Assembly (NCBI GenBank): GCA_009778915.1
Contig: WRFH01000001.1
Span: 372,001 to 436,000, forward strand
Reading direction: 5' to 3'
Source of the DNA: Elusimicrobiota bacterium
Lineage (GTDB): Bacteria > Elusimicrobiota > Elusimicrobia > Elusimicrobiales > Elusimicrobiaceae
Length of the DNA stretch: 64,000 nt
The position numbers were made by a program, and so were the translations under genes. How positions within the stretch are numbered: the stretch's first letter is position 1; the number at the start of each line of letters is the position of its first letter. Below are positions 1 through 64,000 of this stretch, in pieces. The notes under the pieces are model-generated. The model did no database searches. It saw only the letters and a list, made by a program, of their open reading frames with translations, and was not told the origin of the DNA.

Positions 1-269
1 TACCGGCGGGGCTGCTGATAGCGGGTTTTGCCGTCGGCATGGCGACTACTTTGATACCCGTTCTCCCCGGCGGCCTCGGCGCTATGGAGCTTGCCATGAC
101 GGCGGTGTTTGCCAACGGCGGCATACCGTGGGAAAAAGCGCTTACCGCCTGCTTGATTTACAGATTTATGTATTATATTATACCGGGTTTAGTAAGCATT
201 GTGGTTTACTGGATTTTAAAATTTTCGGAAAAACGGCGCCGGGTTTCCCGTCAGCCGGAAGGGGGATAA
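1..269 (+). CDS. C-terminal fragment of polytopic membrane protein (UPF0104/LPG synthase TM-like), truncated by window start
   Basis: Frame 3 open from base 3; LIPVLPGGLGAMELAMTAVF motif typical of UPF0104/lysylphosphatidylglycerol synthetase TM proteins. Confidence 0.65.
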   Translation, partial: PAGLLIAGFAVGMATTLIPVLPGGLGAMELAMTAVFANGGIPWEKALTACLIYRFMYYIIPGLVSIVVYWILKFSEKRRRVSRQPEGG

Positions 270-785
270 ATGATAGAGAAGATAAAAGATTTAATGCCGG
301 TAGTCGCGCCTTCGGTTTTTGTCCATAAGACGGCGGTTGTCTGCGGCGAGGTCAGGCTGGGGGAAAATGTTTCCATCTGGCCGTGCGCGGTTTTGAGGGG
401 GGATATCGCGGCGGTTATCGTCGGCGACAATTCCAACGTGCAGGACAACGCCGTCATACACGTTAATTATGACAGGCCGGCAATTATCGGCGCGGGCGTT
501 ACTCTGGGGCACGGCGCGGTAGTGCACGGCTCCGTTATAGGCGATAATTGTCTGGTAGGCATGAACGCCGTCGTGCTTGAAAGCGAAATCGGCAATAACT
601 GCATTATCGGCGCGGGCAGCGTGGTGACGGCGGGCAAAAAAATACCGCCCGGCAGTCTTGTCCTAGGCGCGCCGGCGAAAATTGTCAGAACGCTGACGGA
701 AGACGAAGTCAACGGAATTATCAAAAACGCCAAAGACTACGCGGACCTGCGTCTGGCGTACAAAGAACATTCAGAAGAAATTTAA
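270..785 (+). CDS. Gamma-carbonic-anhydrase-like hexapeptide-repeat protein
   Basis: Left-handed beta-helix hexapeptide repeats; VFVHKTAVVCGEVRLGENVSIWPCAVLRGD, HGAVVHGSVIGDNCLVGMNAVV. Confidence 0.9.
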   Translation: MIEKIKDLMPVVAPSVFVHKTAVVCGEVRLGENVSIWPCAVLRGDIAAVIVGDNSNVQDNAVIHVNYDRPAIIGAGVTLGHGAVVHGSVIGDNCLVGMNAVVLESEIGNNCIIGAGSVVTAGKKIPPGSLVLGAPAKIVRTLTEDEVNGIIKNAKDYADLRLAYKEHSEEI

Positions 786-790
786 TTTTT

Positions 791-1159
791 ATGAAAGTGT
801 TACTCATAGAAGATTCCAAAATTGCCGCTCCCGCTCTTATCGGCGCTTTGAAGCTTAAGGGCGTGGAATGCGTCTGGGCCAAAGACGGCGCGCGCGGGCT
901 GGATATGGCCAAACGGGAAAAACCCGTTCTGATACTTTTGGACCTTATGCTGCCGCGCATAAGCGGGTTTGACGTCTGTAAAAAATTGAAAACGGAAGAC
1001 GCGACGTGGCGTATACCCGTCGTCGTAATGTCCACGCTGACGGATGACGAAAGCAAAGAAAGAGCTAAGGAAGCAGGCGCGGATTATTTTATTGAAAAAC
1101 CTTACAGCCTGGCAGCTACCGTCGACCAAATTTTGAAATTTTTGCCGAAGGCGGACTGA
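791..1159 (+). CDS. CheY-like response regulator receiver protein
   Basis: KVLLIEDSK, LILLDLMLPRISGFDVCKKLK, VVVMSTLTDDESK, FIEKPYS. Confidence 0.92.
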   Translation: MKVLLIEDSKIAAPALIGALKLKGVECVWAKDGARGLDMAKREKPVLILLDLMLPRISGFDVCKKLKTEDATWRIPVVVMSTLTDDESKERAKEAGADYFIEKPYSLAATVDQILKFLPKAD

Positions 1160-2202
1160 TGGATTTAAATAAAATAGAAAAGCTGTTAGAGACCGGCCGC
1201 CCGTCTAAAGTCATAGCGGCGTTTAAAAATTATAAAGGCAAAAACGCCGCCGCTTTGTTTTTGTGGGGAGAAGCGGAGCGCATGTCCGGCAATTTTGAAG
1301 CCGCGCTTAAAATTTATGCCCGCGCCGCGCAAGGTAACAAAGACGCGTGTCTGAAAATTGAAATTTTGCTTTCCGAAGCGGCCTGCGAGCGCACGCTCGG
1401 CCGCAGCGAACGCGCGTATAAAACCGCGTCCGCCGCGTATATTTCCGCCGAATGGGAAGATTACAAAATTTCCGCGCTGCAGGAAGCCGGCATGGCGCTG
1501 CGCGCGTGGGGTAAATTTGATGAAAGCCTGAAATATTTAAACCAGGTTTTGGCTTATTATAAAGCGGGAAAAAATTACGCCGGCATAAGTTTTATTCTTT
1601 GGGCGAAGGGCGGCATTTCCCGTCTTCAGGGCCGGTTTGAGGACGGCATTAAGGAGTTTAAGACTGCTGCCGCTTACGCCAAAAAATCAGGCGATAAAAT
1701 TAATCTGGCCTACGCTTACTGCGGACTGGCTGGAATAAGCAGAATTGCGGGCAACGCGCGCGCATGCGTCGCGTATTACCGCCGGGCGGACAAAATTTTC
1801 AGACGGTCGGAAGATATTTTCGGCAAAGCGTATACAAACTGCGGCATGGCCAACGGCCTGCGACAGCTGGGCCGTCTTAAAGAGGCGCTGACATGTTATA
1901 AAAAGGCGGATGAGTTGTATTCAAAAATCGGCGATAAAGTTGATTTGGGTTTTGTCAAATGGGGCATTGCGGACGCGCTTAAACGCCAGAACAAAATCAA
2001 CGAAAGTTTAAATTATCTGGCGTCCGCGGAAAAACTTTTTGCCGGTTCAGACGAAAAACGCGGCCAGATTTTAACAAAGATTTCTTTGGCGCAAACGCTG
2101 TACGCGCTGGGCCGCGCGGCGGAAGCAAAAGAAAAATATGACGCGGCGGTCTCTCAGGCGAAAGTCGAAAATTTAAATACTTATCTGGAAATTTACACGT
2201 AG
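1159..2202 (+). CDS. TPR-repeat protein
   Basis: Repeated TPR-like helices; start overlaps upstream response regulator stop (TGATG). Confidence 0.8.
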   Translation: MDLNKIEKLLETGRPSKVIAAFKNYKGKNAAALFLWGEAERMSGNFEAALKIYARAAQGNKDACLKIEILLSEAACERTLGRSERAYKTASAAYISAEWEDYKISALQEAGMALRAWGKFDESLKYLNQVLAYYKAGKNYAGISFILWAKGGISRLQGRFEDGIKEFKTAAAYAKKSGDKINLAYAYCGLAGISRIAGNARACVAYYRRADKIFRRSEDIFGKAYTNCGMANGLRQLGRLKEALTCYKKADELYSKIGDKVDLGFVKWGIADALKRQNKINESLNYLASAEKLFAGSDEKRGQILTKISLAQTLYALGRAAEAKEKYDAAVSQAKVENLNTYLEIYT

Positions 2203-2213
2203 GAGGATTAGTC

Positions 2214-2444
2214 ATGAAAGAACTAGGAGCAGCTGTTTTAGTTTTAATTTGCGGCGCGATAATCGGCATGGTGATTGAGAAGGCGGCGACGCTGGCGCTT
2301 ACCGGGCAAAGCTTTTTATTTTTTACCAGAGTTTACGGCAGCGTCGGCGTGCATCCGCTCTCTTTTAATATCTCGGTTTCGGGCATTCTCGGCCTGATTA
2401 TTTCTTATATACTGATTCTCAGGCTTATTAAAGTTTTAAGATGA
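2214..2444 (+). CDS. Small two-TM membrane protein (DUF4321-like)
   Basis: 76 aa, two hydrophobic segments, overlaps maf start. Confidence 0.55.
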   Translation: MKELGAAVLVLICGAIIGMVIEKAATLALTGQSFLFFTRVYGSVGVHPLSFNISVSGILGLIISYILILRLIKVLR

Positions 2445-2989
2445 TGATACTCGCGTCGCGTTCCCCGCGCCGTATTAAACTGTTGACGGAAGCGGGTTAT
2501 AAATTTAAAACGGTTCCGGCGCAGGGCGAAGAAAAAACGCGCTGTAAGCGGCCCGGCGCGATAGTGCGCGATTTGGCTTTAAAAAAAGCCTTTGAAGTCG
2601 CCTCTCAGTATCCTGACGCGACGGTCGTCGGCGCGGACACGATGGTTTTTTGTAAGGGCCGCGTCATCGGCAAACCGAAAAACGCGGCGCACGCGTTTGA
2701 AATTTTAAAACTTTTAAATAATTCATGGCAGGCCGTTTATACCGGCGTGGCTATTATAAATTTAGACAAAAGAAAACTCTTTACCGGCGTCGCCAAAACG
2801 CGCTGCAAAGCGCGCAGTCTGACGGACGCGCGGCTTAAACGACTTGCCGGTAAACATTTGGACAAAGCGGGGGGTTACGCGGTGCAGGATAAGGACGATA
2901 TTCTGATAGAAAAAATCGTGGGCAGCCGGACGAACGTCGTCGGCATGCCTATGGAACTTTTTAAAAAAATGATAGGGGGATTTAAATGA
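2441..2989 (+). CDS. maf: Maf-like nucleotide pyrophosphatase
   Basis: MILASRSPRRIKLLTEAG, VVGADTMV, GGYAVQDKDDILIEKIVGSRTNVVGMPMELF. Confidence 0.93.
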   Translation: MMILASRSPRRIKLLTEAGYKFKTVPAQGEEKTRCKRPGAIVRDLALKKAFEVASQYPDATVVGADTMVFCKGRVIGKPKNAAHAFEILKLLNNSWQAVYTGVAIINLDKRKLFTGVAKTRCKARSLTDARLKRLAGKHLDKAGGYAVQDKDDILIEKIVGSRTNVVGMPMELFKKMIGGFK

Positions 2990-3903
2990 CTGATTTATTA
3001 ATTATAGGCGCCGGCCCTGCCGGGCTTACGGCCGCGATTTACGGTTTGCGCGGCGGGCTTAAAGTTATGGTTTTGAAAGGTCCGTACGGCCTCGGCCAGC
3101 TGGCGCTGACAAATGACGTTGAAAATTTTCCGGGGTTTATCGAACCGCTGAGCGGCTTTGAAATTATGGACAAAATGGAAAAGCAGGCCGTACGCCTGGG
3201 CGCGGAATTTATAACCGAAACCGTTGAAAGTATTGACGCGTCCAAACGCCCTTTCACCGTCAAGACCGACGCCGGCGCTTATGAAGCTAAGGCCATAATA
3301 GTAGCCACAGGCTCCCACGCGCGGTGGTTAGGTATAGAAGGGGAAAAAGAATACCGCGGGCGCGGCGTTTCGGCATGCGCGACGTGCGACGGATTTTTCT
3401 TCAAAGGGAAAGACGTTGTCGTCGTAGGCGGCGGCAATACGGCTTTTGAGGACGCGTTGTTTTTGTCGAAAATTTGTAAGAGCGTGACGCTTGTCCACCG
3501 CCGGGACGAATTCCGCGCCGCGCAGAGGACAATCGAGATTGTCAAAGCGGAACCTAAAATTAAAATGAAACTTTTTTATGTCGCCGAAAAAGTGGAAGGC
3601 GACGTGCTGGGCGTTACCGGTTTAAAAATTAGAAACGTCAACGATAATTCCGTCGAGACTTTGCCGTGCCAAGGCATTTTTGTCGCGGTGGGCGGCGTGC
3701 CGCAGACGGATTTTCTGAAGAGCGCGGGCGTGGAGTTGCTGCCCGGCGGCCAGGTCAAAGTAAATGAAAGATGCGAAACTAATATTCCGGGCCTGTACGC
3801 GGCCGGCGATTGCGCGGACGCGCATTTCCGCCAGGCGATAATAGCCGCCGGCACCGGCGCAAAAGCCGCGGTGGAAGCAATCAATCATATTAACTTAAAT
3901 TAA
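2986..3903 (+). CDS. trxB: Thioredoxin-disulfide reductase
   Basis: GAGPAGLTAAIY, CATCDGFFF redox motif, VVVGGGNTAFEDALFL, GLYAAGDCAD. Confidence 0.95.
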   Translation: MTDLLIIGAGPAGLTAAIYGLRGGLKVMVLKGPYGLGQLALTNDVENFPGFIEPLSGFEIMDKMEKQAVRLGAEFITETVESIDASKRPFTVKTDAGAYEAKAIIVATGSHARWLGIEGEKEYRGRGVSACATCDGFFFKGKDVVVVGGGNTAFEDALFLSKICKSVTLVHRRDEFRAAQRTIEIVKAEPKIKMKLFYVAEKVEGDVLGVTGLKIRNVNDNSVETLPCQGIFVAVGGVPQTDFLKSAGVELLPGGQVKVNERCETNIPGLYAAGDCADAHFRQAIIAAGTGAKAAVEAINHINLN

Positions 3904-3908
3904 ACATA

Positions 3909-5138
3909 ATGAAAAAAGTTTTCGTGCAGACTTTCGGGTGCCAGATGAACGTGGCCGATTCGGCGGAAATGCTGGGCGCTTTAGTCGCGCGCGGCGCGAA
4001 AGAGACCGCCGATATCGACGACGCCGATATAATTTTGGTCAACACCTGCACCGTGCGCGAACACGCGGAGCATAAGGCTGTGTCTTATCTGGGGCGGCTG
4101 GAAAAATGGAAAGCTGCGCGGTCCGGGCGCGTTATAATTTTTGCCGGCTGCGCGGCGCAGAGGCTTGGGGAAAAACTTAAAAAATCTTATCCTTTTCTGG
4201 ATATCATCGCCGGCGCGAAAGGCATAGAAAATTTCGGCGGTGTATTAGATGAAAGCGGGTTGTTCGGGGCGGAGCACGGCGGGGATATCATTAAAAAAAG
4301 CACGGTGACGGATTTTGTTACCGTCATGCGCGGGTGTGATTTTCAATGTTCTTACTGCATTGTACCTAGCGTGCGCGGACCGGTCAAATGTCTGCCGCCG
4401 AAGGATATTTTGGCGCAGGTTAAAATGCTGGTGGCGCGCGGAGTTAAGGAAATTGTGCTGCTCGGCCAGACGGTAAACGCCTATAAATACGAAGGCATTG
4501 ATTTTGCCGATTTACTTGAAATGGTCGCCGCTGAGCCCGGTGTTGAGCGTGTGCGGTTTATGAGTCCGCATCCTTTATATATCACGCCGAAATTGGTTGA
4601 CGTTATAAAAAATAACCCTAAAATCGCAAAGCACGTTCATTTGCCGGCGCAAAGCGGCTCGGATAAAATTTTAAAAGACATGAAGCGCGGATACGACGCA
4701 AAAACGCTGCTTGATAAAATTAACGCGCTTAAAAACGCCGGCGTTTTGGTGTCCACCGACATTGTTATAGGTTACCCCGGCGAGACGGAAGAAGATTTTA
4801 ACGACACTCTTAAATTAGTCGACGCGGCAAAGTTCAGTTTTGCATATTGTTTTAAATTTTCGCCGCGCGCGGACACGCCTGCGGCTTCTTTAAAAAACGC
4901 GGTGCCTGATAAAGAGGTGGAAAAAAGGCTGGATATTTTGTTAAATAAAATTAAGGGCCTTGCGGCCGCGGCGTATGACAGCGCGGTTGGCACGCGGCAG
5001 GAAGTGTTGGTTGAAACACCGTACAAGGGCCGCACGTCCGGCAATTTGTGGGTTAAATTCCCGTCAAAGCAGCAAGCCGGAAACGTGGTCACGGTTTTAA
5101 TAAAAAGGTCAGACGGTACTTTATTATACTCGGAGTAA
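3909..5138 (+). CDS. miaB: tRNA-2-methylthio-N6-dimethylallyladenosine synthase
   Basis: QTFGCQMNVADSAEM, radical SAM CDFQCSYCIVPSVRG, TRAM-like C-terminus. Confidence 0.94.
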   Translation: MKKVFVQTFGCQMNVADSAEMLGALVARGAKETADIDDADIILVNTCTVREHAEHKAVSYLGRLEKWKAARSGRVIIFAGCAAQRLGEKLKKSYPFLDIIAGAKGIENFGGVLDESGLFGAEHGGDIIKKSTVTDFVTVMRGCDFQCSYCIVPSVRGPVKCLPPKDILAQVKMLVARGVKEIVLLGQTVNAYKYEGIDFADLLEMVAAEPGVERVRFMSPHPLYITPKLVDVIKNNPKIAKHVHLPAQSGSDKILKDMKRGYDAKTLLDKINALKNAGVLVSTDIVIGYPGETEEDFNDTLKLVDAAKFSFAYCFKFSPRADTPAASLKNAVPDKEVEKRLDILLNKIKGLAAAAYDSAVGTRQEVLVETPYKGRTSGNLWVKFPSKQQAGNVVTVLIKRSDGTLLYSE

Positions 5139-5141
5139 TTT

Positions 5142-5603
5142 ATGCAAGACAAACGCGTTGAAAAAAGGCGCCACGCCAGAGTGCCTGTTTTAAATAATCT
5201 GGTTGAGCCCGTTAATCTCACCTACACAACTGCCGAGGGAAAAGAGCAGAACGTGCTGGCCATACTTGCTGATTTGTCCGTCTCAGGCATGCGGTTAATC
5301 AGCTTTTTGGAAGCGCCGTTTTCAAACAATATTTCCATTACTATGGATTTGCCGGCGCTCGGCAAGTTTGATTTTAAAGGAAAGACTTCCTGGGTAAAAC
5401 AGAAAAATTCCGTATTTACGCTGGGTATAGAATTTTCAGAAGTAAGCCCCGCCGCGGTTGCCAAAATCAGCGCGATGGCGGAAGATTTTGCCGACTGTGA
5501 TACGAGGATTTTGCTTAAACTGCCTGAAGTGTGCGTATCCACGTGTAAGGCCGCCGAGCTGTGCAACAAGTTGCAAAAAGATATCACGCTGTTTAAATCT
5601 TAA
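5142..5603 (+). CDS. PilZ-domain protein
   Basis: KRRHARVPVLNNL...ILADLSVSGMRL...LGIEFSEVS. Confidence 0.75.
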   Translation: MQDKRVEKRRHARVPVLNNLVEPVNLTYTTAEGKEQNVLAILADLSVSGMRLISFLEAPFSNNISITMDLPALGKFDFKGKTSWVKQKNSVFTLGIEFSEVSPAAVAKISAMAEDFADCDTRILLKLPEVCVSTCKAAELCNKLQKDITLFKS

Positions 5604-5627
5604 TATATAAGATAATATGACTTATTA

Positions 5628-5658
5628 ACCGCTGGAGGACCGCCTCCGGCGGTTTTTT
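5628..5658 (+). terminator. Rho-independent terminator
   Basis: CCGCtGGAGGaccgCCTCCgGCGG followed by T6. Confidence 0.75.
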
Positions 5659-5703
5659 ATGCCGTCTGCGGCGGCTGGAATTTTTACTTTATATAATATT
5701 GTT

Positions 5704-6612
5704 ATGGCTATTATAATCGCGGGACCGACGGCTTCCGGGAAGACGGATTTGGCGCTGGAACTGGCGCGGGTTGCCGGCGGGGAAATTATTTCCGTTGACT
5801 CGCGGCAGGTTTACCGCGAACTTAGTTTCGGTACCGCCAAGCCAGAAGGCACTTATCGTGGCAGCATTTACACAGTAAAAGATATTCCTTATCATATGGT
5901 TAATTTTTTGCCGCCGGACCAAGTTTATAATACCGGGCTTTTTGTTGACGCGGCTAAGAAAATTGAAGCGGATATTTTGGCCAGAAAAAAAATTCCGGTT
6001 TTCGCCGGCGGCACCGGTATGTGGCTGCAGGCTTATTTTGCGGGTATGGATAAATTGCCGCCGGCGGACGCCGCTCTGCGCACTAAATTTTCCGCGATGA
6101 CGAAAGCGCGGCTATACCAAAAACTTGCGGAAGTTGACGCCGAAAGCGCGGCGGCCATTCCGCCGGGGAATATACAGCGCGTCATGCGCGCTTTGGAGAT
6201 TTTTGAGCTTACCGGCACGCCGGCAAGCAAACTGCGTACCGGTAAATTTAATACTGACCTGGGCGATAATTTTTTTGTTTATCTTGACTTGGAAAAAGAT
6301 GAGCTGAACAGCCGCATAGAAAAACGCACGAATTTAATTTTTGACGGTATGATTGACGAAACCCACGTGCTTCTGCGCCGCGGTTTTACGCCGGAGACAC
6401 CGGCTTTGAAAAGTTTGGGCTATCCGCAGGTTATTGATTTTATTAACGGTAAAATTTCACGCGCGGCGGCTTTGGGAAACATAATAATTTTGACGCGCCA
6501 GTACGCCAAACGCCAGCGCACTTGGTTTGCGCGTTATAAAAATAAAATTGTTTTTAACGGGCCGGTTTCGGCGGAAAGAGTTTGGGGAGATTTTTTGAAA
6601 TGGAAAAAGTGA
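5704..6612 (+). CDS. miaA: tRNA dimethylallyltransferase
   Basis: MAIIIAGPTASGKTDLALELA, ISVDSRQVYREL, GGTGMWLQA; internal ATG preferred over ORF-track start 5659 which lies in the terminator. Confidence 0.92.
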   Translation: MAIIIAGPTASGKTDLALELARVAGGEIISVDSRQVYRELSFGTAKPEGTYRGSIYTVKDIPYHMVNFLPPDQVYNTGLFVDAAKKIEADILARKKIPVFAGGTGMWLQAYFAGMDKLPPADAALRTKFSAMTKARLYQKLAEVDAESAAAIPPGNIQRVMRALEIFELTGTPASKLRTGKFNTDLGDNFFVYLDLEKDELNSRIEKRTNLIFDGMIDETHVLLRRGFTPETPALKSLGYPQVIDFINGKISRAAALGNIIILTRQYAKRQRTWFARYKNKIVFNGPVSAERVWGDFLKWKK

Positions 6613-7856
6613 TTTTAGTTGAGGCTTATTTAAAAGGCCAAAAATATTCCGAGGCATCGGTGGACGAACTGCGCCGTCTGGCGGAAACCGCCGGCGCGGA
6701 AGTTACTGACATTTTTTACGCGCCGCTTGTAAATTATAATCCGGCCACGTTTATCGGCCGCGGTAAGGCGGAGGAAATAGCGGAGTACGTCATAGAAAAT
6801 AAAATTTCGGCCGTGATTTTTAACGAAGAAATTACGCCGGCGCAGCAGAATAATCTTGCCGGGGTAATACCGGCAAAAATTATTGACCGCACTTTGCTGA
6901 TTTTAGATATTTTCGCCGCCCGCGCCAGGACGAGAGAAGGCGTGTTGCAGGTTGAACTGGCGCAGCTTAAATTTTTGCTGCCGCGCCTCGGCGGGCAAGG
7001 TACGGCTTTGATGCAGCAGACCGGCGGCGCGCGCGGCGGCATAGGCACCAGAGGGCCCGGCGAGCGAAAACTAGAATATGATAAACGCCGTCTGAGACTG
7101 CGCATTTCAAAGCTGGAGCGCGAAATAGAACAGGTGCGCCGGGAGCGCACAGTCCGCCGCGCGCGGCGGGATTCCCTGCCGGTTCCGCAGATTGCCATTG
7201 TCGGCTACACTAACGCCGGGAAAAGCACGCTTTTAAATACGCTTGCCAAAACAAAAGATGTTTACGCCGACGATAAACTTTTCGCCACGCTGGACCCGAC
7301 GACGCGGCGCGCGCGGCTGCCGGACGGAGGAAGCGTTTTATTTACCGACACCGTCGGGTTTATACAAAAACTGCCGCATAATCTTGTGCACGCTTTCCGC
7401 GCGACGCTTGAAGAAACCGCCGAGGCCGACGTTATTTTGCACGTCAAAGACGCGTCTGCCAAAGATTTGGAGGCGCAGGACGCGGCGGTGCGCGGCGTAA
7501 TTAATGAAATCGGCGCGCAGAAAATACCGACGATAGAAGTTTTTAACAAAACGGACATCGTAAGCCGCCACGTGCTGCAAAATTTGAAAAATAATTACCA
7601 CGGCGCGCTTTTTATTTCCGCGTTAAAAAACGCCGGAATTAAAGAGCTTCTGGAAGAAGTTGAGCGCGCGCTGGATTATAAGTGGCCGCTGCGGATTATC
7701 AAAATACCGCCTGAAAAAAGCGCGGCGTTAAGTTACGTTTATTCCCGCGCGCTTATAAAAGAAAAAAAGCAGGACCGCGGCGGCGCGGTAACGTTTAAGC
7801 TGCGTATGACGGACGGAAATTACGCCGCTTTAAAAAAACACCTTGCTTCTTTTTAA
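6600..7856 (+). CDS. hflX: GTPase HflX
   Basis: GRGKAEEIAEYV, GGIGTRGPGERKLEYDKR, GYTNAGKSTLLN, DTVGFIQKLPHNLVHAFRATLEE. Confidence 0.94.
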   Translation: MEKVILVEAYLKGQKYSEASVDELRRLAETAGAEVTDIFYAPLVNYNPATFIGRGKAEEIAEYVIENKISAVIFNEEITPAQQNNLAGVIPAKIIDRTLLILDIFAARARTREGVLQVELAQLKFLLPRLGGQGTALMQQTGGARGGIGTRGPGERKLEYDKRRLRLRISKLEREIEQVRRERTVRRARRDSLPVPQIAIVGYTNAGKSTLLNTLAKTKDVYADDKLFATLDPTTRRARLPDGGSVLFTDTVGFIQKLPHNLVHAFRATLEETAEADVILHVKDASAKDLEAQDAAVRGVINEIGAQKIPTIEVFNKTDIVSRHVLQNLKNNYHGALFISALKNAGIKELLEEVERALDYKWPLRIIKIPPEKSAALSYVYSRALIKEKKQDRGGAVTFKLRMTDGNYAALKKHLASF

Positions 7857-7905
7857 AAAGTTATAATCTTAGAAGATATTAAAGTGCTTTGTATTAAGGT
7901 GTTTT

Positions 7906-10551
7906 ATGTTCAACAGATTTTTTAAAAAGAATTCAACCGCTAAAAATAATGACGGAATAAACAACTATATTAATAATTATATGTGCATGAAAACGGAAGA
8001 ATTATATTCCGTTTTTTCCACGTCTCCCGCAGGAATAACCGAAGAAAACGTCGAAGAAAGAATCCAAAAATACGGCCCTAACCAGATTGTAAACGAACAG
8101 GCTCTGCCCGTCTGGCGCGCGCTGCTGGACGCTTTTTTAAATCCGTTCACCATAGTTTTGGTTGCGCTGGGCACGCTGGATTTCTTTTTGGATTTCGTGT
8201 TTGCCGCGCCGGGGGAAAAAGATTTGAGCGCCGTCATAGTAATCGCCAGCATGGTTATGTTAAGCGGCGTGCTGCGTTTTGTGCAGGAATATAAATCCGC
8301 CAAAGAATCCGAACGGTTAAAAGCGCTGGTTAAAACCACGGCGACCGTTATGCGCGGCGGTACCAGGACGGAAATTCCCATTACCAATATCGTGCCGGGC
8401 GACGTTATTTTACTTTCCGCGGGCGATATCGTGCCGGCGGACAGCAGGGTTTTAAGCGCAAAAACTTTATTTATAAACCAGTCCGCGCTGACCGGCGAAT
8501 CGGCGCACGTAGAAAAAGCTCCGCCGGCTGAAAACTGCGTTCCGCCGTCTAACGTTTTGGAAAACACGGCGCTTTGTTTTATGGGGACGAACGTTATCAG
8601 CGGCTCTGCCTCCGTAATGGCTTTGGGCACGGGCAGGAATACTTTTTTGGGCGCCATCGCGAAAGTCGTCGCCGGAAAAAAAGTTGAAACAAGTTTTGAC
8701 AAAGGCATGAAGAACGTAAACTTTCTTCTTATACGTTTTATGCTCGTTATGGCGCCGGTGGTTTTTTTAATAAACGGTTTTGGGAAAGGGGATTGGATGG
8801 AAGCGTTATTTTTCTCTCTGTCCGTCGCCATAGGTCTTACGCCGGAAATGCTGCCGATGATAATAACCTCTAACCTCGCCAAAGGCGCGGTAAATATGTC
8901 CAAAAAAAGCACTATCGTCAAGCGTTTGAATTCCATACAAAATTTCGGCGCCATGGACGTTCTGTGCACGGACAAAACCGGCACGCTTACCCAGGACAAA
9001 ATTGTGCTGGAAATGCACCTTAACCTCGAAGGGCAGGAAAGCGAAGACGTTTTGCAGAATATTTATCTGAACAGTTTTTTCCAGACCGGGCTTAAAAATC
9101 TGATGGATATCGCGGTTATAACTTACGTTAACGAACATGGGCTTGAAAAGTACGGACAAGGTTTCAGTAAAGTGGACGAAATGCCTTTTGACTTCCAGCG
9201 CAGGCGCATGTCCGTGGTAATTTCAGACGGCGCGCATACAAGAATTATCACCAAAGGCGCGCTGGACGAAATGTTTGAAATTTGTACGCACGTCATAGAC
9301 AACGGCGTTTTAAAAGAGTTGGACGGCGACATAAAAAACAAAGCGCGTATACTGACGAACAGTCTTAACACGCAGGGCATGCGCGTGATAGCGGTGGCTT
9401 ATAAAACATGCCCGCCGGAGCAGAAAGATTTTAACGTGTCCGACGAGGCCGGCATGACGCTTGCCGGTTTTGCCGGCTTTCTGGACCCGCCTAAGCAAAG
9501 CACGGCCGCAGCCATTAACGCGCTGCGGGATAACAGCGTGCGCGTTAAAGTTCTGACGGGGGACAATGAGCAGGTGTCGCGTTTCGTCTGCAAAAGCGTG
9601 GGGCTTGATATCCAGAAAATCATCACCGGCGAGGATATCGAAAAATATGACGAGGACGATTTGAGGGAGATGGTTGAAATATGCACGGTGTTCGCGCGGC
9701 TGTCGCCCATGCAGAAGCTGCGAATAGTAAAAGCTTTGCAGGACAACGGGCATACCGTCGGGTTTCTGGGCGACGGGATTAACGACGCGCCGTCTTTAAA
9801 GCAGGCGGACGTCGGCATTTCGGTGGACAGCGCGGTGGATATCGCGAAAGAATCCGCCGATATTATTTTGCTTAAAAAAGATTTGATGGTATTGGAAGAA
9901 GGCGTGCTGGAAGGAAGAAAGACTTTCGGCAACATTATTAAATATATAAAGATGGCGGTGTCTTCAAATTTCGGAAACATGTTCAGCGTCGTCATAGCCA
10001 GCCTTTTCCTGCCGTTCCTTCCCATGCTGCCGCTGCAAATTTTGGTGCAGAACCTGCTTTATGATTTGTCCCAGGCGGCGATACCGTGGGATAATATGGA
10101 CAAAGAATATTTGAGAACGCCGAAAAAATGGGAGATTGGTTCGCTCAGGCAGTTTATGTTTTGGTTCGGCCCTACAAGCAGCGTGTTTGATATATTGACT
10201 TATATAATAATGTTTTATATTTTCCTCGCGAATACGGTGGAAATGTCTCCGTTATTCCAGACCGGCTGGTTTGTGGAAGGCCTTATTTCACAGACGCTTA
10301 TCGTCCATATGATAAGGACGGAGAAGCTTCCTTTCATACAGTCCCGCGCGGCAACGCCGCTGCTGGTAATGTCCGGCCTAGTCATAGCGTCGGCCGTGGT
10401 GCTGCCTTTTACCGTCGTCGGAAAATATCTGAATTTCGTGCCGCTGCCGCTGAAATATTTCTATTTTCTCACGGCGATGATTTTAGGCTACTGTCTGCTG
10501 ACGCAGGTTATTAAAAAGATTTATATCAGGCGTTACGGCAATTTACTTTAA
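7906..10551 (+). CDS. mgtA: Magnesium-translocating P-type ATPase
   Basis: DKTGTLTQD phosphorylation motif, LTGESAHVEK, GLTPEMLPMIITSNLAKGA, GDGINDAPSLKQADVGISVD. Confidence 0.93.
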   Translation: MFNRFFKKNSTAKNNDGINNYINNYMCMKTEELYSVFSTSPAGITEENVEERIQKYGPNQIVNEQALPVWRALLDAFLNPFTIVLVALGTLDFFLDFVFAAPGEKDLSAVIVIASMVMLSGVLRFVQEYKSAKESERLKALVKTTATVMRGGTRTEIPITNIVPGDVILLSAGDIVPADSRVLSAKTLFINQSALTGESAHVEKAPPAENCVPPSNVLENTALCFMGTNVISGSASVMALGTGRNTFLGAIAKVVAGKKVETSFDKGMKNVNFLLIRFMLVMAPVVFLINGFGKGDWMEALFFSLSVAIGLTPEMLPMIITSNLAKGAVNMSKKSTIVKRLNSIQNFGAMDVLCTDKTGTLTQDKIVLEMHLNLEGQESEDVLQNIYLNSFFQTGLKNLMDIAVITYVNEHGLEKYGQGFSKVDEMPFDFQRRRMSVVISDGAHTRIITKGALDEMFEICTHVIDNGVLKELDGDIKNKARILTNSLNTQGMRVIAVAYKTCPPEQKDFNVSDEAGMTLAGFAGFLDPPKQSTAAAINALRDNSVRVKVLTGDNEQVSRFVCKSVGLDIQKIITGEDIEKYDEDDLREMVEICTVFARLSPMQKLRIVKALQDNGHTVGFLGDGINDAPSLKQADVGISVDSAVDIAKESADIILLKKDLMVLEEGVLEGRKTFGNIIKYIKMAVSSNFGNMFSVVIASLFLPFLPMLPLQILVQNLLYDLSQAAIPWDNMDKEYLRTPKKWEIGSLRQFMFWFGPTSSVFDILTYIIMFYIFLANTVEMSPLFQTGWFVEGLISQTLIVHMIRTEKLPFIQSRAATPLLVMSGLVIASAVVLPFTVVGKYLNFVPLPLKYFYFLTAMILGYCLLTQVIKKIYIRRYGNLL

Positions 10552-11319
10552 GACGTAGAGCGTGATGGTCGTAGTCCGGAGAACTTTGTTGAAGATTTTG
10601 TAGGCCACTATAATTTTGCTGCCCTGCGCGATATCCCGCACTTTATTTTTGAACCCGGTTTCCCGCCCTAAAATTTCCTGCAGCAGGCGGGACGGGTTGG
10701 CGCTGTCTATCCTGTTAATAAGCGGCGACAGCGTGCCGTTTTTGTAAGTCAATACTATTTTTTTTGACTGCGGCGTAAAATTGTCGCACAGCACCGTGTT
10801 GGCGGAGTTATTTATGACGGCGTTCGCGTCGTAGCCGTCGGCTCCGCCGGCCGTAAACTTTTTATCCGCGAAATTATATTCAAGCGGAAAATAGGAAGTT
10901 ATTATAAAATCCGGGGACTCATATGTGTCCGCCTTAAAAATATCGGCGTTGGTCCCGTTTTTAAACTGCAGGCCGGGAAGGCCGAAATCGTCCGGTTTTT
11001 TAAATTCTATGCCGGCGGGATTACAGTTCTGCGGTATATTATTGATAAAAAATTCTTTGCTTTGGTTGTAGCCGACGTGCAGCGGGTCCGCCCTTTTTAT
11101 AAAGGAGTCGTTTGTCTCGAAACACTGTATTCCGTTTTGCTGGACCGGCTGGATGTTGACCGGTAAAATATCCAGCTTTATGTTTTCGCTTTCCGAGGAC
11201 TGCAGGGTTCTGGCCGCCGCCAGGTCATGGAAGAAATTGTCTTCCACGCCCGCGTAAGCGGTTATTAACAGCAACGGCGCCGCGAGTACGGCGAGAAATA
11301 TTTTACCGCGTGTCATCAT
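10543..11319 (-). CDS. Exported hypothetical protein
   Basis: N-terminal signal peptide-like segment KIFLAVLAAPLLLITAYAG; convergent with mgtA, 9 bp overlap. Confidence 0.6.
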   Translation of the reverse strand: MMTRGKIFLAVLAAPLLLITAYAGVEDNFFHDLAAARTLQSSESENIKLDILPVNIQPVQQNGIQCFETNDSFIKRADPLHVGYNQSKEFFINNIPQNCNPAGIEFKKPDDFGLPGLQFKNGTNADIFKADTYESPDFIITSYFPLEYNFADKKFTAGGADGYDANAVINNSANTVLCDNFTPQSKKIVLTYKNGTLSPLINRIDSANPSRLLQEILGRETGFKNKVRDIAQGSKIIVAYKIFNKVLRTTTITLYVLK

Positions 11320-11435
11320 ACTGCTACATATTAAGAAAATTTTTAAAACAGCGCAAGGGCCAAAGGGCCTATTTTGGTTTTAGGCCCGGCTGGGCGCGGG
11401 CGGGTTTGGGTTAAATCTGATAAAATATAAAAAAC

Positions 11436-11512
11436 GCTCCCCTAGCTCAACTGGATAGAGCGGCGGTCTTCGGAACCGCAGGCTGCGGGTTCAAATCCCC
11501 CGGGGAGCACCA
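11436..11512 (+). tRNA. tRNA-Arg (anticodon TCG)
   Basis: 7 bp acceptor GCTCCCC/GGGGAGC, anticodon arm GCGGT-CTTCGGA-ACCGC, TTCAAAT T-loop, encoded CCA. Confidence 0.93.
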
Positions 11513-11514
11513 AT

Positions 11515-11660
11515 ATTTTTTGCCTATGGGCAAAAAACTCTCCAAGCTTTTGGGTGAGTTTGCATTTTCCGCTGCTGCGACACACTCTCGCTCGCTGTGC
11601 TCGCTCAGTCAAGTGTGCCTCCGCAGCGGAAAATGCAAACTCACCCAAAATCTCGGGGCC
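11515..11660. repeat. Palindromic intergenic element C (28 bp perfect inverted repeat plus 5' mini-hairpin)
   Basis: TTTTGGGTGAGTTTGCATTTTCCGCTGC (11548-11575) exactly complementary to 11623-11650; preceded by TTTTTTGCC-tatg-GGCAAAAAA. Confidence 0.9.
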
Positions 11661-11740
11661 CCTAAACAGCGTAAATATACCGCTGAGGGTTAAAATATTG
11701 CAGAATATAAAAACGTGACTGTTAGTGAGGATGTGCTTTT

Positions 11741-13141
11741 ATGACACAAAATATTTTAGACAAATTGCCGCCGCAGGCGGTGGACGCGGAAATGGCCGTT
11801 TTGGGCTCGATGTTAATTGACTCCGAAGCGGCGCAGCGCGCTTTTGATATTTTAAAGCCGGAACATTTTTATAAAGACGCCCATAAAAAAATATTCGCCG
11901 CCATGCATGATTTGGCCGGCAATAACCGCGCGATTGATACTATTACGCTGACCGAAGAATTGAAAACCGCGAACCAGCTGGCCGCCGTCGGCGGCGAAAT
12001 TTATCTGTCCGAACTTATGGATAAAGTGTCCACCGCGGCGCACGTGGAACATTACGCGGAAATAGTTTACAAAAAATTCCTCGTCAGGGATTTAATCAAA
12101 ATTTCCACCAATATCGTCCAGGAGTGTTATAAACAGGAAGACGAACCCGAAAAACTTATTGATTTGGCGCAGGAGCAGATTTTCCAAATAAGCCAGAAGC
12201 AGGATTTAAGAGGTTTTGTAGCCGCCAAAGATTTGGCCGAAGAAGTAATGCACTCCATAGAAAAAGCGCGGCTGGACAAAAACCCCGTCAAAGGCGTGCC
12301 GACGGGATTTTCCGAATTTGATTATAAAACCGGCGGGCTGCGGAAGGCGGACCTCATTATTATCGGCGCGCGCCCCAGCCAGGGCAAAACCGCGCTGGCT
12401 CTTAATATCGCGCACCACGCCAGTGTTTCAAAAAATATTCCGGTGGCGCTTTTTTCGTTAGAGATGGGCAGGAATTCCATTTTTGAACGTATGCTGTGCT
12501 CGTCCGCGATGGCAGATTTGCACCAGGTAAGAAGCGGCATTTTTAAAATGGAAAAATGGCGGGATTTGACGCGGGAAGCCGGCCGCCTGGCCAAAGCGCC
12601 GTTTTTTATCGACGATACTCCGGGCATTACCATTACAGAAATCAGAATGCGCGCCCGCAGGCTGGCCAACGAACTTGAAAAAAGCGGGCAGGAACTTGGT
12701 TTGATTATAATTGACTATCTGCAGTTAATCAGAAGCACGGGCAGGTTTGAAAGCAGGCAGCAGGAAGTGTCCGAAATTTCAAGAATGTTAAAAGAACTGG
12801 CGCGTAATTTAAATATTCCCGTCATGGCGCTGTCACAGCTGAGCCGTAAAAACGAGGACAGGGGACGGACGGACAATAAACCGCAGCTTTCGGATTTGAG
12901 GGAGTCAGGCTCTCTTGAGCAGGACGCCGACGTCGTGGCTCTCATCCACCGTGAGGCTTATTATAAGAGGGACGACGAGTCTCTGCAGAATAAAGCAACT
13001 CTGATTATAGCCAAGCAGCGTAACGGGCCGGTGGGGGACATAGATTTGAACTTTATCAGCCAGTACACGCTGTTCACAAACCCGACGATGGAAGAAATGC
13101 CCGCCGGCGCGGAGCACGCGCAGGTCGTCACGCCGTTATAG
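11741..13141 (+). CDS. dnaB: Replicative DNA helicase
   Basis: LPPQAVDAEMAVLGSML, GARPSQGKTALALNIA, LIIIDYLQLI, SDLRESGSLEQDADVV. Confidence 0.95.
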   Translation: MTQNILDKLPPQAVDAEMAVLGSMLIDSEAAQRAFDILKPEHFYKDAHKKIFAAMHDLAGNNRAIDTITLTEELKTANQLAAVGGEIYLSELMDKVSTAAHVEHYAEIVYKKFLVRDLIKISTNIVQECYKQEDEPEKLIDLAQEQIFQISQKQDLRGFVAAKDLAEEVMHSIEKARLDKNPVKGVPTGFSEFDYKTGGLRKADLIIIGARPSQGKTALALNIAHHASVSKNIPVALFSLEMGRNSIFERMLCSSAMADLHQVRSGIFKMEKWRDLTREAGRLAKAPFFIDDTPGITITEIRMRARRLANELEKSGQELGLIIIDYLQLIRSTGRFESRQQEVSEISRMLKELARNLNIPVMALSQLSRKNEDRGRTDNKPQLSDLRESGSLEQDADVVALIHREAYYKRDDESLQNKATLIIAKQRNGPVGDIDLNFISQYTLFTNPTMEEMPAGAEHAQVVTPL

Positions 13142-13148
13142 AATTTTT

Positions 13149-14258
13149 ATGGATAAAATTTTAAGGCCCACGTGGGCGGAAATTGATTTGGCTGCCGTGG
13201 AAAATAATTTAAAATTTTTCCATACCGCCGTCGGCGCGGGCGTCAAAGTTTTGTTTGTTCTTAAAGCAAACGCTTACGGGCACGGCGCGGTTCCGCTTGC
13301 AAAATTTACAGAAAAAAAACATTTGTGCGAAATGCTCGGCACGGCGTCCGTCGAAGAAGGTATTTTGCTGCGCGCCGCCGGCGTAAAACTGCCGGTTTTG
13401 GTGCTTGGCAGCATTTATCCGTTTGAAGCTTTTGAAGACGCGGCCAAACATGATTTATCGGTGACGATAGCCAGTCTGTCCGCCGCGAAATCCGTCTGCG
13501 CGCTGGCCGACAAACTCGGCAAAACCATACGCTGTCACGTCAAGCAGGACACCGGCATGGGGCGCATAGGCACGCGGAGGGAAGGCGTTATAAAAATTTT
13601 GTCGGAACTCAGCCGCAGCAAAAATATTTTTATCGAAGGGCTTTACACTCACTTGTCCTGCCCTGACACGGACTGTGATTTTACCGACGGACAGCTTGGG
13701 TTTTTTGAAGACGCGGCGATGGAGGCAAAAGCGCATAAATTTGACGTAAAAATGCTGCACTCTTGTGCGACGCTGGGCACCTTATTTGCTCCGCGGGGGC
13801 GTTATGACATGGTGCGCGTCGGCATAGGCGCGTACGGCGCGCTGCGCGGCGTTAAGGAGTTAAAACCGGCGCTTGAGTTTAAATCAAAAATAGTTTTTGT
13901 CAAAGATATTAAAAAAGGTTTTTCTATAAGTTATAACCGCAGCTTTACGGCAAAGAATGATATGAAAGTGGCTACGCTGCCCGTCGGCTACGGCGACGGA
14001 TATCTGCGCGCGTTAAGCAATAAAGGGAAAGTTTTGATTAACGGCAAATTTTGCAATGTGCTTGGCAACGTGACAATGGATATGATGATGGTTGACGTTA
14101 CCGGCGTACCAGAGGCCAAAGTCGGCGACGAGGCCGTTCTGATAGGGCGGCAGGGCGGTTTGGAAATTTCCGCCTGTGACGTAGCGGACCTGGCCGGCAC
14201 GATATCTTATGAAGTCCTGACTCTGATTACCGCCCGCGTGCCGCGTATTTATAAATAG
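13149..14258 (+). CDS. alr: Alanine racemase
   Basis: RPTWAEIDLAAVENNL, VLKANAYGHGAV, MDMMMVDVTGVPEAKVGDEAVLIG. Confidence 0.94.
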   Translation: MDKILRPTWAEIDLAAVENNLKFFHTAVGAGVKVLFVLKANAYGHGAVPLAKFTEKKHLCEMLGTASVEEGILLRAAGVKLPVLVLGSIYPFEAFEDAAKHDLSVTIASLSAAKSVCALADKLGKTIRCHVKQDTGMGRIGTRREGVIKILSELSRSKNIFIEGLYTHLSCPDTDCDFTDGQLGFFEDAAMEAKAHKFDVKMLHSCATLGTLFAPRGRYDMVRVGIGAYGALRGVKELKPALEFKSKIVFVKDIKKGFSISYNRSFTAKNDMKVATLPVGYGDGYLRALSNKGKVLINGKFCNVLGNVTMDMMMVDVTGVPEAKVGDEAVLIGRQGGLEISACDVADLAGTISYEVLTLITARVPRIYK

Positions 14259-14273
14259 TATTATATTATTATA

Positions 14274-15050
14274 ATGTTTAAACTTATCGGAACATATCTG
14301 ATTACTTTTTTCGACGAATGCGGCAAGGCGTTTACCATGCTTCGCACCGCCGGGTTCTGGCTTTGGCGCGCGCCGTTTGAGTGGGCCGAAGCGATGAAGC
14401 AAAGCGTCAGAATAGGCATAGATTCCCTGACGGTTACCACGCTTACCAGCGTTTTTACCGGCATGGTTTTGGCGCTGCAGGGCGGCAACACTATTACGAA
14501 TATTTTTAACGAGCCTATGTACGTCGGCACCCTTGTCGGGTTTTCGCTGATACGCGAACTCGGGCCGGTGCTGACGGCCGTCGTCGTAGTCGGGCGCGCC
14601 GGCGCGGCGGTTACGGCAGAGATAGGCACTATGGAAGTTACGGAGCAGATTGACGCTCTTTATACCTTGGGCACAAACCCTTCCCGCCAGCTGGTTTTGC
14701 CGAGAATGTTCGCTTTCCTTCTGACGGTTCCGCTTTTAACTTTGTTCGCTAATTTTTCCGGAATATTCGGCGGTTATCTGGTGGCGGTTTACGGCCTGAA
14801 CGTGCCGCCGGAAAGCTATTTTACAGACATCACTACTTTTATGGGCGTAAGCGATTTTATGCACGGTTTTATAAAATCGATATTTTTTGCTTTTATGATT
14901 GGCACGGTGTCCTGCTATAAAGGTCTGGACACGAGAGGCGGCGCGGAGGGCGTCGGGCGGTCGACGACGATTTCCGTCGTTACAAGCATGGTTTTGATTT
15001 TGGTTTTGGATTATTTCCTGACGGCTATTTTAACGGCGTTACACATATGA
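14274..15050 (+). CDS. MlaE-family ABC transporter permease
   Basis: RIGIDSLTVTTLTSVFTGMVLALQ, LIRELGPVLTAVVVVGRAGAAVTAEIGTMEVTEQIDAL. Confidence 0.92.
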   Translation: MFKLIGTYLITFFDECGKAFTMLRTAGFWLWRAPFEWAEAMKQSVRIGIDSLTVTTLTSVFTGMVLALQGGNTITNIFNEPMYVGTLVGFSLIRELGPVLTAVVVVGRAGAAVTAEIGTMEVTEQIDALYTLGTNPSRQLVLPRMFAFLLTVPLLTLFANFSGIFGGYLVAVYGLNVPPESYFTDITTFMGVSDFMHGFIKSIFFAFMIGTVSCYKGLDTRGGAEGVGRSTTISVVTSMVLILVLDYFLTAILTALHI

Positions 15051-15808
15051 TAACTGTTACGAACTTAAAAAAGAATTTCGGGCACAAACAAGTCTTAAAA
15101 GGAATAAATTTAACTTTTAAGGACGGGGAAATCGTGTCCATAATCGGCGGCTCCGGCACTGGGAAAAGCACGCTGATTAAGTGCATTATGCGCCTTATAG
15201 TACCGACGGAAGGCAAAATATTAATAGACGGCAAAGATATTAGTTTTGTCGAGGACGAATATAAACTTTCCGCCGTGCGGCGCAGCATGGGATATTTATT
15301 CCAGGACGGCGCGCTGTTTGATTCTTTGAGCGTGGGGGAAAACGTCGCGTTCGGGCTAAGATATCTGACGGACGAAAAACCGGCGGATTACAAAAAAATA
15401 GTAAAAGAAAAACTGGCGCTTGTCGGGCTTAAAGATATAGAACACATGCGCCCGTCGGAACTGTCCGGCGGCATGAGAAAGCGCGTCGCGCTGGCGCGCG
15501 TGATGGCCGTGTCCCCGAAGTATTTATTGTATGACGAGCCGACGAGCGGGCTGGACCCTATTATGTCCGACATTATCAGCGATTTGATTTTGGAACTTAA
15601 AAATAAACTGGGGCAGACGTCCGTCGTCATCACGCATGACATAAGGTCCGCCTATAAAATTTCTGACAGAATAGTGTTTTTATACGACGGCAAAATTTTG
15701 ATGGAAGGCACGCCGGCTGAATTTAAAAAGTCTGACAACCCGTATGTCCGCCAATTTATGGATGGCAGCAGCCACGGGCCCATACAAATGAAGTTGACTA
15801 AAGATTAA
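15047..15808 (+). CDS. ABC transporter ATP-binding protein (MlaF-like)
   Basis: GGSGTGKSTLIKCIM, LSGGMRKRVALARVMAVSPKYLLYDEPTSGLDP. Confidence 0.93.
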   Translation: MITVTNLKKNFGHKQVLKGINLTFKDGEIVSIIGGSGTGKSTLIKCIMRLIVPTEGKILIDGKDISFVEDEYKLSAVRRSMGYLFQDGALFDSLSVGENVAFGLRYLTDEKPADYKKIVKEKLALVGLKDIEHMRPSELSGGMRKRVALARVMAVSPKYLLYDEPTSGLDPIMSDIISDLILELKNKLGQTSVVITHDIRSAYKISDRIVFLYDGKILMEGTPAEFKKSDNPYVRQFMDGSSHGPIQMKLTKD

Positions 15809-15826
15809 ATAAGGTAAAATATAAAA

Positions 15827-17116
15827 ATGAGACCGGAAACTAAAGTCGGATTATTTACCGTAATAGGAATAGTATTGTTCGGCATAACTATTTATATGCT
15901 GGGCAACGTTTCTATGGGCGGGGAATATAAAATCAACGTCAGATTCGGCGACGTTTCCGGGCTGCCTAAAAAGTCCGTCGTCAAACTGAACGGCGTGGAC
16001 GTCGGCAAAGTGCGCGATATCCAGATGCGCGGGGACCATGTTAACGTCGTGCTGGGTATCAGGGACCATGTCGAAATTTACAGAGATTCCGTTTTTAAAA
16101 TAGCTTCCACCAGTTTAATAGGCACAAAATATCTGGCGATAGTGCAGGGCAGCGGGGCCGCCGGCGTTCTGAAACACGGGGACACGGTGGACGGCTCCAA
16201 AGAACTGCCGCTGGAAGAGATGCTGGCGCAGACTATGAATACCGTGCAGGATTTAGCGAAAAGCGTCAACAGCAACGGCGACTTGGGGCGCAATTTAAAC
16301 GAGACTATGCTGAACATGCGGCTGCTTTCAAACAATTTAAATTCTCTTATAGCGTCGATGAAACCTTATCTTGAAAATACCATGACAAACGTCAGCCGCA
16401 GCACGGACGACCTGCAGACGCTTATGGCCCGCGCCGACGAAATTACCAGGCAGATACAGGAAAGCGAAGGCGTTTTGGGCGCTTTAATAAATGATCCGCA
16501 AATGAAGATGGACGTTAAAGAATCCGTCTCAAATCTGAAGACCACTATGGGCGAGGCTAAAGAGTTTATAGGCAAAATGTCCCGCTTCCGCGTGTTCTGG
16601 ATGTATGACGGATATTACAACACTGCTTCCGGCGCCGTGAGCAATAACGTGGGCTTGAAAATTTATCCGAGCAACGACTATATGTATTACCGCGTCGGGC
16701 TGTCAAACCTCGGCAACACAAACAATATCCAGGGTAAAGACGATTATATGGAGAAAAACCAGCTTGACGCGCGGCTTGGTTTTTACAACAGATATTTTGA
16801 CGTTTCCGCCGGTTATATTATGGGCGCGGGCGGGCTGGCCGCCGTGGTTACGCCGTTCGCGGACACGGAGTTTTTGAATAAGTTCAGCGTGCAGGGGCAG
16901 GCTACGGATTTTGGCAGAGACAGAGATATAAACGGCAGGCATTTCAGCAAGCCCAATCTCTGGTACGGCGTGAATTTTGAAATTAATAAGTATCTGAACG
17001 TGGGCGCCGGCGTAGAGGACGCGCTGGAGGTAAACCAGCCATATATAAAGGCCTCCGTCAAGTTCCAGGATAAGGATATAGCCGCGTTCTTCGGGTTGGC
17101 TACTTTAGCTAAATAG
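15827..17116 (+). CDS. MCE/MlaD-domain protein with C-terminal beta-barrel-like region
   Basis: MRPETKVGLFTVIGI, VRFGDVSGLPKKSVVKLNGVDVGKV MCE domain. Confidence 0.87.
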   Translation: MRPETKVGLFTVIGIVLFGITIYMLGNVSMGGEYKINVRFGDVSGLPKKSVVKLNGVDVGKVRDIQMRGDHVNVVLGIRDHVEIYRDSVFKIASTSLIGTKYLAIVQGSGAAGVLKHGDTVDGSKELPLEEMLAQTMNTVQDLAKSVNSNGDLGRNLNETMLNMRLLSNNLNSLIASMKPYLENTMTNVSRSTDDLQTLMARADEITRQIQESEGVLGALINDPQMKMDVKESVSNLKTTMGEAKEFIGKMSRFRVFWMYDGYYNTASGAVSNNVGLKIYPSNDYMYYRVGLSNLGNTNNIQGKDDYMEKNQLDARLGFYNRYFDVSAGYIMGAGGLAAVVTPFADTEFLNKFSVQGQATDFGRDRDINGRHFSKPNLWYGVNFEINKYLNVGAGVEDALEVNQPYIKASVKFQDKDIAAFFGLATLAK

Positions 17117-17124
17117 ACGGTAAA

Positions 17125-17361
17125 GGAGTGATTTTCCTAGAAAATCACACTTATATCACAACGCCTGCGGCTGAGGCGCTCCGCGTTCTGTTGCTGTTTC
17201 GCTCCCTTCGGTCGCTTGGCGGGGGGTTGAAAAATTTCTTCGGCTTTTGAGCGCTTTTCAATTTTTCCGGCCCTCGCCGTACGCTCCGCTTTAAGTACTT
17301 GCTCAGGCCGGAGAAAATTGAAAACCATCTCAAAATCCTGTGAAATTTTTCTGCGGACGAC
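17125..17361 (+). repeat. Palindromic intergenic element A
   Basis: Shares a 61 bp identical block (17125-17185) and further blocks with 24119-24353; GTGATTTTC-cta-GAAAATCAC mini-hairpin; long stem 17255-17272/17306-17324. Confidence 0.92.
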
Positions 17362-17405
17362 GGAACGGCGGATACGACAATTTACGGCTGCAATTTACTG
17401 ATTTT

Positions 17406-18941
17406 ATGAAAGTCTTAGAAACTGATGTTTTAGTCATTGGTTCCGGGCTGGCGGGCAGCACTTACGCGCTCAGCGCGGCGCGGCGCGGGCTGGACGTTGT
17501 AATGGTTACCGCCGGCGCGCCGGCGAACGCCAACAGCGATTTGGCGCAGGGCGGCGTTATTTTTGAAAGTCCCGCAGGTATGGACGGGCTGATTAAAGAT
17601 ATCCAGAACGCCGGCTGCGGGCTTTGCAATGAAAAAGCCTCGCGGGAAATTTGTCTTAACGGCTATAAAGTTTTAAAAGATTTATTTATTAAAGATTTAA
17701 AAGTTCCGTTTGACCGGGACGCGCAGGGCAATCTTCTTTACACTCGCGAAGGCGGGCATACCAAAAGCCGCATCATTTATTCCAAAGACACGACGGGCCA
17801 CGCAATACTTTCCCATTTATCCGCGGCGGTTAAAAAAAATAAAAAAATTAAAGTTCTCGCTGAAAATACCGCCGTCGACCTGCTGACTTTGTCCCACAGT
17901 TCCACAAATATTTTGGACCGCTATTATCCGCTGACCTGCTTCGGCGCTTACATATTAAATAACAAAACCGGCGAAATTTACGCGGTAACCGCCAAAAAAA
18001 CCGTGCTTGCCGCGGGCGGCGTCGGGCGCGTTTACAGATACAGCACCAACGCGGAAAACGCTTACGGCCACGGTATCGCGATGGCGTACCGCGTTGGCGC
18101 GCGCGTTATGAATATGGAATTTGTCCAATTCCACCCGACGGTGTTCGGCAAAGGCAAAACATTTTTGATTTCGGAAACCGTGCGCGGCGAAGGCGGCGTT
18201 TTGGTTGATTCGAACGGCAGACAGTTTATGCAGAAATACCATCCTATGGGCTCCCTCGCGCCGCGCGACGTTGTGGCGCGCGCTATTGAGGAACAGCGGT
18301 TAAACGGCGAAAATATTTTTCTTGATTTGTCCGCCATAAAACCTGACCGCATTAAAGAGCGCTTTCCGAATATTTATAAAAATTGCCTTGAGTACGGCGT
18401 GGATATCACGCGGGAGAATATTCCCGTTGTGCCCTCCGCGCACTATTTCTGCGGCGGCGTTTACGCGACGCCGGCGGGCAGGACGAATATTTTTAATTTA
18501 AACGTTATCGGCGAATCCGCCTGCACGGGCCTTCACGGCGCGAACAGGCTGGCCAGCACTTCCCTGCTGGAAAGTTTATCAATGGGCGCGGCCTGCGCGG
18601 AGGCGGACGCTGAGGACGTTAAACGCGGCGGGTTTGTCAAAGCCAAACCGCGTGAATGGGAAAGCCCGTCGTCCCACGCGGATTTAAATTTGATTAAGCA
18701 GGATATTTCCACTTTGCAGAGCACGATGTGGAATTACGTCGGGCTTATAAGAAGTAAAACGCATTTGCAGCGGGCGGAAAAGATTTTGCGCCATCTGCAT
18801 AATGAGATTAACGAGTTTTACAAAGGCGTGCAGCTGACGCCGGAACTTATCAATCTGAGGAACGGCACGCAGACCGCGCTGTTAATCACCTACGCCGCGC
18901 TGAAAAATAACAAAAGTATAGGATGTCATTTTATCAGTTAA
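17406..18941 (+). CDS. nadB: L-aspartate oxidase
   Basis: DVLVIGSGLAGSTYALSAA, NSDLAQGGV, EFVQFHPTVF, SAHYFCGGVYATPAGRTNIFNLNVIGESACTGLHGANRLASTSLLESL. Confidence 0.93.
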   Translation: MKVLETDVLVIGSGLAGSTYALSAARRGLDVVMVTAGAPANANSDLAQGGVIFESPAGMDGLIKDIQNAGCGLCNEKASREICLNGYKVLKDLFIKDLKVPFDRDAQGNLLYTREGGHTKSRIIYSKDTTGHAILSHLSAAVKKNKKIKVLAENTAVDLLTLSHSSTNILDRYYPLTCFGAYILNNKTGEIYAVTAKKTVLAAGGVGRVYRYSTNAENAYGHGIAMAYRVGARVMNMEFVQFHPTVFGKGKTFLISETVRGEGGVLVDSNGRQFMQKYHPMGSLAPRDVVARAIEEQRLNGENIFLDLSAIKPDRIKERFPNIYKNCLEYGVDITRENIPVVPSAHYFCGGVYATPAGRTNIFNLNVIGESACTGLHGANRLASTSLLESLSMGAACAEADAEDVKRGGFVKAKPREWESPSSHADLNLIKQDISTLQSTMWNYVGLIRSKTHLQRAEKILRHLHNEINEFYKGVQLTPELINLRNGTQTALLITYAALKNNKSIGCHFIS

Positions 18942-19054
18942 CGAATATCAACCTAATCTTTTTACACTATAAAAAACTAAAAAGACTATACTCTTTCTCT
19001 CGTAAAGCAAATTTTTTATACTTTCCTTATATTACTTAAGGGAAGTATTTTTTT

Positions 19055-19558
19055 ATGACAAAAGGTTTTACTCTTATAGAATTGCTTGTTGTCGTCTTAA
19101 TAATCGGTATTTTGGCGGCCATTGCCGTGCCGCAGTACAGAAAATCTGTTGAAAAATCCCAGGCGATGGAAGCGTTGATTGCCGTCAGAACGCTTGCCGA
19201 AAGTTATAAAAGATTTCAGCTTGAAAACGGTACGTATCCAACGGCTTTTGACCAGCTTGACGTTTCTCTGCCGTTGAGCGCTATCGGGGCCTCCGCGGGC
19301 GGACAGGCGGGATTTCTGCCGTCAAAAAACTGGCAAATACTTGTTTATCCCAGCGGGGTTATAGCTTACAGGCAAGACAAAAATGTCAATATTTTTTGGC
19401 GTATGACCGGGGGAGATATGGTTTGCGTGACACTCAACGACGTCAGCGATTCTTTATGCCGCGCTCTTGGCGCGGTTGATTTTGGCGTGGTCCCGACATC
19501 ATGCGGCTGGAATACTGCAACAAGCTGTCTGCGCCTTTCCACGCCCGGCAAAGTTTAA
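19055..19558 (+). CDS. Type IV pilin-like prepilin
   Basis: Class III prepilin signal [29 protein letters not shown]-terminal Cys pairs. Confidence 0.92.
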
Positions 19559-20361
19559 TTCTCTTCTTCTCTTTTTTTGGCGGCGAGAGCGGCGGCGCGG
19601 GCGGCCTCCGCTATTTGGGTTTTGAAATCGCCAGATGTTAGGACGGTCATGGCGGCTTCGGTGGTGCCGCCGGGGGTGGCTACTTTTTTTATAAAATTTT
19701 GCGGAGCTTCGTTGGTTTTTTGCAAAAATTCCGCCGTGCCGCGCAGCGTTTGCAGCGCAAGCGCGCGGGCGTCGGCTTCTTTAAGGCCCATGTCGGCGCA
19801 GGCTTTTGTCAGACATTCCAGAAAGTACGCGATATACGCCGGAGCGGAGCCTGAAACGGCGATAACCGCGTTAATCAATTCTTCCCTTTCCAGCCAGACG
19901 CTTACGCCGCATTTTGACATCAGTTCCGCGCATAAATTTTTCTGTTCCCGCGTAACTCTTTCATTTGCGAACATTCCGCACGCGCCCTGTTTTATCGCGA
20001 CTCCCAAGTTCGGCATACAGCGCACCACGGCGGCGGGGAAACCGAGATTATCTTCAATAAATTTGACCGTTCTTCCGGCGGCGACCGAGAAAACCAGCGC
20101 GCCGTTTTTGGCGTGAGCGGCGATTTGCGGCAATATTTCTTTTAGCGTTTTCGGTTTTACGGCGAGCACGACGATATCCGCTTTAAAATTTTTCGGAAAT
20201 TCGGTATCTGCGCCAAAACCGCGCGTGCGCAGCGCGCTTATGCCGTCCGCGCGTTTTTTTACTATAAAAAAGTTTTGCGGCGGAACCGCGTCCGCCCAGC
20301 CGTCAAGGAGCGCGCCGCCCATTTCGCCGCAGCCGGCGAATAAAATTTTTATATTTTTCAT
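19555..20361 (-). CDS. proC: Pyrroline-5-carboxylate reductase
   Basis: [65 protein letters not shown]. Confidence 0.93.
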
Positions 20362-21611
20362 TTTCTTATGTGTCCTTCGCCTTTTACTTTATATTTAAAC
20401 GTCGTCAGCTGTTCCAGCGCAACCGGCCCGCGCGCGTGCAGGCGGCCCGTCGCGATGCCTATTTCACCGCCGAAGCCGAACTCTCCTCCGTCGCAAAACT
20501 GCGTGGACGCGTTATGCATGACGACCGCGCTGTCGACGGAGTTTAAAAATTCTTCCGCCGCCTTCGCGTCGCTTGTAATGATGCTTTCCGTGTGGGAGGA
20601 GCCGTATTTTGCTATATGCTCCGCCGCCCCTTTTACGCCGTCAACCTGTTTGGCGGAAATAATCGCGTCTAAGAACTCAGTACCGAAATCCGTAGGCGCG
20701 GCGGGTTTTACTTTCGGGTTTAATTTTTGGACAAAGGCGTCGCCGCGCACTTCGCAGCCGGAGGCAATCAGCGCGTCGATTATTTTTTTTGCGCTGTCTT
20801 CGGGCAGCGCTTTGTCAAGCAACAGTGTTTCCGTCGCGCCGCAGATGGAAGTTCTGCGCATTTTGGCGTTTACGACAACCTTAGCCGCCATGTCGATATC
20901 CGCATTTTTCTCGACGAAAGTGTGGCATATGCCGTTTAAATGTTTGAAGGTCGGTATGCGGGTTTCTTTGCTTACGCGTTCTATTAAACTTTTACCGCCG
21001 CGCGGGATTATCACGTCAATCAAATCGTCGAGTTTTAAAAGTTCTCCGACGGCGTCGCGCGATTTTGACGGCACCATCTGCGCGCACTCCGGCGGTAAGC
21101 CTGCCCTTTTCAAACCTTCCTGCAAACACTGCCAAATCGCGTAGGATGAGTTAAACGCGTCCGCGCCGCCGCGCAGAATTACCGCGTTGCCGGATTTTAT
21201 GCACAGCGCGGCAGCGTCGGCGGTGACATTCGGGCGGGATTCGTAAATTACGCACAGCACGCCCAGCGGCACGCTTACTCTTTCTATTTTGAAACCTGCG
21301 GGCGCAGTCCAGCTTTTTAAAATTTTGCCGACGGTGTCCTCAAGCGTTGCGATTTGTTTTAAGCTTTCGGCCATCGCGTCGATGCGGGCGGCCGTCAGCG
21401 TCATGCGTTCGCGCACCGGCGCGGGGACGGAACAATTTAATGACTCCAGGTCCTGCTCGTTGGCCTGTAAAATTTTTTGTTTGTTTTTAATAATTTCTTC
21501 GGCGGCAAAATTTAACGCCGCGTCTTTTTGCGCGCGCTGCGCGACAGCCAAAACCGGAAAAGCATTTTTGGCCGCAACTACGATTTGTCTTATTTCTTCT
21601 TGTAGATTCAT
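20358..21611 (-). CDS. proA: Glutamate-5-semialdehyde dehydrogenase
   Basis: VPLGVLCVIYESRPNVTADAAALCIKSGNAVILRGG, VIIPRGGKSLIERV, STQFCDGGEFGFGGEIGIATGRLHARGPVALEQLTTFKY. Confidence 0.95.
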   Translation of the reverse strand: MNLQEEIRQIVVAAKNAFPVLAVAQRAQKDAALNFAAEEIIKNKQKILQANEQDLESLNCSVPAPVRERMTLTAARIDAMAESLKQIATLEDTVGKILKSWTAPAGFKIERVSVPLGVLCVIYESRPNVTADAAALCIKSGNAVILRGGADAFNSSYAIWQCLQEGLKRAGLPPECAQMVPSKSRDAVGELLKLDDLIDVIIPRGGKSLIERVSKETRIPTFKHLNGICHTFVEKNADIDMAAKVVVNAKMRRTSICGATETLLLDKALPEDSAKKIIDALIASGCEVRGDAFVQKLNPKVKPAAPTDFGTEFLDAIISAKQVDGVKGAAEHIAKYGSSHTESIITSDAKAAEEFLNSVDSAVVMHNASTQFCDGGEFGFGGEIGIATGRLHARGPVALEQLTTFKYKVKGEGHIRK

Positions 21612-21612
21612 A

Positions 21613-22413
21613 TTATTTAGGCACGAACCACGTGCATTTTTCCCCGGCGGAAAGCCTGGCCAGGGGATATTGCGCTTTGCCGTGCATGATTACCATTTTG
21701 CAGCCGGCTTCAAGACACATTTTGCCGGCCATTATTTTTGTAACCATGCCGCCGGAGGCCAAAGGGTTTTTGCTGCTTTCGGCCATAGCCTCTATTTCCG
21801 GCGTGATTTCCGTTATCAGCGGTATAAATTTAGCGTCTTTATTTGTTTTGGGATCTTTGTCGTAAAGGCCGTCAATGTCCGAAAATAAAAATAAAATATC
21901 AGCCCCCGTCATGCGGGCCACGATTGCGCCCAGGCGGTCATTGTCCCCGAATTTAATTTCTTCCGTAGCCACTACGTCATTTTCATTTATGACGGGAACA
22001 ACGCCCATGTCAAGCAGCACGGACATTGTGTTTACGGCGTTTTGGTATCCTTCTTTATTTTTGGGATCGGTAGTGTAACGGGTTAGCAAAACCTGCGCGA
22101 CTTTTATTTTTTTAATATTAAAAATCGTCTGGAACAGCGATGACAGCGATACCTGCCCCACGGCGGAGGCCGCCTGCTTCTGCGCCAGAGACAGCGGTTT
22201 GTTGCCGAGATTTAAAATGCCTCTACCCAATGCTATCGCGCCCGACGATACTATGACGGGCTTTATTCCCAGGGAAATAAGTTCTTTGCACTCTTCCGCG
22301 AGGGAGTCTATCCAGTCGGTGCGCGCGCCGTCTTCGCCGTATACCAGCGACGAACCGAGTTTAAAGACGACTATTTTACAGCGTTTAAAAATGTCTTCCT
22401 GTTTTATCTTCAT
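21613..22413 (-). CDS. proB: Glutamate 5-kinase (no PUA domain)
   Basis: IVVFKLGSSLV, VSSGAIALGRG, VVPVINENDVVATEEIKFGDNDRLGAIVA; 266 aa, ends after kinase domain. Confidence 0.93.
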   Translation of the reverse strand: MKIKQEDIFKRCKIVVFKLGSSLVYGEDGARTDWIDSLAEECKELISLGIKPVIVSSGAIALGRGILNLGNKPLSLAQKQAASAVGQVSLSSLFQTIFNIKKIKVAQVLLTRYTTDPKNKEGYQNAVNTMSVLLDMGVVPVINENDVVATEEIKFGDNDRLGAIVARMTGADILFLFSDIDGLYDKDPKTNKDAKFIPLITEITPEIEAMAESSKNPLASGGMVTKIMAGKMCLEAGCKMVIMHGKAQYPLARLSAGEKCTWFVPK

Positions 22414-22453
22414 ATATATATTATAGGATATTGTACCCCGTCCTCCGAATGGC

Positions 22454-22623
22454 TTTCCTCTCCCCTTGCGGGAGAGGACACAGGTGAGGGGTTATGAACA
22501 CAACATGTACACAAATATACCGCCGTAACCGGTTGGAAAAACTCAGCGCAACTCTGGAACTTTTTTCCCTGGCTATCGCTTACCACTCACCCCAGCCCCT
22601 CTCCCGCAAGGGGCGAGGGGAAA
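22454..22623. repeat. Inverted-repeat intergenic element (CCTCTCCCGCAAGGGG type)
   Basis: 22454-22494 and 22585-22623 are imperfect inverted copies around CCTCTCCCGCAAGGGG; each arm is itself a hairpin. Confidence 0.85.
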
Positions 22624-22687
22624 TACACTTTATAGAAAACAAAATTCAAAAGTCAATACCCTTTTTCGAGATGTTTCAAAATAGGAC

Positions 22688-22717
22688 TTGCTTTTTACGT
22701 TTAAAACTTTCTACAAT
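22688..22717 (+). promoter_or_regulatory. Candidate sigma70 promoter of outer-membrane protein gene
   Basis: TTGCTT-18 bp-TACAAT, ~40 bp before ATG; AGGACT/AGTCCT inverted repeat flanks it. Confidence 0.5.
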
Positions 22718-22757
22718 AATGAGGTAGTCCTAATAAACTTAGACAAGGAGAATTGTA

Positions 22758-24056
22758 ATGAGAAAATTACTAGGTGTAATTTTAGTGTTGGCTTTAGTAG
22801 CGGCTGCTGTGCCTGCTAGAGCTGACCTGCTCAGAAATGTAAGAACCAGCGGAGAAATTCAGGTGTTGGGCACGATGGACAGCAACGCCCCCGACCTCGC
22901 TGCCGGAACTTATAATAACTATTCTAACACTTCTGTAAGAGTTTTGTACGGCGTGAACGCCGGTCTTGCGGAAAATGTTAAAGCCAATTTAACTCTGGCT
23001 TATTATAATATGTGGGGTCAGGACACGCCGGATTTTGGCGGATTCACGCATAACGGCGCTTCTGTACAGAGCTATCTTAACAACGTAGACGTCGTCGAGG
23101 CCAACGTTGTGCTCAAAAATCTTTTCTGCTGCCTGGAAGCCAAAATCGGCCGCCAGTTCTACGGAGACGAAGACAGCGCTGTAATGTATTTCGGCCCGAA
23201 CCACTATAATTCCGAACAGAGAGACGCCAAACAGGCCATGTCGCTTGACGGCGTAAAACTTTCTTATGCCGGCGAAGCTTTGTCATGGGATTTCATCTAT
23301 GCTAAAGTAACCGAGATGTATTCCACCAACGTTACGAACCCGACAAACGCCAATGCCAACAATAACGATGACACTTCCCTGTTAGGCGCTGACGCGAAAT
23401 ATGCTTTTAGCGATAACTTCAAATTACAGGCCTATTTCTATCAGTTCAGGAATTTTATGAACTCCGGTTTTGCCAATGACCCTGCTAACCCGGGTTTAGG
23501 CGTTTTCCTGCCTGCCAATCCCGCGCAGGGAACATATTCGCCGGACGTCTATATGGGCATTTACGGCGTTAAACCGTCAGCCACTTTTGATAAGCTGAAC
23601 TTAGCGCTTGAATACGCCAGAAACGTCGGCGGCGACAAACCGTTTGACATGGACAAAAACGACATGTGGAAAGTTGACGCTTCACTCGACCTCGGCGCCT
23701 TTACGCCCAGAGCCCAGTTCTTCCGCGCCAACAACATACAGACCTTCGGCAACTACAGACCGGGTTTAATCATCGGCCAGTTTACGAACAATGCCGGCTT
23801 TATTTTCTCGGATACAGCCTTGTTTAACCTCGGCGTTGACATGAAATTCGCGTCTATCGACAAGTTCACATTCTCCCTGGATGGTTTTGATTTAAGAGAC
23901 AGAAACCTCCACGGCACGCCGACGCACGAAGCTGACGCGTGGGTTAAATACCAGATGAACAGAAACGTTGAACTTCACCTCGCGGGCGGTTTCACGCATA
24001 TTGCAAGCGTACCGAATACCTATAAAGTACAGACCGGTATGATAGTCCGCTTCTAA
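22758..24056 (+). CDS. Outer-membrane porin-like beta-barrel protein
   Basis: Signal peptide MRKLLGVILVLALVAAAVPARA; alternating amphipathic strands, C-terminal TYKVQTGMIVRF. Confidence 0.7.
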   Translation: MRKLLGVILVLALVAAAVPARADLLRNVRTSGEIQVLGTMDSNAPDLAAGTYNNYSNTSVRVLYGVNAGLAENVKANLTLAYYNMWGQDTPDFGGFTHNGASVQSYLNNVDVVEANVVLKNLFCCLEAKIGRQFYGDEDSAVMYFGPNHYNSEQRDAKQAMSLDGVKLSYAGEALSWDFIYAKVTEMYSTNVTNPTNANANNNDDTSLLGADAKYAFSDNFKLQAYFYQFRNFMNSGFANDPANPGLGVFLPANPAQGTYSPDVYMGIYGVKPSATFDKLNLALEYARNVGGDKPFDMDKNDMWKVDASLDLGAFTPRAQFFRANNIQTFGNYRPGLIIGQFTNNAGFIFSDTALFNLGVDMKFASIDKFTFSLDGFDLRDRNLHGTPTHEADAWVKYQMNRNVELHLAGGFTHIASVPNTYKVQTGMIVRF

Positions 24057-24076
24057 TAGCTTAGTTTTAAAGCAAT

Positions 24077-24107
24077 AAAAAACCCGCTCGAAAGAGCGGG
24101 TTTTTTT
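24077..24107 (+). terminator. Rho-independent terminator
   Basis: AACCCGCTCgaaaGAGCGGGTT then T7. Confidence 0.88.
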
Positions 24108-24118
24108 GTATTCTCTGA

Positions 24119-24353
24119 GGAGTGATTTTCCTAGAAAATCACACTTATATCACAACGCCTGCGGCTGAGGCGCTCCGCGATTTCTCCTGTGTCGCTCCCT
24201 TCGGTCGCTTGGCGGGGGGTTAAAAATTTCTTCGACTTTTGAGCGCTTTTTTATTTTTATGGCCCTCACCGTACGCTTCGCCTTAAGTACTTGGTCGGGC
24301 CATAAAAATAAAAAATCATCTCAAAATCCTGTGGAATTTTTCCTACGGACGAC
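24119..24353 (+). repeat. Palindromic intergenic element B
   Basis: Second copy of element A; stem 24248-24265 perfectly complementary to 24298-24315 but different in sequence from element A stem. Confidence 0.92.
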
Positions 24354-24424
24354 CGGGATACGGCACTGCCCGACACGACACGGCAACGATATTGCCACGG
24401 CTGGATAAAGACTATAAACCAATT

Positions 24425-24515
24425 CGCGCGCCGTGAGGCGCGCTCTTTTCCCATCGCCGTCGGCGATGGGAAAACACAACACGGCCCCGCAAACATTTGC
24501 GGGGCCGTGTTGTGC
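24425..24515. repeat. Three consecutive perfect hairpins (probable terminator/structured region for the minus-strand GT gene)
   Basis: GCGCGCC-gtga-GGCGCGC; CCCATCGCCG-t-CGGCGATGGG; CACAACACGGCCCCGCAAA-ca-TTTGCGGGGCCGTGTTGTG. Confidence 0.82.
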
Positions 24516-24536
24516 ATCAGTTCAAGCTGCCGTTTG

Positions 24537-26078
24537 TCAAATCACTTTATTTTCTTGCAGCATTTCTTTGGCGTTTTTGAAAACTTCTTCCACCGTTATG
24601 TCGTTCATGCATTTGAAATGGCCCTGCGGGCATTTTTTGCCGCCGTGCAAAGCGCACGGACGGCATTCCAAACCTTTGACTTCAATCACGCGGTGCCCTT
24701 TGCCGTACGGGAAGAAACCGAGCTCCTTTGTCGTCGGGCCGAATATAGCCAGCGTCGGCACGCCGAACGCCGTCGCTATATGCATGGGGCCGGAATCATT
24801 GGTTATAAAAAGTTTGAAGTGGCGCATTAAAGCCATCAAATCAGTCAGACTTGTTTTGCCGGCTAAATCAGTCGTGTCCCCGCCTGAGGCGTGGCGTATT
24901 CTTTCGCCGAGGTCGGCGTCTTTACCGCCGCCCACGATGACGCAGGCAAGGCCCAGTTCTTTTTGTACGCGCTTCAGCAGTTCGGCGTATTTATCTTCGG
25001 GCCAGCACTTTGTAGGCCACGCGGAACCGGGGTGCACGCCTATTAAAATTTTGCCTTCAAGATTATAATCCTTGAGCAGCCGCGCGACGTTTTCGTCCGG
25101 CGTGGGGATTGATTTCAGGTTAAGTTCCTCCGCCTGGAATTTTTCTTTTACAATACCGCTGAGCAGGTTCAAATTGCGTTCCGCGTCATGTATCATCCAA
25201 GAGAAAGGGACGGTTTTCGTGTATAAAAATTTTCCTTCGCTGGACGAAAACCCTATGCGTATAGGCACGCCGGAAAGATACGCGGTAAGCGCGCTCCTGA
25301 AACTGCGGTGCGGCACCAGCAGGATGTCGATATTTCTTTTTTTAATTTCGGCGGCGGTCCTGAAAACGTCGGTAATTTTTTTCAAACCTTTTTTGCGGTT
25401 TAAAATCACTTCGGAAACTTCCGGCATATGTTTGAAAATTGATTCCGTTTCCGGCCGCGTGATGACTATAATTTTCGCGTCCGGGAACATTTTCGCGGTC
25501 TTTGCCACAAGCGGCGTAGTCAGCACGGAGTCCCCTATAAACGACGTCTGAAAAATGCCTATTTTTTCAATTTTTTTACTTTCGGGTATGACGGCGTTTT
25601 TGTACGCCCAGTCGGACAGCGCGGGCTCTTTATAAACTATCGGCACGTCCCAGGCTTTCAGCGCGTCCAGATATTTGTCCAGCGTGTGTTTTTCAAGCTC
25701 AGGGCTCTGCTTGCGGTATTTTACGTACAGGCGCCGCGCGACGGTGTTTTTATTGTATTTGACTTTATTCGGTATGCCGGACAGCGCGGCTATGGACATG
25801 CTTCTGAAATTTGAGTGCAGGTCGAGCAGGTGGGTAAAATGTTTTTTCTTAATTTCGTTGGCTGTGGCAAGGTTGCTGCTTTTAAGCGTAATAATTTCGT
25901 CGATATCCGGATGGCCGGCCAGAACGTCCGCAAACTGTTTTTTGACAAGCAGCGCGATATGGCTGTTAGGCCATTTTGCTTTTAAATTTTTATAGACGGG
26001 GGAAGATAACACAATGTCGCCCAGAGAGGACAGGCGGATAACTAAGATTTTCGGTTTTTCATTTATGTGTTCGCTCAT
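24537..26078 (-). CDS. Glycosyltransferase family 9 (ADP-heptose:LPS heptosyltransferase-like) with duplicated N-terminal half
   Basis: Two RLSSLGDIVLSSPVYKNLK / QTSFIGDSVLTTPLVAKT starts; C-terminal GVHPGSAWPTKCWPEDKYAELL, FITNDSGPMHIATAFGVPTLAIFGPT. Confidence 0.88.
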   Translation of the reverse strand: MSEHINEKPKILVIRLSSLGDIVLSSPVYKNLKAKWPNSHIALLVKKQFADVLAGHPDIDEIITLKSSNLATANEIKKKHFTHLLDLHSNFRSMSIAALSGIPNKVKYNKNTVARRLYVKYRKQSPELEKHTLDKYLDALKAWDVPIVYKEPALSDWAYKNAVIPESKKIEKIGIFQTSFIGDSVLTTPLVAKTAKMFPDAKIIVITRPETESIFKHMPEVSEVILNRKKGLKKITDVFRTAAEIKKRNIDILLVPHRSFRSALTAYLSGVPIRIGFSSSEGKFLYTKTVPFSWMIHDAERNLNLLSGIVKEKFQAEELNLKSIPTPDENVARLLKDYNLEGKILIGVHPGSAWPTKCWPEDKYAELLKRVQKELGLACVIVGGGKDADLGERIRHASGGDTTDLAGKTSLTDLMALMRHFKLFITNDSGPMHIATAFGVPTLAIFGPTTKELGFFPYGKGHRVIEVKGLECRPCALHGGKKCPQGHFKCMNDITVEEVFKNAKEMLQENKVI

Positions 26079-27339
26079 AATTTCTGATTAACTCCATAGT
26101 TTTAGCCGTCGCGCCCTGAAAGGAACGTGCAGTTCTTAAAGCGGCGCCGGCCATTTGGTTTAAAGCGTTTTTGTCTTTGGAAATTTGGATAACGACATCT
26201 GCAAAATTTTGTTTGTCCACCGCGCGCGCCGCGCCGTTTTTGAGCAGCGCGTCCGCCGTGTCCGGCGTGTTATAGACGTACGGGCCGAATAAAACCGGTT
26301 TTGAAAGTATAGCCGGTTCAAGCAGGTTGTGCCCGCCTTTTTTAGCTATCGTGCCGCCGACAAAAGCTATATCCCCCGCCGCGTAAAAAGACGTCAGCCA
26401 GCCCATCGCGTCCGCAACCAGAACAGCCGGGTCCCGTACTCCGTTTTCATGCGACAGCATATTATATGTTACGCCGGATTTTTTGAGGGCGTCTATAATC
26501 GCGGTTTTTCTTTCAAGGTGGCGCGGGGCTATTACCACGCGTATATTTTCTTTAGAAAATCTTTCCGCATTTTTAAAAATCAGTGTTTCTTCTTCAATAT
26601 GCGTGCTGCCGCAGACCAGAATTTTTTTGCCCTGCCAGTTTATTTTGTTAAAAAAATCTTTCACTTCCGCCGCGCGGGGGGGATTGGAACGCAGGTTGTC
26701 ATATTTAATATTGCCCGGCGCGTGCGCCGCTTCAGGACGCAGGCCGAGAGAGATATAACGCTGTTTAATCTCTTCGCTTTGCAGCGCGGCGAAGGAGACA
26801 TTTTTAAGCATCAGCCTGAAAAGCGGAGCCAGCAGTTTATATCTTTTCGCGCTCTTTGCCGACACGCGGCCGTTAATTATGCAGACCGGTATATTGTTGT
26901 TCTCGCAGGCCATGATATTGTTCGGCCACAATTCGCCTTCGACGATAAACAGCCTTACCGGTTTTACAAGTCTTACAAATTTGCGCGCCAGCGGATAAAA
27001 GTCAAAAGGGATAAGATAGACATTATCAACGTCCGGGTTTTTGAGGGCCGCGGCGCGGCCGGCCCACGTGTTGGTCGTGATTAAAACGGGTTTATTATAT
27101 AAATCTTTTAACTGTGGGATTATGGCCTGCATTGAATTAACTTCGCCGACGCTGGCGCAGTGCACCCAGACCGGCGTCGTAAAAAGTTCTGTATACGGAT
27201 AAAGTACAAAGCGTTCGCGCAGTTCTTCGCGCAGTTTTTTGAGGACGCCGCGGCGCGGCGATATAAAAAAGAAAACCAGCACCGCCAAGGCGCCCAGCGG
27301 CGACAGAAAATTGAGCAGAATAAGCAAAAAATAGCCCAT
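26059..27339 (-). CDS. waaA: 3-deoxy-D-manno-octulosonic acid transferase
   Basis: VWVHCASVGEVNSMQAII, LFIVEGELWPNNI, IINGRVSAKSAKRYK, AFVGGTIAKKGGHNLLEPA. Confidence 0.93.
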   Translation of the reverse strand: MGYFLLILLNFLSPLGALAVLVFFFISPRRGVLKKLREELRERFVLYPYTELFTTPVWVHCASVGEVNSMQAIIPQLKDLYNKPVLITTNTWAGRAAALKNPDVDNVYLIPFDFYPLARKFVRLVKPVRLFIVEGELWPNNIMACENNNIPVCIINGRVSAKSAKRYKLLAPLFRLMLKNVSFAALQSEEIKQRYISLGLRPEAAHAPGNIKYDNLRSNPPRAAEVKDFFNKINWQGKKILVCGSTHIEEETLIFKNAERFSKENIRVVIAPRHLERKTAIIDALKKSGVTYNMLSHENGVRDPAVLVADAMGWLTSFYAAGDIAFVGGTIAKKGGHNLLEPAILSKPVLFGPYVYNTPDTADALLKNGAARAVDKQNFADVVIQISKDKNALNQMAGAALRTARSFQGATAKTMELIRNYERTHK

Positions 27340-27357
27340 ATTTTTAATTATATAATA

Positions 27358-27386
27358 TTGACACAAAAGAATAATGATAATATACT
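27358..27386 (+). promoter_or_regulatory. Near-consensus sigma70 promoter
   Basis: TTGACA-17 bp-TATACT, 20 bp upstream of ATG 27406. Confidence 0.75.
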
Positions 27387-27405
27387 CTTGATTAAGGAGA
27401 TTCTT

Positions 27406-28053
27406 ATGAAAAGCAGACTAATTATGTCAGCAATTTTTTGTTTCGCGGCCGCTTCCGTTTTTGCCGCTTATGTTTATACCGACGATAGTAAAACTACCGC
27501 GCAGGCTGATAATCAGCTGACGCAGACACAGCAGGCGCAAAGGGGCAGCTCCAGCTTACTATTCACCAACGGCGGAAAAGTAAGCGGCGGTTCCGCCAGT
27601 ACGATAAAACCGGGCAATGCGTCCGGAGGCATGTCAAGGTCCTCGTTTACTTCTATAACGACAGGCACTACCGGCGCAGACGGCACCTGCACGCCGTGCG
27701 ACTCTACGTGCCCGACGGGACAGGCAAGAACGTCCAACAGCTGTCAGGAGGACACCGGCGGCTGCTGCGTTACCAAAACGCTCTGCGCGGCGGTAACGTG
27801 CCAGACAGGTTATAAAAAAACAGGCAATACTTATGATACTGATATCGGCGGTTGCTGCGATTTGGTCGCCGCGCCCGCGTGTACCAGCCCTAAGGTGCTG
27901 GTTAACGGAGTCTGCAAAACGCCTTGTTTTAAAAAATGTCTTAGCGGGCAAGTAAGAAACCCGAAAGTCAATTATACAGAGGACGGTGAGTGCTGTATAG
28001 CTTGTGTTCCGAGCGGTACCGGCGCCCAATGCCTTCAGCTGGCTATAGATTAA
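27406..28053 (+). CDS. Exported Cys-rich repeat protein (paralog 1)
   Basis: Signal peptide MKSRLIMSAIFCFAAASVFA; repeats CxxC-x-TGQxRxxNxxxEDTGGCC; start set at ATG after AAGGAG RBS. Confidence 0.82.
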   Translation: MKSRLIMSAIFCFAAASVFAAYVYTDDSKTTAQADNQLTQTQQAQRGSSSLLFTNGGKVSGGSASTIKPGNASGGMSRSSFTSITTGTTGADGTCTPCDSTCPTGQARTSNSCQEDTGGCCVTKTLCAAVTCQTGYKKTGNTYDTDIGGCCDLVAAPACTSPKVLVNGVCKTPCFKKCLSGQVRNPKVNYTEDGECCIACVPSGTGAQCLQLAID

Positions 28054-28067
28054 ATAAGGAAATTCTT

Positions 28068-28742
28068 ATGAATAAAAGATTATTAATGTCAGCAGTTTTT
28101 TGTTTCGCGGCTGCTTCTGTTTTTGCCGCTTATGTTTATACCGACGACAGTAAAACTACCGCGGCGGTTGACAGCCAGCTGACGTCGTCAGAGAATAACC
28201 AAAGGGGCAAATCCGGCTTACTATTCACCAACGGCGGAAAAGTAGGCGGCGGTTCCGCCAGCACAATAAAACCTGGCAACGCGGCCGGCGGTATGAGGAG
28301 CTCTGTAACGTCTATAACTACGGGCTCTACAGGTACAACCGGTTCTGGCGGCGTCTGCACTCAGTGCACTGATACCACTTGTCCGACGACTCAGGTAAGA
28401 ACGGCCAACAACTGCGCTGAGGATACCGGCGGCTGCTGCGCGGACAAAACGCCATGCACGCGGACATCTTGCCAGACCGGATATATAAGAACAGGCAACA
28501 CTTATGCGGAAGATGTAGGCGGCTGCTGTGATTTGGCCGCGGCGCCAACGTGTATAAGCCCCAATGTACTCGTAAACGGACTCTGCAGAACGCCGTGTGC
28601 GGCCACCCGCGGTTGTCTTGCCGGATATGTAAAAAACCCGAACATTACTTACGCGGATGAGGGGAGCTGCTGTATCCTTTGTAACGGGACCGTTACCAGG
28701 ACAGGATGCGTGCAGACAACTACGAATACGCCAGCAAGATAA
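28068..28742 (+). CDS. Exported Cys-rich repeat protein (paralog 2)
   Basis: N-terminus nearly identical to 27406 product; same Cys-rich modules. Confidence 0.82.
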   Translation: MNKRLLMSAVFCFAAASVFAAYVYTDDSKTTAAVDSQLTSSENNQRGKSGLLFTNGGKVGGGSASTIKPGNAAGGMRSSVTSITTGSTGTTGSGGVCTQCTDTTCPTTQVRTANNCAEDTGGCCADKTPCTRTSCQTGYIRTGNTYAEDVGGCCDLAAAPTCISPNVLVNGLCRTPCAATRGCLAGYVKNPNITYADEGSCCILCNGTVTRTGCVQTTTNTPAR

Positions 28743-28763
28743 GTAAAATATAACTTATTTAAC

Positions 28764-28798
28764 AACCGCTCCGGCCTGAAAAACCGGGCGGTTTTTAT
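28764..28798 (+). terminator. Rho-independent terminator
   Basis: ACCGCTCCGG...CCGGGCGGT then T5. Confidence 0.75.
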
Positions 28799-28828
28799 TT
28801 AAGCGGCATAAAATGCTATTATGTTTTT

Positions 28829-29656
28829 ATGAATAAAACCATCAAAATCGCGGATATAAAAGTAGCCAATGATTTGCCGCTTGTCTATATAGGCGGCACG
28901 TGTATTATTGAAAGCGAACAGCATTACACGCAGTCGTCTAGAGACATTAAACAAATAGTCGAAGGCCAAGGCGCGCGGTTTATTTTAAAAGCGTCTTTTG
29001 ATAAGGCCAACAGGACGTCCGTTTCCGCTTTCCGCGGACCGGGCATGGGCGAAGGTCTGCGGATTTTGGACAATGTAAGAACGGCGCTGAAAGTTCCTGT
29101 CTCCGTCGACGTGCATGAGCCGTGGCAGGCCGAAGAAGCCGCCGGCGTGGCCGACATTTTACAGATTCCGGCTTTTCTCTGCCGTCAGACGGATTTACTC
29201 TTGGCGTGCGGAGCCACGGGTAAAATTGTAAACGTCAAAAAAGGCCAGTTTCTCGCGCCGCAGGGCGTTGAGAATATTATTAAAAAAATTGAGTCCACCG
29301 GCAATAAAAAAATTATGCTGACGGAACGCGGTTTCAGTTTCGGTTACGGCGATTTGGTCGTCGACATGCGCTCGCTCGCCATCATGAAACAGTTCGGTTA
29401 CCCCGTGATTCTGGACGCGACGCATTCCGTGCAAAAACCCGGCGGTCTGGGCAACGCGACGGGCGGGGATTCCAAGTTTGCGCCTGTGCTGGCAAAATGC
29501 GCCGCCGCCGTAGGAATAGCCGGAATATTTTTTGAGGCGCACCCGAACCCGGAATGCGCTTTGTCCGACGGGCCAAACTCGCTCAGATATCCGGAACTTA
29601 AAAAAATGGTTAAAGAAACAATGGCCATTGACGCGCTGGTTAAAAAATTTAAATGA
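28829..29656 (+). CDS. kdsA: 3-deoxy-8-phosphooctulonate synthase
   Basis: YIGGTCIIES, FRGPGMGEGLRIL, DILQIPAFLCRQTDLLLA, DATHSVQKPGG. Confidence 0.94.
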   Translation: MNKTIKIADIKVANDLPLVYIGGTCIIESEQHYTQSSRDIKQIVEGQGARFILKASFDKANRTSVSAFRGPGMGEGLRILDNVRTALKVPVSVDVHEPWQAEEAAGVADILQIPAFLCRQTDLLLACGATGKIVNVKKGQFLAPQGVENIIKKIESTGNKKIMLTERGFSFGYGDLVVDMRSLAIMKQFGYPVILDATHSVQKPGGLGNATGGDSKFAPVLAKCAAAVGIAGIFFEAHPNPECALSDGPNSLRYPELKKMVKETMAIDALVKKFK

Positions 29657-29790
29657 ACTTAAAAAAGCAGTTAATAACGCTGGCGGCGGTTTTTGTTTTT
29701 GTCTGCGCCGCCGTCGTAATTATAAATTTCGCGCTGAAACGCGCGCCGTATCCTTATGAAAGCAGGAGTATTGCCAATGTCCAAAATTGA
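29653..29790 (+). CDS. Small single-TM protein, 45 aa, between kdsA and kdsD (below ORF-track threshold)
   Basis: MNLKKQLITLAAVFVFVCAAVVIINFALKRAPYPYESRSIANVQN; ATGA overlap with kdsA stop and overlap with kdsD start. Confidence 0.6.
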   Translation: MNLKKQLITLAAVFVFVCAAVVIINFALKRAPYPYESRSIANVQN

Positions 29791-30760
29791 TATAAAAAAA
29801 ACGGCGAATACCGTCTTAGAAATTGAAAGCGCGGAACTTGCGAAGGCGTGCAGAAGCGTTGACAAAAATTTTATCGCGGCCGTTGAGTCTGTTAAGAAAA
29901 GCAAGGGCCGCGTCGTCGTGCTGGGCATAGGCAAGAGCGGGATTATAGGACGCAAAATTGCGGCCACGTTATCTTCGACCGGCACGCCCGCGCTTTTCAT
30001 GCACCCGACGGAGGCTCTGCACGGGGACCTCGGCATGATTGCGTCCGGCGATATCATTTTGGCGCTGTCATTTTCCGGTAACACCGAGGAAATCAGCAAA
30101 ATTATTCCGTCTCTTAACAAACGCAAACTTACGGTTATTTCCATGACGGGCAATGAAAATTCAAAGCTTGCCAGAATGTCCGACATTCATATAAAAATGC
30201 ACGTCGGCAAAGAGGCGTGCCCGTACAATCTGGCGCCGACGTCGTCCACTACCGTTATGCTCGCGCTCGGCGACGCTATGGCTATTACGCTTATGAAACT
30301 CAAACATTTTGAGGAAAAAGATTTTGCCGTGTTCCACCCGGGCGGCATGCTTGGCAAACTTCTGACGAACAAAGTACGCGATATTATGAGCACCGGCGCG
30401 CTTAACCCGACGGTAACGCGCGACGCGTTAATCAAAGACGCGCTAGAAGTGATGACGCGGACAAAAGCCGGCGCGACAAGCGTCGTCGACGGGAAAGGCC
30501 GGCTGCTTGGTTTCTTTACCGACGGGGATTTAAGGCGCAATTTGCAGAAAGACGCGCAGATTCTGACTAAAAAAATATCCGACCTTATGACAAAACACCC
30601 GACGGCGGTTTATGAAGACACCTCCGCCGCGGAAGCCGCGAAAATCATTGCCGCTAAACGCATTGACAACGTGCCAGTGCTTAACAAACGCGGCGTTGTC
30701 ACCGGCATTTTGGACAAAAGCGATTTGACCGAATTTCTGACGTTAACAGAAAAGAAATGA
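29777..30760 (+). CDS. kdsD: Arabinose-5-phosphate isomerase (KpsF/GutQ) with CBS domains
   Basis: SIS domain GIGKSGIIGRKIAATLSSTGTPALFMHPTEALHGDLGMI; two CBS domains. Confidence 0.93.
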   Translation: MSKIDIKKTANTVLEIESAELAKACRSVDKNFIAAVESVKKSKGRVVVLGIGKSGIIGRKIAATLSSTGTPALFMHPTEALHGDLGMIASGDIILALSFSGNTEEISKIIPSLNKRKLTVISMTGNENSKLARMSDIHIKMHVGKEACPYNLAPTSSTTVMLALGDAMAITLMKLKHFEEKDFAVFHPGGMLGKLLTNKVRDIMSTGALNPTVTRDALIKDALEVMTRTKAGATSVVDGKGRLLGFFTDGDLRRNLQKDAQILTKKISDLMTKHPTAVYEDTSAAEAAKIIAAKRIDNVPVLNKRGVVTGILDKSDLTEFLTLTEKK

Positions 30761-31275
30761 GAAAATTAATTTTCCTCCTGCCGTTTTTTTTGCTTGCCTG
30801 CGGCGGCCCTTCCGCGCCGGAGGGAGATGAGGAGCCCGGCGTACAGACGGCGGAGTCCGCCGTTATTTATGAGGCGCAGAGCGGCCAGCACACGTGGATA
30901 CTTAACGTAAAAACCGCAAAATTTTACGAGGATAAAGACACGGCGTTTCTGACGGAACCGCAGCTGCAGTTCCGCGACGGTGACAAAAATATGAGTTCCA
31001 TAAGCGGCGACACCGGCACCGCCTCGCTGAAAGACGGCACTATTGTTCTGGAAGGCAACGTTTACGGAAAATCCGTCACCCAGAACGCCGAACTAAAAAC
31101 CACAATTTTGAATTACGATATCAAGAATAAGAAAATATGGACCGACGAAACCGTTTACGTCAAACGCGGCGGCGTGGTTGTGCGCGCCAAAGGTTTGCGC
31201 GCGAACGGTGATTTGTCGGAAGTGGAATTTAAAGGCCAGACGACGACCATACCTCAAAATGAAACAGATTTTTAA
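30757..31275 (+). CDS. lptC: LPS export periplasmic protein LptC-like lipoprotein
   Basis: Lipobox FFLLACGG; LptC-like strands; position between kdsD and lptA. Confidence 0.75.
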   Translation: MRKLIFLLPFFLLACGGPSAPEGDEEPGVQTAESAVIYEAQSGQHTWILNVKTAKFYEDKDTAFLTEPQLQFRDGDKNMSSISGDTGTASLKDGTIVLEGNVYGKSVTQNAELKTTILNYDIKNKKIWTDETVYVKRGGVVVRAKGLRANGDLSEVEFKGQTTTIPQNETDF

Positions 31276-32032
31276 ACTTTTTTTATTTCTTATCCCTTGC
31301 GCCGCGGCGGCGCAGCAACTGCCGCCCGGGCTGCTCGGCGGCATGCTTAAAAGCGACTCCTGGGTTATCCGCAAAGACGCGCAGCAGGAAGAATTTAAAG
31401 GCAATGTCAGTTATGACAGCGGTCTATACAAATTAAAATCGGATTACGCCTTGTCAGACCGCGCGAAAAATACTTTTACTTTAGACGGCAATGTTTATCT
31501 TATGAATAAAGACACGGCGGGCGCGATGACGGAACTTTATTCGAAAAACGCAGTTTTTAACACGTTAACGCAGCAGGGCCGCGCGGCCGCTTATCCGCAA
31601 AAACCGCTGCAGATTTTTTACACGGTGCCGGACATATATAAGGTAGAGGCGCAGGGGAAAACTTTGAATATCGACGGCAAAAAGCAAACGCTGGAACTTA
31701 AGGACAATGTAAAAATAAAATATACGGAGCCGTATGATTTCGCGCTGGCTTTTGCCGACACCGCTTTTATAGACCGCGCCAAAAATACCGCGCGGCTGAC
31801 CGGCAACGCTGAGCTTGACAACAAAAATTACACCGCGCGCGCGGAAGATATATTTTACGACGGGGCTGCCGGCCTGATAACCGTTACCGGCAATTATCCG
31901 CTTTTTACTATGGTTAACGACGACGCGTCCGCCGCGCTGCAAAGCGACAAGGTAACCGTCAACACCGTCACCAAAAATGTTGAAGCCAGCGGCCGCATAA
32001 GCGGCTGGGTAGCGCCGAAACAGACAAAATAA
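31259..32032 (+). CDS. lptA: LptA/OstA-like LPS transport protein
   Basis: Signal peptide; repeated OstA strands EFKGNVSYDSGLYKLKSDYALSDRAKNTFTLDGNVYL. Confidence 0.78.
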   Translation: MKQIFKLFLFLIPCAAAAQQLPPGLLGGMLKSDSWVIRKDAQQEEFKGNVSYDSGLYKLKSDYALSDRAKNTFTLDGNVYLMNKDTAGAMTELYSKNAVFNTLTQQGRAAAYPQKPLQIFYTVPDIYKVEAQGKTLNIDGKKQTLELKDNVKIKYTEPYDFALAFADTAFIDRAKNTARLTGNAELDNKNYTARAEDIFYDGAAGLITVTGNYPLFTMVNDDASAALQSDKVTVNTVTKNVEASGRISGWVAPKQTK

Positions 32033-32095
32033 TAAGATGTTTTTACATCTCTCCGTGACAGGGGGGTATTGTTTAAAACACGGACATACAAATTA

Positions 32096-32297
32096 TTTTC
32101 TCCCTTTCGTAAAGGGAGTACCCGCGAAGCGGGGGAGGGATTTAATATTAGCGACGTTAGGAGAGGATTATAAAGGGCCTTTATAAAATGCCGTGTAAAA
32201 AATAAGTTTTACGTCTATTAAATCCCTCCACTGCGGCGCGCCCTAAAGGGCGCAAACGGCAAAGGCCGCAGGTACTCCCTTTACGAAAGGGAGAAAA
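32096..32297. repeat. Two-part inverted-repeat (MITE-like) intergenic element
   Basis: TTTTCTCCCTTTCGTAAAGGGAGTACC ... GGGAGGGATTTAATA ... TATTAAATCCCTCC ... GGTACTCCCTTTACGAAAGGGAGAAAA. Confidence 0.9.
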
Positions 32298-32384
32298 CAG
32301 ATATATCCATAAATAGAACATTTCTCTGTCCTCTCTCCCTGTTAGGGAGAGGAAAAAAATTGGAGGACGGAGCCTTAATACATC

Positions 32385-32413
32385 TTGACAAAACAGCTGT
32401 ATAGGATTATACT
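32385..32413 (+). promoter_or_regulatory. Near-consensus sigma70 promoter with ~140 nt leader
   Basis: TTGACA-17 bp-TATACT; leader contains hairpin 32451-32488. Confidence 0.7.
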
Positions 32414-32555
32414 TGTAGTATAAGATTTTGGTTCTAGCTCCGTGTTTGAGCGGGTTTAACGTCTGAAAAAGACAGTTTTTTAACCCGGGTCATCAGGAGC
32501 AAAGTTTTTTGTTATTATGAGGTTTTAAACAGTTTTATATTTTCACGGAGGCTTT

Positions 32556-35500
32556 ATGGCCGAGGATACTAATAAAAAAGACAGCTTTACGTTCAGCGAT
32601 AAAATTAAGGACACTAAACCCGCTCCCGTACCGTTTACCAAACGTTTTTCCGCCTCAAAAGTGGGCTCGGACGGGAAACCCAAAAAGACTTTCTTTGAAC
32701 GCACAAAAAGGGACGCGCCTTTTTTTATAGCGGCGCTTATCGTGCTTCTTTTACTGCCGTTCTTTATTAAATTTACCGGCACGGGAGCCGACGAGAGCGA
32801 CATTATCGTCAGAAACCCCTACGAACCCGTGACGGACGCCGGTTCCGCCTATGACCAGTGTCTGGACGAGAACGGCCAGCTTATTGACGGCTGCGTTGCC
32901 GGCGCGTCCGGCAGGGACTCTATTGATATGTTGAGGGACGCTATCGCGCAGGGCGAACCCGCGCCGGAAGCCGCCTCTCTTACTTACACTCCCACGCCGT
33001 CCGTTTCTTCGCCGGAGTCACGTTCCGCTTATACTGATTTAAGAAGTTCCGCTCCGTCCGGCATGGGCCGCGCAATGGCCGTCAGACAGCCGACGAATAT
33101 CGGCACTTTACGCCCGGGCGAAGCCGCCCGCGCGGGCGGCCGCGTTAACCCGGGTTTCGGGCCTGTAGCGGCGTCAGCCGCGCAGACGGGGCCCAATGCT
33201 CCGGCCAAACCTTCTAAACCTATTACATTACAGCCGTTAACCGGCGCCAGCAGATTAGGCCGCAGCGTTACCGGCGAGGCCGCATTAGCCGAAGCCCAGC
33301 GCTCTTTGGGTGCCATGGGCAAAAGCAACGCTATGCAGGCATTAATGGACGCGCAGTTAGGCAGGCCGACGGTAGGTCCCGGCGGCGGTTTAGGCGCGGG
33401 CAGAGTCGGCGGTGGCGGCGGCGGCAGCGGTTTGAACAACAAATGGTCTTACCAAGGCCAGAAACCGTGGTGGTGGGACATGATGGAAAAACGCGCCCAA
33501 ATGAAATGGGAATTCTGGTTTAAACTGTGGAGCGACCCGCTGAAAAAATTTGTAGATTCCTTCGGTTTCGCAATGGCCTGCTGTTTAATTTCGGGACAGG
33601 ACGATTGTTCTGTAGGTAAATTCTGGGGACAAGCGGCGAAAGACGCTTCTGACGGTACTTGTGGCGATAATACTGGAACGAATTGGGATCCTTCTGCACA
33701 TAAAGGCCAGCGTTTTCCTAAAACTAAAGAAGAGTGTTGTTGTGTGGTATTTGCTGGTGGTAGCGACTGTAATAAAGATGGTGGTCCTTACTCGGCATGT
33801 ATGGGAAAAAAAGATGGAGATATTCCTTTTTCGAAACCAAACGATAAAACTGACGCCGTCGGCCCGTGGAAACAGAGGACCAGCTGCTGGGGCTATCACA
33901 GCGGCGCTAAAGCCGCGATTAGTAAGACTTGCGACGGCTGGAATGTGTCTTTTGAACCCAACAAAAAGGTTAAGGGAGACATATACCATTATGTGGTGGT
34001 AAGGTCAAAGGATACGTCCTCGAACCAGAATTTACTTTGCGGCAATCTTCCCGCCGAAAAATACAAAACCGACTGGACCGGCGATGCGGCGCAGGATACA
34101 AGCTTTGGAGGCGTAGCCCAAGCACAATCAAAGGCCGACGCGAAATGCAAAGCGGCGGTAAAAACGTTTAATGATGCAAAAGATGCCCTCGATAAAGGCA
34201 ATATGGCTGGTACTGAGGCGGCAAACAAAGCACAGGCCGTTCCGGGAGCCGGTACTCCCGCCGGGGATTGTATAGTGCGTATTGAAGGTTTAGACCAGAG
34301 AATTACCGATGCGGAAAAGTATGCAAACAGCTGTTGGGGAGATAGAAAAAGAAGTGAAGCCGAATGTAAAACTTTAGATGCTAACTTAGCTGCATTAAAA
34401 GATAGCAGAGACAAAGAAAACAAAAAATGCGACCAGGAAAACGCCAAGCAGAAAAAGGAAGAGCAGGCTGCTGCCGCCGCGCAAGGCCGTCCTGCGGTTA
34501 TAGCATATACCGGCGGAAAAGGAACGGCTGGCTTACAGGACGCGCTTAACAGAGCCGCGAAAGATGTTGACGATAACTGCAAATGCGACGATGTGGCACA
34601 GGCCAGCATGAGCGCTAACTTTGCATACTGCAAGGGTAAATCAACCGGCTTTGACAACAACATAGCCCAGGATGACTGCGTAATTTATGTGCAGAGCGGA
34701 AAAGAGTTCAACGTTGACGTCATGAGGGAAGCCCTTGTCAAGAACTTTATACCTTCTATTTATGACTGCGCGCCCGACGGCACGAATCCTGTCCAAGGCC
34801 AGCGCACATGCCGTGATGTGCTTGCATATATACACGTCAAATATATAGGCGCGATAGCCACGGATAAGCCGATAGCGCAGGCGGTCAGCGTCATCGGTGC
34901 GGCAACAGCACCAAAAGGAAAGGGCGAAAAAGACTTCGAATATCCTTATCCTAAGCCGAACGCTACAGCGAAACAAAGCGGCCCGGTGCCACAAACGGTG
35001 AATGTGCTTACTTGGTCGCAATTTAATAAAAATTACCAAGGCACAAGGTCTGACATGTGTGAAGTAGACAAACCGCTGGGTGAAAAAGGTAAAGTGCCGG
35101 AGGCGGCGCCTACAGGCGTGGCGGTTACCGATGTCGTTGATGAATCGTTTGCGCCAAAGGCGGTTGATTCAAATACTTTTAAGGCTGACGATTACCATCT
35201 CGTGATGGATATTATAGACGGCAAGCTTTATGCCGCCGCTAAAATGCCGGATAAACGTTATACGTTTAAGTCAAGCGCCGGCGGCGGAATTGATATCCAG
35301 TGCAGCCCCGCCCCGATTGTCGCCGTATCTTCCTGCTGTAAGGATATGGAAGGTACGACGTTGAAAAAACTGAACCTGGCAATAAGAGGCGGGATACACG
35401 GCGACTATGATATAACTTCCCTGGCGCAGGATACAAACAACGCCGACAAAATCAAATGCGCCTGCGGAACCGATATTGCTAATATTAAGCAATGCAAGGC

Positions 35501-36251
35501 TCCGCCACCGCCTCAGAAACAACTGGATCCGTATCAATGTAGTCAAAACAGTTCTTTCCAAGATATTTTGAATAAGGATATTGATGTTGAAACGCTTAGA
35601 CAGCTTAAGGTTACTTGCGGCCATTGTTATGAGGTCATTGTCAATTATATTGCGGCACAGACCGGTATGGATTCGGAAAAGATAGACCAGTCCATACAGG
35701 CGAGAACTTTCAAACAACAGACAGTAAGTTTGAGTCTGTACTTAAAAGCAATACGCAATAACCCGCAGGTGCGAGCCACCGAAGGAGACAACGGACCCAT
35801 ACCGGGCGAATTAGTTTGCGCTTTTGCGACGCAGGTTATGAAAGCCCTTCCACAGAAAGATATGATGAATCACCCCGTGAGAGGTTTGGTGGGATTTATT
35901 AGTGCTAAATGGTCTAGCATGTTTGGATATCCTCTGCCTGCTGGCGATAAGTTCTTTCCACTTCAGGGAATGGCGAATAAAACTCCAAAGAGTTCAGATG
36001 AGATATGGACTTGTTTAGACCGTGATCCAAGCAGCCGTGCGTGCAATAATTTTAAATACACGTGTGATTTTTTCAAAGGTACGATAGTAAATGAGAAAGA
36101 CTTCCAATACTATCTTGACGCTTTCTGTCAACATCAATACAAAAATACCGGCAATACGACTGGTAAAACAGGACAAGCCGGAGGAACTGAGGGATTCTGT
36201 CAAGTAGTAAAGAACCCAGTGACCGGACTTGACGAGTGTGCAACTACTTAA
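32556..36251 (+). CDS. Very large Cys-rich, membrane-anchored hypothetical protein (1231 aa)
   Basis: Continuous ORF; single TM near aa 57-75 (DAPFFIAALIVLLLLPFFIKF), Pro/Ala/Gly-rich stalk, GGGGGGSG linker, then many CC/CCC motifs. Confidence 0.8.
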   Translation: MAEDTNKKDSFTFSDKIKDTKPAPVPFTKRFSASKVGSDGKPKKTFFERTKRDAPFFIAALIVLLLLPFFIKFTGTGADESDIIVRNPYEPVTDAGSAYDQCLDENGQLIDGCVAGASGRDSIDMLRDAIAQGEPAPEAASLTYTPTPSVSSPESRSAYTDLRSSAPSGMGRAMAVRQPTNIGTLRPGEAARAGGRVNPGFGPVAASAAQTGPNAPAKPSKPITLQPLTGASRLGRSVTGEAALAEAQRSLGAMGKSNAMQALMDAQLGRPTVGPGGGLGAGRVGGGGGGSGLNNKWSYQGQKPWWWDMMEKRAQMKWEFWFKLWSDPLKKFVDSFGFAMACCLISGQDDCSVGKFWGQAAKDASDGTCGDNTGTNWDPSAHKGQRFPKTKEECCCVVFAGGSDCNKDGGPYSACMGKKDGDIPFSKPNDKTDAVGPWKQRTSCWGYHSGAKAAISKTCDGWNVSFEPNKKVKGDIYHYVVVRSKDTSSNQNLLCGNLPAEKYKTDWTGDAAQDTSFGGVAQAQSKADAKCKAAVKTFNDAKDALDKGNMAGTEAANKAQAVPGAGTPAGDCIVRIEGLDQRITDAEKYANSCWGDRKRSEAECKTLDANLAALKDSRDKENKKCDQENAKQKKEEQAAAAAQGRPAVIAYTGGKGTAGLQDALNRAAKDVDDNCKCDDVAQASMSANFAYCKGKSTGFDNNIAQDDCVIYVQSGKEFNVDVMREALVKNFIPSIYDCAPDGTNPVQGQRTCRDVLAYIHVKYIGAIATDKPIAQAVSVIGAATAPKGKGEKDFEYPYPKPNATAKQSGPVPQTVNVLTWSQFNKNYQGTRSDMCEVDKPLGEKGKVPEAAPTGVAVTDVVDESFAPKAVDSNTFKADDYHLVMDIIDGKLYAAAKMPDKRYTFKSSAGGGIDIQCSPAPIVAVSSCCKDMEGTTLKKLNLAIRGGIHGDYDITSLAQDTNNADKIKCACGTDIANIKQCKAPPPPQKQLDPYQCSQNSSFQDILNKDIDVETLRQLKVTCGHCYEVIVNYIAAQTGMDSEKIDQSIQARTFKQQTVSLSLYLKAIRNNPQVRATEGDNGPIPGELVCAFATQVMKALPQKDMMNHPVRGLVGFISAKWSSMFGYPLPAGDKFFPLQGMANKTPKSSDEIWTCLDRDPSSRACNNFKYTCDFFKGTIVNEKDFQYYLDAFCQHQYKNTGNTTGKTGQAGGTEGFCQVVKNPVTGLDECATT

Positions 36252-36267
36252 ATTAATAATGTCTTAA

Positions 36268-36305
36268 TGATACCACCCGTCCTTAGAACGGGTGGTATTT
36301 TTTTA
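36268..36305 (+). terminator. Terminator (bidirectional)
   Basis: ATACCACCCGTccttagAACGGGTGGTAT then T7; lies between convergent genes. Confidence 0.85.
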
Positions 36306-39128
36306 TTTAAACTCTTTTTTTAGATATTTGGCGGTGTAGGATTCTTTGGCGTTCAGAATGTCTCTCGGCGTGCCCTCGGCTATTATGTAGCCGCCTTTGT
36401 CGCCGCCTTCGGGACCAAGGTCTATCACCCAGTCCGCGGTTTTGATGATATCCAGATTGTGCTCTATTATCAGCACCGTGTTGCCTGTGTCTGACAGACG
36501 GTGCAGCACGCCCAGCAGCTTGTCGATGTCCGCCATATGAAGGCCCGTCGTAGGCTCGTCTAAAATATATAAAGTCTTGCCGGTGGCGCGGCGGCTTAAC
36601 TCGTGCGCCAGCTTGACGCGTTGCGCTTCCCCGCCGGAAAGCGTCGTCGCGCTCTGGCCAAGTTTTATGTAACCCAGACCAACGTCGTCCAGCGTTTTCA
36701 TTATTTTTTGAATCCTCGGGATATTGTCAAAAAATTGCACGGCCTGCGTCACGCTCATGTCCAGCACGTCGGCAATGCTTTTCCCTTTGAAATGGACGGA
36801 CAAAGTGTCCTCGTTAAATCTTTTGCCGTTGCACTCCTCGCACTTGACATAAATGTCCGGCAGAAACTGCATCTGGATTTTCAAAATTCCGTCGCCCTCG
36901 CACTTCTCGCACCTGCCGCCTTTTACGTTAAAGGAAAATCTGCCCGGGCCGTAACCGCGGCGTTTAGCTTCCGGCATTTGCGCGAACAAGTCCCGTATAT
37001 GTCCGAAGACGCCGGTGTAGGTCGCCGGGTTAGAGCGCGGCGTTTTGCCGATGGGACTTTGGTCAACGATAACCACTTTGTCAATGTGCTCAAGCCCTTT
37101 GATGGCTTTGTGTTCGCCGGGGATGTCCTTGGCGTTATAAAATTTTTGCGCCAGCGCTTTGTAAAGCACCTGGTGCACGAGGGTAGACTTGCCGCTGCCG
37201 GACACGCCCGTTATGCAGACAAACAGGCCGAGCGGGATTTTTACGTCGATATTTTTGAGGTTAAATTGTTTCGCGCCGATAATCTCCAGCCACTTGTCGC
37301 CCGGCTCCTGCGGTTCCGGATTGTGGTCGACTTTCAGCGTGCCGTTCAAATATTTTGCGGTCAGCGCGTCAGGATTTTTCAAAAAATCGGCCAGCGGTTC
37401 GGACGCTGTTATTTTCCCGCCGTACTCGCCCGCGCGGGGGCCTATTTCGACAATATGGTCCGCCGCTAAAATTGTGTCTTTGTCATGCTCGACGATAATC
37501 AGCGTGTTGTCCAAATCCCGCAGACTTTTGAGTGTGGAAATCAGCCTGTCATTGTCGCGCGGGTGGAGGCCGATGGTCGGCTCGTCAAGCACGTAAAGCA
37601 CGCCGGTTAGCCCGCTGCCTATTTGCGTCGCCAAATGTATGCGCTGACTTTCCCCGCCGGACAGCGTCTGGCTTTTGCGTTCCAGCGTCAGGTAACTCAG
37701 GCCCACGCTGTCTAGGAAACCCAAGCGGCTTTTTATTTCTTTAATAACTTCTTTGGAAATAATTTTTTCTTTTTCTGTGAACTGCAACTCGTTAAAAAAT
37801 TTCATCGCTTCGCCGACTTGGAGTTGCGTTACCTGGGAAATATTTTTGCCGCCAACTTTGACGGCCAGCGCCTCCGGTTTCAGACGGGCGCCTTTGCAGG
37901 CCGGGCAGATATTTTCCCTCATAAATTTATTGTAAATTTCTTCCCGGACAAATTCGGATTCAGACTCCGCGTGGCGGCGGTTTAAGTTGCCGATGACGCC
38001 CTCAAATTCCGTCTCATTATATCCCCACGAAGATTTGTAAGTGCTGCCGTTTCCGCCGTACAAAATTATATTGTGCTGGGCTTTTGTCAATTTGTTCCAC
38101 GGCACGGTCATCGAGATTTTATTTTGGCGGCAAATCTGTTTCAAAATATCATAATAATAACCGGCCCAGCTGCCTGACCAGCGGTTAGTGCGGTTTGTGA
38201 CGGGCGAATCCCAGGCGGCTATCGCGCCCTCGTTAAGCGCGAGCTTGCCGTCGGGGACCACCAAATCTTCGGCCACTTCTATTTTTATGCCCAGCCCATT
38301 GCACTCCGGGCACGCGCCGTAGGGGGAATTGAAGGAAAAAAGTCTGGGCTCCAGTTCGGAAAATCCTATGCCGCAGGCGGCGCACGCGTAATTCTCGCTG
38401 TAAGTAAAATCTTTTTTACCGTCTGAGATTGTCACGAGGCCGCGCGAATATTTGACTGCGGTTTCAATGCTTTCCGTCAGCCTTTCTTTGTCCGCCGCGT
38501 CGACCGAAATTTCGTCCGTCAGAATATCGATGGTATGTTTTTTGTAACGTTCTAAGACGGGCGCGACGGCCAGCGTGATTACCGCGCCGTTAACGCGCGC
38601 TTTGACAAAACCTTCTTTTTTAAATCTTGCAAACAGTTCCTCATAAGTTCCCGCGCGGCCGCGCACGACGGGAGAGAGCACCATAACGGTTTGCCCGTTA
38701 AATTTTTTAAGTATGTCGGCGGTGATAGCCTGCACGCTCCACGCCTCGACTTCCTGTCCGCAGTGCGGGCAGAACCTGTGCCCCACGCGCGCGTAGAGAA
38801 GGCGCAGATAATCATAAAGTTCCGTAACGGTGGCGACGGTGGAACGCGGGTTTTTGCTCGGGTTTCTCTGTTCGATTGAGATGGCGGGGGAAAGGCCTTC
38901 AATGTGTTCCACGTCGGGCTTTTCCATCAGTTCCAGAAACTGGCGGGCGTAGGCGGACATGGATTCGACGTAACGCCGCTGTCCTTCGGCGTAAATAGTG
39001 TCAAACGCTAGCGAACTTTTTCCGCTGCCGGACAATCCGGTAATAACCGTCATTTTTCCGCGCGGAATGTCGACGGAAATATTTTTTAAATTATGCGTTT
39101 TTGCGCCTTTGATTTTGATGAAGTCCAT
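36303..39128 (-). CDS. uvrA: Excinuclease ABC subunit A
   Basis: GAKTHNLKNISVDIPRGKMTVITGLSGSGKSSLAFDTIYAEGQRRYVESMSAYARQFLE; GVSGSGKSTLVHQVL; LSGGEAQRVKLAHEL. Confidence 0.97.
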   Translation of the reverse strand: MDFIKIKGAKTHNLKNISVDIPRGKMTVITGLSGSGKSSLAFDTIYAEGQRRYVESMSAYARQFLELMEKPDVEHIEGLSPAISIEQRNPSKNPRSTVATVTELYDYLRLLYARVGHRFCPHCGQEVEAWSVQAITADILKKFNGQTVMVLSPVVRGRAGTYEELFARFKKEGFVKARVNGAVITLAVAPVLERYKKHTIDILTDEISVDAADKERLTESIETAVKYSRGLVTISDGKKDFTYSENYACAACGIGFSELEPRLFSFNSPYGACPECNGLGIKIEVAEDLVVPDGKLALNEGAIAAWDSPVTNRTNRWSGSWAGYYYDILKQICRQNKISMTVPWNKLTKAQHNIILYGGNGSTYKSSWGYNETEFEGVIGNLNRRHAESESEFVREEIYNKFMRENICPACKGARLKPEALAVKVGGKNISQVTQLQVGEAMKFFNELQFTEKEKIISKEVIKEIKSRLGFLDSVGLSYLTLERKSQTLSGGESQRIHLATQIGSGLTGVLYVLDEPTIGLHPRDNDRLISTLKSLRDLDNTLIIVEHDKDTILAADHIVEIGPRAGEYGGKITASEPLADFLKNPDALTAKYLNGTLKVDHNPEPQEPGDKWLEIIGAKQFNLKNIDVKIPLGLFVCITGVSGSGKSTLVHQVLYKALAQKFYNAKDIPGEHKAIKGLEHIDKVVIVDQSPIGKTPRSNPATYTGVFGHIRDLFAQMPEAKRRGYGPGRFSFNVKGGRCEKCEGDGILKIQMQFLPDIYVKCEECNGKRFNEDTLSVHFKGKSIADVLDMSVTQAVQFFDNIPRIQKIMKTLDDVGLGYIKLGQSATTLSGGEAQRVKLAHELSRRATGKTLYILDEPTTGLHMADIDKLLGVLHRLSDTGNTVLIIEHNLDIIKTADWVIDLGPEGGDKGGYIIAEGTPRDILNAKESYTAKYLKKEFK

Positions 39129-39186
39129 AAATTACCCGCAGTTAAAAGGAAGACATATATACTATTATATCATTTCCTTTATATCG

Positions 39187-39870
39187 TCAGGGGAGGCGCA
39201 GGAAGGCTACTACGAGGCCGTAAATTTCCGGCATTTCTTTACTTTTGGTGTGTTTGGCGCCGTCTCTTAATATTACGCCGTCTTTGAGAAACGAGACTTT
39301 CCTTATGCAGTATTTGGAATCAATTTTTAACAGCGCGGTTTTGCCGTCGCTGACTTTCTCCGTCGGGTTTATTATCGCGTATTCGCCTTTTGACGCGCCG
39401 GAAAAAACTTTGTCGTCGCCTATTTTAAAAGCGAAAGGCTGTTTATCGTCAAGGTTTTCAAACAAAAGCGGCAGATAGCCGTCCGACGAATAAAAAGGCA
39501 GGTCAAAAAAGCTGCCGCGGACGACGTCTCTTATCGGTATATGTTTTGCGCGCGGATAGCGGCCGGGCTCGTACGGGGCCGCGGCGTCGCGTACTCCGCC
39601 GGCGCCTTCCGCTCCGGAAATACTGTTGTAGAGCACGCTGTGCTTCTGCGCCAGAATTTCAGATGGGCATGGATGGTCGTCCTGAAAATAAGCAACCGGC
39701 ACGCCGAACTCTTTGGCAAGCCGGCGTTTGCTGTCCATACTGGGGTTTATGCGGCCGCGCGCCCACTGTGAAATTACGCTTGAATTTAACAGCCCCAGTT
39801 TTTTAGTAAGCTCCACTTTTGTAAGGCCTTTTTCTTTCCTCAGCTTTTCTATCTTTTCTCCGACTTTCAT
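39187..39870 (-). CDS. XRE-family HTH regulator with C-terminal S24/LexA-like domain
   Basis: HTH MKVGEKIEKLRKEKGLTKVELTKKLGLLNSSVISQWARGRINPS; C-terminal AFKIGDDKVFSGASKGEYAIINP...GKTALLKIDSKYCIRKV...IYGLVVAFLRL. Confidence 0.82.
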   Translation of the reverse strand: MKVGEKIEKLRKEKGLTKVELTKKLGLLNSSVISQWARGRINPSMDSKRRLAKEFGVPVAYFQDDHPCPSEILAQKHSVLYNSISGAEGAGGVRDAAAPYEPGRYPRAKHIPIRDVVRGSFFDLPFYSSDGYLPLLFENLDDKQPFAFKIGDDKVFSGASKGEYAIINPTEKVSDGKTALLKIDSKYCIRKVSFLKDGVILRDGAKHTKSKEMPEIYGLVVAFLRLP

Positions 39871-39940
39871 AAACTCCCTCGGTTTTTTAAATTTCTAAAA
39901 TAATCGTATCAGTATTTTAACATATTTTTGGCAATAAAAC

Positions 39941-39969
39941 TTGACAGATTTTAATATATCTGATAAAAT
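39941..39969 (+). promoter_or_regulatory. Consensus-like promoter for rightward cassette
   Basis: TTGACA-17 bp-TAAAAT. Confidence 0.85.
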
Positions 39970-39987
39970 CGTATCAGATTTGATACG
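39958..39987. promoter_or_regulatory. Overlapping palindromic operators for the XRE/S24 regulator
   Basis: ATCTGATA-N6-TATCAGAT (39958-39979) and CGTATCA-GATT-TGATACG (39970-39987), straddling -10; extra CGTATCAG half at 39904. Confidence 0.75.
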
Positions 39988-40020
39988 GTTTTTCAAACCG
40001 TTCATTTCTTAAACGGCCGG

Positions 40021-40137
40021 GTTCCGCGGGTTAAGCCCGCGCAACGGAAACGCGCGCGGGCGAGACGGCTCTCCCAACCCCCGTTCCGCCTTCGGCGGCG
40101 GGGCGCCGCAAAAAAAGCGGCAACCACCCCGCGGAAC
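40021..40137 (+). ncRNA. Candidate structured leader RNA / ncRNA
   Basis: Closing stem GTTCCGCGGG (40021-40030)/CCCGCGGAAC (40128-40137); internal GCCCGCGC/GCGCGGGC, CCGCC-TTCG-GCGG and GCCGC-A7-GCGGC helices. Confidence 0.6.
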
Positions 40138-40163
40138 TTTTGGCCTTAAACGAGAGGGTTTAA

Positions 40164-40478
40164 ATGGAGGACAAATGCTTAAAAAAGGATAATAAAAAAA
40201 TCTCTTCCGGGGCGGATTTATATTTTTTTATCCATGACATGCTTGAAAAAAGGGAAGACCTTATGCCCCTTGTTCGTGAGTTTGAGGAAATTGACGCGAC
40301 GATTAAAAAATATTTTACCGGCGCGCCCAATTTTATAATAGGCCGTTACAGCGTTTGCGGGAAATGGGTTGAAAGAGACGTTGTGAAAGTGCCGCCTAAA
40401 GAGCTGAAAAAATATACGAAAAAAGAAAGGGTTTGGCAGATTGAAATAGCAACCACGGGTTTAAAAGGAGACTACTAA
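40164..40478 (+). CDS. Unrecognised small protein 1 (104 aa)
   Basis: ORF following GAGAGG RBS; ATG overlap with next ORF (TAATGG). Confidence 0.7.
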   Translation: MEDKCLKKDNKKISSGADLYFFIHDMLEKREDLMPLVREFEEIDATIKKYFTGAPNFIIGRYSVCGKWVERDVVKVPPKELKKYTKKERVWQIEIATTGLKGDY

Positions 40479-40891
40479 TGGACTACTTGAGCACAAGATG
40501 GTTTTTAGTAAAAAAATTAAGCGATGATAAAATAAAAATTTTTCATTCTCTTGAAACTGCGGCTTTTAACTACGCCGCGCGCGCGCGGAAGACTTATAAG
40601 GCGGATAAAGTCACTCCGCCGCTGTGGTGGCAGAGCGCGAGTGCTTTTTTGTGGGCCGAGGCCGGTTTCTATAAATACTGCGCCCGCGGAAATTACGTCA
40701 GAGAAATAGATTTTTTTGCCGCCTTTGTAAGAAACGCTTTGCCGGGCATCGGGGTTGTTCCGGCGGAACTTTTCGGCAGCATAAAACTTATGCATCAGTG
40801 CGATTTGCTTGTCAGAACGCTTCCTTATACTAATCATTTGACCACCTTAAGCAGTACCTCACTACCCTCCTCCCAGAGAACACTGGCATAA
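40478..40891 (+). CDS. Unrecognised small protein 2 (137 aa)
   Basis: ORF coupled to upstream gene, RBS AAAAGGAG; ends just before terminator. Confidence 0.65.
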   Translation: MDYLSTRWFLVKKLSDDKIKIFHSLETAAFNYAARARKTYKADKVTPPLWWQSASAFLWAEAGFYKYCARGNYVREIDFFAAFVRNALPGIGVVPAELFGSIKLMHQCDLLVRTLPYTNHLTTLSSTSLPSSQRTLA

Positions 40892-40898
40892 AAAATAA

Positions 40899-40928
40899 GG
40901 GGACGCTTTAAGCGTCCCCTTGTTTTTT
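40899..40928 (+). terminator. Rho-independent terminator
   Basis: GGGGACGCTTtAAGCGTCCCC followed by TTGTTTTTT. Confidence 0.85.
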
Positions 40929-41031
40929 ATGACGTCTGAGGCGCGGGATGTTCCCAGGTCGTTTGCCGCTCCGCCGCTTTCGGTCGACTGGCCGAAGAAA
41001 TTTTTTTGGGGCACCCCGCGGCATAACGGCA

Positions 41032-41068
41032 TAAAAAAACCCGCGCTTTTGGGCGCGGGTTTTTTACT
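41032..41068. terminator. Terminator for minus-strand OMP gene
   Basis: AAAAAAACCCGCGCttttGGGCGCGGGTTTTTT. Confidence 0.85.
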
Positions 41069-41078
41069 GCATGAGAAA

Positions 41079-42296
41079 CTACTTGGTGTTAAAGGCGTAC
41101 TTAAATGACAGTCCTATAAAATGGCTGGCGCCGTTGGTGTACTTTATCGGCGCGCCCGAGTTCGTTACGCCGGATAAATCGCTGCCGGCAAGATACGAAT
41201 AAGACGCGTCCAAGCCCCATACTCCGGTATTGTAACCCGCGCCGACGCTGAAAATATTTCTGTCGTCGACCGGCACAATCGTATCCATATGATTGGGATT
41301 TATCGGGCTGCCGTCGTAGACGTAGCCGGCTCTGACCGCCCAGTTGTTGTCCAGTTTATACTCGCCGCCGATATTGAAACGCGCGGCGTCCGTATAATTT
41401 TTCTGGTCTGCTACCGTGACAGGCAGGTTTTTATAATCTATTACTATAGCGTCGTATTTAGTCCAGAAGGTGCCGGTGATGCCGCCTTCAAGAACGAGTT
41501 TTGACGTCGGGCGGTATGAAATGCCGGCGGTAATGGAATCCGGTAAAGTCACTTTTCCGCGCGCGTCGCCCGAAGGAAGCGGGCCACCGTTGCCGCTTAC
41601 GCTGCCGTTTAAGTCCTGGCTCATTTGTGATTTATACGTCACGCCCAGAGCCCATTTGTCCGCCCAGTCAGGCTTGTATAAAAGGCCGACATTTCCGCCG
41701 AGGGACCAGCCTTTTCCGCTGATTTCCGGGTTGCCCATACCGAGGGGGGAGAATAAAAGGCTTTCAGAGAAATCCAAATACATAACCTCAAGACCGGCGG
41801 ACAGAGAGAGTTCGTCCGTGGCTTTAAAAGCCAGCACGGGCGCGAAAGAGTATGAGGTAAGGCTCACTTTATACGCTTCGCCTGCGGCGTACGCCCAGCT
41901 TGAGTAATCCTGATATTTCCCGGCGAGGCCGAAACGCGAGAACGCGCCGAAACCGAACGTAAACCTGTCGCTCAGTTTATGCGTGAAGTAAAGGTTGGGC
42001 AGTATAAACGACTGGTCTTCCAAATCTCTTGACATGCCGTTAATCGTCGTAGTGGCTCTCGGCAGAACCGCGGTGGCGCCCAGCTGCAGCTGCGTGCCGT
42101 CCAGTTCCGTAATAAGAGCGGGGTTCATGGCTATGGACGCGGGTTCCGCGTCATTTGCCATGACCGAACCGCCCATCGCGTTGCCGCGCGCGCTGAATTC
42201 ATAAAGGGCAAAACCCGCGCCCTGCACAGCGGTTGCTGCTGTGAATACTGCCAAAACAAACAACATTTTTAACAGCTTTGATGTGTTTTCTCTCAT
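41079..42296 (-). CDS. OmpP1/FadL/TodX-family outer membrane protein
   Basis: AGFALYEFSARGNAMGGSVMANDAEPASIAMNPALI; C-terminal FIGLSFKYAFNTK. Confidence 0.9.
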   Translation of the reverse strand: MRENTSKLLKMLFVLAVFTAATAVQGAGFALYEFSARGNAMGGSVMANDAEPASIAMNPALITELDGTQLQLGATAVLPRATTTINGMSRDLEDQSFILPNLYFTHKLSDRFTFGFGAFSRFGLAGKYQDYSSWAYAAGEAYKVSLTSYSFAPVLAFKATDELSLSAGLEVMYLDFSESLLFSPLGMGNPEISGKGWSLGGNVGLLYKPDWADKWALGVTYKSQMSQDLNGSVSGNGGPLPSGDARGKVTLPDSITAGISYRPTSKLVLEGGITGTFWTKYDAIVIDYKNLPVTVADQKNYTDAARFNIGGEYKLDNNWAVRAGYVYDGSPINPNHMDTIVPVDDRNIFSVGAGYNTGVWGLDASYSYLAGSDLSGVTNSGAPIKYTNGASHFIGLSFKYAFNTK

Positions 42297-42427
42297 ACTT
42301 CTCCTTGTTACGCGGCGGACGCCGCGGAAGTTTTTTGCTTACCTTTAATATTATACCTTTTTTTGGAAAAAGTATAATTTTACGTCTTAGAAACTGTTTA
42401 AAAAAAGTAAAATTTTATTGACAAAAA

Positions 42428-42452
42428 TCCCCCGCGGTTAAAAAGCGGGGGA
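42428..42452 (-). terminator. Rho-independent terminator
   Basis: TCCCCCGC...GCGGGGGA with flanking A/T run. Confidence 0.8.
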
Positions 42453-42455
42453 AAA

Positions 42456-43109
42456 TTATTTTGCCAAATCTTTAAGTTTGTTGGAAGCGAAAGCGCTGAA
42501 ATAAGTCTTAGGAAAACGCGCGGCCATAATTTTGTAATTTTCAACCGCGGCGTCTTTTCTGCCGGCAAGTTCCTGGCTTAACGCGAGCGTCAGGTAAGCC
42601 TGCGGCAGCGCAAAGTTGTTCGGGTACTGCGCCAGAAAATCAGAGGCGGTTTTGACGGAATCGTCAAATTTTCCGGCCGCCTGATAAGCCGCCGCCAGCG
42701 AAAGCTGCGCTATGGCCGCAAGTTCTTTGTTTTGCGCGGAAGTAAGTTCTTTAAAAACGGGTATGCTTTTGGCGTAATCCCCGGCGTTATAAAGCGCGTC
42801 CGCCTTGAAATATTGCGCGTAAAGCGCGGCGTCCGTGCCGGGATATTTGGCGGGCACACCGTCGAGCGCATTCTGGTCCCCTGTCATTACCGCCGTGGCC
42901 AGTTCTTTCCAGGAATTTTCTTTTATTTGTGATTTTCTTACTTCAAAAAAAAGCGCGCCGGCCGCTATTATTACAACTATTATTATGACGGCAAGCACCG
43001 CTTTTGTGTTGGCTTTTACAAAACTGTAAAGTTTGATGAGAGCGCCGGTTATATAATCGTGCTCGTAGTGGTTTATTGGTTTTTCAACCGGGTGTATTTT
43101 TTGAACCAT
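42456..43109 (-). CDS. Membrane-anchored TPR protein (YfgM-like)
   Basis: N-terminal TM AVLAVIIIVVIIAAGALFF followed by TPRs. Confidence 0.75.
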   Translation of the reverse strand: MVQKIHPVEKPINHYEHDYITGALIKLYSFVKANTKAVLAVIIIVVIIAAGALFFEVRKSQIKENSWKELATAVMTGDQNALDGVPAKYPGTDAALYAQYFKADALYNAGDYAKSIPVFKELTSAQNKELAAIAQLSLAAAYQAAGKFDDSVKTASDFLAQYPNNFALPQAYLTLALSQELAGRKDAAVENYKIMAARFPKTYFSAFASNKLKDLAK

Positions 43110-43213
43110 ATTTTAAATTATATAAAAATAAAGCTTTTTCCGCTTACGCGGAATTAAAAACCGCGCGGAAACTGGTTTTTTGCAGTGTTTGTACAAAACG
43201 GCTTTCCGATTTT

Positions 43214-43259
43214 CGCAAAAAATTTCACGTCTGAGACCAACATAGCCTTTTTAGTTATT
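43214..43259 (+). promoter_or_regulatory. Conserved promoter-upstream block, copy 1
   Basis: 46 bp, 44/46 identical to 44041-44086, same 63 nt spacing to GTG start; aligned -10 TATAAT at 43282. Confidence 0.8.
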
Positions 43260-43322
43260 TTAGATTAAGTTTTTTTGGGTTTATAATATAAGTGTGATTT
43301 TACGCTTATAAAGGAGGTTTTT

Positions 43323-43904
43323 GTGAAAAGAATACTAAAACTTTTTATGTTTGCCGCACTGTTTTTTTGCGCCGCTCTGGTTTACGCGCAGAGCAACGAT
43401 TATTACGCCTGCCGTTGCAGGCAGTGGAACGGGAGCAATTTGTCGTCTCTGGGAGTGGCGCTTAATACGTGCTGCTCTTTAAAGCAGAGCGGGTATAACG
43501 TGGGCACAAACTTTACAGGTGGCGGTACGGTGGTGGGAACACAGTCTGGCGCAAACGTTACCTGCGGCTGTACTCCTAATTCCAAACAGCCGTGCGGAAC
43601 TTGCGGAATGCAGACTTGCAGCAGCTCCGGCAGCTGGGGCAGCTGCGTAGAAACGCCAAGACCAAACACCAGGCAAGACTGCTCTGACTGCGGCGTACAG
43701 ACCACAACGGCAACATGTAATCCGTCTGCGGCTACATGGACGCTGGGAAGCTGGAGTTCTTGTACCGGATATTACATCATGCGGACAATTTGCTGTGGCA
43801 CAACGACTGACACTCAATGTAAAGCCATGGGTTCCGCAAACTACCCGCCCGCCTGTACTAACTGCTCGGGTAATCAATATATAAAAATTGATCCGGCGGC
43901 TTAA
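43323..43904 (+). CDS. Exported Cys-rich protein (paralog 3)
   Basis: GTG start after AAGGAGG; signal peptide; NDYYACRCRQWNGSNLSSLGVALNTCC; CGTCGMQTCSSSGSWGSC modules. Confidence 0.78.
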   Translation: MKRILKLFMFAALFFCAALVYAQSNDYYACRCRQWNGSNLSSLGVALNTCCSLKQSGYNVGTNFTGGGTVVGTQSGANVTCGCTPNSKQPCGTCGMQTCSSSGSWGSCVETPRPNTRQDCSDCGVQTTTATCNPSAATWTLGSWSSCTGYYIMRTICCGTTTDTQCKAMGSANYPPACTNCSGNQYIKIDPAA

Positions 43905-43935
43905 AAAGTATCTTATTCTTAACTGTTGAAAGCAA

Positions 43936-43977
43936 TAAAACACCGGCATCCGCAAAAAGCAGACGCCGGTGTTTTTT
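43936..43977 (+). terminator. Rho-independent terminator
   Basis: ACACCGGC...GCCGGTGT then T6. Confidence 0.8.
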
Positions 43978-44040
43978 GTTCCGATAAATAATTTTTTTTC
44001 CAAAATCTCTTACATAATAAAAATCGCTATTCCTTTTTTT

Positions 44041-44086
44041 CGCAAAAATTTTCACGTCTGAGAACAACATAGCCTTTTTAGTTATT
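44041..44086 (+). promoter_or_regulatory. Conserved promoter-upstream block, copy 2
   Basis: See 43214-43259; aligned -10 TAGAAT at 44109. Confidence 0.8.
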
Positions 44087-44149
44087 ATGGATTACGTATT
44101 TTATGGTTTAGAATATAAGAGTAATTCCAGGATTATTAAGGAGGTTTTT

Positions 44150-44938
44150 GTGAAAAAAATAATAAATTTAGTGTTTGCGGCAGTTTTGTTTATGGTTGCG
44201 GCAGCATATTCTGTTTCTGTTTACGCCGCATGCAGTGACAATTATCATGCGTGCCGCTGTAAACAGTATACCGGCGGTAATTTTAGTTCATTAGGAGTTG
44301 GTTCTCTTAATGACTGCTGCACTTACAGGCAACAAGGCTGTGATGTAGGAACTTCATTTTTTACAGGGACAGGGCTGACGTTTGACAGCGCCAGCGGTAA
44401 GTGTAAGACGCCTTGCCCGTCTTCATGTTCCTCTGGACAAAGCAGAAATACATCCGTCAGTTTTTCAGATGACGGCTCCTGTTGTATTACTAAAACGCCT
44501 TGTTCAAATTTCTGGAGTACCAAAAAAGTAGGGCTGGTAACTACCCCCATATGCAACGCCCCGGGCGAGTATCCGTCTGATTGGATTCCAAACCAGTCCT
44601 GCGCGTATCTTGAAGACGGCTGCGACTGCTGCCAGCCCGGCGGCGGCAGCAGTTACTGTACTAATAATATGATATCTTCCGCGGCCAATGTATGCAGCGA
44701 ATACGGGACAAGCAGTACCCAGTGCATATGCGCCAACGGCAACCAGAAACAATGCGCCGGGGCAATTTACGGCCCCGTCGGCACAACGCCTGAAACCCAA
44801 TGTATTCAGAACGGGGCCACATACCCGTATTGCAACTGCACGAATTTTACAAGCTATTGGTACGGCGCGAGGCCGAACTGGCAGGATATGGCCTGCATAG
44901 GTCTTCCGGCCAAATGCACGTCGTCTGGAACAAATTGA
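44150..44938 (+). CDS. Exported Cys-rich protein (paralog 4)
   Basis: GTG start after AAGGAGG (ORF-track ATG 44087 lies upstream of the -10); NYHACRCKQYTGGNFSSLGVGSLNDCC and CSSGQSRNTSVSFSDDGSCC. Confidence 0.78.
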   Translation: MKKIINLVFAAVLFMVAAAYSVSVYAACSDNYHACRCKQYTGGNFSSLGVGSLNDCCTYRQQGCDVGTSFFTGTGLTFDSASGKCKTPCPSSCSSGQSRNTSVSFSDDGSCCITKTPCSNFWSTKKVGLVTTPICNAPGEYPSDWIPNQSCAYLEDGCDCCQPGGGSSYCTNNMISSAANVCSEYGTSSTQCICANGNQKQCAGAIYGPVGTTPETQCIQNGATYPYCNCTNFTSYWYGARPNWQDMACIGLPAKCTSSGTN

Positions 44939-44950
44939 TTGGTTATTTAA

Positions 44951-44984
44951 ACCGGCCTCCCGCCAAACGGCGGGAGGCCGGTTT
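44951..44984 (+). terminator. Terminator between convergent genes
   Basis: ACCGGCCTCCCGCCaaacGGCGGGAGGCCGGTTTT. Confidence 0.85.
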
Positions 44985-45010
44985 TAAATTATTACGCCGT
45001 CTTATATTTA

Positions 45011-46150
45011 CTACAGGCCGGCGGTATCTTTGCGCGCGGTATTAACGTTGCCCGTGGTATTTCTTTTTTGGTATTCGTTGGCGATATTCTGCGCCGTTTG
45101 TCCGGAGGCCGTCCCTTTCAGATAATTGTAAGCCGCGGACGAAATATTATTTTTGACAAACTCCTGTAATTGCGCGTCGGGCATTCTGCCGAATTTGGCC
45201 TCAAAAGCGCGCTGGTCGTTTTCATTTACAAATATTTGCGGGATATTGAGAACTTTCCGGGCTATTGCGGCAGTCTGCGGCTGGAATTTAACTTTCAAAA
45301 TATAATATTCCCCGTTGCTTATCGGTTTATCGCCCTGGTCAAGTTTATAAAAGCCGCCGTCATAGAACATACTCAGGTCTATTACCATAAGCTCCGGATA
45401 CCCGCTGCTGTTTAAGCCGACAAGATAATCATAATCTCTTTTATTGACAAGAAAAGTTCCTTTCTTGTCCAGCATCAGAACGGGCTTTGTTTTTTGCATC
45501 TTGTTATAAGATATCACCGTGTATGCGTTGGGGAAATTTGTAATCTGCTGTTTCGGCTGCGACGGCGAAAGATTGTAATAAGCGGTTTTGGAGTAATCGA
45601 ATATGGCTTTTCCCAAAGCATTTGCCAAAGCCTGGTCGCTCAGTTTATAGTTAAAAGTTTTTTCAAAATCCTTTTTATCGCTTTTGTCCGCTTTGTCCGA
45701 AAATATTTTCGGATAGGTAAGGCTGCTTTTGGCCTTTTGCACGGTCGCGTATTTGAACGGAACTTTTAAAATATAAAAGTCATCCGTAAGCGGTTTTAAT
45801 TCGTTGCGGGAGTAGATTAAATATTGAGTACCTAACATACTCAAGTCCAATTCGTATTGGTCTGATATATTCATAGGATTGCCATTTGCCATTGAAGCCA
45901 CGCGGTCTTTATCAAAATCATCAAAAGCTTTTTTGGATATAAGCACGCTGCCGCCGGCATCGTCGGTATCAATTATTAATACGTCAATGCCTGCGGGCGA
46001 GCGGAAATGGTACGTTGTTTTATTCTCCGTGTCCGGTATGTTGTTTGTATAATAATATTTAAGTTTGGTGTAAGCGTTTGGCATGCCCGCCGCGCATATC
46101 GCGGGCAGAAGCAGAAAAGCAACAAAAGCGGCGGCTGAAAATTTTTTCAT
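45011..46150 (-). CDS. Exported hypothetical protein with two copies of an unrecognised domain
   Basis: Signal peptide; internal repeats NAYTKLKYYY...YPKIFSDKAD... and NAYTVISYNK...IPQIFVNENDQ... Confidence 0.72.
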   Translation of the reverse strand: MKKFSAAAFVAFLLLPAICAAGMPNAYTKLKYYYTNNIPDTENKTTYHFRSPAGIDVLIIDTDDAGGSVLISKKAFDDFDKDRVASMANGNPMNISDQYELDLSMLGTQYLIYSRNELKPLTDDFYILKVPFKYATVQKAKSSLTYPKIFSDKADKSDKKDFEKTFNYKLSDQALANALGKAIFDYSKTAYYNLSPSQPKQQITNFPNAYTVISYNKMQKTKPVLMLDKKGTFLVNKRDYDYLVGLNSSGYPELMVIDLSMFYDGGFYKLDQGDKPISNGEYYILKVKFQPQTAAIARKVLNIPQIFVNENDQRAFEAKFGRMPDAQLQEFVKNNISSAAYNYLKGTASGQTAQNIANEYQKRNTTGNVNTARKDTAGL

Positions 46151-46360
46151 ATTTCCTCCATGTAGATATACCTACCACTATTATAACACTAAATACGGTA
46201 TTGTAAAGGGGGTTTAAAATTTGCTGTCCGAAACGGTGTTAATACCTATGTATATGCGTTTAAAGTTAAGATTTAGTTTATGGCGTAAAACCTTCCCAGG
46301 ATTACGGCTGGGGAGATTTTTTATAAAATATTCCGCTTCAGTATTTTCCGGCGTATTTCT

Positions 46361-46978
46361 TTAGTTGGTTTTAGCGGCTGCGTTCTGCGCGTCCGGCAGC
46401 AGTGAGCCGTCGCCGGGAAGTTCTTTAAAATACTTGTCCATGCCGCTTTTCAGAGTTTCCATTTTCGCGTCGTGTTTAGGCGGCTTATATTGGAAAGTGT
46501 CTTTAAACACGCCGGCGTCATTTTTGTCCGTAAATATTTTCGGATAAACAAGAGCTTTGGCGTTTTCGGAAATCTCCGCGGAAAAATCAGCTTTAAAAAT
46601 GCAGAACCCCTCACCTATGTCTTTACACTCTTCGCCGTTCATAAAGTAGTAGTCATGCAGTTGGTTGGGCAATATCAGGTTGATTTTAGGCGACACGCTT
46701 GAAATTTTACCTTCGTCGGCGTCCTTTTTCGAATTCTCATAAGATTTCAGCAAATCTTCATAATCTTTAGTTTTTACCAGCACAAACCCCCGGTTATCTA
46801 GAAGCAGAACCGGTTTTGAAATAAAACGATGCAGCTTACGCATGCCGCGGGCGGTATCCTTCGGGTTTGTCGTATAGTTATAAATTATTTCAGTATAAAC
46901 GTCGGGCAGGACCTGCTTAGCAAAAATAAGCGGCGCGGCCGCCAGCATAAACGCGGATAAAATAAACAGTTTTTTCAT
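46361..46978 (-). CDS. Exported hypothetical protein with one copy of same domain
   Basis: VYTEIIYNYTTN...KPVLLLDNRGFVLVKTKDY...YPKIFTDKNDAGVFKDTFQYKPP. Confidence 0.72.
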   Translation of the reverse strand: MKKLFILSAFMLAAAPLIFAKQVLPDVYTEIIYNYTTNPKDTARGMRKLHRFISKPVLLLDNRGFVLVKTKDYEDLLKSYENSKKDADEGKISSVSPKINLILPNQLHDYYFMNGEECKDIGEGFCIFKADFSAEISENAKALVYPKIFTDKNDAGVFKDTFQYKPPKHDAKMETLKSGMDKYFKELPGDGSLLPDAQNAAAKTN

Positions 46979-46996
46979 ATTTCCTCCAATAAAGTG

Positions 46997-47263
46997 CTAT
47001 CTGCGCCGTCCGTCGCCGCGGCGGCCTCCGTCTTCATCTCTGGCCCCGTCTACCACGACGGGTACGTCCACGACCGGCTCAAAAAGCGGGTCCATTACCG
47101 GCTCAACCTCCGTCTCGATAACCGGCGACACGACAGGCTCTGTCACAATGTCTTTTTCTACAATCTGCCCGTTGGGTTTTTTAATAATTTCTTCCGTGAC
47201 CGGCGGGTTTACCACGCAGCCCGTTAAAATAACCCCGAACAATATTACGTACAATAATTTCAT
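46997..47263 (-). CDS. Small lipoprotein with acidic Val/Pro repeats and Arg-rich tail
   Basis: Lipobox VILTGCVV; VTEPVVSPVIETEVEPVMDPLFEPVVDVPVVV; RRGDGRRR end. Confidence 0.65.
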   Translation of the reverse strand: MKLLYVILFGVILTGCVVNPPVTEEIIKKPNGQIVEKDIVTEPVVSPVIETEVEPVMDPLFEPVVDVPVVVDGARDEDGGRRGDGRRR

Positions 47264-47274
47264 GTTACCCCCTT

Positions 47275-49233
47275 TTATTCATACCGCAAAGCTTCTATCG
47301 GCGATAATTGTGATGCTTTTCTCGCCGGCAGGAAACCGAAAATCACGCCCACCCCGGCCGAAAACCCGACGGAAAGCAAAATAGAAAATACCGTCACTGT
47401 TATCGTCCACCCCGTGACTTTAGACACGGCAAGCGACACTATGACGCCGAAAATTATACCCAAAATCCCGCCGGTAAGCGACAGACCGGACGCTTCTATT
47501 AAAAACTGCAAAAGCACCGAATTTTTTGTCGCGCCCACGGCTTTACGCAGGCCGATTTCCGCCGTGCGTTCGCTTACGCTTACAAGCATTATATTCATAA
47601 TCCCTATCCCGCCGACAAGCAGCGATATGCACGCCACCACGCCCAGAAGTATCGTCATTGTGCTTGTCGTGGTTTCAAGCATCGTGACAAGGTCCGCCAT
47701 GTTGCGCGTCCTGAAAGAATCGACCTGCGACACCGGCAGCCTGTAACGCGAAAGCATTGTCAGAAGGGCAAATTTTTCCGCCTCAAGAATTTTATTGTTT
47801 TTGACTTTTATAGCCGCGGATGATATGTATATTCCGCCGGTCAGCCTTTTCAGCGCGGTGTTGACGGGCACTACTATGATATCGTCCGCGTCGCGGAAAC
47901 CCGTCGCGCCTTTTACCGGCAGCACGCCGACGACAAGAAACCTTTTCCCCGCTATTCTGACGTATTGGCCTATCGGGTTTTCCTGGCCGAAAATATTGTT
48001 TACCACCGTCTGGCCGAGCACGCAGACTTTGGACATATTGTCATTTTCTTTGTTAGTAAAAAAGCGGCCGTAAACCGGAGTTGCGTTTTGCAATTCTTCA
48101 TAAGCGGTGCTTGCGCCTGTTATGGTTGTCAATGTATTTTTACCGTTGTGCTCCGCCAGAAAACTGCCGGAAACCATAGGGTCAACTTTATCCACAAGGT
48201 CGGTGTTTGCTTTGAGGGCGTAGGCGTCTTCTATCGTCATTTTACGCGGCGTGTTGCTGCTTACGCCGTTGATTTGTATGAGGCCGGGCATTATATAAAC
48301 CACGTCCGCGCCCAGACTTTTAATGCGCTGCGCCATAGAGTCCTGCGCGCCCCTGCCGATGGCGAGCATGGCTATTATCGAACCCACGCCTATGATTATG
48401 CCAAGCATGGTCAGGAAAGAGCGCGCTTTGTTTATCAGCACAAATTTAGCGGCGGATAAAAAATTTTCTTTTATTTCGGCCAGGCTCAGGCCGGCTTTGG
48501 TTTTTTTAATCTGCGGAATTTCTTTGTCCGCGGCGGCAAGCGGCGTTTTTCTTACGTCGGAGATAATCTGTCCGTCTTTTATCATTATATTTCTGGCGGC
48601 CCATTCCGCGACGGCGGGTTCATGCGTTACCAAAATTATGCTTATGCCTTTTTTGTTCAAATCTTTTAAGATTTGCATAATTTCCTGCGCCTGGGAGGAG
48701 GACAGGTTGCCGGTAGGCTCGTCGGCAAAAATTATTTTAGGACTATTTACCAAAGCCCTCGCGATGGCCACGCGCTGCTGCTGCCCGCCGGAAAGCTGGT
48801 TCGGATGATGGTTTAAACGCTCCGCAAGGCCGACGCTGCCCAGCAGTTCTTTTGCTTTGTCCGCTCTGTCAGAGCCGTTGGAATAGATTAACGGAAGCAT
48901 TACGTTTTCCAGCGACGTGAGACGCGCCAGCAGGTTGTACTGCTGGAAGACAAAGCCTATCATCTTGGAGCGGAGGAATGCCGTCTGCTCATCGTTAAAA
49001 CTTAAAATGTCCTGCCCGTATATATGATACTCTCCGCCGGAGGGACGGTCAAACAGCCCCAGAATGTGCATAAGCGTGCTTTTGCCCGAACCCGACGGGC
49101 CCATTACCGCGACAAAATCGCCTTCTTCCACCGTCAGAGTTATGCCTTTTAAAATTTCAAGCGTCGCGCCGCCCAAATCATAGGATTTGGTAATATTTTT
49201 AATTTCTATTAAAGGCGGCTTTTTTGCTTCCAT
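47275..49233 (-). CDS. macB: MacB-type ABC transporter (ATPase + permease)
   Basis: GPSGSGKSTLMHILGLFDRPSGGEYHIYG, LSGGQQQRVAIARALVNSPKIIFADEPTGNL; MacB-like permease domain. Confidence 0.93.
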   Translation of the reverse strand: MEAKKPPLIEIKNITKSYDLGGATLEILKGITLTVEEGDFVAVMGPSGSGKSTLMHILGLFDRPSGGEYHIYGQDILSFNDEQTAFLRSKMIGFVFQQYNLLARLTSLENVMLPLIYSNGSDRADKAKELLGSVGLAERLNHHPNQLSGGQQQRVAIARALVNSPKIIFADEPTGNLSSSQAQEIMQILKDLNKKGISIILVTHEPAVAEWAARNIMIKDGQIISDVRKTPLAAADKEIPQIKKTKAGLSLAEIKENFLSAAKFVLINKARSFLTMLGIIIGVGSIIAMLAIGRGAQDSMAQRIKSLGADVVYIMPGLIQINGVSSNTPRKMTIEDAYALKANTDLVDKVDPMVSGSFLAEHNGKNTLTTITGASTAYEELQNATPVYGRFFTNKENDNMSKVCVLGQTVVNNIFGQENPIGQYVRIAGKRFLVVGVLPVKGATGFRDADDIIVVPVNTALKRLTGGIYISSAAIKVKNNKILEAEKFALLTMLSRYRLPVSQVDSFRTRNMADLVTMLETTTSTMTILLGVVACISLLVGGIGIMNIMLVSVSERTAEIGLRKAVGATKNSVLLQFLIEASGLSLTGGILGIIFGVIVSLAVSKVTGWTITVTVFSILLSVGFSAGVGVIFGFLPARKASQLSPIEALRYE

Positions 49234-49234
49234 A

Positions 49235-50212
49235 TTATTTACCGCTGTTGATAATGTCGGTGTTGGACATATTTTTTCTGTTCATCTGCAGCATGAAACT
49301 TTTTGAATTATTCGGCTGCGCGGGCGCGTAATTTTCCGCTTTGACAAGTATTTCGTCGCCTTCGTTAAGGCCGGACAGGATTTGTATTTTATCTCCGTCC
49401 TGCACGCCGGTTTTTACCGTTTTTCTTATCTGCTTTTTATTGCTGCCGGCCAGCACGTAAGCGTTGCCGTCTTCGTCCTCTCCGACGGCGAGGTAAGGAA
49501 CTATTATCGCGTTGTCAAAAGTATTGACGGTAACATCTATATTCGCGCTCATCATTGATTTATAAAACGAAGGCAAATTGTCCATTTTTATTTTTACGTT
49601 ATATGTTATGACGTTATTTGTGTTTATGCCTTCTTCCAGAATCTGGAAAACTTTTCCGTCTGAGTAAACGTCCTGGTAAGCGTCAAGCTGCACCGCCGCT
49701 TTTTGTCCGGTTTTTATTTTGCCGATATCAGCTTCGTCGACGTTGGCCACGACTATCAGTTGGTCTGACAAAGCGTAAACGACGTCCGTCGCGGCCACGG
49801 TCTGGCCTTCCACGACGGCTTTTAAAATTATAATTCCGTCCATGGGGGAGATTACCGGCGTCGGCTTATAAGTATTTTCCCAGGCTTTAATATCTTCTTT
49901 GCTTGCACGCGCGGCGTCAAGTATCGCGGCTCTGTCAGTGGAACTTAGGTAGGCCAGTATCTGTCCTTTTTTTACGGCGGCGCCTTCGTCAACCAAAAGC
50001 GTTTCTATGCGGCCCGCCGTCGTGGGTTTTATTTCCACGCGGTCTAACGCGGCCACTTCGCCGGTAGTGTCCACAATTTCATGTATCGTGCCTTTTTGCG
50101 CTTTTACGACGGCGTAAGAAACGGCGGGCGGCTGTTCGGCGCGTTTGTAAAAATAAAAAGCGGCGGCCATGCAAATTAAAACGGCGCAAAAAATTATTAT
50201 TTTTTTATTCAT
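49235..50212 (-). CDS. macA: Periplasmic adaptor (MacA/HlyD family)
   Basis: GTIHEIVDTTGEVAALDRVEIKPTTAGRIETLLVDEGAAVKKGQILAYL. Confidence 0.9.
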   Translation of the reverse strand: MNKKIIIFCAVLICMAAAFYFYKRAEQPPAVSYAVVKAQKGTIHEIVDTTGEVAALDRVEIKPTTAGRIETLLVDEGAAVKKGQILAYLSSTDRAAILDAARASKEDIKAWENTYKPTPVISPMDGIIILKAVVEGQTVAATDVVYALSDQLIVVANVDEADIGKIKTGQKAAVQLDAYQDVYSDGKVFQILEEGINTNNVITYNVKIKMDNLPSFYKSMMSANIDVTVNTFDNAIIVPYLAVGEDEDGNAYVLAGSNKKQIRKTVKTGVQDGDKIQILSGLNEGDEILVKAENYAPAQPNNSKSFMLQMNRKNMSNTDIINSGK

Positions 50213-51512
50213 TTATTTTCTCCAAACCCGTTCCCAAAATATTATCCAGCGAGGCGGAATCAAGATTTGCCGTGTATAAAGAAGTAAGATACGCGCTTTT
50301 GTAATTTACCAAATCCTGTTCGACGCTCTGCCAAATCTGAAAGTCCATCATGCCGGCCAGATACTGGATATTGGCTTCTTTGTCCATCTGCTCGGCCGAC
50401 GCTAAAAGAAGTTTGTTTGAGTCTATGGTATCAATATCAGTTTCCAGCGCGGCGGACGCGGCCTGCAGCTGCGCTCTCGTCGTAAAATACTGCTGTTTAA
50501 GCGCTTCTTCGCTTTGCTCCAGCGCGGTTTTTGCTATGTCTATATTTTCTTTTGCCGCTGTTATGCCGCCTGAGAAAATGGGATAACTGAGCATGACGGA
50601 AACGGTCCAGATAGTTGAGGCGTTTCTCAAATCCGGTTTGTCATCCTGCAGGCCCCAGGTGCCGCCTGCAGCCAGCACAGGCAAAATCCCTGCCTTGGAA
50701 GAGGATAATTGCAGCCGCGCTATTTGCAAAGCGTTTTTACTTATTATTATCTGAGGAGTGTTTTCCGCGGCGGAATTTATATCTACGGGTTTTGACGCGG
50801 CGGGCGCAAGGGTGTCTTTCAACGTAAAAGTATTTCCGATATCAACCCCCAGAACGGCAACCAGATTTTTGCGCGCGACGACCAAATTGCGCTGCGCGGC
50901 TTTTATGCCGTTGTTCGCGGCAACAGCCAGAGCGGAGGCGCGCATGTTATTGCCTATGCTTTCGTTGCCGCCTTCGTACTGGAGGCGTATCATGTCTGCG
51001 CTTTTTTTGCGGATTTCATAAATATTTTTGTAAAGTTCCACGCTTTGCTGCGCGTAAAGCATGGCGAGGTATGCCTGCTTTAAACCGTACAGCACGGCGG
51101 CGGAAGTCTGTTGCAGCTGCGCGGCGGCCTGATTCGTATTTTCTTTTTGGATTCTTATGTTTGACAGCGCTTCCCAGTTAAAAATATTTTGGTTCGCGCT
51201 GGCGGTGAGCGACCAGTAATTCTGCTGGTTTAAAATATCGTAATTAGATTTTTGGAAACCGTACTGAATATTCGCGGAAGGAGTGTACTGGTTTACGGCG
51301 AGGTTATAATTTAATCTTGCCGTCTCAAGATTTTTTTGGGCGATTATGTACTGCGGATTATTTTTTATCGTAAGTTCAAGGCAGTCCCGCCACGTTAAGA
51401 TGTCAGAAAAAAATATTCCCCGCGGATTGTCTTCTGCGTAAAGCGTGCGCGAGACGCAAAAAAGGACGGCAGCGGCTAATAGAAAAATACTATGCTGTTT
51501 TACCCCTTTCAT
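50205..51512 (-). CDS. TolC-family outer membrane efflux protein
   Basis: Signal peptide; TolC-like repeats SVELYKNIYEIRKKSADMIRLQYEGGNES; operon with macAB. Confidence 0.88.
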   Translation of the reverse strand: MKGVKQHSIFLLAAAVLFCVSRTLYAEDNPRGIFFSDILTWRDCLELTIKNNPQYIIAQKNLETARLNYNLAVNQYTPSANIQYGFQKSNYDILNQQNYWSLTASANQNIFNWEALSNIRIQKENTNQAAAQLQQTSAAVLYGLKQAYLAMLYAQQSVELYKNIYEIRKKSADMIRLQYEGGNESIGNNMRASALAVAANNGIKAAQRNLVVARKNLVAVLGVDIGNTFTLKDTLAPAASKPVDINSAAENTPQIIISKNALQIARLQLSSSKAGILPVLAAGGTWGLQDDKPDLRNASTIWTVSVMLSYPIFSGGITAAKENIDIAKTALEQSEEALKQQYFTTRAQLQAASAALETDIDTIDSNKLLLASAEQMDKEANIQYLAGMMDFQIWQSVEQDLVNYKSAYLTSLYTANLDSASLDNILGTGLEKINE

Positions 51513-51586
51513 ATTACATCTTCCCCCGGACATATTTTAACAAAAATAAATAAAATATGCCCGGGGTATTTTACGCGCTTTAAATT

Positions 51587-54277
51587 TTAGAAGGTAAACC
51601 TTATGCCGATATTACCGGATAACGCTTCATATACGGAGCCTTTACCGTAAGATACGTCGCCGTACAGATAAGCGTTGCATGACAGGAGGACATTGAGGCC
51701 CGCCGACGCTTCAACGCCGAAACCGCTTACGTCGGACTTCATATCCGCGCCGGCAAAATTTATATCGGTTTTGCCGAGCCATTCGTTATAAACGCCAAGT
51801 TCTATGAAAGGCCGGTAGCGTGACGCTTCGTTAGGGATATATGTGGTCTGCAGGCGCAGAGCAGTTGACAGACTTTGCGTGTTGCCGTAACGGACGTCGT
51901 CACTCATATTGGTGGAGTGCTGTTCGGAGCCGGCGGTTGCAAAGCGGATTTCCGCTTTCGGTTCAAGCACGAATGACGAGACGGCAATTAACCTGCCCGC
52001 CTCCAGACTGCCGGCGACGAAATTTCTGTCCGCGTCATAGGCTATCACTTCTCCGGCGGCGGAGATATTTTGCATTGTCATTTTTGCCTGGAAGTAGCGG
52101 GCCGTTAAATCCGCGAACCAGCCGTTTTCGTGCAGCCACACGGCGTAAAGACCGGCGTTGGGCACTTCGCCGCTTCCCGTGCCGTCAAACATATTGGTCT
52201 GTTTTATTCTGATATTACTTGTGGAAATGTACCCGCCCATCAGACCGAGATACAACAGAGAGGTATCACCGGAAACGGCTTTAACGTCAAAACCGGCTTC
52301 CGCGCCGAAGAGCGTCATATCCGCCGAAATTTTTTCGTCGACGTTCAGCCTCTGTCCGTAGCCGCGCGCCCAGAAACCGACGGGAGAACAGCCGTCGTCT
52401 ATTAACAAATTGCCCATGCGTCTGCGCAGTTCGTCCATGCCGGCTTTAACCAAAGTCAGGTGCAGCGCGGGCATGTTGGCGACCGTATTAGCCGTGTTCG
52501 TCAGCTCGCCGGTGGATTTTAGATACCAGTTGTTGTCAGACGCGTGGTTGAGAGCGTACTCATACGCGCCGGTATCCACCACGCCGCCGTTGAGCGCGAA
52601 TGTTGCCGTTTTAGACGCGGCGTTCGTAACATCGACAACGAGTATTCCGTTTGAACTGTCAGGCGTCGGCGCGCCGTTGCTCCCTTTTGACGTGACGAAT
52701 ATTGTGGTATTGCCCGTTGCGTCGCCGCCGTCTACTACCAGTTTGTCCGTATTTGTTCCGTTGCCGTCAAAATAAGTGTTCAGGTATAACTGCGCGCCGC
52801 TTGCCGTCCATGTGCCGGCGGTAAGCGTGTTGTAGGCGCTTCCTCTTAAATCAACCGCGCCGTTTGTGACGTTTAAAACATTTGCCGTGTTTGACGTGTA
52901 AAAATGCAGCGTTGAATTTGAAATATTATTTACGCCGCTGAAAAACTCTCCGTACACGCTTGTAGTTCCCGCCGTCTGGTCAAACGTACCCAGGAAACCT
53001 TTATTCTGCGCGGCCGCCCCCAATATCATTTCGCCGGAAGAAGTTTTTTCTATCTGAGCCACGTCGTCGTTACTTGCTATGCCGCCCTGAAACTCAATTG
53101 TACCGCCTGTTCCGGCTATTGTGAGGACGGGGGGAACCGCGTCGGAGTAACTTGTGTCGCTTAACAGGTAAATGTCGTTTGCGCCGGTGGAGTCCGTATT
53201 ATTTTTAAACACGGTCGCTTTGCCGGCGGCTGTGTTCAAAGTTACGTTTCCGTCTAAATTAAATATCGCGCCGCCCACTCTGGCCGCGGAATTGCCGTCG
53301 AACAGCGCGCCCGCGCCGATGGTGAACGTGCTGAATTCATTGCCTATCGCGCCGGCCTCCTGACCCGCGCCAGTGGATGAGTTATTTATAAATTGCGCGT
53401 TTTCGCCTATGGTAAATGTTGCGCCGCCCACATTGGCTATGGCTCCGGCGTACTGCGCGGTGTTGTTTTGGAATACGGCGTTATCGCCTATCGTAGCCTC
53501 CGACTGGACATAGACGTTCATAATGGCGCCGGCCATTCCCGCGCTGTTGCCTTGGAAATTGGCGCTGTTGCCGATTGTCAAAATCGAGCCTTCGTTGGAA
53601 ATCGCGCCGCCGTAATCGTTGAGCGCGGTGTTATTGATAAACTGCACGCGGTCGCCGATTCTGGTAAAAGCGTTGCCGGTGCCCGCGCTGTCGTTCATTG
53701 ATATGGCTCCGCCGTCATACTGTGTCGCGGTGTTGCCGTTGAAAACCACGTCGTTTCCGAAAATCAGCTGATAATTGCTGTAAACCGCTCCGGCAAAATA
53801 CGAGTTGTTATTGAGAAACTTCGTGCCGTCGGCAAAGGTCGTCGTCATCTGGTTATAAATCGCTCCGCCGCCCAAGGTGTCCGTAGAGCCGTTATTTTGG
53901 AAAATAACGCCCGGGCCTATTTCCGCCGTCGAAGTGAACAGCTTGTTATCGCTGGCCAGTAAAGCCCTGTTAAAATTTTCAAGAGTTACATTGCTTATAT
54001 AAAAAGCCGTATTGCCGTGAAAGTCAGTCTGAAATCCTTTGTATGCCGACGAACCCGCGGAAAGCGTGTATCCGCCGCCGTCAATGGTTTTACTTCCGCT
54101 GGCGGTAGGCATACCGCCTGTGGTGGTAATATTATCGGTTAATGTAATGGAAGATTCCGCGCCGTTTCCTATAAGGCCGTACAGCGTGGCCCAGTCCGGC
54201 GCAGCCGTAGCGGAACATTTTGCCGCGGAAACAAATAAGAAAAACAACGATATAAAACTGACGTAAAGTGGCTTCAT
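51587..54277 (-). CDS. Pmp-like autotransporter (GGAI/FxNN repeats + autotransporter barrel)
   Basis: Repeated GGAIYN/AGAIxN and FxNNTA; C-terminal barrel ending SGNIGIRFTF. Confidence 0.85.
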   Translation of the reverse strand: MKPLYVSFISLFFLFVSAAKCSATAAPDWATLYGLIGNGAESSITLTDNITTTGGMPTASGSKTIDGGGYTLSAGSSAYKGFQTDFHGNTAFYISNVTLENFNRALLASDNKLFTSTAEIGPGVIFQNNGSTDTLGGGAIYNQMTTTFADGTKFLNNNSYFAGAVYSNYQLIFGNDVVFNGNTATQYDGGAISMNDSAGTGNAFTRIGDRVQFINNTALNDYGGAISNEGSILTIGNSANFQGNSAGMAGAIMNVYVQSEATIGDNAVFQNNTAQYAGAIANVGGATFTIGENAQFINNSSTGAGQEAGAIGNEFSTFTIGAGALFDGNSAARVGGAIFNLDGNVTLNTAAGKATVFKNNTDSTGANDIYLLSDTSYSDAVPPVLTIAGTGGTIEFQGGIASNDDVAQIEKTSSGEMILGAAAQNKGFLGTFDQTAGTTSVYGEFFSGVNNISNSTLHFYTSNTANVLNVTNGAVDLRGSAYNTLTAGTWTASGAQLYLNTYFDGNGTNTDKLVVDGGDATGNTTIFVTSKGSNGAPTPDSSNGILVVDVTNAASKTATFALNGGVVDTGAYEYALNHASDNNWYLKSTGELTNTANTVANMPALHLTLVKAGMDELRRRMGNLLIDDGCSPVGFWARGYGQRLNVDEKISADMTLFGAEAGFDVKAVSGDTSLLYLGLMGGYISTSNIRIKQTNMFDGTGSGEVPNAGLYAVWLHENGWFADLTARYFQAKMTMQNISAAGEVIAYDADRNFVAGSLEAGRLIAVSSFVLEPKAEIRFATAGSEQHSTNMSDDVRYGNTQSLSTALRLQTTYIPNEASRYRPFIELGVYNEWLGKTDINFAGADMKSDVSGFGVEASAGLNVLLSCNAYLYGDVSYGKGSVYEALSGNIGIRFTF

Positions 54278-54377
54278 AATTATTCTCCGGTTTTTTAACT
54301 AGCAAAATATTTTAACAATTTGCCGGAGGATGATTAGTGGTATAAACAACAAATATCAGACGACCAATTTAATTAAA

Positions 54378-54403
54378 AATCCTCATGCAAAAGCATGAGG
54401 ATT
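54378..54403. terminator. Terminator
   Basis: AAATCCTCATGCaaaaGCATGAGGATTT. Confidence 0.78.
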
Positions 54404-54437
54404 TAATTTGTTGTAATTATAAGTTTTCTTCAAATTA

Positions 54438-57400
54438 CTAAGGCAAGCCGAATATTTCCACGCGGCGGTTTTTGGCGTAGGCCTCCGGGGTTGTACCCGT
54501 GTCCGCCGGGTTGGCCGCGCCGAAACCTTTATAGGCCAGCCGGCCCGGCGGCACTCCGGACATTATAAGCTGTTTATAGATTTCATAAGCGCGCAGTTTG
54601 GACAAGTTATTGTTGTACCACCCGGGGCCGTTGGCGTCGGTATATCCGCGTACTTCAAATTTAAAGCCGGAATTTTTTATTACATCCGCGGCGGCCTTGA
54701 TATCCGTGCCGGCAAGCGGCGTTACTCCATAGTTATCGTTGCTAAAATAAATTACTGGTATCTTAGGCGGAGTTTTCGCGGCGGACGTTGCCGGTACAAC
54801 TTCAACGGGAGCCTGTACAACGGCAGGTTCGGTTTTTACAACTTGAGGCGGGGGAACCGCGGCAGTGTCAGGCTCCCGCTTGCGCGGCGCGGCGCAAACT
54901 GCCGGCGCGGGCTGGAGCGCGGGGGAATTTTTGTCCTGACGGTTATAGCGGCATTTTTCGCAATTTCTTCCGCCGAAACCTAGCCTTACGCCGAGGTTCG
55001 CCGCGAAAGCCTGATACGCCGCGCCCTTTTCAAAAGACACGTCGCCGAACAAAGAAGAGCTGCCGCTCAGGCGCACGTTCGTGCCCAGCGCGGCCTCAAA
55101 ACCCGCGCCGCCGACGTCCGACTTCATGCCTACGCCGGCAAAAGTTATATCCGTCGTTCCCAGAAACTCATTATAAACGCCGAGCTCCGCGAAAGGCTGC
55201 CATGTGGAATTTGCCCCGTGCTTCAAATAAGCCGCCTGCAAACGCAGAGCGGCGGTCAGGCTCTGCGTGGAACCGTAATAAACGTTGTCCGCCATGTTCG
55301 TAGTGTGGCTTGCCGGCGCGCCGCGCGCGAATAAAACCTGCGCCTTTGGCGTCAGCACGAAAGAGGAAACGGGAATTGATTTCCCGCCTTCCAGCCCGGC
55401 GGACCATAAATCCCTGTCCGCGTCGTAATCAATAACTTGTCCGGCGGCGGAAATATTTCTCATGTTTGTCTGCGCCCAGAAATACTGCGCGGTTAAATCC
55501 GCAAAATAACCTTCTTCGTTAAACCATACGCCGTAAGCGCCCGCGCTGGGCGTCGTGCCGGTGCCGGAGCCGTCAATACCGTTGTTCTGCTTAACTCTGA
55601 TATCGCCGGTATACATATAACCGGCCATTATGCCGGCGTACGCGCGGCTGCTGTCGCCGGTAAAAACGCGCGTGTCCACGCCCGCCTGCGCGCCGAAGAG
55701 AGTCATGTCCGCAGAAATTTTTTCGTCAACATTCAAACGCTTGCCGTAAACGCGCGCCCAAACGTTGCTGGGGCGGCAGCCGGCGTCGTCCGTCCATAAA
55801 TCTCCCATGCGCTCACGCAGTTCGCTCATGGCCGACTTGACAAGAGTCAGGTGCAGCGCCGGCATGTTGGCTATGGTGTTGCCGGTGTTTGTCGTTGTTC
55901 CGTCGGTTTTTAAATACCAGTTCAGGTCGGTCGCGTGGTTAAGTTTGTATACAAGCGCGCCGGTGTCAACCTGTCCGCCGGCCAGCGTGAAATTTTCCGT
56001 CTTAGCCGTCGCGTTTGTGACGTCCACCACTAAAATTCCGTCGGAGCCGTCCGGCGTGAGAACGTCGTTCGTGCCCGTCTGGGTTACGTAGAGCGTGGCG
56101 TTCCCGGACGACGGGCCGCCGTTGACGACCAGCTTGTCCGTGTTTGTCCCGTTGCCGTCTAAATAAGTATTGATGTACAGCTTGGCGTTTGTCGCGTTCC
56201 ACGTGTTTACCGTCAGCGTGTCATACGTTCCCGCCCACGCGCCGGCGGGGCTGTTCCTCAAATCTATAGTTCCGCCGTTAACGTTCAGCACGTTCGCCGC
56301 GTTAGGCGTATAAAAATGCAGAACGGAATTATTAATATTATCCGTGCCCGTAAAAAAATTAGCGGCATAAACGGATGTTGTTCCCGCGCTTTGCGTAAAC
56401 GTTCCGATATAATTATTGTTGACTGAGCCGGATTCCAATATCATTTCCCCGGACGAAGTTTTATTTATTAAAGGAATAAGGCCGCCGGCCGCGTTGCTTC
56501 TGAACCCGTCGTAAAAATCAACCGTGCCCGTGCCGGTTATATTTAGCGTAGGCGTGCCGTTGCCGCCGTAATATAAATAGATGTCGTTTTTGCCGCTGCT
56601 GTCCGTGTTGCCTTGGAATAAAGTTGTCAGCCCGGCGGCGGTATCAAGCGTCAGTGTGCCGTCCCAGTTGAAAGCCGCGCCGCCGGCCGTGGTCGCGGTG
56701 TTATTGAGAAATTGCGCGCCCGCGCCTATAAACGACGACGCCGGCAGGGCGGAGGTTGTGGTATACGTCATCAGCGCGCCGCCGTAACTGGCTTTGTTGT
56801 TCTGGAATAAAGTGGCTTTGCCGGCGGAATCGGTGCCGTAAACGGTCAAAAAGCCGTTCTCGTTATAAATCGCGCCGCCGTAATAGAGCGTAGCGGTGTT
56901 TGTGTCAAATGTCGCGCCGCCGCCGATTATGGTAACAGGCTGATGGTCAACCGTGTTCGCCAGATGCTGGGCTATCGCGCCGCCGTGCCAGCCAGCGGTA
57001 TTATTATAGAAATAAGAATCTTCGCCTATTTCCAGGTAAACGTCTTCATTTATAATCGCGCCGCCGACGGCGTAGGAGCCGGTGGCGGAGTTGTTGGTAA
57101 ACGTCGCGCCGGTGCCGAAAATCGTCTGGGGATTGTCCCGGTTGCCGATGCCGATGCCTATCGCGCCGCCGCCGTAACCGTTTGAAACATTATTGTCAAA
57201 AAGGACATTGTCGCCGAAAATTATCGTGTCCTTATTATAAATCGCGCCGCCGAAGATGGAGCCGTTGTTGCGGAAAATCGTGCCGTCGGCCACCGTCACG
57301 TAAAATTCGTTCCACAGCACGCCGCCGCCGTCGTCGGTGCGTTTGTTGCCGTCAAAAATCATGCCCGGGCCGATGGTGAGCGTGCCGGAATAGACGGCGG

Positions 57401-57800
57401 GCTCCCCAGTGAAAAATTCGGCGTTCATCAGAAAAACGCCTCTGTTGAAGCCCGTGACGGTCATATTGCTGACGGACAGATTAATGTTATTTGCCACGCT
57501 GTGGTCGGCAATAGCGCCGGAAACGTACGGATAAAAAGCCGGGTTGGTAACGCCGTTTCCGTTTAAAGTAAATCCTTTGCCGTTTATATCCGTGTCAACG
57601 CTTATATACGGCGCGTAATTTACCGGCGTAAGCGGAGCGTAATTAATATCATTTAAAAATTCCGCGTTGTTATCTGCGGCGGCGTGGGTAAAATCATAAA
57701 AATCCTGCCAGCTGCCCAGCTGCGCAACTGTCTGCGCGCCGCCCCGCGCCGCGGCAAAAATGAATATAAATGTTATAAATAAAATAAGATATTTTTTCAT
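54438..57800 (-). CDS. Pmp-like autotransporter with C-terminal OmpA peptidoglycan-binding domain
   Basis: GGAI/FxNN repeats, barrel NLGVRLGFGG, Pro-rich linker, OmpA domain EVRGYTDANGPGWYNNNLSKLRAYEIYKQLIMSGVPPGRLAYKGFGAANP...NRRVEIFG. Confidence 0.88.
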   Translation of the reverse strand: MKKYLILFITFIFIFAAARGGAQTVAQLGSWQDFYDFTHAAADNNAEFLNDINYAPLTPVNYAPYISVDTDINGKGFTLNGNGVTNPAFYPYVSGAIADHSVANNINLSVSNMTVTGFNRGVFLMNAEFFTGEPAVYSGTLTIGPGMIFDGNKRTDDGGGVLWNEFYVTVADGTIFRNNGSIFGGAIYNKDTIIFGDNVLFDNNVSNGYGGGAIGIGIGNRDNPQTIFGTGATFTNNSATGSYAVGGAIINEDVYLEIGEDSYFYNNTAGWHGGAIAQHLANTVDHQPVTIIGGGATFDTNTATLYYGGAIYNENGFLTVYGTDSAGKATLFQNNKASYGGALMTYTTTSALPASSFIGAGAQFLNNTATTAGGAAFNWDGTLTLDTAAGLTTLFQGNTDSSGKNDIYLYYGGNGTPTLNITGTGTVDFYDGFRSNAAGGLIPLINKTSSGEMILESGSVNNNYIGTFTQSAGTTSVYAANFFTGTDNINNSVLHFYTPNAANVLNVNGGTIDLRNSPAGAWAGTYDTLTVNTWNATNAKLYINTYLDGNGTNTDKLVVNGGPSSGNATLYVTQTGTNDVLTPDGSDGILVVDVTNATAKTENFTLAGGQVDTGALVYKLNHATDLNWYLKTDGTTTNTGNTIANMPALHLTLVKSAMSELRERMGDLWTDDAGCRPSNVWARVYGKRLNVDEKISADMTLFGAQAGVDTRVFTGDSSRAYAGIMAGYMYTGDIRVKQNNGIDGSGTGTTPSAGAYGVWFNEEGYFADLTAQYFWAQTNMRNISAAGQVIDYDADRDLWSAGLEGGKSIPVSSFVLTPKAQVLFARGAPASHTTNMADNVYYGSTQSLTAALRLQAAYLKHGANSTWQPFAELGVYNEFLGTTDITFAGVGMKSDVGGAGFEAALGTNVRLSGSSSLFGDVSFEKGAAYQAFAANLGVRLGFGGRNCEKCRYNRQDKNSPALQPAPAVCAAPRKREPDTAAVPPPQVVKTEPAVVQAPVEVVPATSAAKTPPKIPVIYFSNDNYGVTPLAGTDIKAAADVIKNSGFKFEVRGYTDANGPGWYNNNLSKLRAYEIYKQLIMSGVPPGRLAYKGFGAANPADTGTTPEAYAKNRRVEIFGLP

Positions 57801-57856
57801 GATAGTATCCCCAATATAAACTATTAAAAATTCTATCATTCGCGGGATAGCAAAAA

Positions 57857-57883
57857 AATCCCCATATATTACTATGGGGATTT
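57857..57883. terminator. Terminator
   Basis: AAATCCCCATA-tattac-TATGGGGATTT between hcp 3' end and autotransporter promoter. Confidence 0.7.
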
Positions 57884-57898
57884 AGTTTGTTAGGGTTA

Positions 57899-59482
57899 TT
57901 AACCTAAGATTTTTTTCAGGTCATCTTCGGCGGTTGTTATCGGGTGCAGTTTGAATTTATCTATTATTACTTTGGCTACGTTTTCCGATAAAAACGCCGG
58001 CATCGTCGGGCCTAAATAAATATTCGTCAGGCCGAGCGACAGCAGCGTCAGCAGCACGCAGACCGCCTTTTGTTCATACCAGCTTAACACGAGCGTCAGC
58101 GGCAGGTCGTTGATGGGCATGTTAAACGCTTTGCTCAGCGCGACGGCTACCTGTATGGCGCTGTACGCGTCGTTACACTGGCCCATGTCCATTATTCTGG
58201 GCAGGCCGCCGATTGTGCCGAGGTCAAGGTCGTTAAACCTGTATTTGCCGCAGGCGAGCGTCAGGACGACGGTATCTTCCGGCGTTTGTTTTACAAACTC
58301 CGTATAATAGTTTCTGCCCGGTTTCGCGCCGTCGCAGCCGCCGACGAGGAAGAAGTGTTTGATGGCTCCGCTTTTTACCGCTTCTACCACTTTGTCCGCT
58401 GCGCCCAGCACCGTGCCTCTGCCGAAACCTACCGTCAGAACGTCGCCGCCGTTTATGCCGGTCATATGCTTGTTTTCTTTGTATCCGCCGAGTTTTTTCG
58501 CGTGTTCGATTAACGACGTAAAGTCCTTATGGCCTTTCGCGTCCGCGTTAATATGTTTTGTGTCCGGGAAAGCAACCACCGACGTTGTGTAAACTCTGTC
58601 TTTGTAGCTGGGCTGCGGTATCATTATGCAGTTTGTCGTCCACAAAATCGGCGCGGGAACGTCGATAAATTCCTTCTGCTGGTTCTGCCACGCGGTGCCG
58701 AAATTGCCTTTTAAATGTTTATATTTTTTCAGTTCCGGGTAAGCGTGCGCCGGCAGCATTTCGCCGTGCGTGTAGATGTTTACGCCTTTGCCTTCCGTCT
58801 GTTCCAGCAGCATTTTGAGGTCTTTTAAATCATGCCCCGTGATGATTATGAACGGGCCCTTTTCAATGTTGGTAGTAACTTTTGTCGGTTCAGGCGTGCC
58901 GTAGGTTTTAGTGTTGGCTTCGTCTAAGATTTCCATGCAGCGCAGGTTTATTTTGCCGAACTCCATAATCAGATTAAGTCTTTCTTCGGCGGATAATTTC
59001 TGGTTAAAAGAGTTAAGACCTTTGAAAAACCAGTCGTTAACATTTTTATCCTGTATGCCCAGAACGCGCGCGTGGTGCGCGTACGCCGCCATGCCTCTCA
59101 GTCCGAACAACAGCGCGCTGCGGAGCGAAGTGTCGTCGACATCCCCGCCCAGAAATAAATTTTCCGGCTTATACGGCGTGATTTTTATTTTGGCGGATTT
59201 TTCTATCAACTCTCTTTCTTTTATTACTTCGTTTTTGAGGGCTTCGACGGTTTTTTCGTCGTAGTCCACGTTGCTGATGCACGTGAAAAGCCCGTCCACC
59301 GCCAGACGCGCGGCGTTGTCCGTGCTCTTGCCTGCGGCGGTTACGGCGGCGGCTAAATTAATGAGTTCGGCGGTGAGCCTGTCCTGCTCTTTTGCCGTCG
59401 GCTCGTTCTTTCCGCAAACCCCCTGTATCGTGCACCCCTTGCCCTTCATAGTCTGCTCACACTGAAAACAAAACATTGACAT
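57899..59482 (-). CDS. hcp: Hybrid cluster protein (hydroxylamine reductase)
   Basis: MFCFQCEQTMKGKGCTIQGVCGK, TNCIMIPQPSYKDRVYTTSVVAFP, LVGGCDGAKPGRNYYTEFV. Confidence 0.96.
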   Translation of the reverse strand: MSMFCFQCEQTMKGKGCTIQGVCGKNEPTAKEQDRLTAELINLAAAVTAAGKSTDNAARLAVDGLFTCISNVDYDEKTVEALKNEVIKERELIEKSAKIKITPYKPENLFLGGDVDDTSLRSALLFGLRGMAAYAHHARVLGIQDKNVNDWFFKGLNSFNQKLSAEERLNLIMEFGKINLRCMEILDEANTKTYGTPEPTKVTTNIEKGPFIIITGHDLKDLKMLLEQTEGKGVNIYTHGEMLPAHAYPELKKYKHLKGNFGTAWQNQQKEFIDVPAPILWTTNCIMIPQPSYKDRVYTTSVVAFPDTKHINADAKGHKDFTSLIEHAKKLGGYKENKHMTGINGGDVLTVGFGRGTVLGAADKVVEAVKSGAIKHFFLVGGCDGAKPGRNYYTEFVKQTPEDTVVLTLACGKYRFNDLDLGTIGGLPRIMDMGQCNDAYSAIQVAVALSKAFNMPINDLPLTLVLSWYEQKAVCVLLTLLSLGLTNIYLGPTMPAFLSENVAKVIIDKFKLHPITTAEDDLKKILG

Positions 59483-59494
59483 ATTTTTTCTCCT

Positions 59495-60190
59495 TTATTT
59501 AATATCGCCTTCAACTGTTATTATTTTAACTGTCCACGGAATCATTTTTCCGGATTTTATTAAAGCCTGCTTTACCATCTCTTCTAATCCCCCGCAGCAC
59601 GGCACTTCCATTCTGGCTACCGTTACACTTTTTATATCATTATTTTTAATGATTTCGGAAAGTTTTTCGGAGTAGTCCGTCCCGTCGAGTTTGGGGCATC
59701 CTAATAATGTTATTCTTCCTTTAATAAAATCTTTGTGGAAAGCGGCGTAAGAATAAGCCGCGCAGTCAGCCGCGATTAATAAATCCGCTTCTTCAAAATA
59801 CGGCGCGTTGGCGGGCACAAGTTTGATTTGCACCGGCCATTGCGAAAGTTCAGACGGCGCGGCGGCCTCAGTCTTAACCTCCGCCGCGGGCGCGGCCTTT
59901 TTATTTAAAGTTTTGGAATTTGTACCCGGGCAGCCGCATGGCAGTGTTTCCTCTTTATTACCAGTATGCTTCATGTCTGACTCCTTATTTTTTGTAACTT
60001 CACGTTTTTCAAAACTGATTGCGCCGACGAGGCACGCCGGCAGGCAGTTGCCCAGGCCGTCGCAGTAATCTTCCCGCAGCATCTGCGCTTTGCCGTCAAC
60101 CATGCCTATCGCCCCCTGATGGCACGCGTTTACGCAGGAGCCGCAGCCTATGCACTTTTCACGGTCTATTTTTATTATGTTTCTTTGCAT
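59495..60190 (-). CDS. 4Fe-4S ferredoxin-domain protein, hcp partner
   Basis: CIGCGSCVNACHQGAI, CDGLGNCLPACLVGAI; adjacent to hcp. Confidence 0.88.
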   Translation of the reverse strand: MQRNIIKIDREKCIGCGSCVNACHQGAIGMVDGKAQMLREDYCDGLGNCLPACLVGAISFEKREVTKNKESDMKHTGNKEETLPCGCPGTNSKTLNKKAAPAAEVKTEAAAPSELSQWPVQIKLVPANAPYFEEADLLIAADCAAYSYAAFHKDFIKGRITLLGCPKLDGTDYSEKLSEIIKNNDIKSVTVARMEVPCCGGLEEMVKQALIKSGKMIPWTVKIITVEGDIK

Positions 60191-60225
60191 ACTTATAGTT
60201 TAGTAGAATTTAAAAAAGGGAACTA

Positions 60226-60237
60226 TTGCATTTGCAA
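60226..60237. promoter_or_regulatory. Candidate Crp/Fnr-type operator
   Basis: TTGCA-TT-TGCAA in the 51 bp gap between divergent ferredoxin and regulator genes; related TTGCAACA before 60947 gene. Confidence 0.45.
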
Positions 60238-60241
60238 CACT

Positions 60242-60898
60242 ATGGAAAATATTAAAATACTGGCGCGGAACACTTTGTTCCGCGGACTGACGGAAAAGGA
60301 AATAGAGAGTATTCTTTTTTACTTAAACCCCGTCGTCAGAAAATATAAGAAAGGAAATATTATCCTCGCGGCAGGCGCCGCGGTGACGGACGTCGGCATT
60401 ATTTTGAAAGGCCGCGCCGTTATAGAAAAAGAGGACATACGCGGCAACCGTTCCATAATATCGGAACTGGGCGAAAGTTCTCTGTTCGCCGAAGCGCTGG
60501 CCTGCGCCCGCGCGGAACACAGCCCGGTTACCGTCGCGGCAGAGACGGACGCCGAAGTCATGTTTATAAATTTTGACAAAATTATGACGGTGCGCGCTAA
60601 GACGGAAATTGCCGGCAGGCTTGTAAAAAATATGATGACGCTTATCGCCGGAAAAAATATTTTTTTAAACAATAAACTTGAACACGCGAGCAAAAGGTCC
60701 ATCCGCGAAAAACTGCTTTCTTATTTTGACGAGCTGGCCGTAAAAACTGGCGGGAGAAAATTCAAACTCCCGTTTTCCAAAACGGCTTTGGCGGATTATC
60801 TGTTCGTCGACAGAAGCGCGATGATGAGGGAACTTTCCCATATGAAAAAAGACGGCGTAATAAAATATGAGGGGGACGTTTTTGAAATAAGGAAATAA
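60242..60898 (+). CDS. Crp/Fnr-family transcriptional regulator (HcpR-like)
   Basis: cNMP-binding-like N-domain, C-terminal HTH KLPFSKTALADYLFVDRSAMMRELSHMKKDGVIKYE; divergent to hcp operon. Confidence 0.9.
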   Translation: MENIKILARNTLFRGLTEKEIESILFYLNPVVRKYKKGNIILAAGAAVTDVGIILKGRAVIEKEDIRGNRSIISELGESSLFAEALACARAEHSPVTVAAETDAEVMFINFDKIMTVRAKTEIAGRLVKNMMTLIAGKNIFLNNKLEHASKRSIREKLLSYFDELAVKTGGRKFKLPFSKTALADYLFVDRSAMMRELSHMKKDGVIKYEGDVFEIRK

Positions 60899-60946
60899 AC
60901 GAAAATGTTATAATTAATTATCTATATTGCAACAGTCAGGAGAACT

Positions 60947-61840
60947 ATGAAGAAGACAACAGTATTATTATTGATGTTAATGTCGCTGCCCGTTTTTATT
61001 TACGCGCAGGACGCGAAAGACGGCTGGCAGATTGAACTGAAAAGAATTTCTTTAAATTTAACGTCGACGCAGGTGACGAACGCGCAAAAATACCAGGGCT
61101 TTCCTGATTCCAGATTATCGGCGGACGACCAGTCCGTCATACAGGGCGATTTTAATTTTTTCGCCGGGCTTTATACGCCGCGCGGGCTTTGGTCTAACAC
61201 TCTTATTATGCAGTACGGCAAAACGCGCGTGGTGCCGGCCAACGGCTCCCCGACGCTGGTCTCGGAAAACGTCGACAATATAACGCTTACCACGGATTAC
61301 GCTTTGTCGCTTTGGAACGTTGATAATTTTCTGGGAGGATTTTCCGTCGGGCCGTTTGTCAACGCGGAATATGACACGGAGTTTACCCCGTCTATAGCCT
61401 CGCCCCGTAAACAGGTTATGCGCGGAAGAGGCGGTTTAAAACTTTTTAAAGGCAAGTATATTAAAGATTTTTACGTCGCCGGTGTTTATGAGTATGACTT
61501 TACTTTCAATCCCGCGTCAAACAACTTCGCTTTAGAAACCGGCATAAATGTAGAACAGGAAATACGCGAAGGCGTGAAAGCGACGTACGGCGGATATTTC
61601 AGGGATTATATTTCCAACAGCGTTGACCGCCCGACAAACCTTGATTATGAGGCCGGCCTCAACGCAAGGCTTGACGTGCTGCTGTTTAAAAATTTCGCGG
61701 TGGCGCCGGTTATAAATTATTTTGCGGCGCAGGCGTCCCACTTCGGCGGATTAGGCCAGAATTTATTTGTGGGAATATCATTCTCATGGAGCAATGTTTT
61801 TAAAGAAGCCAAAGCCGTGAAACAAGAACCCGCAAAGTAA
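60947..61840 (+). CDS. Exported outer-membrane beta-barrel-like protein
   Basis: Signal peptide MKKTTVLLLMLMSLPVFIYA; alternating strands ending FVGISFSWSN. Confidence 0.62.
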   Translation: MKKTTVLLLMLMSLPVFIYAQDAKDGWQIELKRISLNLTSTQVTNAQKYQGFPDSRLSADDQSVIQGDFNFFAGLYTPRGLWSNTLIMQYGKTRVVPANGSPTLVSENVDNITLTTDYALSLWNVDNFLGGFSVGPFVNAEYDTEFTPSIASPRKQVMRGRGGLKLFKGKYIKDFYVAGVYEYDFTFNPASNNFALETGINVEQEIREGVKATYGGYFRDYISNSVDRPTNLDYEAGLNARLDVLLFKNFAVAPVINYFAAQASHFGGLGQNLFVGISFSWSNVFKEAKAVKQEPAK

Positions 61841-61857
61841 AAACCGAAGGGGGAATT

Positions 61858-62223
61858 ATGTTAACGGTTAAAAGGGTATATGAAAGCCCGTCGAAGGAAG
61901 ACGGGTACAGGATTCTAGTGGACCGCTTGTGGCCGAGAGGAATTTCCAAAGAGCGCGCGCAGCTTTACAGATGGGCGAAAGAGATAAGCCCGTCCGCGGA
62001 ACTGCGGCGGGAATTCGGCCACGAGATGGAAAAGTTCGGCTGGTTTAAAAAAGCGTACGAGGCTGAACTGAACAAAAATCCCGAAACAAAAAATTTTATT
62101 GAGGAAGTAAAAACTCTGCTGAAGAAAGACAACGTAACCTTAGTCTACGGCGCCAAAGATGAGAAAATAAACCACGCGATAGCCTTGAAAGATTACGTGA
62201 ATAAGAAATTGGAAAAAAGATAG
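61858..62223 (+). CDS. DUF488 family protein
   Basis: VKRVYESPSKEDGYRILVDRLWPRGISKERA. Confidence 0.9.
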   Translation: MLTVKRVYESPSKEDGYRILVDRLWPRGISKERAQLYRWAKEISPSAELRREFGHEMEKFGWFKKAYEAELNKNPETKNFIEEVKTLLKKDNVTLVYGAKDEKINHAIALKDYVNKKLEKR

Positions 62224-62283
62224 CCAACTGAGTGCTGAATTAAAACCTCTACTATTACTAAGATGTGGAACCAACTTTTACTT

Positions 62284-62997
62284 TCATTTTTTTGCCCTGT
62301 CTTCTGTAATTCCTTTCTCATTATTTATACATATTTGAGTAGCTCTTTTAAGGTGTTTAATTATATCATTCGTCATAGTGTCAAAATCAGAAGTTTCTTT
62401 AGTAATTCCAGCAGCAGAACCAACAACTTCTTTTCCAACTTTTCGAATATGTATCAGGTAGTCCATATGACTAAATACTCCGTTTGGAATATACTTAGGA
62501 GAAAAATTGACGGAAAGTATGTAAAATCCTTTTAGCTGTGGGCCGAAATTAATAGCAGCTATATATTTGCGGTCTATTTTACCATCAAGATTTTTAACAA
62601 ATTTTGAAAATAGACTATCAGCATAGACTTTAAATTCATCAAAATATACATCTTTTTTTTCTTTTTTTGTTATAAGATTATATTGTTTTTCAATAGCCTC
62701 AGAAATTTCAGTAAAACTACCATCGGGTACATTAATTTTATATTTATTCCAAGTAATTAAAAAGTTTTCCTCATTCTTAAAATCACTAGGGGAATAAATT
62801 ACTTTTGGATTGAAATTTAATGTTATAAAAAAACAGATAACCAACAAAGCTGGAAAAAGCATAACAAACCAAATAAAAATTTTTTGTAATTCCGGCCCAA
62901 CAAGCCCTAAAGATATTGTTGCGGATACTTCTGCTATAGCTGCAAAAAAAGCAATTATTGTAAGAGGATTATCTATTCGTTTTATCTTTTCAATCAT
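62284..62997 (-). CDS. Two-TM membrane protein of unknown function
   Basis: DNPLTIIAFFAAIAEVSATISLGLVGPELQKIFIWFVMLFPALLVICFFITLNFNPKVIYSPSDFKNEENFL; AT-rich codon usage unlike neighbours. Confidence 0.75.
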   Translation of the reverse strand: MIEKIKRIDNPLTIIAFFAAIAEVSATISLGLVGPELQKIFIWFVMLFPALLVICFFITLNFNPKVIYSPSDFKNEENFLITWNKYKINVPDGSFTEISEAIEKQYNLITKKEKKDVYFDEFKVYADSLFSKFVKNLDGKIDRKYIAAINFGPQLKGFYILSVNFSPKYIPNGVFSHMDYLIHIRKVGKEVVGSAAGITKETSDFDTMTNDIIKHLKRATQICINNEKGITEDRAKK

Positions 62998-63032
62998 ATA
63001 TCTTTTATTATAACAAAACTGCTCCTAATTTT

Positions 63033-63056
63033 TTGTCCCACACCATTGTCCCACAC
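63033..63056. repeat. Tandem direct repeat TTGTCCCACAC x2
   Basis: TTGTCCCACACcaTTGTCCCACAC. Confidence 0.85.
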
Positions 63057-63072
63057 TTTAACACTGTTTTTA

Positions 63073-63110
63073 TTAAATACTCTTAAACGCATTTAAACGC
63101 TTTTAAACAC
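63073..63110. repeat. 10 bp-period repeat TTAAAYRCNN x4
   Basis: TTAAATACTC TTAAACGCAT TTAAACGCTT TTAAACAC. Confidence 0.85.
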
Positions 63111-63175
63111 TTCCCCCGTCGTAAAAATCAAACAAAAAGCCCTCTTTCCTCTGAAAAAGGGCTTCTATAGCTAAA

Positions 63176-63262
63176 CGGAGAGGGAGGGATTCGAACCCAC
63201 GGTGGAGTTTCCCCCACACTTGTTTTCAAGACAAGCGCCTTAAACCGCTCGGCCACCTCTCC
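63176..63262 (-). tRNA. tRNA-Ser (anticodon TGA)
   Basis: Minus strand GGAGAGGTGGCCGAGCGGTTTAAGGCGCTTGTCTTGAAAACAAG...GGGTTCGAATCCCTCCCTCTCCG; long variable arm; no encoded CCA. Confidence 0.95.
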
Positions 63263-63308
63263 TAAATTTGCCACAATTTACGCCGCTTTCTCGGCGCGAA
63301 CTTATCAT

Positions 63309-64000
63309 TTATTTTACTAAAATTATCATGATTATAAAATACAGCAGCAGCAGCGCGAAACCCAGCGGCACGCCGGTCTTCGCCCACTCCGTGCTTTTTA
63401 TTTTAAGTTTGGAACTGCAGATTATATTCGGAATATTGCCCGGTATCAGCATGCCGCCGCCGAGTATCAGGCTTACAAGCAGAAATTTTAAAGTTCTCGC
63501 CGGCATGTCCGGCACTATTTCTATCGCGGCCAGCGTGGCGTTGTCCAGCACGGCCGAAATTATGTTTACCCAGTAAAGCGCCCACGGTTTGAGAAAATAA
63601 ATAGTTTTGTAAGCCAGCGGCTGCAGCCCGGCGCCGAGCAGCACCAGCGCGACGACGAAAATATATACTTTAAACGCGCGCAGCAAAATTTCCCCGGCGG
63701 AGTGGATTGAGGCCGGCAGTTTACATTCTTCGCATTTGGCCGCGCTTTCCTCTTTAACAAGCGCGAACGCCATGAAACCCAAGACCAACGTTATGGAAAA
63801 TATGTACGGCCACAGCATCCTGAAAATAAACACGGTGCCGGCGTAATGCGGCGGGCCGGCGAGTTTGGCCATGACTATCGTCCCCAGCGGCTCGCCGAAA
63901 GGGGTTAAAACCGCGCCGACGCTTATCGCGAAACACGTGTAAATGACAAGCTTAACGCGTTCGGCGTGCGTCAGGCGGAGCAGCGCGGCGACTTCGCTCA
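63309..64000 (-). CDS. DUF1646-like/ion-transporter-like polytopic membrane protein, truncated by window end
   Basis: Frame continues open beyond ORF-track start to 64000 (SEVAALLRLTHAERVKLVIYTCFAISVGAVLTPFGEPLGTIVMAKLAG); GNIPNIICSSKLKIKSTEWAK. Confidence 0.75.
   Translation of the reverse strand, partial: SEVAALLRLTHAERVKLVIYTCFAISVGAVLTPFGEPLGTIVMAKLAGPPHYAGTVFIFRMLWPYIFSITLVLGFMAFALVKEESAAKCEECKLPASIHSAGEILLRAFKVYIFVVALVLLGAGLQPLAYKTIYFLKPWALYWVNIISAVLDNATLAAIEIVPDMPARTLKFLLVSLILGGGMLIPGNIPNIICSSKLKIKSTEWAKTGVPLGFALLLLYFIIMIILVK

Follow-up and report, generated by a model that had tools for sequence, protein, structure and literature searches.

Element A, an intergenic hairpin in a 64,000-nucleotide stretch of an Elusimicrobiota genome (the window), is a member of a multicopy dispersed hairpin repeat family in Elusimicrobiota. 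We consider it probable that the element is a dispersed, non-autonomous palindromic repeat that has no RAYT, works like a REPIN and has had its structure conserved. More than 100 copies form a natural series of changing letters and constant shape, and there are also orthologous sites that are occupied in one genome and empty in another, and with these it could be possible to separate selection on structure from copying by template switching.

Elements A and B and their parts

The coordinates of element A, of the related element B and of their parts are collected in Table 1; R1 denotes a covariance model built from 21 copies, which picks up more diverged members than a DNA search does, and the names of protein genes (mlaD-like, nadB, porin-like and others) come from a reading of the translations. 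The two elements are identical over 62 nt (17124-17185 and 24118-24179) and have in common, in addition to this block, the identical 30-mer TCGCTCCCTTCGGTCGCTTGGCGGGGGGTT. The shared block described in an earlier note on this DNA is real, the differing P3 arms read as quoted there and pair in both elements, and the outer helices TTTTGAG/CTCAAAA and GAAAAATTTC/GAAATTTTTC are present, while the note's description of element A as one of a pair needs correcting, since the window holds a third family match (11545-11655) and the genome many more. Folding energies compared with dinucleotide shuffles gave z values of -5.5 and -5.6 for elements A and B, and none of 200 shuffles folded as well. Element B follows a porin-like gene and an intrinsic terminator. 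The hairpin of the 5' module was also seen elsewhere in the window's genome (L008, ~1440-1465) with arms that have changed yet are complementary, GTGCGCTTTTGGCGCAC replacing GTGATTTTCCTAGAAAATCAC.

Table 1. Positions of the hairpin elements, their parts and other repeats (window coordinates unless a locus is named)
Feature	Position	Strand	Remarks
Third hairpin, diverged	11540-11658	+	28 nt behind tRNA-Arg (11436-11512); R1 match 11545-11655, E 1e-6
Element A, whole	17124-17361	+	Between mlaD-like gene (stop 17114-17116) and nadB (ATG ~17406)
Element A, 5' module hairpin GTGATTTTCCTAGAAAATCAC	17128-17148	+	Optional; absent or displaced in some copies
Element A, 5' module small palindromes CGCCTGCGGCTGAGGCG, TCGCTCCCTTCGGTCGC	17162-17215	+	Optional, variable
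Element A, long hairpin core	17225-17353	+	R1 match, 150 bits, E 4e-32
Element A, P1 5' strand GAAAAATTTC	17229-17238	+	Partner 17342-17351
Element A, internal loop next to P1	17239-17241 facing 17339-17341		TTC facing TGT
Element A, recurring mismatch	17244, 17336		C17244 against T17336
Element A, P2 5' strand TTTTGAG	17245-17251	+	Partner 17329-17335
Element A, P3 5' (beta) arm TTTTCAATTTTTCCGGCC	17255-17272	+	
Element A, P3 3' (alpha) arm GGCCGGAGAAAATTGAAAA	17306-17324	+	One extra base, the polar bulge
Element A, P1 3' strand GAAATTTTTC	17342-17351	+	
Element B, whole	24118-24355	+	Long hairpin core 24217-24344, R1 128 bits
Element B, P3 arms	24247-24265 / 24297-24315	+	100% complementary
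Palindromic repeat CCTCTCCC..GGGAGAGG	22454-22621; L033:19556; L034:4599; L039:100; L050:25 and 1039		
MITE-like CTTCCC/GCGGG palindromes	32096-32297; L033:5814; L035:1870; L036:16597; L038:1770 and 3231		
Family B copies (G000)	L034:14154; L037:4898; L038:17729; L042:636; L045:765; L047:10157; L118:1625		
Tandem duplications	27388-28598; 43210-44166		246/222 nt at 76-84%, 130 nt at 86% identity

Copy number and distribution

The window's own genome (G000; 1.27 Mb, 66% complete) carries the family in about 10 places by DNA search, and R1 finds strong copies in 11 places at E 1e-11 or better, plus diverged ones. The set in the congener G001 is larger by DNA search and comprises more than 30 copies, and the congener G002 has none, either by DNA search or with R1 at E 0.01. 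At this threshold R1 gave 40 matches in G000, 87 in G001, 37 in G005, 48 in G010, 22 in G012, 5 in G082, 4 in G206 and 0 in G002, counts that overstate copy number because antisense matches to the same hairpins are included. Across 296 genomes of the phylum, R1 at E 1e-4 matched only in the window's family, including other genera, and in a distant family (f15), the copies in these other genera and in f15 being more diverged; a scan of named genomes linked G001 to Elusimicrobium sp. MAG Ehx436_bin12 and gave one match in Endomicrobium sp. Hs463_bin78, with the same coordinates as in an f15 genome. Most matches outside G000 and G001 are individually weak (E 1e-5 to 1e-11), and their assignment to the family is credible because they have motifs and context in common.

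In G010 we also observed intergenic tandem arrays of 2-4 hairpins with short linking repeats (L081:300-940 and 8100-8640; L082:150-470; L083:1626-2036).

Other repeats

Several other repeats were observed. A set of related hairpins in G000, called family B here, has an apex of 28-36 nt (GACGAGCATAGCG..CTATGTAAGGA) between long, copy-specific inverted flanks; the two flanks of one copy match almost perfectly, whereas those of different copies have little resemblance. Spacer inversion was suspected in family B, as the apex occurs in both orientations, and was rejected because the alpha and beta marks of the arms turn with the apex, so that whole elements are reversed. There are also MITE-like palindromes made of CTTCCC/CTCCCC and GCGGG/GGCGG units, with two arms of different types, and another palindromic repeat of 150-170 nt with arms CCTCTCCC..GGGAGAGG that adjoins hairpin elements in G001 too. 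The two tandem duplications in the window are apparently duplicated genes with their leaders.

Occupied and empty sites and the search for a mobiliser

Contig C117 of G001 is syntenic with the window. At the mlaD-nadB site, which holds element A in G000, G002 has a spacer of ~14 nt and no element, and G001 has a copy of another arm type with added modules; because this arm type recurs in other G001 copies, the difference may be a replacement between copies and not stepwise compensation in place. The alr-mlaE site holds a copy in G001, none in G000 and no R1 match in G002. When empty and occupied sites were compared, no clear target-site duplication could be read. This multicopy, mosaic, present-or-absent pattern fits the interspersed palindromic (REP- or MITE-like) reading offered in the earlier note.

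The linked RAYT gene that such a reading had brought to mind was not found. PF01797 (Y1/RAYT) is absent from G005, G010 and G012 despite their many copies (genomes 92-99% complete, with 22-48 R1 matches each, both strands counted), and there is one in G001 and one in the copy-free G002; PF00078 (reverse transcriptase) is likewise absent from G005 and G010. A RAYT/Y1 or a reverse transcriptase as the mobiliser was rejected, since the presence of these genes does not track copy number and no R1 match lies near them in the stretches examined.

Conservation of the fold

One folded shape, ~110-145 nt long, recurs across 150 copies, with AT-rich helices of variable sequence and small bulges at fixed places, always in a given arm. 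An energy-only scan for long folds was swamped by coding DNA, and perfect-run and arm-alignment filters were used instead. The common plan consists of T-rich arms read inward, a mismatch ahead of the P2 T-run and extra bases in the alpha (3') arm. When the arms of the 150 copies were aligned copy by copy, an extra base after the P3 T-run was found in the alpha arm 109 times and in the beta arm 6 times, and the TTTG-G/TTTGAG polarity was 56 versus 0. The outer helix P1 is paired in nearly all copies read and constitutes terminal inverted repeats.

In the 21 copies of the model, 90% of cells are paired, a value that leans towards structure because structure and alignment were drawn from the same 21 sequences; a shift of the 3' partners by 1-3 columns lowers it to 36-63%. 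The double changes are stronger evidence than this percentage: 15 pairs changed on both sides, compared with 7.7 +/- 1.6 in shuffles and with none of 500 shuffles reaching 15, by statistics that ignore the kinship of the copies. A copy's own 3' arm was the best partner of its 5' arm in 75 of 114 copies and within the best five in 108, with ties in the ranking because some copies have arms in common. The paired change that the earlier note had seen between two elements is thereby borne out, and its conserved structure with changing arms extends to more than 100 copies. Its third suggestion, exchangeable arms, draws some support from arm types that recur among copies and from a few hybrids with arms of different types (L026, L225).

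Placement at tRNA genes and gene borders

In copies from genera other than the window's, 25 of 54 beta ends are found no more than 10 nt from a gene border, compared with 3 of 49 alpha ends; because genes were called as simple open frames, individual distances may be inaccurate. The features that beta ends touch are stop codons, tRNA ends and, in reversed copies, start codons, in which case the arm includes the Shine-Dalgarno stretch. Most G000 and G001 copies beside protein genes have the 5' module between the gene end and the hairpin; in these two genomes the beta distance has a median of 104 nt. About half of 28 tRNAs are followed by a hairpin in a biased sample, the stretches having been chosen mostly for their hairpins. 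With independent sampling by tRNA, a fold-back within 30 nt of the 3' end was present in 14 of 29 cases in G005 (at least one being another kind of hairpin), in 6 of 34 in G082 (some being other kinds) and in 2 of 30 in G001, and the fold-back score behind tRNAs was rarely reached by composition shuffles. Several tRNAs of G005 have a hairpin against the 5' end as well, its beta end towards the tRNA, and there are hairpins on both sides of tRNA-Trp of G005 (L091) and of tRNA-Tyr at L065. In f15 and the Endomicrobium contig, a tRNA 3' end directly adjoins 11 of the 13 matches read. Related species share copies at the tRNAs for Lys and Ser (G000 and G001) and for Val and Lys (G082 and G206), which speaks somewhat against mobility, since it may also reflect copies that were inherited vertically and have a function.

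That one end adjoins gene borders exactly is the strongest feature of the family, one that the earlier note could not see, and the real puzzle. Random insertion followed by purging leaves it unexplained. One explanation, which we regard as possible while leaning against it, is that the hairpins are structured RNAs at transcript ends (terminators, stabilisers or processing sites) and that selection acts on the RNA fold. Placement exactly behind stop codons and the 3' ends of tRNAs, with constant polarity, agrees with this, but there are also beta ends directed towards start codons and the 5' ends of tRNAs, and the orientation to upstream protein genes is mixed (45 same, 35 opposite). The T-run of the tRNA forms the outer helix, the fold is strong, as the z values indicate, and several tRNA copies are common to related species; yet the family is wholly absent from the congener G002, and no Rfam 15 family scored above its gathering threshold. 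Selection on RNA as judged from G.U wobble is unsupported, with 6 G.T/T.G against 14 A.C/C.A isolated helix mismatches (30 versus 37 in a looser count), an argument that is itself weak, given the low counts and the kinship of some copies. Of the structured-RNA family proposed in the earlier note, the conserved fold stands, and the missing Rfam match and lack of G.U bias leave the RNA reading as a rival.

More speculatively, and in our judgement unlikely, the family may represent hairpin elements of a new kind, which target or mark transcription-unit borders: a directional, bulged fold placed by a new enzyme with its beta end exactly at tRNA ends, stop codons and, in reversed copies, start codons, sometimes on both sides of a tRNA. 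If the placement is a targeting rule, it would point to a new enzyme or process able to recognise where bacterial genes begin and end. A narrow search restricted to open-access papers turned up no paper on repeats of this sort, whether in Elusimicrobiota or next to tRNA genes, and no report of a bulged, polar hairpin family against tRNA or gene borders.

Maintenance of matching arms

Under the REPIN-like reading that we favor, the conserved part would be the long fold, whose small bulges and internal loops have fixed, polar places, and its shape would presumably be read by whatever moves or maintains the copies as the letters of the AT-rich helices drift. The mobility of the copies, the existence of a recogniser and the cause of arm matching are what we infer here. 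The arms may stay complementary through loss of copies whose arms no longer pair, through re-templating of one arm on the other at replication, or through both. Spreading copies would be hairpins, with or without side modules, that insert or persist mainly at the edges of genes, the beta end often directly at a stop codon or tRNA end.

A mutational process by itself, in which template switching homogenises an imperfect palindrome without selection on structure, is an improbable cause of the matching. Two papers describe such a process for inverted repeats (PMC8604942, PMC8794818). Arm types do differ by blocks of several pairs, and family B has long, nearly perfect, copy-specific inverted flanks (~30/31 in L118 and L045), but template switching should erase the bulges too, and bulges that persist in the same arm in several genera and in two families are evidence against a simple homogenising of the arms, as are the persisting hybrids with mismatched arms (L026, L225). 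That the hairpins are recombination sites like integron attC, which have a poorly conserved sequence, a variable tip, extra-helical bases in a single strand and a position behind stop codons, as do the copies here, and are defined by end boxes with a GTT..AAC core together with an integron integrase, is most improbable, because the copies lie beside core genes and tRNAs and not in gene-cassette arrays, and attC-like end boxes are not evident by eye.

Comparison with known repeat systems

The family has the terminal inverted repeats of a MITE, P1 being paired in nearly all copies read. Palindromes of the BIME, ERIC, Correia and RPE types are intergenic, mosaic and hairpin-forming, often with no known mobiliser. 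Our family resembles them in these respects, the comparison being by description and not by sequence, and we found no description of tRNA or gene-border placement for palindromes of these types. Interspersed palindrome families are surveyed in PMC2267715. The CGTC-tagged palindromic repeats, units of 20-40 bp with the tag at one end, similarly have no dedicated transposase (PMC3733652), and some copies (family B, G005) have a GACGA / TCGTC motif beside the apical stem; in our family, however, the motif lies inside a hairpin of 110-145 nt, and it is missing from elements A and B. Quasipalindrome template switching, reported in PMC8604942 and PMC8794818 to homogenise the arms of inverted repeats and maintain hairpins, would let both arms change at once, but it is a mutational process and not an element family, and it leaves the dispersal and the kept bulges unexplained.

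The closest likeness is to REPINs, which are REP doublets that form a hairpin (Bertels and Rainey 2011, PMC3116915). REPINs have conserved ends and compensatory stem changes, the latter reported as common, so that conserved ends with a compensated stem are not in themselves new (PMC3116915). Our family likewise is a dispersed extragenic hairpin of similar size, with two inverted units, conserved ends and a variable, compensated stem. It differs from REPINs in its longer arms with fixed polar bulges, in the placement of its beta end at gene borders, in having several carriers without a RAYT and in its ends, which by eye read GAAAAATTTC/GAAATTTTTC or TTTTTRC/GYAAAAA with no GTAG tag. The family is thus REPIN-like in its apparent working and not a REPIN by membership.

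What the first reader, a model, noticed from the sequence alone, without database searches (positions are those of the whole stretch)
39187..40930. Compact divergent cassette: XRE/S24 repressor, consensus promoter, nested operators, structured leader RNA and two unrecognised small ORFs
Between uvrA and an OMP gene lies a self-contained unit. The leftward repressor has operators in the shared intergenic region. TTGACA-17-TAAAAT drives rightward transcription through a ~190 nt GC-rich leader into two translationally coupled small proteins (104 and 137 aa), closed by a strong terminator. I recognise neither protein. The layout resembles a phage immunity or stress-inducible module stripped to a minimal form. 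It is the best candidate here for an undescribed genetic system.
Basis: partly seen in the sequence, partly recalled or inferred. Interest (0 to 1): 0.76.

Follow-up and report, generated by a model that had tools for sequence, protein, structure and literature searches.

The report
Domesticated phage switch with new RNA
A gut-dwelling bacterial family has kept a scrap of an ancient virus: an off-switch protein controlling a short gene set that starts with an elaborately folded, previously uncatalogued RNA and a protein cut from a viral DNA-chewing enzyme, whose job is still unknown.

Summary
The cassette is real and conserved. It recurs in three or more genera of one Elusimicrobiota family, always single-copy. 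Its parts are: (1) a CI/LexA-type XRE repressor whose S24 domain has lost the catalytic serine, with three operator half-sites over the -10 of a near-consensus promoter that are essentially unique in most genomes; (2) a ~120-nt leader RNA that folds into a five-way junction, with 9 of 10 closing-stem pairs changed on both sides and an invariant GAGA-CGGC-UCUC hairpin, matching no Rfam family; (3) ORF1; (4) in a subset, ORF2. The RNA occurs in 15 genomes, always beside ORF1, and nowhere else in 341 Elusimicrobiota genomes.

ORF1 is recognisable: a free-standing copy of the C-terminal domain of phage Cas4-type exonucleases. In a fourth genus the same repressor faces ORF2, a Cas4-domain exonuclease and a phage-type replication initiator, i.e. 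a prophage early operon.

Closest working analogue: E. coli dicA-dicBF. Both proteins are under purifying selection, so this is domesticated, not debris. What the RNA and proteins do is inferred, not shown. ORF2 remains unidentified.

The parts
39187..39870 (-). XRE / LexA-CI-type repressor, 227 aa; S24 fold without catalytic Ser
   Evidence: Pfam HTH_3 E=2.9e-9; profile matches LexA and P22 C2 in PDB; catalytic Ser position is K here and E/A in relatives
39906..39911 (.). extra GTATCA half-site near the repressor start, also present in G002
   Evidence: sequence
39941..39969 (+). rightward promoter TTGACA-17-TAAAAT
   Evidence: 11/12 matches; TTGACA and operator-embedded -10 kept in relatives
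39961..39986 (.). operator: three alternating half-sites TGATAA-n4-GTATCA-n4-TGATAC over -10 and start region
   Evidence: palindrome occurs at only one place in G000
40016..40149 (+). conserved five-way-junction leader RNA
   Evidence: CM R1 84.4 bits, E=1.6e-18 (the window is a training sequence); z=-4.4; covariation; no Rfam hit at gathering score in relatives and only sub-threshold noise in the window
40021..40030 (+). P1 5' strand (pairs with 40128-40137)
   Evidence: 9 of 10 pairs with changes on both sides, 100% of cells paired
40062..40073 (+). P3 hairpin GAGA-CGGC-UCUC, invariant in 14 leaders
40105..40121 (+). P5 hairpin GCCGC-A7-GCGGC
40128..40137 (+). P1 3' strand
   Evidence: (I22)
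40164..40478 (+). ORF1, 104 aa: free-standing C-terminal domain of phage Cas4-type exonucleases
   Evidence: hhalign prob 98.2, E=2.9e-14; dN/dS 0.06-0.22; 16 genomes
40478..40891 (+). ORF2, 137 aa, unknown family, predicted helical (low confidence)
   Evidence: 10 genomes of four genera; dN/dS 0.21-0.40; no convincing Pfam/PHROG match
40816..40875 (+). G-poor, C-rich 3' stretch with CCTC/CTCC motifs, inside the ORF2 C-terminus here
   Evidence: no sampled window of the 20-kb locus is as G-poor and C-rich
40887..40931 (.). terminator, 22-bp arms, could work on either strand

Best explanation
A domesticated remnant of a phage immunity/early region that works like E. coli dicA-dicBF. SHOWN by sequence: a CI/LexA-type repressor without the cleavage serine faces a near-consensus promoter whose -10 lies inside its conserved operator; the transcript begins with a conserved five-way-junction RNA, then encodes ORF1 (the tail domain of phage Cas4-type exonucleases, without the nuclease) and in some lineages ORF2; the set is single-copy, conserved and under purifying selection. 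INFERRED: the repressor keeps the promoter off; because it cannot cleave itself, an antirepressor, a ligand or stochastic loss turns it on; the burst of transcript delivers the RNA and ORF1. Because the RNA tracks ORF1 rather than ORF2, I think ORF1 and the RNA act together, either ORF1 binding its own leader as feedback or an RNA-protein complex. The most likely target is the exonuclease/annealing machinery of an incoming phage, with ORF1 as a nuclease-less decoy; a host target is possible.
For: Co-occurrence: RNA in 15 genomes, all beside ORF1, one per genome; repressor beside them; repressor and ORF1 distances correlate (Mantel r=0.80, 0/2000). RNA: all 14 leaders fold singly to the same junction with z -4.0 to -8.2; 50 cells with changes on both sides against 15.9 +/- 3.3 shuffled, 94% paired against 37-51% slid. 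Phage origin: ORF1 = tail of PHROG-1990 Cas4-domain exonucleases, also in an IMG/VR contig; in G004 the repressor faces ORF2, a Cas4-domain exonuclease ending just after the Fe-S cysteines, and a replication initiator. Function kept: dN/dS 0.06-0.22 for ORF1, 0.21-0.40 for ORF2. Single target: palindrome mostly at this locus only. dicA-dicBF: DicA lacks the cleavage bond, is relieved by antirepressor Rem, and DicF RNA is processed from the operon mRNA (PMC10448788).
Against: No expression, binding or phenotype data. The decoy role rests on domain origin only; what the tail domain does in the exonuclease was not found. The full-length exonuclease with tail was found in only two family genomes, both in the cassette-less genus, too few to support or refute a defence role. 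No antirepressor gene was identified. No structural-similarity hit for ORF1; ORF2 model unusable. The RNA could serve ORF1 expression only.
Confidence: 0.6

Rival explanations
1. The RNA is purely a cis-acting leader: a feedback element or small-molecule sensor that sets ORF1 translation, with no trans or complex role.
For: Always directly 5' of ORF1, with the ribosome-binding site 3' of P1; tracks ORF1; the ORF1-less G004 lacks this RNA.
Against: The ribosome-binding site lies outside the conserved junction; no second conserved fold that hides it was seen; pairing with the C-rich tail is no better for the own tail than for other genomes' tails.
Confidence: 0.3
2. The RNA is a relic of phage early-transcript antitermination (like the put RNA of phage HK022), acting on RNA polymerase to read through terminators.
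For: It sits at the start of an early-operon-type transcript; G004 also has a strongly structured, though different, leader before a longer phage-type operon (z=-4.4).
Against: In the reduced cassette there is little to read through: about 0.7 kb and a strong terminator; no match to known elements. put itself is recalled from memory, not tested.
Confidence: 0.12
3. A toxin-antitoxin module: ORF1 or ORF2 a toxin, the RNA (type III-like) or the XRE protein its antitoxin.
For: XRE regulator next to small ORFs; RNA directly upstream of a small ORF.
Against: No convincing Pfam/NCBIfam/PADLOC match of either ORF to a toxin; RNA is not a tandem repeat and no terminator separates it from ORF1 in the window; ORF1 is an exonuclease tail domain; ORF2 missing in about half of the cassettes.
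Confidence: 0.1
4. Non-functional prophage debris.
For: Clear phage ancestry; flanking genes differ between genera.
Against: Strong purifying selection, compensatory RNA changes, operator kept in at least three genera.
Confidence: 0.04
5. SOS-inducible module through repressor self-cleavage.
For: C-terminal domain is LexA-like.
Against: Catalytic Ser replaced (K, E, A or C) and no Ala-Gly bond.
Confidence: 0.04

Closest known systems
E. coli Qin cryptic prophage dicA-dicBF (PMC10448788)
   Same: Non-cleavable XRE repressor represses one phage-type promoter; operon carries a functional RNA and small proteins; kept in the host chromosome
   Different: Here the RNA is a five-way junction at the 5' end, tightly tied to ORF1; no dicC/cro homologue or antirepressor found; none of the operon products was matched to DicB/DicF
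Phage early region with Cas4-domain exonuclease (PHROG 1990) and replication initiator
   Same: ORF1 is the exonuclease's tail domain; in G004 the same repressor and ORF2 precede such genes
   Different: The cassette lacks the nuclease domain, replication and structural genes; chromosomal and single-copy
LexA / P22 C2 repressors
   Same: HTH plus LexA-type C-terminal fold; divergent orientation; operator over the -10
   Different: Catalytic serine and cleavage bond lost; operator found at essentially one locus
Type III toxin-antitoxin (ToxIN)
   Same: RNA directly upstream of a small protein gene
   Different: No tandem repeats, no ToxN relative
Phage P1/P7/P22 c4 RNA and HK022 put RNA (from memory)
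   Same: Structured RNA at the start of a repressor-controlled phage transcript
   Different: No match found in Rfam searches; no antirepressor gene identified

Membership tests
Prophage early/immunity region | CI-type repressor divergent from an early promoter with operators over it | tested here: met
Prophage early/immunity region | recombination/replication genes in the operon | tested here: inconclusive
   Absent in the window; present in the G004 relative (Cas4 exonuclease, replication initiator); ORF1 is an exonuclease fragment
Prophage early/immunity region | integrase or structural genes nearby | tested here: not met
   Neighbours are uvrA, FadL-type OMP, ackA, pilins and other chromosomal genes; none seen among those scanned
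LexA/CI self-cleaving repressor | Ser-Lys dyad and Ala-Gly cleavage bond | tested here: not met
   Ser lost in all, Lys kept in most
dicA-dicBF type module | non-cleavable XRE repressor controlling RNA plus small proteins | tested here: met
   sequence architecture only; repression itself not tested
dicA-dicBF type module | antirepressor and cro-like partner | not tested
   no candidate was sought systematically
Type III toxin-antitoxin | tandem-repeat RNA antitoxin plus ToxN-fold endoribonuclease | tested here: not met
Any Rfam family | score above gathering threshold | tested here: not met
   none in 8 relatives at gathering score; only sub-threshold matches in the window
Full phage Cas4-type exonuclease | nuclease domain with Fe-S cysteines | tested here: not met
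   ORF1 matches only the region after the last Fe-S Cys

The most novel reading that the evidence does not exclude
A new kind of RNA-protein device: a five-way-junction RNA and a nuclease-less phage exonuclease tail protein form a complex, released by a non-cleavable repressor, that interferes with phage (or host) recombination. This would be an anti-phage or genome-stability system built from a phage's own early operon.
Probability: 0.2. Interest if true: 0.85.

Novelty: new variant of a known kind. Interest (0 to 1): 0.6.

Why it matters
It adds an RNA family that was not found in Rfam, with strong covariation and a fixed protein partner, in a little-studied phylum. It shows in several steps how a phage early operon (repressor, ORF2, exonuclease, replication initiator) can be reduced to a kept chromosomal switch. 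It also identifies a free-standing exonuclease tail domain, which makes the role of that domain in phage recombination testable.

Tried and rejected
(a) SOS/self-cleavage: the dyad is lost. (b) Known TA, defence or phage family for the two ORFs by Pfam, PHROGs, NCBIfam and PADLOC: none above noise. (c) Direct hits in phages, plasmids and IMG/VR with ORF1/ORF2: none (ORF2 was not run against plasmids); only the distant profile over the phylum showed the exonuclease link. (d) The RNA elsewhere: the hits outside Elusimicrobia in the genome-contig scan score like chance, and the weak CM hits in G114, G105 (second) and G100 have no cassette gene beside them; the G100 one lies inside an unrelated gene. 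(e) Cis pairing of the C-rich 3' tail with the ORF1 ribosome-binding site: no better for own than for foreign tails. (f) Structure search: ORF1 model pLDDT 69, no hit at E<=0.001; ORF2 model pLDDT 43, not usable. (g) Regulon: no genome-wide set of operators. (h) Rfam low-score hits in the window fall mostly on terminators. (i) Papers on Elusimicrobia with structured RNA: none relevant.

Full report
Observation. The unit sits between uvrA (36303-39128, -) and a FadL-type OMP gene (41079-42296, -) in a 1.27-Mb Elusimicrobiota genome, 66% complete.

Recurrence. ORF1 has relatives in 10 of 39 other near genomes, ORF2 in 5, and the repressor lies beside them where the contig allows. With profiles over 149 genomes of the order, ORF1 occurs in 16 genomes of three genera (g1, g2, g4) plus one exonuclease hit in g6, and ORF2 in 10 genomes of four genera. 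Genus g6, with dozens of genomes, and the sister family lack the cassette. Flanking genes differ between genera: uvrA/OMP, pilins, ackA, an epimerase, a radical SAM gene. It is one copy per genome.

The RNA. The leader contains a core invariant in 14 species (GAGACGGCUCUC). Each of 14 leaders, folded singly without constraint, gives the same five-way junction: P1 closing stem, P2, P3 (GAGA-CGGC-UCUC), P4 and P5 (mostly GCCGC-A7-GCGGC), with z from -4.0 to -8.2. On the model-fitted alignment 93.9% of cells pair (37-51% when slid), 14 pairs have changes on both sides (8.3 +/- 1.4 shuffled), and P1 alone has 9 of 10 such pairs with every cell paired. That alignment was fitted to the structure, so the counts lean towards it; the unconstrained MAFFT/RNAalifold run found 11 such pairs. 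G-U pairs kept on this strand would be C-A on the other, so this is the RNA strand. Covariance models over 341 genomes of the phylum find 15 good loci, all next to ORF1; the few remaining weak hits have no cassette gene beside them. G005 (g4) keeps ORF1 with a degenerate RNA that still has AGACGGCUCUCC. No Rfam family matches at gathering score.

Repressor. XRE HTH plus LexA-like C-terminal fold. The serine position holds K (window), E (G002), A (most of g2) or C (G004), while the lysine is kept in most; the Ala-Gly bond is absent. The operator is three alternating half-sites TGATAC-n4-GTATCA-n4-TGATAC covering the -10, kept with few changes in nearly all relatives. The palindrome occurs only at this locus in most genomes, i.e. 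a regulon of about one.

ORF1. No library match, but the family profile over the phylum finds the C-terminal part of 327-362-aa proteins in prophage-like contigs. These are Cas4-domain exonucleases (PHROG 1990, E down to 1.5e-25). Profile-profile comparison: probability 98.2, E=2.9e-14. The homology begins just after the last Fe-S cysteine. Relatives of these exonucleases occur in IMG/VR viral contigs, one read here with the tail. ORF1 is thus the free-standing tail without the nuclease. It is under strong purifying selection. AlphaFold gives helix-helix plus beta hairpin at moderate confidence.

The link to a phage operon. In G004 (genus g3) the same repressor faces, after a structured but different leader (z=-4.4), ORF2, then a 254-aa Cas4-domain exonuclease (PHROG 1990, 6.8e-10) that ends shortly after the Fe-S cysteines, then a phage-type replication initiator (PHROG 9474, 9e-11). 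This is the layout of a prophage early region with no structural genes seen near it. ORF1 is missing there and so is the five-way-junction RNA.

3' end. In every cassette examined except G005 the transcript ends in a stretch with extremely few Gs and many Cs; windows as extreme occur 0-7 times (itself included) among the sampled windows of each locus. In g2 cassettes without ORF2 it carries CTCC/CCTCC motifs and is closed by a stem before the terminator. Specific pairing with the ORF1 ribosome-binding site was tested and not supported. Its role is open.

Mechanism. Shown: parts, conservation, RNA fold by covariation, phage ancestry. Inferred: repression, non-SOS release, joint action of RNA and ORF1, and a target in phage recombination. 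The nearest working analogue is dicA-dicBF, where a repressor lacking the cleavage bond, relieved by an antirepressor, controls an operon with a processed RNA and small proteins (PMC10448788). I give 0.6 to the domesticated-switch account as a whole, well under half of that to the decoy idea.

Novelty. New variant of a known kind: a domesticated phage switch, with a new RNA family, an exonuclease-tail protein as RNA companion, and one unidentified protein.

Noticed in passing
L133:5717-6739, L147, L148 (G083, G096): Full-length Cas4-type exonuclease with the ORF1-like tail was found in the family only in two genomes of g6, the genus without the cassette; 83-85% identical copies are in IMG/VR contigs. 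Compatible with exclusion by the cassette but far too few to test.
   Followed up: partly
window 40816-40875; L041:9290-9432; L047:6-148: G-poor, C-rich transcript end with repeated CTCC/CCTCC, in ORF2-less g2 cassettes inside a large loop closed by a covarying-looking stem just before the terminator; looks like an anti-Shine-Dalgarno seed region.
   Followed up: partly
L048:7545-7700: G004 leader folds differently (long hairpin, z=-4.4) but contains CCAGACAGCUCCC, similar to the invariant GAGACGGCUCUCCC core.
   Followed up: partly
L038:8359-8955 and 10829-11320: In G002 the cassette is flanked on both sides by type IV pilin-like genes, one with a ComP_DUS match.
   Followed up: no
L065, L080 (G101): ORF1/ORF2 region: G101 has the longest leader RNA and an ORF2 extended by a basic Pro/Lys-rich tail.
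   Followed up: no
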